Of a stretch of DNA of 39,702 nt, positions 1 through 39,702 are shown piece after piece. Position numbers and translations under genes: made by a program. This DNA comes from an uncultured Gammaproteobacteria bacterium. Lineage in GTDB: Bacteria > Pseudomonadota > Gammaproteobacteria > PS1 > Pseudothioglobaceae. Position 1 is the first letter of the stretch. Each line of letters begins with the position of its first letter. The stretch covers positions 1-39,702 of the forward strand of contig CABXNH010000008.1 of the NCBI GenBank assembly GCA_902513495.1. The letters run 5' to 3'. The notes beneath the pieces were generated by a model, which saw only the letters and a list, made by a program, of their open reading frames with translations, made no database searches and was not told where the DNA came from.

Positions 1-2
1 TG

Positions 3-536
3 GGATCATCTACAGGAGCTATTTCACTTGCAATAGCTCTAAATAATAAGTATAAAAATAACCAATTTTTTGCTATCGATAACTCGGAAGAGATGGTCAA
101 AAAATGTCAGCAGAATCTAGAGAGCAAAATTGAAAATTTACAGGCAATCTGTGCAGACATTAACCAAATTACTATTCAAAATGCTTCGATTGTTGTTCTA
201 AACTTAACGCTTCAATTTATTGATGTCAAGGATCGCTCTAATCTAATAAAGAAAATTTATAAGGGATTAAACCCTGGTGGGGTATTAATCATAAGTGAAA
301 AAATTCATTTCGAGGATACAGAAACCCAAGATCAAATTACAAATCTTCATATTGATTTTAAAAAAGAGAATGGGTACAGCGAATTAGAGATCGCTAATAA
401 ACGTCAAGCTATTGAAAACGTACTTATAACGGATACAAAATCAATACATATTGAACGCCTTAAAGATTGTGGCTTCAAAGACACTAGCTGCTTCTTTCAG
501 TGCCTTAACTTTGTTTCTTTTTTATCTGTAAAATAA
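3..536 (+). CDS. cmoA: Carboxy-S-adenosylmethionine synthase CmoA, 3' part
   Basis: CmoA converts S-adenosylmethionine and prephenate to carboxy-SAM, which CmoB uses to make the cmo5U34 wobble modification in tRNA. The frame is open to the window's left edge, so the start and roughly the first 70 residues are missing. The visible part begins in the SAM-binding glycine loop (GSSTGA), followed by the FAIDNSEEM acidic strand. Later come LTLQFI, the GLNPGGVLIISEK segment and the strongly conserved DFKKENGYSELEI and KRQAIENVLITDT blocks that separate CmoA from other methyltransferase folds. The ATG at 93 is an internal methionine, not the start. No cmoB follows; trpG begins 34 bases downstream. 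Confidence 0.93.
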   Translation, partial: GSSTGAISLAIALNNKYKNNQFFAIDNSEEMVKKCQQNLESKIENLQAICADINQITIQNASIVVLNLTLQFIDVKDRSNLIKKIYKGLNPGGVLIISEKIHFEDTETQDQITNLHIDFKKENGYSELEIANKRQAIENVLITDTKSIHIERLKDCGFKDTSCFFQCLNFVSFLSVK

Positions 537-570
537 ACAAAGTTAATTTAGCCTTAAGACTCGGTGTTCC

Positions 571-1155
571 ATGTTATTAATGATCGACAACTACGACTCA
601 TTTACTTATAACTTAGTTCAATATTTTGGTGAACTCGGCCAAGAAGTTGTTGTTCACAGAAATGATCAAATCTCAGTGAGTGAGATACAGAAATTAAACC
701 CAAAATATATTGTGATTTCGCCAGGTCCTTGCACGCCTAACGAAGCAGGGATTTCATTAGAGTTAATTAAAAAATTGGCTGGAAAATACCCAATACTTGG
801 AGTTTGCTTAGGATTCCAAGCAATAGTTCAGTCCTTTGGTGGAAAAATTATTGGTGCTCAAAAAATCATGCATGGAAAGGTTTCACCGGTTCATCACACC
901 TCAAAAAGTGTCTTTAAGGGTTTAAAAAATCCACTCAACGCAACTCGATATCACTCTCTTGTGGCTGAAAAGAAATCTTTACCAGATTGCTTTGAGGTGA
1001 CCGCATGGACCAATACAGAGTCTGGCGAAATCGAAGAAATAATGGGAGTTCGACATACCAACTACCCTATTGAAGGGGTTCAATTTCATCCCGAATCCAT
1101 TCTCACTGAACATGGGCATCAAATGCTTAATACTTTTTTACAGGACAATCAATAA
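571..1155 (+). CDS. trpG: Anthranilate / aminodeoxychorismate synthase glutaminase (TrpG/PabA)
   Basis: A class I glutamine amidotransferase of 194 residues, the usual length for a free-standing TrpG or PabA subunit. It hydrolyses glutamine and passes ammonia to TrpE (anthranilate, tryptophan route) or PabB (aminodeoxychorismate, folate route). The N-terminus [19 protein letters not shown] is diagnostic. The nucleophile is C79 in GVCLGFQA, and H173 and E175 in QFHPES complete the triad. The [10 protein letters not shown] oxyanion region is intact. No trpE, trpD or pabB lies nearby, so sequence alone cannot say which partner it serves; it may serve both. It stops two bases before the rhodanese gene, suggesting cotranscription. 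Confidence 0.92.
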
Positions 1156-1157
1156 CT

Positions 1158-1571
1158 ATGGAATTTATTCAATTTTTACAGGGTGAACTATTACTTACAG
1201 GGACTTTATTTGCACTCATTATATTACTCATAGTAAATTTTTATGGTGAGAAATTTAGAAAGTATGAGGTAGTCGATACTAACGGAGCCGTCTCTTTGAT
1301 GGATGATGATGAACTCATTATTTTGGATGTCAGAGAAGAAAAAGAGCGTAGCACTGGATTTATTTCAAATGACCTCAATATACCTATGGGTCAGGTTAAA
1401 GGGAAGATTGACTCTCTTGAAAAATCAAAAAACATCCTTGTTTATTGTAAGAGTGGTACGCGATCTGATCGTATTGCTGATCTTCTCTCTAAAAGTGACT
1501 TTCAGAAAGTTTACAGCCTTAAAGGTGGATTTAATTCATGGCTTAAAGCTGAGCTTCCCATAGAAAAATAA
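1158..1571 (+). CDS. Membrane-anchored rhodanese-domain protein (YibN-like)
   Basis: A 137-residue protein with one N-terminal membrane segment (about residues 12-28) and a single rhodanese domain (about 40-135). The loop VYCKSGTRSD carries the expected active-site cysteine C97, and LDVREEKE is the usual CH2A-like segment. Such proteins may carry persulfide sulfur on the cysteine; the physiological substrate is unknown. In many gammaproteobacteria this gene, yibN, lies in the order yibN-grxC-secB-gpsA. Here it is directly followed by gpsA after five bases, so grxC and secB are absent from this position. The assignment rests on domain, anchor and neighbour together. Confidence 0.85.
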   Translation: MEFIQFLQGELLLTGTLFALIILLIVNFYGEKFRKYEVVDTNGAVSLMDDDELIILDVREEKERSTGFISNDLNIPMGQVKGKIDSLEKSKNILVYCKSGTRSDRIADLLSKSDFQKVYSLKGGFNSWLKAELPIEK

Positions 1572-1576
1572 ACACG

Positions 1577-2551
1577 ATGAACAATTCCCTCACAATTATT
1601 GGAGCAGGCGCATGGGGAAGCGCCCTTGCTATCGCCCTAAGTAATAAATTTGATAGAATCTTTCTAGTGGCGAAAGACAAAGCTAATACCGCTTCACTAG
1701 GTAAGCAGCACTCAGCGCTATCAAGGCCATACAGTCAAAACATTTTTATTGGTCATAGCTACGAGGTCATTCATAACTCGAAGGCTGTTCTAATAGCAAC
1801 ACCCAGCTCTTCATTTTGTAGTGTTCTAAAGAGTATAAAAAATGACTTAAATGATAAACCTATAGCCTGGGTCACTAAAGGCTTTGATCCCGAAACAGGA
1901 AATCTACTTCATGAAACCTTCAATCAATATCTGCCCGAACATCATCCATGCGTTATATCAGGACCAACATTTGCCGCTGAAATTGTTGAAGAGAAGCCAG
2001 CAGCTATAGTTGTCGCCTCAAAGGACAAAAAAACAAGAGCTTATTGGTCTGATATTATTCAAACAGAAACACTTCGTGCCTATACAAACTCAGATATTGT
2101 GGGTGTTCAGGTTGGCGGGTCTGTGAAGAACGTTCTTGCAATTGCTGCAGGGATTGCTAGTGGGCTTGGTTTCGGCGCTAACACGCAATCCGCATTGATT
2201 ACAAGAGGCCTAGCTGAAATGACAAGGCTGGGTGTTGCATTGGGAGCAAATAAAATCACCTTTCAAGGACTCTCAGGTCTTGGTGATCTAGTCCTTACCT
2301 GCTCAGATGACTTGTCTAGAAACCGACGATTTGGGAAAGAGCTTGCGAGCAATATTTCTGCAAATGATGCACTTAAGAATATTAATGCTACTGTTGAAGG
2401 GTTTAAAGCACTTAAACTTGTTATGAAGGTCGCTAGAAGTAATCAAATAGAGATGCCTATCTGCGAACAGGTTCTTCTCGTTACAGAAGGAAATATAACA
2501 CCCAAAGAGGCAGTTAATGAACTCCTTCTGAGAAAGCCAAGTCAAGAGTAA
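1577..2551 (+). CDS. gpsA: Glycerol-3-phosphate dehydrogenase [NAD(P)+]
   Basis: GpsA reduces dihydroxyacetone phosphate to sn-glycerol 3-phosphate, the backbone precursor of phospholipids, in the cytosol. The 324-residue length is normal for the family. The N-terminal Rossmann motif is GAGAWGSALA (residues 9-18). The catalytic-domain signature GGSVKNVLAIAAGIASGLG contains the conserved lysine, and ITRGLAEMTRLG and GLSGLGDLVLTC are also intact. plsY, which uses this product, lies about 18 kb away at 19853. The gene follows the rhodanese gene by five bases and is probably cotranscribed with it. Confidence 0.96.
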   Translation: MNNSLTIIGAGAWGSALAIALSNKFDRIFLVAKDKANTASLGKQHSALSRPYSQNIFIGHSYEVIHNSKAVLIATPSSSFCSVLKSIKNDLNDKPIAWVTKGFDPETGNLLHETFNQYLPEHHPCVISGPTFAAEIVEEKPAAIVVASKDKKTRAYWSDIIQTETLRAYTNSDIVGVQVGGSVKNVLAIAAGIASGLGFGANTQSALITRGLAEMTRLGVALGANKITFQGLSGLGDLVLTCSDDLSRNRRFGKELASNISANDALKNINATVEGFKALKLVMKVARSNQIEMPICEQVLLVTEGNITPKEAVNELLLRKPSQE

Positions 2552-2643
2552 AAGTTTATAAATATTTTTTAACAATTAGAATAACTAAGTGTATTTTTTA
2601 AAGGATAATATGCATCAAATTTCAATAGTGAGTTGATTACAAA

Positions 2644-3369
2644 ATGGTCAATAAATATAGAAATATCTTTAAAAATCTTAAGACGCTTTTTCTTTTACTG
2701 TCACTGTTCACAATTAGTTCTCTTGTGTCATCGGCGTCTCTTTCTTCATTCAAACCTAGCTTTGATTCAATTGAAAGTACTATTGTTAGGAAAGAAGTTT
2801 TTTTTAATTACCTTCTCCCAGCGATTCAAAAGAAAAATGCTGAAATCATTGAAATTAGAAGTTCTATCTCTAATAATGAGCTAAGCAACGCTCAATTGCG
2901 TGATTTAGCAAAAAAATATCGCGTAAGTACACCTGTCTCTAAAGAAGAATTATTAAAAGTTATTGATATACTTCCACCATCCCTTGTTCTCGCTCAAGCA
3001 GCGAATGAATCTAACTGGGGAAGATCAAGATTCGCAAAGGAATTTAATAACTATTTTGGTATCTGGTGCTTTTCCAAAGGCTGTGGCGTTGTCCCTATAA
3101 ACCGAGAAGAAAATGCAACACATGAAGTGGCAAGTTTTAACTCATTAGATGATTGTATTGATTATTATGTGTTAAATATCAATAGAAGCTATGCTTATGA
3201 AGACCTTCGTTCAATTAGACAAAATCAACGCGAAAAATACCAGCCAATTACAGGAATTATTTTAGCTGAAGGTCTTGGTAACTATGCTTTCCCAGGTGAC
3301 GAATATATTGAATCAATTAAGTCTGTCATAAACTTTAATCAACTCCAGAGACATGACTTTTTAAACTAG
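2644..3369 (+). CDS. Bax-like glucosaminidase-domain protein
   Basis: A 241-residue exported protein resembling E. coli Bax, a member of the endo-beta-N-acetylglucosaminidase (FlgJ/LytG-like) group acting on cell-wall glycan. Residues about 12-31 form a hydrophobic signal sequence or anchor. The catalytic domain covers roughly 95-230. LVLAQAANESNWGRSRFAKE contains the predicted acid E122, followed by NYFGIWCFSKGCGV and an NINRSYAYEDLRSIR segment typical of Bax. The start has no strong Shine-Dalgarno sequence; I kept the ATG at 2644 because the hydrophobic segment follows directly. It stands apart from gpsA by 92 bases and ends just before a strong terminator. Exact substrate is unproven. Confidence 0.85.
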   Translation: MVNKYRNIFKNLKTLFLLLSLFTISSLVSSASLSSFKPSFDSIESTIVRKEVFFNYLLPAIQKKNAEIIEIRSSISNNELSNAQLRDLAKKYRVSTPVSKEELLKVIDILPPSLVLAQAANESNWGRSRFAKEFNNYFGIWCFSKGCGVVPINREENATHEVASFNSLDDCIDYYVLNINRSYAYEDLRSIRQNQREKYQPITGIILAEGLGNYAFPGDEYIESIKSVINFNQLQRHDFLN

Positions 3370-3390
3370 TTAGAATTCTAATAGATATAA

Positions 3391-3415
3391 AAAAACCCGC
3401 TTAAAGCGGGTTTTT
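3391..3415. terminator. Bidirectional intrinsic terminator between bax-like gene and rpsI
   Basis: A 10-bp perfect inverted repeat (AAAAACCCGC at 3391-3400 with GCGGGTTTTT at 3406-3415) encloses a five-base loop. A run of T continues to 3418 on the + strand and a run of A precedes it, giving a U-tract in both directions. It sits between convergent genes and can end both transcripts. Confidence 0.93.
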
Positions 3416-3439
3416 TTTGAATCAATTTTAGCCTTAAGA

Positions 3440-3835
3440 TTAACGCTTTGAGTACTGCTCACTCTTACGCGCTTTCTTCTTACCAACTTTCTTGCGTTCA
3501 ACAACACGTGCATCACGAGTCACAAGTCCAGCACTTCTTAGGTCAGAACGAGTAGCCTCATCATAAGCCATCAATGCTCTAGTAACCCCAAGTCTAATTG
3601 CACCAGCTTGACCGGTGTCACCACCACCTCTAACCATGATATTGAAATCAAATTTATTATGCATCTCAACGACGTCTAAAGGCTGGTTGATAATCATCGA
3701 AGATGTCTCTCTTCCAAAATACTCATCCATAGGTTTTTTATTTACCGTAAAAACACCTTTACCTTTTGTCATATACACTCTAGCAACGGATGTCTTTCTT
3801 CTTCCAGTTGCGTAAAAAACTTCTTTATCTGCCAT
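3440..3835 (-). CDS. rpsI: 30S ribosomal protein S9 (uS9)
   Basis: Small-subunit protein whose C-terminal tail reaches toward the P-site tRNA. The 131-residue sequence is full length: [15 protein letters not shown] at the N-terminus, the [21 protein letters not shown] core, and the basic tail ending in [12 protein letters not shown] with the conserved terminal SKR. It lies 11 bases downstream of rplM in the universally common rplM-rpsI pair, so it is read from the rplM promoter. Transcription ends at the hairpin at 3391-3415. Confidence 0.98.
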
Positions 3836-3846
3836 ATTAATATGCC

Positions 3847-4275
3847 TTAAATATCTAAAAGTTGTGGTTGTTGCGCTGCGTGAGTATGTTCACAACCTGC
3901 AAAAACCTTCATTTTTCTTGCCATTTCTCTTCCAAGTGGACCTTTTGGAAGCATTCCTTTAACTGCTTTTTGAATAACTTCTTCAGGCTTCTTGGCGAGT
4001 AACTCTTTAAATGGTACTGACTTTAAATTACCTACATATCCAGTATGATGATGATACATTTTGTCATTATATTTATTACCTGTAACCGCAACTTTAGATG
4101 CATTTACAATTACAATGTAATCTCCTGTATCAACGTGAGGGGTATATTCTGGTTTATGCTTGCCGCGCAGTCGAGAGGCAACTTCAGTCGCAAGACGACC
4201 TAGTGTTTTGCCATCTGCATCAACTAAAAACCAATCTCTTTTTACCTCATCTGCTTTCGCACTAAATGTTTTCAT
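3847..4275 (-). CDS. rplM: 50S ribosomal protein L13 (uL13)
   Basis: Early-assembly protein of the large subunit, 142 residues, the standard bacterial length. Recognisable blocks are [39 protein letters not shown] and the [13 protein letters not shown] signature. It is the first gene of the rplM-rpsI operon, with a clear -10 element 38 bases upstream of its start. In E. coli L13 represses its own leader; the roughly 30-base leader here is short, and I could not identify a binding structure in it. Confidence 0.98.
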
Positions 4276-4312
4276 AACTCTTTTATCTTCGTCAGATTAG
4301 AACAAGCGCACT

Positions 4313-4342
4313 ATTATAATCACTTTTTATTCTTAATGTAAG
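4313..4342 (-). promoter_or_regulatory. Candidate sigma-70 promoter for rplM-rpsI
   Basis: On the minus strand a perfect TATAAT (4318 down to 4313) is preceded at 18 bp by CTTACA (4342-4337), four of six matches to the -35 consensus. It points into rplM and would give a leader of about 30 bases. The rest of the 4276-4398 interval holds no visible gene. Confidence 0.55.
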
Positions 4343-4398
4343 TTTTCATATTGCAAATACATCAAATTTATAGCGATTAATTTGAGGTAGAAGTCATC

Positions 4399-5991
4399 TT
4401 ATTTTGCAATCAGATCCATATCTTTTTGATAGAGTTTAGTTTCTACATCCATTAATCCAAGTAATGTATGAAATAAACTATCATGTGTTTGAGGAAGTCC
4501 AGCATTTTCTCTTAACTTTTCTTTGTCAAAAACCTCAGATATTGATTCATCTAACCACATAAAAGCAGGAACATCTATCTGTTCATTAGGCGCCATAAAA
4601 TATGGTATTCCATGTAAATATAACCCCCCTTCTCCTAATGATTCACCATGATCGCTCACATAAAACATGGCAGTGTCTGATTCTTGTGAATTTCTTTTAA
4701 GGAGTTCTATCACCTGGGAAAGAAAATAGTCTGTGTACAGAATTGTATTATCATAAGCATTACTAATCTGTTCTTTGGAGCATTCATTTAATTGATTCGT
4801 TTTACAGACTGGCTTGAATACCTCAAATTCTTCTGGATACCTCTTATAGTAAGCCGGCCCATGACTTCCCATAGTATGTAATACAATTAATATGTCTCTT
4901 TTATTTTGTTCATTAATGTAATTCTGTAAGTTAATCAACATTCCTTCATCCCTGCATTCTGGATTACAGATAGGATTATTTTCAGAGGATCGATAGTTTT
5001 GGAATTCAATTCGATCTGCAACGCTTTTTGAACTAGAGTTATTTTCTAACCAAATTACGCTAGCTCCAGCCTGACTGATGAGGTCGAGGACATTACTCAT
5101 ATTTTTTCCTTTGGCATGAGAGTAATTATCACGGTCAAGAATTGAAAACATGCATGGAACAGACAATGCTGTATCAGTTCCACATGCAGTCATACCACTA
5201 AATGAGATAATATCCTCTTGCTCAAGATAAGGGTTCGTTTTACGATCATAGCCGTTAATCGACATGCGGTCTCTTCGAGCAGTCTCTCCAATTACAAATA
5301 TGACTAATCGTCTTTTATCTGACTTTTTATTGATGATGGCATCTAGACCAATCTCCTTAAATGGCTTTGCACTTGTCTCTATTTGAGAGTCAATAAACTT
5401 TATTGAAGAATACAAAAAATATGTCGGGGTGATATAAAGTCTTAAATCTCGATTTTCTCTAGCAAAAGATGAGTAATGCTTTGAAAAAGATAACACAACA
5501 ATGACAAAAACAACAATCAGTGCCAATAACATCTTAATTCTTTGCCATAATTGAGTTTTAATTGAAGCTTTGACAAGTTGGATTTTCCATACATAAATTG
5601 ATGGAATTAGGCCCAATAGACAAAAATAAATTATTGATTTAATGCTAACAAGATCGCTAAATTCACTCGTATCAGTCTCAAAAGTATTGGTGATCATATT
5701 ATGATCAAACACTATTCCAAAATTATTGGTACTATAAGTCACAACTGCAGAGATAAGCAGCAAGAGGATTAAAATCGGTTTTACAGACCATCTAAAACAA
5801 AAAACTATTAGCAATGCGGCCAGAAAAGTGAATAAAAATAAAAACAAAGAGCCTAGAAATAACCAGTTTTCAGATAATGGATAAATCTGCAATGTTTTTT
5901 CGAAAAATGTAAAATTACCTGTTAAAGTCAGAAATGCTGCAACTAACAATACAAGATTAACTTCTGATAATTTTTTAGAAAAAAGCTGCAT
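4399..5991 (-). CDS. eptA: Phosphoethanolamine transferase, EptA/MCR family
   Basis: Inner-membrane enzyme that moves phosphoethanolamine from phosphatidylethanolamine to lipid A, reducing surface negative charge. The 530-residue length matches the family. About five membrane helices lie within residues 12-170, followed by a periplasmic sulfatase-fold domain from about 220. Metal and catalytic residues are visible: E236 in VIGETARR, the nucleophile T274 in CGTDTALSVPCMFS, and D447, H448 and H460 in YVSDHGES and LYLHG. C270, C280, C342, C346, C396 and C404 fit the periplasmic disulfides of this family. The gene is alone; no PmrAB- or PhoPQ-type regulator is nearby. The target could be lipid A or another surface glycan. 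Confidence 0.88.
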   Translation of the reverse strand: MQLFSKKLSEVNLVLLVAAFLTLTGNFTFFEKTLQIYPLSENWLFLGSLFLFLFTFLAALLIVFCFRWSVKPILILLLLISAVVTYSTNNFGIVFDHNMITNTFETDTSEFSDLVSIKSIIYFCLLGLIPSIYVWKIQLVKASIKTQLWQRIKMLLALIVVFVIVVLSFSKHYSSFARENRDLRLYITPTYFLYSSIKFIDSQIETSAKPFKEIGLDAIINKKSDKRRLVIFVIGETARRDRMSINGYDRKTNPYLEQEDIISFSGMTACGTDTALSVPCMFSILDRDNYSHAKGKNMSNVLDLISQAGASVIWLENNSSSKSVADRIEFQNYRSSENNPICNPECRDEGMLINLQNYINEQNKRDILIVLHTMGSHGPAYYKRYPEEFEVFKPVCKTNQLNECSKEQISNAYDNTILYTDYFLSQVIELLKRNSQESDTAMFYVSDHGESLGEGGLYLHGIPYFMAPNEQIDVPAFMWLDESISEVFDKEKLRENAGLPQTHDSLFHTLLGLMDVETKLYQKDMDLIAK

Positions 5992-5996
5992 CTATT

Positions 5997-6024
5997 TTGA
6001 TTGAAAAAAATATTATTATATTAT
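5997..6024 (+). promoter_or_regulatory. Candidate promoter for the TatD-type gene
   Basis: TTGATT (5997-6002) and TATTAT (6019-6024) are separated by 16 bp on the + strand, ahead of a good ribosome site (AAGGAAG) and ATG 6047. The 55-bp gap is shared with the divergent eptA gene, so eptA's promoter must overlap the same A+T-rich stretch. Confidence 0.45.
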
Positions 6025-6046
6025 CCATTAGATAACAAAGGAAGTA

Positions 6047-6742
6047 ATGCTTAACTCACACATACACTTAGATTTTGATTCTGTAAATTCACCGTCAGGT
6101 TCAACTACTGGGGTTATTATCCCTTCAACTGGGAAAGGTAATTGGGATAGCGTCATCGCTTGCTGTCATTCCAATGACAATAGTTATTTTGCCCTTGGAA
6201 TTCATCCGTGGTTCATAAAAGATCACCAGATGATTGATTTGCACGATCTTGAAGTACGAATTGAAGAAGAAAAGCCCATTGCAGTTGGCGAATGCGGATT
6301 AGATTACGCAAAGGTGAAAGATCAAAATACGCAAAGATTCTTTTTTGATGAGCAAGTTGCTTTAGCGACAAGGTTTGATTTACCATTAATCATTCATTCA
6401 GTTCAAGCGACTGAAGACGTCACTGACTTACTTAAATCATATCCAAAATCGCGAGGTGTAGTCCATGCTTATTCTGGAAGTCTTCAACAAGCGGAAAATT
6501 TATTAAAAATCAACTTTTCTTTTGGATTTGGAACTTCCCTTACTAATCCTCACGCTTACAAACTGCATGACATCGTTAAATTCCTTCCCATCGAATCGAT
6601 AGTCATTGAAACAGATGATAGGAAAAATCCTGATGAATTAATTCAAGTTGCTGAAAGAGTTGCGAGAATAAAAAAACTATCTGTTGATCAAGTCATAGAA
6701 CAATGCGATCAAAATACTTTTAATATTTTTAAAATAAGTTGA
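6047..6742 (+). CDS. TatD-family metal-dependent hydrolase
   Basis: A 231-residue TIM-barrel amidohydrolase of the TatD group, enzymes with metal-dependent DNase activity in several bacteria. Metal-ligand motifs appear in order: HIHLD near the N-terminus (residues 5-9), GIHPWF, the GECGLDY glutamate motif, LIIHS, VVHAYSG and a late ETDD. The protein is slightly shorter than the usual 250-260 residues. The start is supported by AAGGAAG seven bases upstream. Its stop codon overlaps the ATG of tcdA as TGATG, suggesting translational coupling. Which TatD paralogue it represents (TatD, YcfH or YjjV type) cannot be settled by eye; YjjV is plausible because of the short length. Confidence 0.87.
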   Translation: MLNSHIHLDFDSVNSPSGSTTGVIIPSTGKGNWDSVIACCHSNDNSYFALGIHPWFIKDHQMIDLHDLEVRIEEEKPIAVGECGLDYAKVKDQNTQRFFFDEQVALATRFDLPLIIHSVQATEDVTDLLKSYPKSRGVVHAYSGSLQQAENLLKINFSFGFGTSLTNPHAYKLHDIVKFLPIESIVIETDDRKNPDELIQVAERVARIKKLSVDQVIEQCDQNTFNIFKIS

Positions 6743-7479
6743 TGGCTGGTAGTTGTGCTCGAACTGAAATATTAGTCGGTCAGTTAGGTTTAGCTCAGTT
6801 AGCTGAGTCACATGTCGTTATTGCTGGACTTGGCGGTGTTGGAGGGGCTTGCGCTGAGTCACTTTGTAGGGCAGGAATTGGAGAATTGACCTTAATCGAT
6901 TTTGATACTGTTGCCAAAACAGATCTGAATCGTCAACTCATTGCGCTTCATTCGACTTTAGGCGAGTCAAAAGTTAATGTCCTTGCTCAAAGACTAAGAG
7001 ATATTAATCCAGACACTATTATTAATGAAAAAAACCTTTTTATTGATAGCAAAGAGGCTGAGGCAATTGCCAATGACTCCGATTTAGACTTTGTTGCAGA
7101 CTGTATTGATGCAATTGCCTGCAAAACAAATTTAATTGATGCTTGTAATCGTTCAGATATGCCAATCATATCAAGCATGGGAGCAGGCGGAAGACTTGAT
7201 CCGACCAAAGTCACAATCTCAAGAATGGATAAAACAGAATATTGCAGCCTAGCTCGAGAATTGAGAAGACAACTCAGAAATAAACACGCCTCATTAAAGT
7301 TTCCGGTTGTTCATTCTACAGAAGTACAAATTAAAGCGCTTCCTCATGAGGCAGTTAATGAAACTGATCTTTCGCCACCAGGGAGACCACGAGCAGTCAA
7401 TGGAGCTATATCTTATATGCCAAATATTTTTGGTTTAATGATGGCAGGACACATTATTCAAACTATACTTAGATCATGA
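6742..7479 (+). CDS. tcdA: tRNA threonylcarbamoyladenosine dehydratase TcdA
   Basis: An E1-like ATP-dependent enzyme (CsdL/YgdL) that cyclises t6A37 of tRNA to ct6A. The 245-residue protein has the ATP-binding VVIAGLGGVGGACAESLCRAG loop (about residues 24-44), the LIDFDTVAKTDLNRQ segment binding ATP and magnesium, and FVADCIDAIACK. The GAGGRLDP motif follows, and the C-terminal MMAGHIIQTIL helix is typical. I place the start at the ATG at 6742, which overlaps the upstream stop as TGATG; a TTG at 6739 in the same frame is less likely. A csdA-csdE sulfur system, its frequent neighbour, is not present here. Confidence 0.92.
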   Translation: MAGSCARTEILVGQLGLAQLAESHVVIAGLGGVGGACAESLCRAGIGELTLIDFDTVAKTDLNRQLIALHSTLGESKVNVLAQRLRDINPDTIINEKNLFIDSKEAEAIANDSDLDFVADCIDAIACKTNLIDACNRSDMPIISSMGAGGRLDPTKVTISRMDKTEYCSLARELRRQLRNKHASLKFPVVHSTEVQIKALPHEAVNETDLSPPGRPRAVNGAISYMPNIFGLMMAGHIIQTILRS

Positions 7480-7501
7480 TTAACTTTCTTTTAAATATGC
7501 G

Positions 7502-8053
7502 ATGGTGAGAACTGAAAGCCCAATTTGTGACTTCGATTTACCTGCAGTTGATTTCAAGCTAAAAGGGGTAGATGGAAAGCACTATGACTTAAATTCGCTC
7601 AAGGGTCCAAATGGCTTATTGATTATGTTTATCTGTAATCATTGTCCCTATGTGAAATCTATTATTAATCGAATAATTAGAGATACAAGTGAGCTTAAAA
7701 GACTGGGTGTAAACAGCGTTGGCATTATGTCAAATGACCCAAATGATTATGAAGAAGACTCGTTTGAGAATATGAAAAAAATTGCATCAGATCTCAATTT
7801 TCCTTTTCCCTACCTAATTGATGAAACACAGGAAGTTGCAAGGTCTTATGGCGCGGTCTGTACCCCAGATTTTTTTGGATACAACAATAATCTTGGTCTC
7901 CAGTATAGGGGAAGACTTGATGAATCTAGAAAGGAGTCTGTGACAGATGCAAAACGAGAGCTATTTGAAGCAATGAGCGCCATTGCTAATACTGGAAAAG
8001 GACCAGTAGATCAAATTCCTTCCATGGGTTGTTCAATTAAGTGGTTTGATTAA
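7502..8053 (+). CDS. Thioredoxin-fold (AhpC/TSA, PRX-like) protein
   Basis: A 183-residue redoxin-family protein without signal peptide, so probably cytosolic. Residues about 10-165 form the fold. The redox motif is CNHCPYV, in the place of the thioredoxin CxxC, preceded by LLIMFI. GAVCTPDFFGY supplies the conserved cis-proline (TPD) that packs against it. This pattern marks the PRX-like family of thioredoxin-like proteins often annotated only as thioredoxin family protein. Its partner and substrate are unknown. It follows tcdA by 22 bases and may share its transcript; the ATG at 7502 has only a weak ribosome site. Confidence 0.82.
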   Translation: MVRTESPICDFDLPAVDFKLKGVDGKHYDLNSLKGPNGLLIMFICNHCPYVKSIINRIIRDTSELKRLGVNSVGIMSNDPNDYEEDSFENMKKIASDLNFPFPYLIDETQEVARSYGAVCTPDFFGYNNNLGLQYRGRLDESRKESVTDAKRELFEAMSAIANTGKGPVDQIPSMGCSIKWFD

Positions 8054-8097
8054 TAATACTTATTAATTCATTTTTAATCCGTATTCACCTCGTCTCC

Positions 8098-8124
8098 TTG
8101 CATAGAGCTAAATCAAGGTATAAT
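8098..8124 (+). promoter_or_regulatory. Candidate promoter for deaD
   Basis: A perfect TATAAT (8119-8124) lies 32 bases upstream of the deaD ATG. TTGCAT (8098-8103) is the best -35 match, with a short 15-bp spacer; shifting one base (CTTGCA) gives 16 bp. Confidence 0.5.
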
Positions 8125-8156
8125 ACTGCCCTTTATTTTTACAGCCCTCCCTCATC

Positions 8157-9935
8157 ATGTCTGAACATGCCTCAAGCATTACATTTAACAATTTTGGCCT
8201 TTCTAAAGAAATAATTAAAGTACTTGATGATGTGGGATATGAAACACCTTCTGCAATTCAAGAACAATGCATCCCTCACCTTCTTGATGGTCATGATGTC
8301 ATTGGTCAAGCTCAAACTGGAACAGGCAAGACGGCAGCATTTTCTCTACCTCTAATAGACAGAATAGATATAAGCAATAATCAGGTTCAGCTCCTAGTAT
8401 TAGCGCCAACAAGAGAGCTTGCTATTCAAGTTTCTGAGGCAATTCAAACCTACTCAAGACATCTAAGAGGCTTTCATGTTCTTCCTATATATGGTGGACA
8501 GTCTTATGATGTTCAGCTCAGACCGCTCAAAAGAGGTGTCCATGCCGTTGTAGGAACGCCAGGAAGAGTTATGGATCACTTAAAAAGAGGTACTCTTAAG
8601 TTAAATTCACTCAAAGCTCTTGTCTTAGATGAGGCAGATGAAATGCTAAGAATGGGCTTTATTGATGATGTTAAATGGGTGATGGAAAAACTCCCCAAAG
8701 AACGCCAAATTGCTCTTTTTTCAGCAACAATGCCAGATGTTATTAGACGAGTTGCTGAAAAATTTCTTAATAATCCTAAAATTGTAAAAGTAAAAACAAA
8801 AACTGCTACAGCAAAAACAATTAGCCAAAGATACTGGCTTGTTGGTGGAGTTCATAAACTAGATGCACTAACGAGAATTCTAGAGGTTGAGTCATTTGAC
8901 GCCCTTCTTATATTTGTTAGAACGAAAACTGCAACGGTAGATTTAGCAGAAAAACTATCAGCTCGAGGATTTACTGCTGAAGCAATCAACGGTGATATAG
9001 CCCAAAACCAAAGAGAGAGAATTATTCAGCAACTCAAAAATGGAAAAATTGATATATTGATTGCAACTGACGTTGCTGCCAGAGGTCTTGATGTTGAGCG
9101 AATTTCTCACGTTGTAAATTATGACATACCACAAGACCCTGAGTCCTATGTTCATAGGATTGGAAGAACTGGAAGAGCTGGCAGAGAGGGTAAAGCGATT
9201 CTTTTTGTGGCACCTCGTGAGAGAAGGATGCTTAAGACAATTGAAAGAATTACACGTCAGCCGATTGAGCCAATGATGCTCCCTTCAGCAAAAATTATTA
9301 ATGAGCAAAGAATCATTAACTTTAAACAAAGAATTACCAATACCCTAGAAAACCAAGATTTAACAATTTTTGAAGAACTGGTACTTAGCTACCAAAAAGA
9401 ACATGAAGTTGACGCATTTAAGATTGCTTCTTCATTGGCGCTAATGGCTCAAGGAACCGAACCGCTTCTTCTCAATGAAAAAGAAATTAATCAACCCAAG
9501 TTTGACTCAGATAATAAAAATAAAATTTCAATTTCAATTACAGCTGACCCACTAAAAGATAATCCCTCAATTCAGATGCGAAGATACAGAATTGCAGTTG
9601 GACGAAAAGATAACATTAAACCTGGAAATATTCTTGGTGCAATAGCAAATGAAGCAGAGATTAGTAGCGCCTTTATTGGAGCAATTCAAATATTTCAGGA
9701 TTTCACAACGGTTGACTTACCAGATGAGATGCCAAAAGAGACTCTTGCTATTCTTAAGAATACAAGAGTTTTTGATAAGAAACTGAACATAGAGGAACTT
9801 TCGGAAAAAAATAATACTACCGCTCCTCGTGAATCAAAGAGTCACTTTAAAAGAGAACACACAAAAAGAAAAGGGAATAGAAAGCCACGCTCAAATAGAG
9901 ATAAAAAATTTTCAAGAAGTAGATCCAGAAAATAG
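8157..9935 (+). CDS. deaD: DEAD-box ATP-dependent RNA helicase DeaD/CsdA
   Basis: An RNA helicase that unwinds structured RNA in ribosome assembly, mRNA decay and cold adaptation. The 592 residues contain the Q motif (FNNFGLSKEI), Walker A AQTGTGKT (52-59), PTRELA, GTPGR, the DEAD box (158-161), SAT (189-191) and the second RecA domain with HRIGRTGRAGR. A DbpA/CsdA-type RNA-binding domain follows at roughly 470-550 (RRYRIAVGRKDNIKPGNILGAIANE). The last 30 residues are strongly basic (KRKGNRKPRSNRDKKF), typical of CsdA rather than RhlB or SrmB. A cold-shock protein gene lies directly downstream, consistent with joint cold response. It has its own promoter. Confidence 0.93.
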   Translation: MSEHASSITFNNFGLSKEIIKVLDDVGYETPSAIQEQCIPHLLDGHDVIGQAQTGTGKTAAFSLPLIDRIDISNNQVQLLVLAPTRELAIQVSEAIQTYSRHLRGFHVLPIYGGQSYDVQLRPLKRGVHAVVGTPGRVMDHLKRGTLKLNSLKALVLDEADEMLRMGFIDDVKWVMEKLPKERQIALFSATMPDVIRRVAEKFLNNPKIVKVKTKTATAKTISQRYWLVGGVHKLDALTRILEVESFDALLIFVRTKTATVDLAEKLSARGFTAEAINGDIAQNQRERIIQQLKNGKIDILIATDVAARGLDVERISHVVNYDIPQDPESYVHRIGRTGRAGREGKAILFVAPRERRMLKTIERITRQPIEPMMLPSAKIINEQRIINFKQRITNTLENQDLTIFEELVLSYQKEHEVDAFKIASSLALMAQGTEPLLLNEKEINQPKFDSDNKNKISISITADPLKDNPSIQMRRYRIAVGRKDNIKPGNILGAIANEAEISSAFIGAIQIFQDFTTVDLPDEMPKETLAILKNTRVFDKKLNIEELSEKNNTTAPRESKSHFKREHTKRKGNRKPRSNRDKKFSRSRSRK

Positions 9936-9963
9936 CCTCAAAATACTGCTGCAATCAAATTAA

Positions 9964-9992
9964 TATACATTTTTGAATTTTTAGGTTAAAAT
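9964..9992 (+). promoter_or_regulatory. Candidate promoter of the cold-shock gene
   Basis: TATACA (9964-9969) and TAAAAT (9987-9992) are spaced by 17 bp, four and five matches to consensus. Transcription from here would give a leader of about 115 bases before ATG 10116. A long leader is characteristic of cspA-type genes, where it folds in a temperature-dependent way. Confidence 0.4.
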
Positions 9993-10115
9993 TACAAGCG
10001 CTGGTTAATATTCAGCTGATTTTTATGTTGTGTTGTTGTTTCATTGTATGACGGTTTCACAGTAATTTGGGTTGGTTGCGTCTTTTCCATGTTTTATTTT
10101 TTTTTAGGAGACTGC

Positions 10116-10322
10116 ATGTCTACAACAACAGGACGCGTCAAATGGTTTGATGCAAAAAAAGGTTTTGGTTTTATTGAGCAAGAAAGTGGTGATGATGTAT
10201 TTGTTCACTTCAGAGCTATTCAAGGTGATGGTTACAAATCACTAGAGGAAGGTCAAGAAGTAGAATTCGAACTTGAAGATGGCGCTAAAGGCCCTCAAGC
10301 TGCTAACGTAGTAGCGAAATAA
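10116..10322 (+). CDS. CspA-family cold-shock protein
   Basis: A 68-residue single cold-shock domain that binds single-stranded RNA and DNA and acts as an RNA chaperone. RNP1 (KGFGFIEQ) and RNP2 (VFVHF) are both intact, starting from [16 protein letters not shown] place the start at ATG 10116 because it follows an ideal AGGAG site at 10106-10110 and gives the family's standard length. A longer frame from 10044 would add 24 residues with no family counterpart. The gene is monocistronic: promoter candidate upstream, strong hairpin downstream. Whether it is cold-induced or constitutive (CspE-like) is not visible, although the long leader favours regulation. Confidence 0.93.
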
Positions 10323-10340
10323 TTTAAGAATTATTTTATA

Positions 10341-10366
10341 AAAACCCAGCCTCGGCGCTGGGTTTT
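10341..10366 (+). terminator. Intrinsic terminator after the cold-shock gene
   Basis: AAAACCCAGC (10341-10350) pairs perfectly with GCTGGGTTTT (10357-10366) around a six-base loop, and the T run continues to 10367. It lies 18 bases after the stop codon. The following 10368-10559 interval holds no recognisable gene; it ends in the sbcB promoter. Confidence 0.92.
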
Positions 10367-10510
10367 TAAATTAACGCTTTGTTTTAAACTGTTTTTTGGA
10401 TAATTAAATCCAAAATTAGCTCAGCTTTAATTTAAATCTCTTATTGGTTTTGAGTATAGATTTGTTTGTCTTATTTCTTAAGGCTTACTATTCTATTAAT
10501 CAATCCACGT

Positions 10511-10539
10511 CTGTTAAAGAGCCCTTGTTACTTTATAAT
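10511..10539 (+). promoter_or_regulatory. Candidate promoter for sbcB
   Basis: A perfect TATAAT (10534-10539) sits 20 bases before the sbcB ATG. At 17 bp upstream CTGTTA (10511-10516) matches only three of six -35 bases, so the -10 carries most of the evidence. Confidence 0.4.
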
Positions 10540-10559
10540 TACAGCAAACACAGGAATCT

Positions 10560-11987
10560 ATGAAGACATTTTACTGGTACGACTATGAAACTTTTGGTCT
10601 TTCACCAAGAGTCCAAAGAATTGCTCAATTTGCTGGAATTAGAACAGATGAAAATCTAAATGTTATTGATGAGCATATGTTTTACTGTAAACCCACTCAT
10701 GACTCTCTGCCATCTCCTGAAGCATGTGCAGTAACAGGAATTACTCCTCAATTGTGTGAAAAAAAAGGTCTTATTGAGCATGAATTCATAAAGAAAATTC
10801 ATGCTGAATTCTCGAAGTCTGAAACCTGTATTGTTGGATACAACTCAATTGCATTTGATGATGAATATACAAGACATACTCTTTTTAGAAACTTCATAGA
10901 TCCATATTCTTGGCATTGGCAAAATGGTAATGCAAGATGGGACATACTTAATGTGGCAAGATTTTGCTATGCTCATAAAGAAAAAGGAAGCCTTAATTGG
11001 GTCATCAATGAAAAAAATAGACCTATCTTTAAACTTGACAATTTAGCGCCAGCTAATAACATTGAACATGCTAATGCTCATGATGCGATGGCTGATGTTA
11101 GGGCTACAATTGGTATTGCAAAGATTATAAAAGACACGCAGCCAAAGTTTTTTGATTATGCTTTAAGCCTAAATGATAAAAAAGAAGTGGGTAAATTAGT
11201 GAAACCTCTTCACCCCATGCTCTTAACATCTTCTTCTTTCGGCTATAAATCTTCATTTACAAGACTTGTTACTGCGATTTGTAACCATCCTAAATACAAT
11301 GATCGTGCGATTGTCTTTAATCTGAATCAAGATCCTGAAATCTTTTTAGAGTTAGAAGCCGAAGAATTAAAAGCATTAACATTTTCAAAAAAATCGGATT
11401 TACCTAATGGTATAGAAAAGCTTGATCTTAGTGAGCTAGTCTATAACAAAAGCCCAATGTTTGTATGCAGTCCAAATTCAGATAGCTTTAAAATCTCACC
11501 AATTTTGATTGATAAATTTCAATTAAATTTGGAAAAATGTCTGAAAAATTTGAGGTTTATTCAACAGAATAAACAACATATTGAAGACAAAGTACATGCA
11601 ATTTACAATATTGACTCTGACAGAGAGCAATGCAGAGATGTCGACCAGTCTTTATATGATGGCTTTATAAGTAACAATGATCGAGCAATTTGTAATGAGA
11701 TTCAAAATCTTTCACCGACTCAATTAGCTAATTATTTACCGGCATTTGAAGACAGAAAATTAGTAAAGTTATTTTTAAATTTTAAGGCACGAAACTATCC
11801 ACAACTACTGAATGAATTTGAACAAGAACAATGGTTTGAAATAGTTCAAGCCAGAATTCAGAGTGGTGAAAATGGATTTCTTTCAATTGATAGCTTTGAA
11901 AGAAGCCTAGAAAGCCTTAGGGAAAGCCATCCTGGAAGAGAAAACCTTTGGAAAGAGCTTGAAGATTATGCACAATCATTTATCTAA
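10560..11987 (+). CDS. sbcB: Exodeoxyribonuclease I
   Basis: A 3'-5' exonuclease on single-stranded DNA that works in mismatch repair and recombination. It is 475 residues long, the same as the E. coli enzyme. The DEDDh active site is complete: D8 and E10 in YDYETFG, an aspartate in the YNSIAFDDEYTR motif (residues 100-101), and H174 and D179 in HANAHDAMADVRATI. The SH3-like and helical C-terminal parts (RLVTAICNHP, ENLWKELEDYAQSF) are recognisable. It has its own promoter and lies upstream of nth, another DNA repair gene, which also has its own promoter. Confidence 0.95.
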   Translation: MKTFYWYDYETFGLSPRVQRIAQFAGIRTDENLNVIDEHMFYCKPTHDSLPSPEACAVTGITPQLCEKKGLIEHEFIKKIHAEFSKSETCIVGYNSIAFDDEYTRHTLFRNFIDPYSWHWQNGNARWDILNVARFCYAHKEKGSLNWVINEKNRPIFKLDNLAPANNIEHANAHDAMADVRATIGIAKIIKDTQPKFFDYALSLNDKKEVGKLVKPLHPMLLTSSSFGYKSSFTRLVTAICNHPKYNDRAIVFNLNQDPEIFLELEAEELKALTFSKKSDLPNGIEKLDLSELVYNKSPMFVCSPNSDSFKISPILIDKFQLNLEKCLKNLRFIQQNKQHIEDKVHAIYNIDSDREQCRDVDQSLYDGFISNNDRAICNEIQNLSPTQLANYLPAFEDRKLVKLFLNFKARNYPQLLNEFEQEQWFEIVQARIQSGENGFLSIDSFERSLESLRESHPGRENLWKELEDYAQSFI

Positions 11988-12003
11988 TAGTGAGAGCTAG
12001 TTA

Positions 12004-12032
12004 TTGATAAACATGTAAAAATTAAGTATAAT
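12004..12032 (+). promoter_or_regulatory. Promoter for nth
   Basis: TTGATA (12004-12009) and a perfect TATAAT (12027-12032) are separated by exactly 17 bp, the best sigma-70 match in the window. It lies 35 bases before the nth ATG, followed by an AAAAAGG ribosome site. Confidence 0.72.
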
Positions 12033-12066
12033 ATTTGGCCATAGTTTAATCAATAAAAAGGCTCAA

Positions 12067-12699
12067 ATGAACGCTGAAACAAGAAGTGAAATGTTTGGTA
12101 GGCTTTTAAAGCAAATACCAAATCCAACAACCGAACTTAACTACTCAACATCGTTTGAACTCCTAGTCGCTGTTACGTTATCGGCACAAGCTACTGATAA
12201 AAGTGTTAATCAAGTGACGGATATCTTGTTTCCTCTTGCAAATACCCCAGAAACTATATTTGAGCTTGGTGAAGACACTCTAAGAGAAACAATTAAATCG
12301 ATAGGTCTATTTAATTCAAAAGCAAAACATATCATTCAGACTTGTAGAATATTGATTGATAAATATAACTCTGAAGTTCCGGAAACTAGAAAGGAGCTTG
12401 AGGCTTTACCTGGTGTTGGAAGAAAAACTGCAAATGTAGTACTAAATACAGCATTTGGTCAACCAACTATTGCAGTAGATACGCACATATATAGAGTCGC
12501 TAACAGAACTGCTATCGCATCTGGGAAAACTGTTTTGGAAGTTGAAAAGAAACTCATTAAATTTATACCAGATGAATTCAAAGTTCCAGCTCACCATCTT
12601 ATGATTCTTCATGGTAGATATGTCTGTAAAGCAAGATCACCGCACTGCAAAGATTGCACGTTACTGGATTTGTGTGAATACGAAGAGAAAAATATTTAA
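12067..12699 (+). CDS. nth: Endonuclease III, DNA glycosylase/AP lyase
   Basis: It removes oxidised pyrimidines and cleaves the abasic site in base-excision repair. The 210-residue protein keeps E. coli numbering: the helix-hairpin-helix LPGVGRKTANVV places catalytic K120 and D138 (VDTH) exactly as in the model enzyme. The C-terminal [4Fe-4S] cluster ligands C187, C194, C197 and C203 have the canonical C-x6-C-x2-C-x5-C spacing. The gene is read from a strong promoter at 12004-12032. The DUF1841 gene begins 10 bases downstream and is probably cotranscribed. The rsx/rnf genes that precede nth in enterobacteria are absent. Confidence 0.97.
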   Translation: MNAETRSEMFGRLLKQIPNPTTELNYSTSFELLVAVTLSAQATDKSVNQVTDILFPLANTPETIFELGEDTLRETIKSIGLFNSKAKHIIQTCRILIDKYNSEVPETRKELEALPGVGRKTANVVLNTAFGQPTIAVDTHIYRVANRTAIASGKTVLEVEKKLIKFIPDEFKVPAHHLMILHGRYVCKARSPHCKDCTLLDLCEYEEKNI

Positions 12700-12709
12700 A
12701 CAATATTAA

Positions 12710-13120
12710 GTGTTTACTTCTGACAGATCTAAGCAGAGGCAGTATCTAAAACAAGCCTGGGAAAAATATACTAAACAGGAACAACTAGAACCGTTGGAAC
12801 TGCAATTAGCCAAGATAGTTGAAAAGCATCCAGAATATCAAAACTTGATCAATAACTTAAATTCCGAGTATTTTCCCGAACAAGGCAAAACCAATCCATT
12901 TCTTCATATAAATCTGCATTTAACTCTCCAAGACCAGCTGACAATGGACCAGCCAAAAGGAATTAGAGGAATTCATAATAAACTTTTAGTAAAGATCAAA
13001 GATGAGCATGAAGTAGAACATTTGATGATGAAGCATATAGCAGAAATGATTTTCAACGCTCAAAAAAATAAAGCAGCTTTTGATCTTGATGGGTACATTA
13101 ACGCTCTAAAGGAGCTTTAA
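12710..13120 (+). CDS. DUF1841-family protein of unknown function
   Basis: A 136-residue soluble, charged protein matching the DUF1841 pattern: an N-terminal MFTSDRSKQRQYLKQAWEKY helix, LEPLELQLAKIVEKHPEYQ, then NPFLHINLHLTLQDQLTMDQP and GIRGIHNKL. No catalytic motif, signal peptide or membrane segment is visible, and no function is known to me. It starts with GTG at 12710, where the conserved MFxSxxR start of the family begins. It lies 10 bases after nth and faces hisH convergently. The 44-base gap to hisH holds only a weak A+T-rich hairpin without a convincing U tract. Confidence 0.85.
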   Translation: MFTSDRSKQRQYLKQAWEKYTKQEQLEPLELQLAKIVEKHPEYQNLINNLNSEYFPEQGKTNPFLHINLHLTLQDQLTMDQPKGIRGIHNKLLVKIKDEHEVEHLMMKHIAEMIFNAQKNKAAFDLDGYINALKEL

Positions 13121-13164
13121 AGATTGATTAATACTATATATAGGTTTCTAAGAACTCTTATATA

Positions 13165-13779
13165 TTAAACCCACTCAACAAAATTTCTGAGCAATTGAAG
13201 ACCATCACTTTGTGATTTTTCAGGATGAAATTGAACCGCAAATACTTTTCCAATAGCTATTGCAGAAGCGAATGAATGTCCATATTCTGTTGTTCCCACC
13301 ACACAGGTAGTGTCAGTCGGATTAACGTAATAACTATGAACACTATAAAAACGGCTATTATTATCAATTTTGTACCAAAGTGGATGATTTTTAACTTGAT
13401 TAACGTTGTTCCAACCCATATGTGGTATTTTTAAATCACTATTACTAAATTTAACCACCTCTCCTGGTACTATTGAAAGTCCATTTGTGCCATTATTTTC
13501 TTCACTATACCCAAATAATAGCTGAAGCCCAAGACAAATTCCTAAGAATGGTTTCGATTCGGAAGATAATTTTATTTCATTTATCAGTGCGTTGGATTCA
13601 AGCGCTCTCATGCAAGATCCCATTGCTCCTTGCCCTGGGAATACAACTCTATCTGAATCTCTTATGACTTTTGGGTCGCTAGTCAAAATGCACTCATCAT
13701 TCGGAGCGACATATTCTAATGCTTTTTGAACGGAACGAACATTTCCCATTCCATAGTCAACAATTGCAATTGTCTGCAT
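13165..13779 (-). CDS. hisH: Imidazole glycerol phosphate synthase, glutaminase subunit HisH
   Basis: It supplies ammonia to HisF for the fifth step of histidine synthesis. The 204-residue class I amidotransferase has C82 in GICLGLQLLFG and H185/E187 in QFHPEKS, with the HisH-specific IVDYGMGNVRSV start and PHMGWNN motif. It ends the asd-hisB-hisH block, 21 bases downstream of hisB. Its partner hisF and the usually adjacent hisA are not downstream, so the histidine genes are dispersed in this genome or lie elsewhere in another operon. Confidence 0.96.
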   Translation of the reverse strand: MQTIAIVDYGMGNVRSVQKALEYVAPNDECILTSDPKVIRDSDRVVFPGQGAMGSCMRALESNALINEIKLSSESKPFLGICLGLQLLFGYSEENNGTNGLSIVPGEVVKFSNSDLKIPHMGWNNVNQVKNHPLWYKIDNNSRFYSVHSYYVNPTDTTCVVGTTEYGHSFASAIAIGKVFAVQFHPEKSQSDGLQLLRNFVEWV

Positions 13780-13800
13780 GTTGCCCTTCCTGTTAACCTT

Positions 13801-14382
13801 CTATAGTGAACCCTTAGTTGAGGGAATTATATTTGATTGCCTCTCATCTGGAGTTATTGCCATTCGAAGCGCTCTACCAAATGCCTTAAACACTGTTTCA
13901 GCCTGATGATGCGAATTAATTCCCTTTAGATTATCAATATGAAGAGTTACCAACGAGTGATTAACGAATCCCTGAAAAAACTCTCTTATAAGATCAAGAT
14001 CAAATGAGCCCACTCTATCTCTTGTAAACTTTACACTGAGATCCAATCCCGGTCTTCCTGATAAGTCAACAACGACTCTTGATAATGCCTCATCAAGTGG
14101 CACATAGGCGTGTCCATATCGAGTCAGTCCTTTTTTATCACCCACTGCCTCAAAAAAAGCCTGTCCGATGGTTATTCCGATATCTTCAACTGTGTGATGA
14201 TCATCAATTTCAGTATCCCCTTGACAGTCTACGGTTAGATCCATCAATCCGTGACGAGCAATTTGATCTAACATATGATCTAAAAATGGAACACCTGTTT
14301 CAATTTTAGAATTACCAACGCCATACAGCTCAAGACTTACTTTAATGTCAGTTTCGTTTGTTTTGCGCTCTTTTATAATCAT
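13801..14382 (-). CDS. hisB: Imidazoleglycerol-phosphate dehydratase
   Basis: It dehydrates imidazole glycerol phosphate to imidazole acetol phosphate. At 193 residues it is the monofunctional enzyme, without the histidinol-phosphatase domain fused in enterobacteria. The metal-binding histidine clusters are complete: [33 protein letters not shown] and a late [14 protein letters not shown]. It lies 14 bases after asd and 21 before hisH. The product goes to HisC, whose gene is in the same block at 16300. Confidence 0.97.
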
Positions 14383-14396
14383 AATTTAATTTTATC

Positions 14397-15422
14397 TTAT
14401 GAAATATAGTCTCTGATGAGTATTTCAGCTATTTGAATTGTGTTCAGAGCCGCACCTTTTCTAATGTTATCCGAAACAACCCACATATTTAACCCATTAT
14501 CCAAACTAATGTCTTCCCTTATCCTGCTAACATAGGTCGCATCATTGTTAGTCGCTTCAGAAAATGGAGTTGCGTAACCGCCATCCTCTCTTTGATCCAT
14601 CACTAACACTCCATCAGCTTTTTCAAGTAGATTCCTAGCGTCGTCTGCACTAATTTTCTCCTTAGTTTCTATATGAACAGCCTCAGAATGACCATATACT
14701 ACTGGAATTCTTACTGCTGTCGGATTCACCAGAATACTTTCATCCTCGAAGATTTTTTGTGTCTCCCAGACCATTTTCATTTCTTCTCTTGTGTATCCAT
14801 TCTCTTGAAAAGTATCTATGTGTGGTATTGCATTAAATGCTATTTGCTTAGGGTAGACCTCAACTTCAACATCATTACCATTGAGTAAGTTAGCAGTTTG
14901 AGATGTGAGTTCTGTAATTGCCTCTTTGCCACTGCCTGAAACTGCTTGATATGTGGCAACATTAATTCTGGTGATGCCAACTGCATCATATATTGGCTTA
15001 AGAGCAACCAACATCTGAATCGTTGAACAATTTGGATTAGCAATAATATTGCGATTTGTATAGTTAGCGATTGCATGAGGATTCACTTCTGGAACCACTA
15101 GGGGGATATCCTCATCACGTCTAAAATGTGAAGTATTATCAATGACAATACAGCCTTGTTTTGCTGCAATAGGGGCATATTTTTCAGAAATACTTCCTCC
15201 AGCTGAAAACAATCCAATTTGAACCTTTGAAAAATCAAAAGTATCAAGATCTTCAACAACCCATGACTTGCCTTGGCAAGAGACCTTGCTACCAGCTGAT
15301 CGTTTTGAAGCTAAAGGGTATAAATTTTCAATAGGAAAGTTTCTCTGATCAAGAATTGAGATTAGAGTTTCACCAACTGCACCAGTTGCTCCAACAATGG
15401 CTACGTTATATTTTTGACTCAT
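14397..15422 (-). CDS. asd: Aspartate-semialdehyde dehydrogenase
   Basis: It reduces aspartyl phosphate with NADPH, the branch point to lysine/diaminopimelate, threonine and methionine. The 341-residue protein has the Rossmann GATGAVGETL (11-20), catalytic C132 in NPNCSTIQ, the QAVSGSGKEAI loop and the RIPVVYGHSEAVHIE substrate region. It is the UsG/Asd2 type common outside enterobacteria. It starts a cluster with hisB and hisH. A TATAAT on the minus strand at 15457-15452 lies in the 144-base gap upstream and may be its -10; I found no good -35. Confidence 0.95.
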   Translation of the reverse strand: MSQKYNVAIVGATGAVGETLISILDQRNFPIENLYPLASKRSAGSKVSCQGKSWVVEDLDTFDFSKVQIGLFSAGGSISEKYAPIAAKQGCIVIDNTSHFRRDEDIPLVVPEVNPHAIANYTNRNIIANPNCSTIQMLVALKPIYDAVGITRINVATYQAVSGSGKEAITELTSQTANLLNGNDVEVEVYPKQIAFNAIPHIDTFQENGYTREEMKMVWETQKIFEDESILVNPTAVRIPVVYGHSEAVHIETKEKISADDARNLLEKADGVLVMDQREDGGYATPFSEATNNDATYVSRIREDISLDNGLNMWVVSDNIRKGAALNTIQIAEILIRDYIS

Positions 15423-15566
15423 AATTTTCTAAGAGGTAAAAAAGACTATAGATTATAAAGTACTAGACTTAATATTCATAAATATATGCAACACTTTTAG
15501 CTATTTATTACTTTAAATCAGGAAAATACTCTGATTTTCGATAAATCTTGGAAGTTTCCATTGTAA

Positions 15567-16307
15567 TTAAACAGAATTATCGACTTCAATAAATTGATGC
15601 TGCAATTTGAATTTAGAGCAAAGATGATTGCATAGTGACTGAACTCCAAATCGTTCGGTTGCATGATGTCCAGCTGAGATATAGGTAATACCATTTTCTT
15701 TTGCTGCTGCAGGCGTTCTTTCAGATACCTCTCCACTCAAGAATAAGTCAACTTTAAGTTTTATGGCTTCATCAATAAAACCCTGCGCTCCGCCAGTACA
15801 CCAAGCAATCTTGTTTATTGATTTTTTCATTTCGCCAAATAACTGAGGCGCCCTTCCTAATTCTCTCTCAATTAAACTCGAAAAACTCTTTAAATCAGTT
15901 TTTAATTCACCCTGCCAAAGATAACTATCTTCAACTGGTTTCATTTTTTTTATTCCAAGGATTCTACCTAATTCAATATTATTTCCTACTTCAGGATGAT
16001 CATCGAGTGGGAGGTGGTATCCAAAAAGATTGATATTGTTATTAATCAGCAAGGCAATCTTCTTTCGCTTCGCGCCAGTTATTAAATTAGATTCATTCTC
16101 CCAAAAAATACCATGATGAACAAAAATAGCATCCGCTTTTTCTTCAATTGCACGCTCAATAAGATCTAGATTTGCACTAACGCCGCTTACAATTTTATTA
16201 ATAGTCTCAGACCCTTCAATTTGAAGTCCATTAGGTCCATAATCCTTAAAATTTTTTACATTTAGGAAGTTATTACAATAATTATCTAGCTCCTCTCTAT
16301 TAACCAT
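15567..16307 (-). CDS. Nif3-like dinuclear metal-centre protein (YbgI family)
   Basis: A 246-residue member of the NIF3 family, toroidal hexamers with a two-metal site. The family is sometimes labelled GTP cyclohydrolase type 2, but its cellular role is unsettled. Metal-ligand motifs are FVHHGIFWE, YHLPLDDH and the late SAGHHATERFG. GPNGLQIEG near the start is also typical. I choose the ATG at 16307 rather than the in-frame ATG at 16325, because AGGAA precedes it and homologues start near this point. It overlaps the end of hisC by eight bases, so it is translated from the dsbA-thiD-hisC transcript. Confidence 0.9.
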   Translation of the reverse strand: MVNREELDNYCNNFLNVKNFKDYGPNGLQIEGSETINKIVSGVSANLDLIERAIEEKADAIFVHHGIFWENESNLITGAKRKKIALLINNNINLFGYHLPLDDHPEVGNNIELGRILGIKKMKPVEDSYLWQGELKTDLKSFSSLIERELGRAPQLFGEMKKSINKIAWCTGGAQGFIDEAIKLKVDLFLSGEVSERTPAAAKENGITYISAGHHATERFGVQSLCNHLCSKFKLQHQFIEVDNSV

Positions 16308-17361
16308 AGTAATTCCTAATTGCATCTATAAGACTGTTATTCTGACTTGGCTCACTAACACTGATACGAATGAAATTGGCCAAATCAGAGCTTTTAGAAA
16401 AGCATTTTACTAATATCCCATTCTTTTTAAGGGCACTATACAGAGATTGTGCATCATCAGAATGAACAAGAATAAAATTGGTTTGAGAGGTGTAGACTTT
16501 GAATTTGGGAAATAATGAAAGCTCATGAGTAAGGCGCCTTCTTTCTTCGATAATTATTTGCGCATTATCAAGAATTCGTTGCTTATCTTTAAGTAAAAAA
16601 TTAACACTAGCTTGAGTCAAGGCATTTATATTATAAGGAAGCCTCAACTTGTTCAATTGTGCTATTGTTTCTTGGTCACCAATTAAAAGGCCCAGCCTCA
16701 GTCCAGCAAAACCGATTTTTGAAATTGTCCTTAAAACTAGCAAGTTAGGAAAATTTGAAATTTCGGATAAAAAACTTTTGTCTGAATAAGCGTAGTATGC
16801 CTCATCGAGAACAACCATGCCGCTAGTTGACTTAATAATTTTAATAATAGCGTCATAATCAAAGGAATTGCCTGTCGGGTTATTAGGATAAGCAATAAAA
16901 ATTATCTTTGGCTTCTCTCTTTCGATGACCAAAAGTGCTTCGCTTAATTTAATGTCAAAATTAGAATCTAATGAAACCCCGAAGTAGTCTAAATGAACGT
17001 ACTTTGATACCATTTCATACATCACAAAACTTGGCTCAAAGCTCATTATTAAATCATTTTTACTACAAGCAAGTGCTAGAAGCTGAATTAGCTCATCCGA
17101 GCCATTTCCAAGAAGAATGCCAAACTCATCCGGAATATCCATTAAGGCTCTAAGAGTATCTTTAAGTTCACTCGGATCAGCCTCAGGATACCTATTGACC
17201 TCAGACTGTTCGATGCGTTTCAAGAATTCAACTTTCAAGTTTTCAGGCACCCCAAAAGGACTCTCCATTGCATCTAACTTGATCATATCCTTTGAGACAG
17301 GGACATGATAAGCATCGATATTTTTTATATCAGATCTTAGCCATTGTTCAATAAAGGTCAT
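16300..17361 (-). CDS. hisC: Histidinol-phosphate aminotransferase
   Basis: A PLP enzyme of fold type I that makes histidinol phosphate from imidazole acetol phosphate and glutamate. The 353 residues include GNGSDELIQLLALA, the YPNNPTGN loop, DEAYYAYS, and the PLP lysine K215 in RTISKIGFAGLRLGLLIG. The C-terminal IRISV segment carries the substrate-phosphate arginine. Its ATG overlaps the thiD stop as ATGA and its 3' end overlaps the nif3-like gene, so it lies in a tightly coupled operon. HisC-type enzymes can also act on aromatic amino acids; dual use is possible. Confidence 0.93.
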   Translation of the reverse strand: MTFIEQWLRSDIKNIDAYHVPVSKDMIKLDAMESPFGVPENLKVEFLKRIEQSEVNRYPEADPSELKDTLRALMDIPDEFGILLGNGSDELIQLLALACSKNDLIMSFEPSFVMYEMVSKYVHLDYFGVSLDSNFDIKLSEALLVIEREKPKIIFIAYPNNPTGNSFDYDAIIKIIKSTSGMVVLDEAYYAYSDKSFLSEISNFPNLLVLRTISKIGFAGLRLGLLIGDQETIAQLNKLRLPYNINALTQASVNFLLKDKQRILDNAQIIIEERRRLTHELSLFPKFKVYTSQTNFILVHSDDAQSLYSALKKNGILVKCFSKSSDLANFIRISVSEPSQNNSLIDAIRNYYG

Positions 17362-18137
17362 ATTGGTTTAGATGAAGTTCTGTTCGGATGATATTGCATT
17401 TTACCAAGCTTTTTTGCGTTCAATAGACATTGATAAGTATACTCAAGTGCCTTACTACAAGCCACATCAACATCATCACCGCTAGCAATAGAAGCAGAAA
17501 TTGCACTAGACAGGGTGCAGCCTGAACCGTGATATTTATTTGGTAATTTATCATAAGTGAACTTTTTGAAGAGCTTAGATTCATGATAAAGGCGATGCTC
17601 AATTTGAACCTCTGAACTATCAGAGGTAGTGACAAGAATCCAGGGACAATTGAGGCTCGCAACTGCTGCTTGTTCATCTAAACCAGGAGCAAGAGCATTA
17701 AGTTCAGCTAGATTTGGTGTTAGCAATAAACAAAGAGGGAAAAGCTGAGTTTTCATAACTTCCATCATCTCAGTAGAACTTAAATTTTCATTGGTTCCTG
17801 AAATTAAAATAGGATCTAGAACAATATTCAGTCGTTTTCTATCATTAAGCAGTTTAGCAATAGCGATAATTTGACTGGATGATCCCAAAAGACCAATTTT
17901 TACTGTATTGAAGAACATATCCTCATCAATTAACTTAAACTGATGCTCCAATAGCTCATTGTTTGTAATCTCTAATGAATCTATTTTTTGAGTATTTTGA
18001 GCGGTTAGAATAGTAATAATTGGAAGCGGAGTAAGTCCAAATTGATTGATAGTCTCAATATCTGCAGCTATCCCAGCAGCACCCGATGGATCTAAGCCCG
18101 AAAATACTAAAACTGAATCAGCTTTAGGCCTATCCAT
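17358..18137 (-). CDS. thiD: Hydroxymethylpyrimidine / phosphomethylpyrimidine kinase
   Basis: A ribokinase-family enzyme that phosphorylates HMP and then HMP-P for thiamine synthesis. The 259-residue protein has the SGLDPSGAAGIAADI start, the TILTAQNTQKI motif with the substrate-binding region, LDPILISG, LTPNLAELNAL, and the anion-hole/catalytic KYHGSGCTLSSAI. There is no thiE fusion and no other thi gene nearby, and no TPP riboswitch was seen upstream. It starts three bases after dsbA and overlaps hisC by four. It might serve only salvage of HMP if the rest of the thiamine pathway is missing, which this window cannot show. Confidence 0.93.
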   Translation of the reverse strand: MDRPKADSVLVFSGLDPSGAAGIAADIETINQFGLTPLPIITILTAQNTQKIDSLEITNNELLEHQFKLIDEDMFFNTVKIGLLGSSSQIIAIAKLLNDRKRLNIVLDPILISGTNENLSSTEMMEVMKTQLFPLCLLLTPNLAELNALAPGLDEQAAVASLNCPWILVTTSDSSEVQIEHRLYHESKLFKKFTYDKLPNKYHGSGCTLSSAISASIASGDDVDVACSKALEYTYQCLLNAKKLGKMQYHPNRTSSKPI

Positions 18138-18140
18138 GTA

Positions 18141-18779
18141 TTATTGGGTTTCTTTTTGAATTAAATAATCGATTACTTCAAAAATCTTCTCTTCACTACC
18201 AGCACTAGTTGCGTTAACCATATACTTGCCATTTACAATGAAAGCTGGAACCCCGGTAATACGGTACTTATATGTATTAGCTTTTGCTTTGTTAACTGCA
18301 ACCTTGACTGGAAATGACTCGTAAACTTTATTTGCTTTCGTTTCATCAACTCCATTTAATGCTAACCATGTCACAAAATCTTGTTGAGTTTTAAGGTTCA
18401 ATTTCTGAATATGAATCGCATTGAATAATGCAGAATGTAATCGATCAAGCTCACCCAACTCCTCTAGTACATAATAAAAAGTAGATCCGTACTCCCATCC
18501 AGGGAAAACAGCTGGCTGAAGCACTAATTGAGCTGAACTGTCCATAGTCTGCATCCAATCTTCGAGCATAGGATGCACAGAGAAACAATGAGGGCAAAAA
18601 TACCAAAACAACTCTCTAACTTCGACCTGATCTCCAGTTTCAGTTTTTACCGGCTTATCTAAAACAACATAATTTTTTCCAGCAACAAACTCCGCCTGAG
18701 TCGTGTTGGTAAAAAAAACAAAAACTGATAGAACAATTAATGAGGTTAGAGCTGTTATTTTTTTCATAGTATTGGTCAT
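18141..18779 (-). CDS. dsbA: Thiol:disulfide interchange protein DsbA
   Basis: Periplasmic oxidant that introduces disulfides into exported proteins. The precursor is 212 residues with a signal peptide ending near TTQA-EF (about residue 29). The active site is C62-P-H-C65 in WYFCPHCFSVHP, as in E. coli DsbA, and TGVPAFIVNGKY supplies the cis-proline loop. An alternative ATG four codons in (18767) gives the more typical MKKI start, but neither has a clear ribosome site. A minus-strand TATAAT at 18802-18797 is a likely -10. It heads the dsbA-thiD-hisC-nif3 run. Its disulfide-bearing clients may include the EptA-like enzyme. Confidence 0.94.
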   Translation of the reverse strand: MTNTMKKITALTSLIVLSVFVFFTNTTQAEFVAGKNYVVLDKPVKTETGDQVEVRELFWYFCPHCFSVHPMLEDWMQTMDSSAQLVLQPAVFPGWEYGSTFYYVLEELGELDRLHSALFNAIHIQKLNLKTQQDFVTWLALNGVDETKANKVYESFPVKVAVNKAKANTYKYRITGVPAFIVNGKYMVNATSAGSEEKIFEVIDYLIQKETQ

Positions 18780-18872
18780 TTTTATTTCAAAAATAAATTA
18801 TAGATAAATTTGCTTAATCTCATGAATTATTTATATGAATAATTATCTTTCAGATAACGAATTTAAATAAGA

Positions 18873-19367
18873 TTAATTATATAGTTTATCAATATTATAC
18901 TTGCGCAAATCAAAATTCTGATTACTCTGAAAATCTTCCCAAAGGCTTGAATAAGGAACTTTTATTTCGGGATGAATGCCTTCAGGATTAAGTTCAAAAA
19001 GAGGAGCTAAGACAAATGCGTACTTAAGAATATCTTTTCGAGGAATGTTTAATTTTTCATCGATTAAGTCATCAAACAAAACAAGGTCAATGTCAATAAT
19101 CCTTGAAGAAAATTTTGGAAGCCTTCGATTTCTTCCAAGTGAGTCTTCAATTTGATGCAAAATATTTATAACTTCAGATGGATTTTTTTGAGTTTCAACA
19201 TTGACCCCAACATTATAAAAATCATTACCCTTAAAACCCTCAGAAGGACTCTCAAAAATTGAAGAAGTAGTAATCTTATTAAAAAAAGATTGGAGCTGAG
19301 CTAGTGCTAAACGAATATTTTTACGTCTATCTTGGTTTGAACCAATATTAAGATGAAGCTGGCTCAT
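18873..19367 (-). CDS. folK: 2-amino-4-hydroxy-6-hydroxymethyldihydropteridine pyrophosphokinase
   Basis: It transfers pyrophosphate from ATP to hydroxymethyl-dihydropterin in folate synthesis. The 164-residue sequence carries LHLNIGSNQDRRKNI, ESPSEGFKGNDFYNVGV, the LGRNRRLPKFSSRIIDIDLVL core with the two magnesium aspartates, and IPRKDILKYAFVLAPL. Its ATG overlaps the folB stop by one base. It is therefore coupled to folB, the preceding pathway step. Downstream a 93-base gap separates it from dsbA. Confidence 0.95.
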   Translation of the reverse strand: MSQLHLNIGSNQDRRKNIRLALAQLQSFFNKITTSSIFESPSEGFKGNDFYNVGVNVETQKNPSEVINILHQIEDSLGRNRRLPKFSSRIIDIDLVLFDDLIDEKLNIPRKDILKYAFVLAPLFELNPEGIHPEIKVPYSSLWEDFQSNQNFDLRKYNIDKLYN

Positions 19368-19720
19368 TAACTTTTTGACCTCTCAATAATTACTCCAACT
19401 CCTTCAGCGCCAGTAATTGCTTCACCTTTATTAAGCTTTAATTTAACCCAGTTAACATTAAATTCATTTAGAATGATCTGGCAAATTCTCTCTGCCAAAG
19501 TTTCCACCAGTTCAAATTTTGACTCACGAACAAAACTGGCAACTCGTTTGCAGACGTTTTTATAGTTAAGGGCCTGATCAATATGATCAGTTTCTGCTGC
19601 GGCAGAAATATCAGACGACATCTCTATATCTAAAATAATATCTTGACGAATGTTCTTTTCCCAATCATAAATACCTATTACCGTATCAACTTTAAGACCT
19701 TGAACAAAAACAATATCCAT
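19367..19720 (-). CDS. folB: Dihydroneopterin aldolase
   Basis: It cleaves dihydroneopterin to hydroxymethyl-dihydropterin, the substrate of FolK. I place the start at ATG 19720, giving 117 residues and the normal FolB start MDIVFVQGLKVDTVIGIYDWE. The frame stays open to 19828 but the extra 36 residues have no family counterpart and cover the promoter region shared with plsY. The core FELVETLAERICQIIL contains the conserved Glu and the C-terminal KGEAITGAEGVGVIIER the catalytic lysine. folB-folK beside divergent plsY is a common gammaproteobacterial arrangement. Confidence 0.93.
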   Translation of the reverse strand: MDIVFVQGLKVDTVIGIYDWEKNIRQDIILDIEMSSDISAAAETDHIDQALNYKNVCKRVASFVRESKFELVETLAERICQIILNEFNVNWVKLKLNKGEAITGAEGVGVIIERSKS

Positions 19721-19852
19721 AATTAATATAAATTTATTTAAAACTCTAATGATACCTTTGTGATATCCACTAATAACCACAATAAATTGCTTACATTGAT
19801 ATAATTCGCGGATAGATTGAAATTTCATTTCAAGAAATAACAGGAGAATTTA

Positions 19853-20434
19853 TTGTTATATTTTTTAATTTGTAGCTACTTACTTGGATCGATCTCAAGT
19901 GCAATAATCATGTGTAAGATTTGCAATCTACCTGACCCAAGAACCACAGGCTCCAGTAATCCAGGGGCTACAAATGTTCTTAGAATTGGCGGGAAAAAAG
20001 TTGCAGCATTTGTTCTTATATTTGATGGCCTTAAGGGGGCTATACCTGTCTTGCTTGCTCATTATTTTGGCCTAAACTTGTTTGATTTAACAATTATTCT
20101 TCTTAGTGCTTTTCTTGGACATGTTTTTCCAATTTACTATGGATTTAAAGGTGGCAAAGGTGTGGCAACATACCTTGGAGGACTTATAGGGTTAAATTTT
20201 CTTGTAGGATTAACATTTTCAATTATATGGCTTATCGTTGCTAAAATAATAAAAGTATCATCCATTGCAGCCTTAATTGCAACACTCCTCTCTCCGATAT
20301 ATTTTTATTTCATAACCAATCATGATGTTAGAGCAACTATGGTTATTTTTCTTATAAATCTTTTTATCTACTTTACTCACCGTGAGAATATTAGAAGAAT
20401 TATGAATGGCGAAGAGGGTGTGATTGGCTCTTAG
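19853..20434 (+). CDS. plsY: Acyl-phosphate:glycerol-3-phosphate acyltransferase PlsY
   Basis: Integral membrane enzyme that acylates glycerol 3-phosphate from acyl-phosphate, the first step of phospholipid synthesis. The 193-residue protein has about five membrane helices and the three family motifs: LGSISSAII, the SNPGATNVLRIGGKK glycerol-phosphate region, and GFKGGKGVATYLGG. It starts with TTG at 19853, chosen because an AGGAG site at 19842-19846 is well placed. It is divergent from folB. No terminator follows: the stop is directly succeeded by the left boundary of the mobile segment described below. Confidence 0.95.
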   Translation: MLYFLICSYLLGSISSAIIMCKICNLPDPRTTGSSNPGATNVLRIGGKKVAAFVLIFDGLKGAIPVLLAHYFGLNLFDLTIILLSAFLGHVFPIYYGFKGGKGVATYLGGLIGLNFLVGLTFSIIWLIVAKIIKVSSIAALIATLLSPIYFYFITNHDVRATMVIFLINLFIYFTHRENIRRIMNGEEGVIGS

Positions 20435-20477
20435 TAAAAAAACCCCTTCGGAGATAGACTTATAGAGCTACATTTCT

Positions 20478-20497
20478 ACTCAGTCTTGATACTTACA
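20478..20497 (-). repeat. Left att-like direct repeat (attL core) with displaced permease 3' end
   Basis: ACTCAGTCTTGATACTTACA on the + strand. Read on the minus strand from 20496 it encodes VSIKTE followed by TAG at 20478-20476, the same C-terminus as the intact permease 2.4 kb away. Homology stops upstream of the valine codon, where the frame meets a stop. It is therefore a short duplicated gene end and not a functional gene. Confidence 0.72.
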
Positions 20498-20669
20498 TAG
20501 TATTAAATCGTTGATATGAAAGGGAATCTCTAAATGCAAAGTTAATACAAACTCTCACATTTCCCCTAATAGGTAGAGTATTTATGTTCTCGTTAATACA
20601 AACTTTGGTACAAACTTTTACAAGAATGTTGTCAAATCAACGATTGAGGACAGGGGAAGTATCAAGACT
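20482..20669. repeat. Imperfect 34-bp inverted repeat at the left end of the element
   Basis: AGTCTTGATACTT (20482-20494) recurs inverted and identical at 20657-20669. AATCGTTGAT (20506-20515) recurs inverted and identical at 20636-20645. Both pairs have the same 11-base internal spacing, so these are two arms of one 34-bp inverted repeat, about 27 of 34 bases matching, separated by 120 bases. The outer arm overlaps the att-like core. It may be a recombinase-binding structure, a second partial att site, or a terminator-like fold for the cargo operon. Confidence 0.6.
20537..20619 (+). repeat. Left cluster of arm-type repeats TTAATACAAACT
   Basis: CAAAGTTAATACAAACT at 20537-20553 is identical over 17 bases to the copy at 22804-22820 at the other end of the element. 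GTTAATACAAACT recurs at 20592-20604, and TACAAACTTTT follows at 20609-20619. All have the same orientation. They begin 39 bases inside the left core repeat. Confidence 0.65.
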
Positions 20670-20696
20670 AAGGTATATGTGGTGGCTTAAACGTTT

Positions 20697-22022
20697 TTAA
20701 TCCACTGATATTCTATTCGAAATGTCAATAAATCTCTCCTCAAGAATTTTGTTTTCAAATGGAACAATCTGTGGAATTTGCATGTTCATAACTTTATTAA
20801 ACTCATCTTGAGTGGTATCAATGAGATTTACTAGATTCGATGATATCGTTACGGTATCAAATGTAGAATAAGCTACATCTACGTTATTTTTTGAATCTTT
20901 CATCGCCTTTTTAAGGTTTTCCTCTTGAGCTAACAATATCTCTCGGTACATATCAACAACTTCATTTGAAAATTTGTTCGACTCTATATTCTGTTTCAGT
21001 ATCTTCACATTTGCCTCATTCTTTTGTTTTGAGATACTCTTCTCAGCAAAGTTGATAGCATCTTTTATATCCCTTTTTAATTGATCTAGTGCAACCAGGT
21101 AAATCTCGTTTATTTTCTTGACGTACAATCTTTGTGAGTAAAGCACCATTTCCGCCATAACGACATAAATACCGTAGTATCGTCTGGCATATTCTGGATC
21201 GTAATCTGCATTTTCCATCAACTCTGCTAACGTTGAAGAAATCTGCCTCGTAACATCGAAAACTGCCAATGTATGGGCTAAATCATCACCGTCAACTCTC
21301 TTCGTTATTACCCTAACTTGATTTATTGAAAGATCAATGCCTAACCTGTGAAACTTTTTCATCAAGTCATACTCAAGTTTCCCAATCAATGTCTCTAATG
21401 ATTTGACTCCTTTCACTCGCTTATCAATTTTTCCATCAAATTCATCTTTATCATCCAAATCGGCAAATAGTTTCTTTTCTTTTAGGTCAAATATTTCGGA
21501 TCGCAAGACTTTAATCTGGATTTGTGCTTTTCGAATTTTCGTCGAATATCCCATTACTTCACCATCGAAAAGAATCGGTTCTAATTCTTTTAGAACTTCA
21601 TCCATTTTTATTCTGTAGTCTTTCTTGGTCTTAGATAGTAAAGCAAAATCAGGAGCTTCTCTTTCTTTTTCCTTGAGCTCGGTAAGATCATCAACAAATA
21701 GACGTAGTTCATAGAATTTTTGCTCGATGTCGACCTTTGAAACAGATGTCGATTCTAGATTTGATAATTGATTTTCTACTACTGTTGATAATTCAGATAA
21801 TTGTTCCGAGCTGAAACTGGCAATCTGATCCCCAACTTTGATTCCAACTTCCCACGTTTTCTTAGTCAGCTCCCCTGCTGTTGAAAGAGCATCGTCTGCC
21901 TGTGTATACAGATCCTTAAGCCACGAGTTCTTTTCTGAGTCTTCAGCCAAAGCTTGGATTGAAACGATAGGAGGTGGTAACACTAGTACGAGGAATACCA
22001 AGGTTCTGGCTAAAATCTTCAT
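20697..22022 (-). CDS. Secreted helical coiled-coil protein of unknown function
   Basis: A 441-residue protein with an N-terminal signal peptide (MKILARTLVFLVLVLPPPIVSIQALA, about residues 1-26) followed by an almost entirely helical, highly charged chain without further membrane segments. Predicted coiled-coil stretches occur around 130-230 and 320-390. Distinct blocks are SINQVRVITKRVDGDDLAH, YYGIYVVMAEMVLYSQRLYV and a C-terminal IPQIVPFENKILEERF. No catalytic motif is seen and I do not recognise a named family. The start is ATG 22022, preceded by AGGTGA; a GTG at 22031 is less likely. It is second in a two-gene unit with the PH-SHOCT gene, 48 bases apart, inside the mobile segment. A structural or binding role at the envelope is a guess. 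Confidence 0.7.
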   Translation of the reverse strand: MKILARTLVFLVLVLPPPIVSIQALAEDSEKNSWLKDLYTQADDALSTAGELTKKTWEVGIKVGDQIASFSSEQLSELSTVVENQLSNLESTSVSKVDIEQKFYELRLFVDDLTELKEKEREAPDFALLSKTKKDYRIKMDEVLKELEPILFDGEVMGYSTKIRKAQIQIKVLRSEIFDLKEKKLFADLDDKDEFDGKIDKRVKGVKSLETLIGKLEYDLMKKFHRLGIDLSINQVRVITKRVDGDDLAHTLAVFDVTRQISSTLAELMENADYDPEYARRYYGIYVVMAEMVLYSQRLYVKKINEIYLVALDQLKRDIKDAINFAEKSISKQKNEANVKILKQNIESNKFSNEVVDMYREILLAQEENLKKAMKDSKNNVDVAYSTFDTVTISSNLVNLIDTTQDEFNKVMNMQIPQIVPFENKILEERFIDISNRISVD

Positions 22023-22070
22023 TCGGGTCACCTAAATTCAGCTGTTTTAATACTGTTGATCACATTGCAA

Positions 22071-22598
22071 TTAACCTAGTAGTTTTGTTTTCTGTTCGTT
22101 AAATTCTTCTTCCGAAAGGACTCCAGCCTCTTTTAATTCTGCAAGTTTTTTCAGTTCATCCATTGCAGATACCGCCGGTGCTGCCGCTGGAGCAGCAGTT
22201 TGCTGTTTCATTTTTGCTGCCGCTTCTGAAATTATGTTAGCAATATCCTTAACATCGCCCTTCTTCATCTTTCCAATATGTCTATCTGTACCAGCAGCAG
22301 TGACGGTAATATTTCCACCAAGCGCCTTTGTCTGATAGTTAACAGACCCAACACTATCAAGCGGAATTTCTGTCGACTTCATCCCAGACACCATTCCCTT
22401 GTCAACAAACAGAAGTCGTCTATCAGTCACACAAATTAACCAGGTATTGCCATCGTAAAAACCGCGGGTATGACCAAGAATGTTTTCTCCTTCGTTGATT
22501 ACCTCATGGAGGTGTTTTAATTCTTTGCCAACCCCGAGTCGTCGTTTTGAGTCAAGATTATCCAATTGATCTTGTATATACTTTTTATCTACAGCCAT
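22071..22598 (-). CDS. PH-domain / SHOCT-domain protein
   Basis: A 175-residue soluble protein. Residues about 25-125 form a bacterial PH-like domain of the YokE/bPH_3 type (GENILGHTRGFYDGNTWLIC, VTDRRLLFVDKG, IPLDSVGSVNYQ). An alanine/proline linker follows (AAPAAAPAVSA). The C-terminal 30 residues are a SHOCT domain (MDELKKLAELKEAGVLSEEEF and a final KTKLLG). Such combinations are common on phages and mobile elements and are thought to mediate protein or membrane association, but no activity is defined. I choose ATG 22598, which follows a good AGGAG site; the frame could extend to 22631. It is the first gene of the two-gene cargo unit of the element. Confidence 0.85.
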   Translation of the reverse strand: MAVDKKYIQDQLDNLDSKRRLGVGKELKHLHEVINEGENILGHTRGFYDGNTWLICVTDRRLLFVDKGMVSGMKSTEIPLDSVGSVNYQTKALGGNITVTAAGTDRHIGKMKKGDVKDIANIISEAAAKMKQQTAAPAAAPAVSAMDELKKLAELKEAGVLSEEEFNEQKTKLLG

Positions 22599-22652
22599 AT
22601 CATCATCTCCTAGAATATTTATTAATACCAACTTGATTTTATATTATTCAGG

Positions 22653-22667
22653 AAAAGCTTGTATTAA
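22653..22667 (-). repeat. Inverted copy of the arm-type repeat
   Basis: Read on the minus strand the bases are TTAATACAAGCTTTT, one mismatch from the TTAATACAAACTTTT form found at 22809-22823 in the opposite orientation. It lies upstream of the PH-SHOCT gene, near its presumed promoter (a TATAAA on the minus strand at 22643-22638), so it might also act as an operator. Confidence 0.45.
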
Positions 22668-22797
22668 ATTCTAATAATATAAACTAACTTCTTCACTTGC
22701 GACTATTTGGATTAAAGAACATACAAGTCATTTTCTATTGATTTTTTGATTATTTTAATCCGATACTTAAAGTGTACACCACTTTTAACTGATTATT

Positions 22798-22823
22798 TTA
22801 ATACAAAGTTAATACAAACTTTT
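22798..22823 (+). repeat. Right tandem arm-type repeats
   Basis: TTAATACAAA occurs twice at an 11-bp interval (22798-22807 and 22809-22818). The second copy extends to the 17-base identity with the left end (22804-22820) and to TACAAACTTT (22813-22822). The cluster ends 43 bases inside the right core repeat. The 22632-22863 interval has no credible gene; these repeats are what it holds. Confidence 0.65.
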
Positions 22824-22863
22824 TAGGATATGTTGTAGGAATAGGGGTTGTAGAGGATCTAAA

Positions 22864-23625
22864 TCACTCTGTCTTAATACTTACACCACGATTGAGCATG
22901 AAATTAGCGGCAAAGGCTAAAACAATTATCATAAATATAGGCACTAAAAAAGCCTTCCATAGTTCTACAGATCCTATACCTAAAAAACCTAACCTGAAAG
23001 AATCCATCATATAAAAGATAGGATTAAATACTGACAAACCCTGCCAGAAGCTAGGCAAAATATCAATACTATAGAACATTCCACTAAGATAGGTTAGTGG
23101 CAATAGAACAAAGTTTGGAATTATAGAAATATCATCAAAGGTCTTCGCGAAAACAGCATTGATGAAGCCAGCTAATGCAAACATAATTGATGTTAAAAAG
23201 AAAGTTACTGCAATTATTAACAGGCTATAAATTTTAATTTCTACAAAAAAAGAAATTGTAAATGTTACAGCTGCGCCAACACAGAATCCTCTAGCAACAC
23301 CACCACTCACAAAGCCTAATAATATCACCCAATTTGGTGTAGTAGATACCAGTAATTCTTCAAAGCTATTATTGTATTTTGTCATAAAGAATGAGGACAC
23401 CGTATTTGCATATGATTGCATAATTACTGTCATTAAAATGATTCCAGGAACGATGAAATCAAGATAATCAATCCCCCGCATCTGGCCTATTCTTGATCCC
23501 ATCAGTCCGCCAAAAATAAGCAAGTAAAGTGAGGTTGTTATCACTGGTGGCACTATTGTTTGAACCCAAATTCTGGAAAACCTCAGTATCTCTTTAATAA
23601 CAATAGTCTTATATGCAATCCACAT
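22864..23625 (-). CDS. ABC-2 type transporter permease (YadH-like)
   Basis: A 253-residue inner-membrane protein with six predicted helices, the permease of an ABC exporter. PFVLLPLTYLSGMFYSI-type sequence (here NFVLLPLTYLSGMFYSID) and the FNPIFYMMDSFRLGFLG block are characteristic of the ABC-2 family, particularly E. coli YadH. The substrate is unknown. It starts three bases after the ATPase gene. The final six codons form one of the two att-like repeats, so its 3' end appears to have been exchanged during insertion of the neighbouring element while its protein sequence stayed intact. Confidence 0.92.
   Translation of the reverse strand: MWIAYKTIVIKEILRFSRIWVQTIVPPVITTSLYLLIFGGLMGSRIGQMRGIDYLDFIVPGIILMTVIMQSYANTVSSFFMTKYNNSFEELLVSTTPNWVILLGFVSGGVARGFCVGAAVTFTISFFVEIKIYSLLIIAVTFFLTSIMFALAGFINAVFAKTFDDISIIPNFVLLPLTYLSGMFYSIDILPSFWQGLSVFNPIFYMMDSFRLGFLGIGSVELWKAFLVPIFMIIVLAFAANFMLNRGVSIKTE
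22866..22885 (-). repeat. Right att-like direct repeat (attR core) inside the permease gene
   Basis: ACTCTGTCTTAATACTTACA on the + strand, 18 of 20 bases identical to 20478-20497. It is the last coding segment (VSIKTE) and part of the stop codon of the ABC-2 permease gene on the minus strand. The stop differs (TGA here, TAG in the left copy), consistent with one copy having arrived with the element. Confidence 0.72.
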
Positions 23626-23628
23626 AAA

Positions 23629-24537
23629 TTAGCTAGTCAGTGATAAAAAAAGTGACTCTAAGCGATTTTGAGAGCTTCTCAGATGAGAAACATTTATATT
23701 TTGAGCTTTTAGAGCCGATATTACATCAGAGATTGTTATACCTTCGCCTTGAGAAACTTGTAATGTATTTTCATCTATTACCTCACAATCGCAGTTACTT
23801 ATTTCAATATTCTCAGATAACTTTTCAACAGTATCAATAATAATTACTTGCCTCTTCGCTTTAGAGAGGAGTTTTTTCATATTAGATTGCTCAACCAAAA
23901 CACCATTATTAAGAATTGCAATATTTCTGCACAAGGACTCAGCCTCTTCCAAATAGTGGGTAGTCAAGATGATAGTCATGCCCTCATTATTGAGCTGCGT
24001 TAGATAATGCCACATCGATTGTCGTATCTCAACATCAACTCCAGCTGTTGGCTCATCTAAAATCAAAATTTTAGGCTTATGCATTAAGGCTCTTGCAAGC
24101 ATTAATCGCCTTTTCATTCCTCCAGATAGAGACTGAGCAACATCAAAACGCCTGTCCCATAATTCCATTTTTTTTAAAAGAATTTCAGCCTGAGTTTTAG
24201 CTTCTTTTCTAGGGATGCCAAAATAACCACCCTGGTTAATTAAAATCTCGATATTTGGCTCATGAGGATTAAAATTAAACTCTTGAGGCATCAGGCCAAT
24301 CATTTGCTTAATTTCATTCACATGCTTTTTTTGATTCAATCCATCGATTACTACTTCCCCAGAAGTACTTTTTAACAGTCCAGAGATGATTCCAATTGCT
24401 GTTGTTTTGCCAGCGCCATTGGAACCCAATAACGCAAAAAAATCTCCCTTCTCTACTTTTAGATTGATACCTTTTAAAGCTTCAAGATTATTGGAGTATG
24501 TTTTGGCTAGGTTATCAGTAGAAAGAGCGAGAGGCAT
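23629..24537 (-). CDS. ABC transporter ATP-binding protein (YadG-like)
   Basis: The cytoplasmic ATPase partner of the permease at 22864. The 302 residues hold Walker A GSNGAGKTT (38-46), a Q-loop in MPQEFNFNP, the signature LSGGMKRRLMLARAL, Walker B ILILDEPTAGVD and the H-loop TTHYLEEAE. A C-terminal extension after residue 220 is typical of exporters of the CcmA/YadG type. No membrane-fusion or outer-membrane partner is adjacent, so a two-component inner-membrane exporter is likely. It is divergent from aceF across a 148-base gap. I see no clear ribosome site before its ATG. Confidence 0.93.
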   Translation of the reverse strand: MPLALSTDNLAKTYSNNLEALKGINLKVEKGDFFALLGSNGAGKTTAIGIISGLLKSTSGEVVIDGLNQKKHVNEIKQMIGLMPQEFNFNPHEPNIEILINQGGYFGIPRKEAKTQAEILLKKMELWDRRFDVAQSLSGGMKRRLMLARALMHKPKILILDEPTAGVDVEIRQSMWHYLTQLNNEGMTIILTTHYLEEAESLCRNIAILNNGVLVEQSNMKKLLSKAKRQVIIIDTVEKLSENIEISNCDCEVIDENTLQVSQGEGITISDVISALKAQNINVSHLRSSQNRLESLFLSLTS

Positions 24538-24639
24538 AAATGAATGACTGGAGGCAAAAAAAATTAAGGGGAATGTGGATTATTTATCAATTTACTATAT
24601 AAATTAATTTTAACATTAATCGCCTTTCATAGAGTAAAT

Positions 24640-24668
24640 TTGGGATAATTACATTGTTCAAATATAAA
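24640..24668 (+). promoter_or_regulatory. Candidate promoter for aceF-lpd
   Basis: TTGGGA (24640-24645) and TATAAA (24663-24668) are spaced by 17 bp, four and five matches to consensus. The start point would fall about 10 bases before ATG 24686, leaving almost no leader; a second possible -10 (GATAAT, 24644-24649) would give a longer one. This supports transcription starting at aceF rather than at an upstream aceE. Confidence 0.38.
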
Positions 24669-24685
24669 GCTATTTAATAGTACAA

Positions 24686-25909
24686 ATGCCTACCCAAAAA
24701 AAAGTAGAGTTACCTGATATTGGTGATTTCGATGCTGTAGATGTTATCGAAGTTCTTGTCAAGGTTGGAGATACTGTAAATGAAAATGACAGCATCATCA
24801 CACTTGAGACCGATAAAGCTACAATGGAAATACCAGCCCCCTTTTCAGGAAAGGTCACTAGCCTTGAAGTAAAGGTTGGAGATAAGGTAGCGAAAGGTGA
24901 CCTAATACTGGCTCTTGAAACTGAATCAGCTCCTACAGATGAAGTAATTGACTCATCCGAAGAACCTAAAAAATCTGATAACAAGACAAATGATGATGAA
25001 GAACCAACAATCACCTCAACGATATCAAAAGATAATGCAAAACAAAATGATGAAGTTTCACTTATAACAGATTTAAACTCCCATGCATCCCCTTCAATTA
25101 GAAAACTAGCTAGAGAACTTGGAGTGAGTTTATCTAGAATAAATGGAACAGGAAAAAAAGGTAGGATTCTTGAGGAAGATTTAAAATCCTTTGTAAAAGA
25201 GCTCGTCACTCACGGAACTTCGAATGAAGAAGTGGAGACAATCCCTTTATCAAGAATCAAGAAATTGTCTGGCAAACATCTTTCTAATTGCTGGAATACA
25301 ATCCCACATGTCACCCAATTTGATGAAGTAAATATCGATCAGTTAGAAAAATTTCGTAAGCATCAAAAAGAAAGAAATATCAAATTAAGCCCTCTAGTTT
25401 TTATTATGAAGGCAGTTGTTCAAGTATTAAAGCGTCATCCCAATTTCAATGCCTCTTTGGATGAAGGTGGTGAAAATCTCATACTTAAGAAATATTTCAA
25501 TCTAGGAATAGCTGTGGATACTCCAAATGGTCTTCTAGTTCCAGTTGTTAAAGATGTTAATAAAAAGTCACTGATTGAACTTTCAGAAGAGCTTGCAGAT
25601 ATTTCTTTGAGAGCAAGAGAAGGTAAACTTAATTCAAGTGAAATGAAGGGTGCTGGTTTCACAATATCCAGTTTAGGCGGGATCGGTGGAACACAATTCA
25701 CGCCAATAATTAACTCCCCTGAAGTTGCAATTTTAGGTGCGTCAAAAACTCAAATTAAACCTATTTGGAATGGGAGCTCTTTTGAGCCAACTGCGATGAT
25801 TCCTTTGGCACTTTCTTATGACCATAGAGTAATTGATGGCGCCGAAGGAGCAAGGTTTATGGCTGAACTAAATCAAGTCTTAAGTAATATTATGGAGATG
25901 TTATTATGA
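24686..25909 (+). CDS. aceF: Dihydrolipoamide acetyltransferase (E2) of pyruvate dehydrogenase
   Basis: The E2 core passes the acetyl group from E1 to CoA. The 407-residue protein has a single lipoyl domain (about 4-78) with lipoylated K44 in ETDKATMEIP, an acidic linker (82-125), an E3/E1-binding domain (133-170, SPSIRKLARELGVSLSRINGTGKKGRI) and the catalytic domain with H380 and D384 in SYDHRVIDGAEGARF. VELPDIGDFDAVDVIEVLVKVGD at the start is typical of AceF rather than SucB. E. coli AceF has three lipoyl domains, so this is the short form. Its ATGA overlap with lpd shows coupling. No aceE lies upstream. Confidence 0.92.
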   Translation: MPTQKKVELPDIGDFDAVDVIEVLVKVGDTVNENDSIITLETDKATMEIPAPFSGKVTSLEVKVGDKVAKGDLILALETESAPTDEVIDSSEEPKKSDNKTNDDEEPTITSTISKDNAKQNDEVSLITDLNSHASPSIRKLARELGVSLSRINGTGKKGRILEEDLKSFVKELVTHGTSNEEVETIPLSRIKKLSGKHLSNCWNTIPHVTQFDEVNIDQLEKFRKHQKERNIKLSPLVFIMKAVVQVLKRHPNFNASLDEGGENLILKKYFNLGIAVDTPNGLLVPVVKDVNKKSLIELSEELADISLRAREGKLNSSEMKGAGFTISSLGGIGGTQFTPIINSPEVAILGASKTQIKPIWNGSSFEPTAMIPLALSYDHRVIDGAEGARFMAELNQVLSNIMEMLL

Positions 25910-27312
25910 TTAAAACTCAAGTTTTAGTTATTGGATCTGGTCCTGGCGGCTATACTGCAGCTTTTAGAGCTGCAGACTTAGGAAAAGAAGTGACTCTGAT
26001 TGAGCGCCACGAATCATTAGGTGGAGTTTGTCTCAATGTTGGTTGTATTCCATCCAAATCACTCCTTCATACAGCTGAAGTAATTAATGAAAGTAAGCAT
26101 GCAAGTGAACTTGGGATAACTTTTTCAAAGCCTAAAATTGATCTTGACGGTGTTAAAAAAAATAAAGACGACATAGTTAACAAACTTACAGGTGGCATCC
26201 AGGCACTTGCCAAAGCAAGAAAAGTAAAAGTTATTACTGGATATGCCAAATTCTTATCTAAAAATCAAGTTAGCATTGATGGGACTGATGAAGTTATTGA
26301 ATTTGAACAGTGCATTATATCTGTAGGATCAAGGGTTACTAAGTTCCCTATGTTTCCTTTTGAGGATAAAAGAGTTATGGATTCGACTGACGCTCTTCTA
26401 TTGGATGATATACCAAAACGAATGCTAGTTGTTGGTGGTGGGATTATTGGCCTAGAAATGGCTACAATTTATGATGCTCTTGGCACTGAAATTACAATTG
26501 TTGAACTCGGAGGTCAAATCATTCCTGCTGCTGACAAAGATATTGTTAATCCACTCTTTAAGAAAGCCAAGAAAAATTATGCAAATATCTTTTTAAATAC
26601 TAAAGTCACTTCAATGTCTCCATTAAAGAAAGGCATTAAGGTGGTTTTTGAAGGCAAAGACGCACCTGAGTCAGATACTTTTGATAAGGTCTTAGTTGCA
26701 GTTGGAAGAACACCAAATGGAAAGCTCATAGATGCCGAAAAAGCTGGTATTAATATTAATGACAATGGCTTCATTGAAACAAACAAACAAATGAAAACTA
26801 ATGTTGAAAATATCTACGCAATTGGGGATGTTGTTGGTCAACCAATGCTTGCCCATAAGGCAGTTCATGAGGCTAAAGTTGCCGCTGAAGTTATCTGTGG
26901 TGAAAAATCTGGTTTTGATGCTCTGACTATTCCTTCTGTGGCTTATACAGATCCAGAGGTTGCCTGGACAGGCAAAACTGAAAAAGAGCTCAAAGAAGCT
27001 GGTATAGAGTTCGAAAAAGGCGTTTTTCCGTGGGCTGCATCTGGAAGAAGTTTGAGTATTGGAAGAACTGAAGGGGTATCAAAAAGCCTTTTTGATTCTA
27101 AATCAGGTAAGATTCTCGGCATGGGTATATGTGGAACAAATGCAGGCGACTTAATCGCAGAGGCCAGCCTAGCAATTGAAATGGGCTGTGATATGAGTGA
27201 TATTGCTTTAACTATTCATGCTCACCCAACATTATCAGAGACTACTGCGTTTGCAGCAGAAATGGCTGAAGGAACAATCACAGACTTAATGCCACCAAGA
27301 AAAAGAAAGTAG
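25906..27312 (+). CDS. lpd: Dihydrolipoamide dehydrogenase (E3)
   Basis: An FAD enzyme that reoxidises dihydrolipoamide with NAD in 2-oxoacid dehydrogenase complexes. The 468-residue sequence has GSGPGGYTAAF (FAD), the redox disulfide C42/C47 in GGVCLNVGCIPSKSLL, the NAD-binding VVGGGIIGLEMA, the YAIGDVVGQPMLAHKA FAD motif and the active-site H440/E445 in HAHPTLSE. It overlaps aceF by four bases. It may also serve 2-oxoglutarate dehydrogenase or the glycine cleavage system. Confidence 0.97.
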   Translation: MIKTQVLVIGSGPGGYTAAFRAADLGKEVTLIERHESLGGVCLNVGCIPSKSLLHTAEVINESKHASELGITFSKPKIDLDGVKKNKDDIVNKLTGGIQALAKARKVKVITGYAKFLSKNQVSIDGTDEVIEFEQCIISVGSRVTKFPMFPFEDKRVMDSTDALLLDDIPKRMLVVGGGIIGLEMATIYDALGTEITIVELGGQIIPAADKDIVNPLFKKAKKNYANIFLNTKVTSMSPLKKGIKVVFEGKDAPESDTFDKVLVAVGRTPNGKLIDAEKAGININDNGFIETNKQMKTNVENIYAIGDVVGQPMLAHKAVHEAKVAAEVICGEKSGFDALTIPSVAYTDPEVAWTGKTEKELKEAGIEFEKGVFPWAASGRSLSIGRTEGVSKSLFDSKSGKILGMGICGTNAGDLIAEASLAIEMGCDMSDIALTIHAHPTLSETTAFAAEMAEGTITDLMPPRKRK

Positions 27313-27319
27313 GTTAAAT

Positions 27320-27973
27320 ATGGATATTCAAGAAGCAAGAAAAAATGTGATTGAGCAACAAATAAGGCCTTGGGGTGGCCTAAATGTAAGAGCTAATCAA
27401 GCACTTTCAGACATTCCACGGGAGAACTTTGTGCCTGAGAAGTATCAAAAACTCGTGTTTGCAGATATCGAAATACCCCTCAATGAGTCAGACAAGATGC
27501 TTTCTCCAAAAATAGAAGGAAGAATTTTAGATAGTCTTAATCTTCAAGGCAATGAAGATATTCTAGAGGTTGGCACTGGAAGCGGCTACTTAACATCAGT
27601 TCTAGCAAAACTATCAAACTCAGTGACAAGCATAGAAATTGAGCATGACTTATACGTTAAAGCAAAAAAGAATATAGAAGAGCTCAAGTTAAACAACACT
27701 TCACTTATTAATGAGGCTTTTGACTGTTCAAATTTCAAAGAGGGGCAGTTTGACACAATTATCATTGGTTCTGCCCTCCCCAACATAGAGGATGATTTAA
27801 AAAAACTTTTAAAAGTAGGTGGAAAATTATTTGTTGTCGTGGGCTCAAAAAATCAAATGCACGCCACCCTTGTTTCAAGAGAAACTGAACTTCTTTGGAA
27901 TTCTAAATCTCTTTTTGAAACTCATCTAGAATTCATGAAAGGTCATGAACCGCCTATACAATTCTCTTTTTGA
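27320..27973 (+). CDS. Protein-L-isoaspartate O-methyltransferase-like protein
   Basis: A 217-residue class I SAM methyltransferase of the PCMT family. The N-terminal VIEQQIRPWGGLN, IPRENFVPEKYQKLVFADIEIPL and SAM motif I ILEVGTGSGYL are clear. However, the ISQPYIVA-type segment of true isoaspartyl methyltransferases is replaced by MLSPKIEGRIL. This variant subgroup is widespread in proteobacteria, usually beside tolC, and its activity is uncertain. It begins seven bases after lpd and precedes an RND exporter by 16, so it is probably the third gene of the aceF-lpd operon. Confidence 0.82.
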   Translation: MDIQEARKNVIEQQIRPWGGLNVRANQALSDIPRENFVPEKYQKLVFADIEIPLNESDKMLSPKIEGRILDSLNLQGNEDILEVGTGSGYLTSVLAKLSNSVTSIEIEHDLYVKAKKNIEELKLNNTSLINEAFDCSNFKEGQFDTIIIGSALPNIEDDLKKLLKVGGKLFVVVGSKNQMHATLVSRETELLWNSKSLFETHLEFMKGHEPPIQFSF

Positions 27974-27989
27974 TTTGGAATAGGCAGTC

Positions 27990-30275
27990 ATGCTTAATTC
28001 AATTTTAAATTTTTTAACTAAAAAACCTGCTTGGTCCTTATTGGCATTTTTAGTTATTATTGGTTCATCATTTTTTCAGATTCAGCATTTCTCCCTTGAC
28101 GCTTCTTCAGAATCATTATCTTTAGATGGTGATAACAACCTAGAGCTTTACTTTGAAACTCAAGAAACTTTTGGTTCCGATGAGTCATTAATCATTAGCT
28201 ACACAGCTAAAAACGGAACAGTGCTCTCAAAAGAACAATTGATTTATTTAGGGTCACTAAGGAATGATTTATTAGATATTGATGGAATTAATTCAGTCAT
28301 ATCAATTCTAGATGTTTCACTTTTTCAATCACCTCCGCTCTCATTGGTTGAACTAGCAAGTGATGTTTATACTATTGACAACGGAAAGGCTGATCAAAGC
28401 CTTGTTGCTAAAGAGTTTCAAAACAGCCCTCTATACGCTAACAATATTGTCAGCTCTGATTTAAAAACTACAGCTTTATTAATCCCACTTGAAACTGATG
28501 ATCCTAGAGAACTAATAGATGATGATTCATTAAAGCTCCTAATAGAAGAGATTCGTTCAACAATGAGTCAATATCAAAATAACGCAACACTTTATTTGGG
28601 CGGTGTCCCAATGATTAGAAATGATGTCATTGATTTCATAAAAAATGATTTAATTATCTTTAGTCTTGCAGTTGTATTCGTTATGTCATTAATGCTTTCA
28701 CTCTTTTTTCAGAAGGTTAGATGGGTATTAATCCCAATTGCAATAAGCATCATTGGTGCTTTGTTTATGACTGGGTTGATTAGCGCCATAGGCTGGAAGG
28801 TGACGGTAATTTCTGCTAATTTCTTTTCGCTTCTTCTTGTGATGACTCTTTCAGTTATTATTCATTTAGTTGTTCGATATAGAGAAATATCAAGTCAACA
28901 AGCAGCTATTAGTAACGATGAAATGATAAGAAAAACATTAAATGAAATGATTAGGCCATGCCTCTATACAGTGGTCACAACCATAGCTGCATTTGCTTCA
29001 CTCACCACAAGTCATGTGCAGCCTGTTATAGATTTCGGCTTAATGATGAGTATTGGTGTAACGGTTGCGTTTATGTTGTCATTTATAGGCTTTGCAATAG
29101 TCATGACGCTCTTTCCAGTTTCTCAATCATCTCACAAAACTGGGCAATTTTATGTCCTTCAAAAGTTAGCTATTGCAACAGATCAAGGCGGCAAAAATAT
29201 TCTTTTTGGTATAGCAGTAGTTAGTGCTATTGCAATTTTTGGCTTAAATAAACTCTCTGTAGAGAATAGCTTTATTAACTACTTTAAAAAAGACACTGAA
29301 ATTTATCAAGGACTTAATTTCATTGATAAAGAGCTAGGAGGCACGATTCCACTTGAAATTGTTTTTAATGATTTAGCAAGTGCTTACTGGGCAGATGCAA
29401 GTCTCAGAGATGACTTTCATGATGTTCATCTGTACCTTGACAGCATTCCCAGCATAGGAAAAGTTTTATCAATTGATACCTTTATGCAGGTCCTCAAAGA
29501 ATCAAATGATGGTAAAGCGCCTAATGGTTTTCTACTTGTTCTTGGCAAAAATAATATGCCTGAGTTTGCAAAATCTCAAGTTTTAAAGCCTCACATTTCA
29601 GACGACACTAATCAAATCAGAATCGTTGCAAGAGTCAAGGAAACGACCACTGACCTAGACAGAAACCAGTTAATCATTGATGTCAAAAAAGAATTAGTTG
29701 AAAACTTTTACTTTAACGAGGATGAGTTTTATTTCACTGGAACCTTTTCACTCTACAACAATCTTCTACAAAGTTTATTTTCTTCACAAATCAAAACTAT
29801 CTTGACTGTTTTTACAATTATATTTGTGCTTTTTTTGATTGTATTTAGGTCTATCTCTATTGCACTCATAGCGGTAATTCCAAACACAATACCTTCTTTA
29901 ATAATTCTTGGAATAATGGGATTGGCAAGAATACCGCTAGATATAATGACAATCACAATAGCAGCGATTGCTATAGGAATTGGTATTGATAATGCCATAC
30001 ATTATATTAGTAGATTTAAATCAGAACTTTTAGTTGATGGTGACTTTGTAACTTCGATGTATAGATCACATAACTCTATTGGTGTCTCTATGTTTTATAC
30101 CGCAGCAACGGTTGCAATAGGATTTCTTGTTTTGATATTATCAAACTTTATCCCGAGCATATATTTTGGAATTTTTATGGCAATTGCAATGCTCAGTGCT
30201 GTATTCGTAAATCTTACTTTACTGCCAAAATTGCTTGTATTTTTTAAACCAAAAATGAATAATATACATCCTTAA
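27990..30275 (+). CDS. RND-superfamily exporter (MMPL/SSD type)
   Basis: A 761-residue integral membrane protein resembling the predicted RND exporters of COG1033. Layout: one N-terminal helix (about 12-32), a large periplasmic domain, a bundle of about five helices (roughly 218-385), a second periplasmic domain, and a final bundle (about 600-755) with the GIGIDNAIHYISRFK segment typical of proton-relay helix TM10. It is shorter than three-component AcrB-type pumps and has no adaptor or outer-membrane gene nearby. Related proteins move lipids, hopanoids or hydrophobic compounds; the substrate here is unknown. It lies 16 bases after the Pcm-like gene. Confidence 0.88.
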   Translation: MLNSILNFLTKKPAWSLLAFLVIIGSSFFQIQHFSLDASSESLSLDGDNNLELYFETQETFGSDESLIISYTAKNGTVLSKEQLIYLGSLRNDLLDIDGINSVISILDVSLFQSPPLSLVELASDVYTIDNGKADQSLVAKEFQNSPLYANNIVSSDLKTTALLIPLETDDPRELIDDDSLKLLIEEIRSTMSQYQNNATLYLGGVPMIRNDVIDFIKNDLIIFSLAVVFVMSLMLSLFFQKVRWVLIPIAISIIGALFMTGLISAIGWKVTVISANFFSLLLVMTLSVIIHLVVRYREISSQQAAISNDEMIRKTLNEMIRPCLYTVVTTIAAFASLTTSHVQPVIDFGLMMSIGVTVAFMLSFIGFAIVMTLFPVSQSSHKTGQFYVLQKLAIATDQGGKNILFGIAVVSAIAIFGLNKLSVENSFINYFKKDTEIYQGLNFIDKELGGTIPLEIVFNDLASAYWADASLRDDFHDVHLYLDSIPSIGKVLSIDTFMQVLKESNDGKAPNGFLLVLGKNNMPEFAKSQVLKPHISDDTNQIRIVARVKETTTDLDRNQLIIDVKKELVENFYFNEDEFYFTGTFSLYNNLLQSLFSSQIKTILTVFTIIFVLFLIVFRSISIALIAVIPNTIPSLIILGIMGLARIPLDIMTITIAAIAIGIGIDNAIHYISRFKSELLVDGDFVTSMYRSHNSIGVSMFYTAATVAIGFLVLILSNFIPSIYFGIFMAIAMLSAVFVNLTLLPKLLVFFKPKMNNIHP

Positions 30276-30282
30276 AATAAAA

Positions 30283-30311
30283 AACCCCACCTCGAATAAG
30301 AGTGTGGGGTT
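30283..30311 (+). terminator. Hairpin after the RND exporter gene
   Basis: AACCCCAC (30283-30290) pairs with GTGGGGTT (30304-30311), and an inner CTC/GAG extends the stem past one bulged base. Poly-A precedes it but no T run follows, so it would act best for minus-strand transcripts or as a Rho-assisted or processing hairpin. The rest of the 30276-30427 gap holds a second small palindrome (CTACTAT 30315-30321 with ATAGTAG 30344-30350) and A+T-rich promoter-like sequence for nadB. Confidence 0.5.
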
Positions 30312-30427
30312 AGTCTACTATTAAAAGGAGAAATAAGTTAAATATAGTAGTTTTTAACTTGCGGCAAATTATATATAAAAAATATTTTAATATTTTTTAA
30401 TTTTGTGTCTTTTTGTGACAATAAACT

Positions 30428-31987
30428 ATGGCAAAAAATTATCAATTCGATGTTCTAATTATAGGCTCCGGAGCTGCCGGATTAATGAGTGCTGTTCGGC
30501 TCTCAAATAACACCTCAATTGCGGTCATTGCTAAAGATAAAATATTAGAAGGCTCATCTTATTATGCTCAAGGTGGTATTTCAGCTGTCCTAGACCCAGA
30601 AGATAATTTTGCTTCACATATTGAAGACACTATTAATACTGGTTTTGACCTTGGTAACGAAAACAGTATTAGGTTTATGGTAGAGCAGGCCCCTCAAGCC
30701 ATTAAAGATCTTGAAAGCGCCGGAGTTCAATTTTCTCACATCAATAATAGCTATGATCTAACTACTGAAGGTGGCCATAGCTCAAAAAGAGTCGCTCATG
30801 TTGCCGATAAAACGGGTCAATCGATCCAAGTCAACCTGCTTGCAAAGGTAAAGCAAAAAGACAACATCGAACTTTTTGAAGAATATGTAGCTGTCGATCT
30901 TGTTGTAAAGGATAAAAAGTGTCATGGCGCATATGTTTTTGACAAAAACTCTAAGAAGGTTGTGACCTTTAGCTCCAAAAAAACTATTCTTGCAACAGGT
31001 GGCGCCTCAAAATCTTATTTATATACTTCAAACCCAGACACCTCAACTGGAGATGGTATTGCTATGGCTTACAGAGCTGGATGCGAGATATCCAACATGG
31101 AATTTACACAATTTCATCCTACATGCCTGTTTCATCCCCATGCCAAATCATTTCTAATATCAGAAACACTTCGTGGTGAAGGTGCAAAACTTCTTTTGCC
31201 TGATGGCAAAGAGTTTATGCACAAATACGATGATCGACTTGAACTTGCGCCAAGGGATATAGTTGCAAGAGCAATCGACAATGAGATGAAGGTTAATGGT
31301 TATGACTGTGTATTTCTAGATTTCTCATTCAAAGATAAAGAATGGATTAAAGCTAGATTTCCAACAATCACTCAGCGCTGCAAAGAACTTGGTATTGATA
31401 TTTCTAAGGAAGCCCTACCTGTTGTTCCTGCAGCACATTACACTTGTGGTGGCGTCAATACAAATATAGATGCACAAAGCAGCATAACTAATCTTTATGC
31501 TGTTGGTGAAGTGGCGCATACTGGGGTTCATGGGGCAAATAGAATGGCAAGCAACTCTTTGCTTGAGTGTGTAGTTTTTGCGAAGTCCTGTGCCAATCAT
31601 ATCAACGGTAGCACTTTAGAAAATACACTGGCTAAGATTGAAAAATGGGATGACTCAAGAGTCGCACCTTCCAAAGAAAAAGTTGTTATAGCTCATTTAT
31701 GGCACGAAATAAGACTCATCATGTGGAACTTTGTTGGCATAGTTCGAAGCAACAATCGACTCAACTCGGCATATCTAAAAATTCAACAAATCAATAAAGA
31801 GGTAGACGAGTATTATCGTCTTTACACTGTAACCGAGGATCTAATTGAATTGAGAAACTTAGCTCAAACTTCTAAAATTATTGTAGAATCTGCCCTGTCT
31901 AGAAAAGAGAGTAGAGGACTTCACTATAACCAAGATTATCCGAATAAAATGAGCAAGACTCATAACACAGTAATGATCAAATCATGA
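30428..31987 (+). CDS. nadB: L-aspartate oxidase
   Basis: An FAD enzyme that oxidises aspartate to iminoaspartate, the first step of de novo NAD synthesis. The 519-residue protein has [13 protein letters not shown] (FAD), the [13 protein letters not shown] flavin contact, [28 protein letters not shown] and RGEGAKLL substrate motifs, AAHYTCGGV and [21 protein letters not shown]. The last match separates NadB from succinate dehydrogenase flavoprotein together with the absence of sdhCDB. nadA and nadC are not adjacent. Its stop overlaps the def start by four bases. Confidence 0.95.
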
Positions 31988-32481
31988 TATTAGAAATCCT
32001 TAAATACCCTGATAAACGGTTAAGAACTGTTGCAAAGCCAGTTGAGAATGTTAATAGCGAGATAAAAAAACAAATTAAAGATATGTTTGAGACTATGTAT
32101 GATGCGCCAGGAATTGGTCTGGCAGCTACTCAGGTTAACTTTCATCAACGCCTTATAGTTATTGATGTATCAGAAGAGTGTAATCAGCCACTCTGTCTAA
32201 TAAATCCAGAGATAATTGAAAAAAATGGTGAAATTGAGTGGGAAGAGGGCTGCCTTTCAGTGCCAAATTATTACGAGAATGTTAAAAGAGCTAATGAAAT
32301 TAAAGTTAGCGCCCTGAACGAACTTGGCCAATCAGTCGAGGTTGAAGCAAACGAGATGCTTGCCGTTTGTATCCAGCATGAAATGGATCATTTAAATGGA
32401 ATATTATTTGTGGACCATTTATCAAAACTAAAGCAAAAAAGACTTAAAAAGAAAGCTGAGAAGCAAACGAAAAAGCTTTAA
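31984..32481 (+). CDS. def: Peptide deformylase
   Basis: It removes the N-formyl group from nascent proteins. The 165-residue enzyme has all three motifs at E. coli positions: GIGLAATQV (43-51), EGCLSVP with metal ligand C90, and QHEMDHLNG with H132 and H136 as ligands and E133 as catalyst. The basic C-terminal tail ([15 protein letters not shown]) is typical. It is not beside fmt as in most bacteria, but between nadB (four-base overlap) and dusB (12-base gap). Confidence 0.96.
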
Positions 32482-32493
32482 GTTAATATCCTT

Positions 32494-33462
32494 ATGAATA
32501 TTGGCTCACATAAACTAACTTCAAATGTACTGCTTGCACCTATGGCGGGCACTAGTGATAAACCTTTTAGAATGATATGCAGGGAACAAGGTGCTGGACT
32601 TACAACCTCTGAAATGGTTGTCATTCAAAAACATCTACTAAACTCAAAAAAATCAAAGCATCGCTTAGATTTTAACTCTGAACAACTCCCAATCAGCATT
32701 CAGATAGCTGGATCAGAAGCTAATGAGCTTGCTGATTCAGCTATAAAAGCACTTGAATTTGGAGCAGATATTATTGATATCAATATGGGATGTCCAGCAA
32801 AAAAAGTGTGCAATAAGGCTGCTGGATCTGCTCTCATGCAGAATGAAGCTTTGGTAGAAGATATTTTAAAATCTGTCGTAAATGCGGTTGAAGTACCTGT
32901 CACACTCAAAATGAGAACAGGCTGGGATGAAGAAAATAAAAATGCACCAACAATCGCTAAAATTGCTGAAGATAATGGTATACAAATGATAGCAATACAT
33001 GGAAGAACGAGGTCACAGAAGTATAATGGAGACGCTGAATTTGATACAGTCAAGAAGATTGTTAACCAAGTGTCAATTCCAGTTGTAGCAAATGGAGATA
33101 TAGATTCAGCAAAAAAAGCGAAAGATATATTGGACTATACTGGCGCTGATGCTGTGATGCTTGGAAGAGCTACCCAAGGAAACCCATGGCTGATTAGCCA
33201 AGTTAATGAGTTTCTAACATCAGGTGAACTTTCAGAAGACCCTGCATTAGAGAAAAAAATTCCGATGATTTTAGGCCATATTTCACAAATTCATGATTTT
33301 TATGGTTATAAAATGGGCACACAACTATCCAGAAAGCATATTTTTTGGTATTCTATGCACCTTGACCAAAAAAAAGGTTTAGCTTTTTGGCCAAGCATTA
33401 ACAGAGTGTCCGATCACTCTGAACAATATTCGAAATTTCATGAATTTTTGTATTCAATATGA
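32494..33462 (+). CDS. dusB: tRNA-dihydrouridine synthase DusB
   Basis: An FMN enzyme that reduces uridine to dihydrouridine in tRNA. The 322-residue protein contains LLAPMAGTSDKPFRMICR, the IDINMGCPAKKV motif with conserved C100, LKMRTGWDEENKN, IHGRTRSQKYNG and the FMN-phosphate region VANGDIDSAKKA and GADAVMLGRATQGNPWLI. The assignment to DusB comes from these motifs and from the fis gene that overlaps its stop by four bases, an arrangement preserved in E. coli. Confidence 0.96.
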   Translation: MNIGSHKLTSNVLLAPMAGTSDKPFRMICREQGAGLTTSEMVVIQKHLLNSKKSKHRLDFNSEQLPISIQIAGSEANELADSAIKALEFGADIIDINMGCPAKKVCNKAAGSALMQNEALVEDILKSVVNAVEVPVTLKMRTGWDEENKNAPTIAKIAEDNGIQMIAIHGRTRSQKYNGDAEFDTVKKIVNQVSIPVVANGDIDSAKKAKDILDYTGADAVMLGRATQGNPWLISQVNEFLTSGELSEDPALEKKIPMILGHISQIHDFYGYKMGTQLSRKHIFWYSMHLDQKKGLAFWPSINRVSDHSEQYSKFHEFLYSI

Positions 33463-33689
33463 AACAAAGGGGTTTACAGGATTGTATTAAAGAAAATCTT
33501 GAGAAGTATTTCTCAGACTTGAATGGCGAATCATCTAATGGTGTTTTTAAGATGGTAACTCAACAAGCTGAGTCAGCAACTATTAAGTTTGTTCTTGACA
33601 AAGTCAATCAAAATCAAAGCGAAGCTGCTAGAGTTCTCGGCATAAATCGTGCTACCCTAAAGAAAAAAGTAAGCCTTTACAACTTGTAA
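33459..33689 (+). CDS. fis: Nucleoid-associated DNA-binding protein Fis
   Basis: Fis is a dimeric DNA-bending protein affecting rRNA transcription, nucleoid structure and site-specific recombination. The 76-residue sequence aligns with the core and helix-turn-helix of the family (VNQNQSEAARVLGINRATLKKKVSLY). It lacks about 20 N-terminal residues of E. coli Fis that form the beta-arms contacting Hin-type recombinases. Short forms are common outside enterobacteria, and the ATGA overlap with dusB makes this start secure. It is translated from the dusB transcript. Confidence 0.95.
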   Translation: MKQRGLQDCIKENLEKYFSDLNGESSNGVFKMVTQQAESATIKFVLDKVNQNQSEAARVLGINRATLKKKVSLYNL

Positions 33690-33737
33690 GAGTTTATAAT
33701 TTAAACCTTAAATTTCTACATCGATAAACCCTAGAAA

Positions 33738-35279
33738 ATGCCCATAAAAAGAGCTTTAATCAGCGTTTCAGATAAAACTGGAATCGCTGAATTTGCAAAA
33801 GGCCTCTCGTCATTAAATATAGAAATTATATCTACTGGTGGTACTGCAAAACTTCTTCAAGACAATAATATTCCTGTAACAGAGGTGTCTGACTTTACTG
33901 GCTATCCTGAAATGATGGCAGGACGCGTCAAAACTCTTAACCCAAAGATTCATGGTGGCATTTTAGCCAGAAGAGGTAAGGATGAAGAGGTAATGTCACG
34001 TAATGATATTAAACCAATCGACTTAGTTGTTGTTAATTTATATCCATTTCAGCAAACCATTAATAATCCTAACTGTACCGAAGAAGATGCCATTGAAAAT
34101 ATTGATATTGGTGGGCCAGCAATGCTTCGCTCAAGTGCAAAAAATCATGTTTCAGTCACTGTGATTGTTGATAGTTCTGATTATCAATTAATACTCGATG
34201 CAATAGACAGTAATGGAGACACAACTCTTGAAATGAGAAAGTCATTAGCTCTAAAAACGTTTGAACATACAGCACAATATGATGGCGCAATTGCTAATTA
34301 TCTTGGTCGCATGAATGATGGCTTTTCAAATACATTAAATCTTCAATTCATCAAATCACAAGCAATGCGTTACGGTGAAAATCCTCATCAAAATGCAGCT
34401 TTTTACAAAGAACTAAATCAAACTCAAGCCTCTGTTTCTTCGAGTAACCAAATTCAAGGAAAACCTCTTTCATTCAATAATCTAGCTGATGCAGATGCTG
34501 CTTTAGAGTGTGTTCGAGATTTTGAGGAACCAAGCTGTGTAATTATTAAACACGCAAATCCATGTGGCGTTGCAACGAGAGAAAATATCTACCAAGCCTA
34601 TCAAAGTGCCTACCTTACCGACCCTACCTCTGCATTTGGTGGGATTATTGCTTTTAACCGCGAGCTAGATAAAGAAACCGCACAGAGCATAATCAACCAA
34701 CAGTTTGTGGAGGTTATTATTGCCCCAAAGATTGTTGAAGGCGCAAGATCTGTTTTATTACAAAAAGAAAATATTAGAGTTCTAGAGTGTGGTGATCTAG
34801 AAAAGGCACAACAATCGTTTGACTATAAAAAAATATCTGGCGGCCTCCTCATTCAAGATAAAGACTTAACCTTATTAAATCCATCTGATATGAAATGCGT
34901 AACCTCTTTAAGTCCGAGTGAATCTCAGATGAAAGATTTATTGTTTGCATGGAAGGTTGCAAAGTACGTCAAGTCAAACGCAATCGTCTATGCAAAAGAT
35001 GAAATGACTATAGGTGTTGGCGCAGGTCAAATGTCTAGAGTTTATTCAGCGAAGATTGCTAGCATTAAAGCAGCCGATGAAAACTTAGAGGTAAAAGGTT
35101 CCGTCATGGCGTCAGACGCATTCTTTCCATTCCGTGATGGTATAGATGCAGCCGCTCAAGTTGGAATCACTGCAATTATTCACCCAGGAGGGTCAATGCG
35201 TGATGACGAAGTAATCTCAGCAGCGAATGAGCATGGAATTGCTATGGTATTTACAGGAATGCGTCATTTTAAGCACTAA
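33738..35279 (+). CDS. purH: Bifunctional AICAR formyltransferase / IMP cyclohydrolase
   Basis: It performs the last two steps of purine synthesis, using 10-formyl-tetrahydrofolate. The 513-residue length is normal. The N-terminal MGS-like cyclohydrolase domain (1-190) shows [45 protein letters not shown] and [16 protein letters not shown]. The transferase domain has [46 protein letters not shown] and [18 protein letters not shown]. It lies 48 bases after fis and is likely partly read from that operon. The next gene is convergent, with a 25-base gap lacking a clear terminator. Confidence 0.98.
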
Positions 35280-35304
35280 AAATTTGACTTTAGTTGAGAG
35301 ATTC

Positions 35305-36069
35305 TTAATATCTGAGTGATAAGCAGCTCAACCCACCGTCAAGTTTTTTGTATTCGGAAACATCAACCTCTATAACGTTATACCCAGTGCTACTTATTTT
35401 GTCTTTTGCAAGCGGGTATCCAGTTGGAATAAGAACATTATTGTTTACCCAAATACAATTTGCAGCATAACTCTCTTCTTCAGGTATCTCAATGTGATCG
35501 AATCCTGAAAAAATAGGGTCATCTTTGAACTCACCGCATATAACTAACAGGTTATTTTCGAGATAAGAAAGGCCTGTCTTAAGATGGAGAACTTCCCTAA
35601 GATTTACAGTGGAACCTGTGTAGCCATACCTACTAAGAATCCTAATGATTTGTTCAGCGCCTTGAATATTTGTTCTATCTGATAACCCAATATAATAATG
35701 ACTATCAACCATCATTATGTCGCCCGCTTCTATAGTTCCCGGCGCTTCAACACTCTCAACATTATCAAATTGACCCCTTAAAACAGTTTCAATTTGTTCA
35801 ACCTCCCCTCTTCGGGACTTGGCACCTGGACGTGTAAAAATAGCACATTTTGGTGTTATAAGAGCTACATCTTCTACAAAAGTTGAGTCAGGATAATCTT
35901 CACAAGATTCTAACACATGCACCTCAAGGCCGCATGATTGAAGAGCCTCTATATAGGCCTTATGCTGAATGATGGCTTTTTGATAATCTGGAGATCCAAG
36001 GTGTATAGAATCAGTCAAGCCATTAATTAGGCTTTTCCCAGGAATTCTAACAATTGCCTTAGAAAACAT
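35305..36069 (-). CDS. Dimethylarginine dimethylaminohydrolase (DDAH)
   Basis: A 254-residue amidinotransferase-fold hydrolase that splits N-omega-methylated arginines into citrulline and a methylamine or dimethylamine. Length and catalytic residues coincide with the Pseudomonas aeruginosa enzyme as I recall it: E114 in GTIEAGD, H162 in VLHLKTGLSYL and nucleophile C249 in LDGGLSCLSLRY. The PDSTFVEDVAL substrate segment is also present. Arginine deiminase is less likely because that family is about 400 residues. It is last in an apparent operon after the M20D hydrolase (20-base gap) and the dehydrogenase, which suggests degradation of methylated arginine as a nitrogen or one-carbon source. Confidence 0.9.
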   Translation of the reverse strand: MFSKAIVRIPGKSLINGLTDSIHLGSPDYQKAIIQHKAYIEALQSCGLEVHVLESCEDYPDSTFVEDVALITPKCAIFTRPGAKSRRGEVEQIETVLRGQFDNVESVEAPGTIEAGDIMMVDSHYYIGLSDRTNIQGAEQIIRILSRYGYTGSTVNLREVLHLKTGLSYLENNLLVICGEFKDDPIFSGFDHIEIPEEESYAANCIWVNNNVLIPTGYPLAKDKISSTGYNVIEVDVSEYKKLDGGLSCLSLRY

Positions 36070-36089
36070 ACACTAAACCTTTTAAAAAA

Positions 36090-37268
36090 TTACTTTAGGA
36101 TTTCCTTGACTAACGCCACCCAGTAGCTGCTTCCTAGAGGAAGGATTTCGTCATTAAAATCATACTGCGTATTGTGAAGCATGCATCCACCTTCCGGTCC
36201 ATCTTCTGAAACGAGACCGTTACCGATCCAAATGTAAGCACCTTCAGATGCATTAAGTAAAAATGAAAAATCTTCTGAACCCATACTAGGCTTCTCATTC
36301 CTTAAAACATTTTCACTACCTACAACCTCTTCAGCAGCTAGGGCACAGAGCATAGCATGCTTTGGAGTATTTACTGTTGCAGGATAATTTGGAACGGAGC
36401 TGAATGATGTCGTTGCTCCCATAGACTCACTTATACCTTTAGCGATACTCTTAATTTTTTCCTTTACTTCATTGCCCACTTCGGATTTAAAGTATCTAAG
36501 AGATCCAGTTAAGTTCATTTCGTTTGGAATGACATTAGATACGAAACCAGCATCAACCATTGTAATGCTGACTACTGCAGAATCTAGCGGTGCAACATTT
36601 CTTGAAACGACACTTTGAAGCGCTGTAATAATTTGAGATCCTATAACTATTGGATCAATGCATTGATCTGGCATAGCAGCATGACCACCCTTCCCTTTAA
36701 TTGTAATCTTGAGAGTTTCATTTGCGGCCATCACTGCAGTGTCATGAACGGCAAACTGACCTTCAGCCATACCTGGCCAATTATGCATCCCATAAACCGC
36801 CTCGCAGGGAAATTTTTCAAATATGCCTTCTTCAACCATGACGCGTCCACCACCTCCGCCCTCTTCTGCAGGCTGAAAAATAAAATGAACGGTACCAGAA
36901 AAATTATTATTCTCTTTTAAATAAAGAGCAGCTCCAAGAAGCATTGTTGAATGGCCATCATGTCCACAAGCGTGCATCTTTCCGTTATGAATCGACTTAT
37001 GACTAAACTCATTCCTCTCTTGAATCGGAAGCGCATCCATGTCAGCACGCAGTCCAATAACCTTGCCTTTTTTTGCCCCATGAACAGTCGCAACTATCCC
37101 TGTAACTGCAAGACCGCGGTGCATTTCAATATTATTTGACTCTAAAACAGAAGCTATGAAGTCACTCGTCATCTCCTCTTCAAAGCTTAGCTCTGGGTGC
37201 TTATGTATATGGCGGCGCCAAGTCACCATTTGCTCATGAAGCTTCGATTTAGCTTTAATTAGAGACAT
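36090..37268 (-). CDS. M20D-family metallo-amidohydrolase
   Basis: A 392-residue cytosolic zinc or manganese hydrolase of the HipO/IAA-amino-acid-hydrolase type, which releases amino acids from N-acyl conjugates. Metal motifs are HACGHDGH (with the bridging Cys), the PAEEGGGG glutamates, MHNWPG and a late SEDFSF plus MLHNTQYDFND. The dimerisation domain lies at about 180-295 (KGKGGHAAMPDQCIDP). Substrate specificity cannot be read from sequence. It sits between a DMGDH-like gene (six bases upstream) and DDAH, so an N-acyl or amide derivative of a methylated amino acid is a reasonable inference. Confidence 0.88.
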   Translation of the reverse strand: MSLIKAKSKLHEQMVTWRRHIHKHPELSFEEEMTSDFIASVLESNNIEMHRGLAVTGIVATVHGAKKGKVIGLRADMDALPIQERNEFSHKSIHNGKMHACGHDGHSTMLLGAALYLKENNNFSGTVHFIFQPAEEGGGGGRVMVEEGIFEKFPCEAVYGMHNWPGMAEGQFAVHDTAVMAANETLKITIKGKGGHAAMPDQCIDPIVIGSQIITALQSVVSRNVAPLDSAVVSITMVDAGFVSNVIPNEMNLTGSLRYFKSEVGNEVKEKIKSIAKGISESMGATTSFSSVPNYPATVNTPKHAMLCALAAEEVVGSENVLRNEKPSMGSEDFSFLLNASEGAYIWIGNGLVSEDGPEGGCMLHNTQYDFNDEILPLGSSYWVALVKEILK

Positions 37269-37274
37269 ATTTAT

Positions 37275-39702
37275 TTAAGACCTTAAACTTTCGTTAGTCG
37301 GATCAAACGGTGACTCTTCTATTACAACTGACATATATTTCTCACCCAGTATTTCAATTTCAAGTTCAGTTCCAATGGCAGTCAGGTCTTTCTTTACAAG
37401 ACCTAGCACTAGAGACTTGCCACAACGCCAACCAAAGCCACCTGATGTTGCCCTTCCAACAACTTCACCATTCTTGTAAATAGCTTCAGAGCCGCGAGCA
37501 TCTGCATCAACAATGCCAAGCACTTCCATAGTTACAAAACCATTAGAAGCGCCTCGTTCTTGCCAATCTTTCAAAGCTTTCTTACCAATAAAATCGTTTT
37601 CTTTATCCAGCCTTACAAAACGATCTAACCCAGACTCATAGGCAGAATACTCAATTGACATTTCTCTCGGAATAAGGCGGTACGATTTTTCAAGACGCAT
37701 GCTGTCCATTGCACGAATACCAAAAGGCTTTATATCAAATTCAGCGCCAGCTTCCATCACTTGATCGAAGATATAATTTTGCATCTCAATTGGATGATGA
37801 AGCTCCCAGCCTAATTCACCAACGAAGTTAACACGGAGTGCTTCTGCTGAGGCATACCCAACATTGATTTTTTTACCAGTTAACCACTTAAAGTTTTCGT
37901 TTGATAAGTTAGTGTCAGTAAGTTTTTGAAGGACATCTCGAGATCTTGGTCCTGCCAATACAAGAACACCTGTTTGTGTTGTTACTCTCTGAATGCTGAC
38001 AGTTCCATCCTTGGGAGCAAGTTTGAATAAATAATCATGGTCATGTGTTTCAAAAGCACCAGCAGAGACTAAATAATAGCTTTGTGGGCCGGTTTTATAA
38101 ACCGTAAATTCTGATCGGACTCCACCGTTTAGAGAAAGCATATGAACAAGGCTAATTCTGCCGATAGTTTTGGGCATCTTGTTAGCAAAGATATATTCTA
38201 ACCAATCCTCTGCTCCAGGCCCTTTGACAACACACTTAGCAAAGGCCGACATATCAAGAAGCCCCACCTTTTCATTAACATGCCTACATTCATTCCCAAC
38301 ATGCTCGAAATAGTTGGAGCGACGAAAGGAATTCTTCTCAACAATACGTCCATCATCTAAAGCTTTAGAGTGGTTTTTGTTGAGAATAACTTTTGAAGGG
38401 TCTGCCTGATTTAAATCTTCAGCAGTTAGTGAATAATCTGCACTTGGCATAAACCAGTTTGGACGCTCCCAACCATAAACGGATCCAAATACCGCGCCCA
38501 AATCTTTCATTCGATCATAGCATGGCGCAGTTTTGAGGGGCCTTGCAGCACTTCTCTCTTCGTCAGGATAGTGAGTAGTGAAAACATTTGCGTACGCTTC
38601 CTCATTCTTTTCTTTCAAATATCCACGGGTAGCGTAGGGGCCAAATCGACGTGGATCCACGCCCATCATGTCGACTGTTGGCTCGCCGTCTACCATCCAC
38701 TCTGCAAGCTGCCAGCCGGCACCACCAGCAGCAGTTATTCCAAAACTATGTCCTTCGTTCAGCCAGAAGTTATTTAGTCCTGGCGCAGGCCCAACAATTG
38801 GGTTGCCATCTGGAGTGTAGGCAATTGCACCATTATATATTTCCTTAATTCCCACCTCACCAAAAGCTGGAACACGATTGATGCATGCATCAATGTGGGG
38901 CATTAAGCGGTCAAGTTCACCATTAAATAACTCGTACTTACAGTCATCGCTTGGTCCATCAACGTAGCATGCTGGGGCTCCTTTTTCATAGATACCTAAG
39001 ATCATTCCGCCAGCCTCTTCGCGGAGGTAATACGCTGCATCTGATTCACGGAGAACAGCCATTTCAGGAAGACCCTGTTTCTTTCTTTTTAAAATGTCAG
39101 GGTGTGGCTCAGTGACAAGGAACTGATGTTCTACAGGAATAACAGGCACATCGAGCCCCACCATTTCACCAGTCTTTCTTGCAAAACTTCCGGTACATGA
39201 CACAATGTGTTCGCATGCTATATCGCCTTTATCAGTCTTAACTACCCAGGTGTGGTCTTTTTGCTGTTCTAAGTCTGTGACTATGGTGTTTTCATAGATT
39301 TCAGCGCCACGATTTCTAGCTCCTTTACATAAAGCTTGGGTTAAGTCTGCTGGCTGAATGTAGCCATCATCTGGATGCTGAATTGCTCCAACTAGGCCCT
39401 CAGTATTGCATAAAGGCCAAACCTCTTTCACTTCATCTGGGGTTAAAAATTTAACATCGACACCTACGGTGCTTCCAACACCAGAATAATATTTATATTC
39501 ATCCATTCGGTCCTGGCAATTTGCTAAACGAATATTTGAGACGACACTAAAGCCAACATTCATACCAGTTTCTTTTTCGAGTTCATGATAGAAATCAACG
39601 GAGTATTGGTGCAGTTTTCCAACTGAGTAACTCATATTAAATAGAGGCAATAGTCCAGCTGCATGCCAAGTCGAACCAGATGTCAAGTCTTTACGTTCAA
39701 CT
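37275..39702 (-). CDS. Dimethylglycine/sarcosine dehydrogenase-family flavoprotein, 5'-truncated by window end
   Basis: At least 808 residues are visible and the frame runs off the right edge; about 35-45 N-terminal residues, including the FAD GxGxxG loop, are missing. The first visible residues are VERKDLTSGSTWHAAGL; the histidine of WHAAG carries covalent FAD in dimethylglycine dehydrogenase. A DAO-type FAD domain reaches about residue 370, with NGAIAYTPDGNPIVGPAPG and the HSFGITAAGGAG motif. A linker (GWERPNWFMP) leads to a GcvT-like folate domain to the end (FVGELGWELHHP, KKALKDWQERG). The enzyme demethylates an N-methyl amino acid and may yield 5,10-methylene-tetrahydrofolate. Dimethylglycine, sarcosine or another methylamine compound is possible. 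It is first of three operon genes visible here. Confidence 0.88.
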   Translation of the reverse strand, partial: VERKDLTSGSTWHAAGLLPLFNMSYSVGKLHQYSVDFYHELEKETGMNVGFSVVSNIRLANCQDRMDEYKYYSGVGSTVGVDVKFLTPDEVKEVWPLCNTEGLVGAIQHPDDGYIQPADLTQALCKGARNRGAEIYENTIVTDLEQQKDHTWVVKTDKGDIACEHIVSCTGSFARKTGEMVGLDVPVIPVEHQFLVTEPHPDILKRKKQGLPEMAVLRESDAAYYLREEAGGMILGIYEKGAPACYVDGPSDDCKYELFNGELDRLMPHIDACINRVPAFGEVGIKEIYNGAIAYTPDGNPIVGPAPGLNNFWLNEGHSFGITAAGGAGWQLAEWMVDGEPTVDMMGVDPRRFGPYATRGYLKEKNEEAYANVFTTHYPDEERSAARPLKTAPCYDRMKDLGAVFGSVYGWERPNWFMPSADYSLTAEDLNQADPSKVILNKNHSKALDDGRIVEKNSFRRSNYFEHVGNECRHVNEKVGLLDMSAFAKCVVKGPGAEDWLEYIFANKMPKTIGRISLVHMLSLNGGVRSEFTVYKTGPQSYYLVSAGAFETHDHDYLFKLAPKDGTVSIQRVTTQTGVLVLAGPRSRDVLQKLTDTNLSNENFKWLTGKKINVGYASAEALRVNFVGELGWELHHPIEMQNYIFDQVMEAGAEFDIKPFGIRAMDSMRLEKSYRLIPREMSIEYSAYESGLDRFVRLDKENDFIGKKALKDWQERGASNGFVTMEVLGIVDADARGSEAIYKNGEVVGRATSGGFGWRCGKSLVLGLVKKDLTAIGTELEIEILGEKYMSVVIEESPFDPTNESLRS

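Follow-up and report, generated by a model that had tools for sequence, protein, structure and literature searches.

A 2.4-kb element with lambda-like ends and no mobility gene probably relies on an outside integrase for movement

What would move a segment of DNA that is bounded by recombination-type ends and encodes no recombinase? The question is raised by the window analysed here, a stretch of 39,702 nucleotides from an uncultured gammaproteobacterium of the Pseudothioglobaceae (contig CABXNH010000008.1), in which an element of about 2.4 kb (about 20478-22885) separates plsY from an ABC-2 type permease gene (Table 1). Housekeeping genes occupy the flanks (folB, folK, plsY, the ABC-2 permease and its ATPase, and a 2-oxoacid dehydrogenase acyltransferase). 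Within the element only two cargo genes were found, and no integrase, recombinase or transfer genes; the window holds no tRNA, no Rfam family and no defence-system match. The first cargo gene has no family match and was not found in the 28 other genomes of the genus; the second matched Pfam (E 1.5e-17 and 8.4e-9) and PHROG 2700 (E 1.1e-47). Since the element has no mobility gene and carries at both ends paired docking repeats like those of tRNA-inserted islands in the same genus, its movement probably depends on an integrase encoded elsewhere.

Table 1. Positions of the element's ends, repeats and genes, and of its neighbours, in the window
Feature	Position	Strand	Remarks
plsY (G3P acyltransferase), neighbour outside the element	19853..20434	+	Pfam E 1.4e-49
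Gap from plsY stop to left core, 43 bp	20435..20477	.	end GACTTATAGAGCTACATTTCT resembles cassette right flank
Left core ACTCAGTCTTGATACTTACA	20478..20497	+	18/20 identity to right core
Arm-type pair L1, TAAATGCAAAG (degenerate) + TTAATACAAACT, 11-bp period	20531..20553	+	same place in G002 cassette left end
Arm-type pair L2, TTAATACAAACT + TTGGTACAAACT, 12-bp period	20593..20616	+	G002 has a 12-bp pair there
Degenerate inverted copy of core + 22 bp of inner flank	20632..20672	-	78% over 41 bp
Cargo gene 1, 444-aa protein	20697..22031	-	signal-peptide-like N-terminus by eye
Cargo gene 2, 186-aa bacterial PH (bPH_3) + SHOCT protein	22071..22631	-	Pfam, PHROG matches
Arm-type pair R, TTAATACAAAG + TTAATACAAACT, 11-bp period	22798..22820	+	paired repeats at same place in other right ends
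Conserved right flank GATATGTTGTAGGAATAGGGGTTGTAGAG...CTAAATC	22821..22865	+	profile R1; recurs in relatives at several target genes
Right core ACTCTGTCTTAATACTTACA	22866..22885	+	last codons of ABC-2 permease gene; plsY-permease junction undisturbed in relatives
Target gene, ABC-2 type permease, 253 aa	22864..23625	-	Pfam E 1.1e-30; reading frame kept

The original prediction had read the repeats at the two ends as the arm sites of a lambda-like attachment site, and all the repeat coordinates it gave proved correct. The two exact copies of the 17-mer CAAAGTTAATACAAACT, at 20537-20553 and 22804-22820, are set 39 bp inward from the left core (20478-20497) and 45 bp inward from the right core (22866-22885), respectively; an exact extra copy at 20593-20604 is followed by TTGGTACAAACT at 20605-20616, and on the right TTAATACAAAG at 22798-22808 precedes TTAATACAAACT at an 11-bp interval. 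An inverted copy with one mismatch was likewise present, at 22656-22667; a further one-mismatch copy at 22622-22633 goes beyond that list. Both of these single copies, one of them inverted, lie ahead of the right pair and might be extra arm sites or remnants. With the degenerate partner TAAATGCAAAG at 20531-20541, which completes the first left pair, the remaining repeats resolve into three tandem pairs (spacings of 11, 12 and 11 bp), all in one orientation and all inside the two 20-bp cores, so that several short arm-type repeats stand on both core sides, as in a lambda-type att site and as in a cassette of another genome of the genus, G002. Scattering of the motif through the genome, which would have counted against arm sites, was not seen: the exact 12-mer TTAATACAAACT has four copies in the 1,217,412-bp assembly (0.96 expected), three of them in the 2.4-kb element (0.0019 expected) and the fourth a single stray in contig C10 without a core. 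A search of the 28 other genomes of the genus for the doubled pair AATACAAAN{2,4}AATACAAA found no copy.

The cores at both ends match the undisturbed chromosomal target, again as at lambda-type attachment sites. An ortholog of the permease was found in 24 genomes of the genus, and in these the plsY-permease site is undisturbed in 13, occupied in nine and cut by contig ends in two; at the 13 empty sites the two stop codons lie about 0-12 bp apart or overlap. On the minus strand the right core reads GVSIKTE-stop, the TGA stop being contributed by the element, from its right flank at 22821..22865. On the plsY side, the end of the 43-bp gap, GACTTATAGAGCTACATTTCT, was likened by reading to GGCTTATAGAGCGTCTAAATC, the cassette right flank in genome G041; this resemblance suggests an earlier cassette there, of which 20435..20477 is a likely remnant.

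The right end is a recurrent structure. A sequence profile of it, R1 (pair R, flank GATATGTTGTAGGAATAGGGGTTGTAGAG and core), gave matches at E<=0.01 in 16 of the 29 genomes examined in the genus; 14 matches reached E<=1e-7. In a class-wide sample of 143 genomes, no match from outside the genus improved on E 1.5e-4. Reading of the adjoining coding sequence showed permease, maf and grpE genes to be the targets, in each case at the 3' end; ssrA adjoins one junction, and some right ends stand in tandem. G002 has two tandem cassettes with right ends about 850 bp apart, and its permease-proximal cassette repeats the three pairs of the window element with the same 11/12/11 spacing (its 12-bp pair, at the place of L2, follows GTTCTCG) but with a different motif, TTAATATACA. 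Flanking cores were found for cassettes of 2.4 kb (the window), 2.2 kb (G016) and 0.87 kb (G002), and the left core was not recognisable in most other cassettes. When the window ends were joined in silico into an attP, natural sequences aligned across the joint in G018 (89% over 61 bp), in G022 (71%) and in G002 (70% over 168 bp), the last being a cassette-cassette junction. Such tandem junctions suggest movement with or by a related element.

Two further observations concern these loci. In G018 (L021 9240-9365) right flank, core and left flank are joined just downstream of ssrA in the arrangement predicted for a cassette attP. In several cassettes and islands, CTCCCTCACACATCAAACGAAATTTGGACTTT stands upstream of secreted-looking MKKLLLL cargo genes (L021 8400-8520; L024 10570-10590 and 9735-9745; L018 10665-10700; L064 9790-9890), and may be a common cargo promoter or the boundary of a cargo module.

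Arm-type repeats of this kind do co-occur with tyrosine recombinases and cores in the genus. Ten of the 29 genomes encode non-Xer tyrosine recombinases of ~335 aa, whole or in fragments, and the names of the records carrying this family point to the SUP05/Candidatus Thioglobus group. Eleven of the genes were read (ten full or nearly full, and the truncated G004:C9); all adjoin a tRNA gene except that of G041, which begins at a contig end. A tandem 11-bp pair immediately precedes the start codon in each of the 11 related integrases (it is degenerate in G004:C9); among random 60-bp windows, 2.4% contain a pair of 11-mers with <=2 mismatches. Examples are TTTCGTGCAAA/TTTCGTGCACT, TATGTACAGTT twice and TTTAATGCAAA/TTTAATGCATT, and the pairs for the G006, G042 and G004 integrases are TTAATGCAAA, TTCGTGCAAA and TATGTACAGT. 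Four islands have a matching pair, its orientation unchanged, at their far end next to a duplication of the tRNA 3' end: G000:C13, from the genome of the window itself (5.4 kb; tRNA-Lys; 57-bp repeat), G004:C3 (7.3 kb; tRNA-Pro), G022 (6.5 kb; tRNA-His; a second set of pairs comes after it) and G040 (15.7 kb; tRNA-Lys; 59-bp repeat). These four islands are the layout of the window element plus an integrase, and they support the arm reading of its repeats; as in the cassettes, their cargo includes small secreted-looking proteins. At the level of the family, then, the lambda-like arm layout that had been proposed is supported, while an integrase with the exact window motif TTAATACAAACT was not found (the window's own assembly is 70% complete). 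One of these islands, at tRNA-Pro in G004 (L061 3585-5753), has what looks by eye like a DNA cytosine methyltransferase gene beside that of a 362-aa protein, possibly a restriction-modification system.

Within each pair the two copies covary. At 11 cassette right ends, with registers set by hand from the aligned ends, the copies differ by 1.5 bases on average within a pair and by 3.6 between elements, and for ten integrase-linked pairs the values are 1.5 and 5.7; random re-pairing was never as good in 100,000 trials (p = 1e-5 for the cassette pairs and for the integrase-linked pairs), which indicates that each element has its own motif, common to both copies. In the integrases, conservation is much higher in the catalytic domain than at the N-terminus. 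Among ten related proteins, arm-motif distance correlated with N-domain distance (r 0.54, p 0.001, confounded by shared ancestry) and with core-binding domain distance (r 0.76, p 0.0002), and showed no correlation with catalytic domain distance (r -0.09). The N-domain was modelled as three strands and a helix (beta-beta-beta-alpha; pLDDT 81), the arrangement of the lambda and Tn916 arm-binding domains. A structural search of the PDB with this model returned no integrase among the matches listed, the best being an AP2 DNA-binding domain (Z 5.8), and so neither supports nor excludes an arm-binding fold. The full-length model is weak beyond the N-terminal half (mean pLDDT 63); by sequence, the protein outside the N-domain resembles XerA, XerD, HP1, Tn1549-type and lambda integrases.

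For 10 of 11 cassette pairs (one tie) the best match in unchanged orientation is with the ~335-aa family, and the window pair agrees with the G006 integrase pair at 16 of 20 bases. The two ~335-aa integrases of the window's own genome are interrupted, one by an in-frame TGA and one by truncation, and they carry TTTCGTACACT- and TATGTACAGTT-type motifs, unlike the window. No copy of the cassette right flank was found in the islands that carry an integrase, so the cassettes may rely on a distinct, unseen subtype of the enzyme. In our judgement the window element is likely a non-autonomous mini-island, resembling an integron cassette, that is moved in trans by an arm-binding integrase.

The strongest competing account is that the element is a decayed autonomous island which lost its own integrase by deletion and is now a fossil moved by no enzyme. 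Decay does occur in the genus, where decayed ends and remnants of integrases are present at other loci, and in the element itself the arm copy at 20531 and the inverted core copy are degenerate. Against this, the element retains intact cores, three arm pairs and two cargo genes with open frames, and no fragment of an integrase was seen in it; comparable cassettes without an integrase are also found repeatedly, in several species and at several genes. We consider a fossil unlikely, if far from negligible.

A second possibility keeps mobilisation in trans and assigns it to the other integrase family of the genus, P4-like recombinases of ~400-430 aa with an Arm-DNA-bind_3 domain. Such enzymes at tRNA and ssrA genes (L066-L072) also have tandem pairs upstream of int (TGTGTATATAAT, TGAGTATATAAT), and in one of their islands, in G006, the pair is matched by another at the far end and there is an att repeat of 24 bp. 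Their pairs, however, have a 12-bp period, where the cassette right pairs have 11 bp, and other motifs: they differ from cassette pairs at 8-12 of 20 positions at best, whereas the ~335-aa family differs at 4-9 in the same orientation. A P4-like enzyme is accordingly an improbable mobiliser.

It is far less probable still that the repeats are operator or promoter elements, or iterons, regulating genes: a position just upstream of int and a spacing of one helical turn, which is common for operators, would suit such a role, but in four islands the same pair recurs in the same orientation 5-16 kb away beside the far att repeat, and in the cassettes pairs stand at both ends beside cores. A standard integron array (attC sites and IntI) or a Xer-dependent element is barely credible despite the small cassettes, short open frames, tandem arrays and inverted repeat around the left end (20479-20672), as the core has by eye no GTTRRRY attC consensus, the inverted repeat has no counterpart in the G002 left end, arm pairs belong to neither system and the linked integrases score far below the integron-integrase and XerC/D cut-offs; we rejected both the integron and the Xer readings.

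From the observed architecture (ends, cores, empty sites, recurrence, tandem arrays and likeness to integrase-bearing islands) we infer arm binding and mobilisation in trans, by which the element may still be moving, and can offer a likely mechanism for movement by an arm-binding integrase. The circular cassette would carry an attP in the order arm pair R, right flank, core, left flank, L1 and L2. Two protomers of a ~335-aa tyrosine recombinase, like those of the tRNA-inserted islands in this genus, would sit side by side on each arm pair through their N-terminal arm-binding domains, with the core-binding and catalytic domains acting on the cores, as in lambda (PMC4880445). Site-specific recombination between the 20-bp attP core and the permease 3' end would then insert the cassette with the reading frame kept. 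As the cassette has no integrase, the enzyme would have to come in trans, from an island or another element in the cell.

The element can be compared with several known systems. Lambda attP has cores flanked by arm-type repeats on both sides, which its heterobivalent integrase contacts through an N-terminal arm-binding domain (PMC4880445); the window element differs in its direct tandem pairs at both ends, its lack of an integrase and a motif that varies between elements. Islands with arm-binding tyrosine recombinases of the IntTn916, IntSXT and P4-type groups (PMC8138268) share its end architecture, insertion at the 3' ends of conserved genes and att duplication, and such islands are present in the same genus, but they insert at tRNA genes and have int, whereas the target here is a protein-coding gene. 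Without an integrase of its own the element is not an autonomous genomic island or IME; flanked by att sites and lacking recombinase and transfer genes, it is CIME-like (a cis-mobilizable element). Recombinase-less att-flanked islands stacked in tandem at ssrA in Dehalococcoides, suggested to be cis-mobilizable, are close in kind, although serine recombinases operate there (PMC3146451) and the cassettes described here are small, with conserved ends and several target genes. Integron gene cassettes are likewise small cargo units without a recombinase that form tandem arrays, with attC and IntI in place of lambda-type arm/core ends. The tycheposons of marine bacteria (PMC10872708, PMC11389934), compared by description and not by sequence, are also tRNA-associated cargo elements of tyrosine recombinases, but they are larger (4-200 kbp) and those described have the recombinase that the window element lacks.

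The combination found here, of small cassettes with a conserved end, several targets, tandem arrays and arm motifs that differ by element alongside varying integrase N-domains, seems unusual, and we found no description of such cassettes in SUP05/Thioglobus in the part of the literature that our search covered. Tentatively, and with less confidence than we attach to the single element, the cassettes might form a system parallel to integrons, in which mini-islands without an integrase (those measured span about 0.9-2.4 kb) share a conserved lambda-type end and are moved in trans by a family of arm-binding tyrosine recombinases whose N-domains have diversified over a nearly constant catalytic domain; on that diversification rests the notion of the arm motif as an address choosing the integrase for each cassette. 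If true, this would explain how small cargo genes, many of which encode short secreted-looking proteins, are shuffled among the sulfur-oxidising marine bacteria of SUP05/Thioglobus without a mobility gene per unit. It would also provide a natural series for testing the recognition code of arm-binding domains, since these and the arm repeats vary against a catalytic domain that hardly changes; annotation pipelines that require an integrase per island would miss such cassettes.

Finally, among viral contigs the right-flank 18-mer had 13 matches and the doubled motif 14. The contigs inspected are of phage type and lack a matching end, and with one exception the doubled motif falls where a particular phage gene starts; given this context we take the viral matches to be unrelated or due to chance. 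Relatives of the integrases in viral contigs are distant (42% identity at best). In a set of related phage-type contigs (L190-L192, L196-L198, L200-L202) the exact 18-mer GGAATAGGGGTTGTAGAG lies in an intergenic region, probably by chance.
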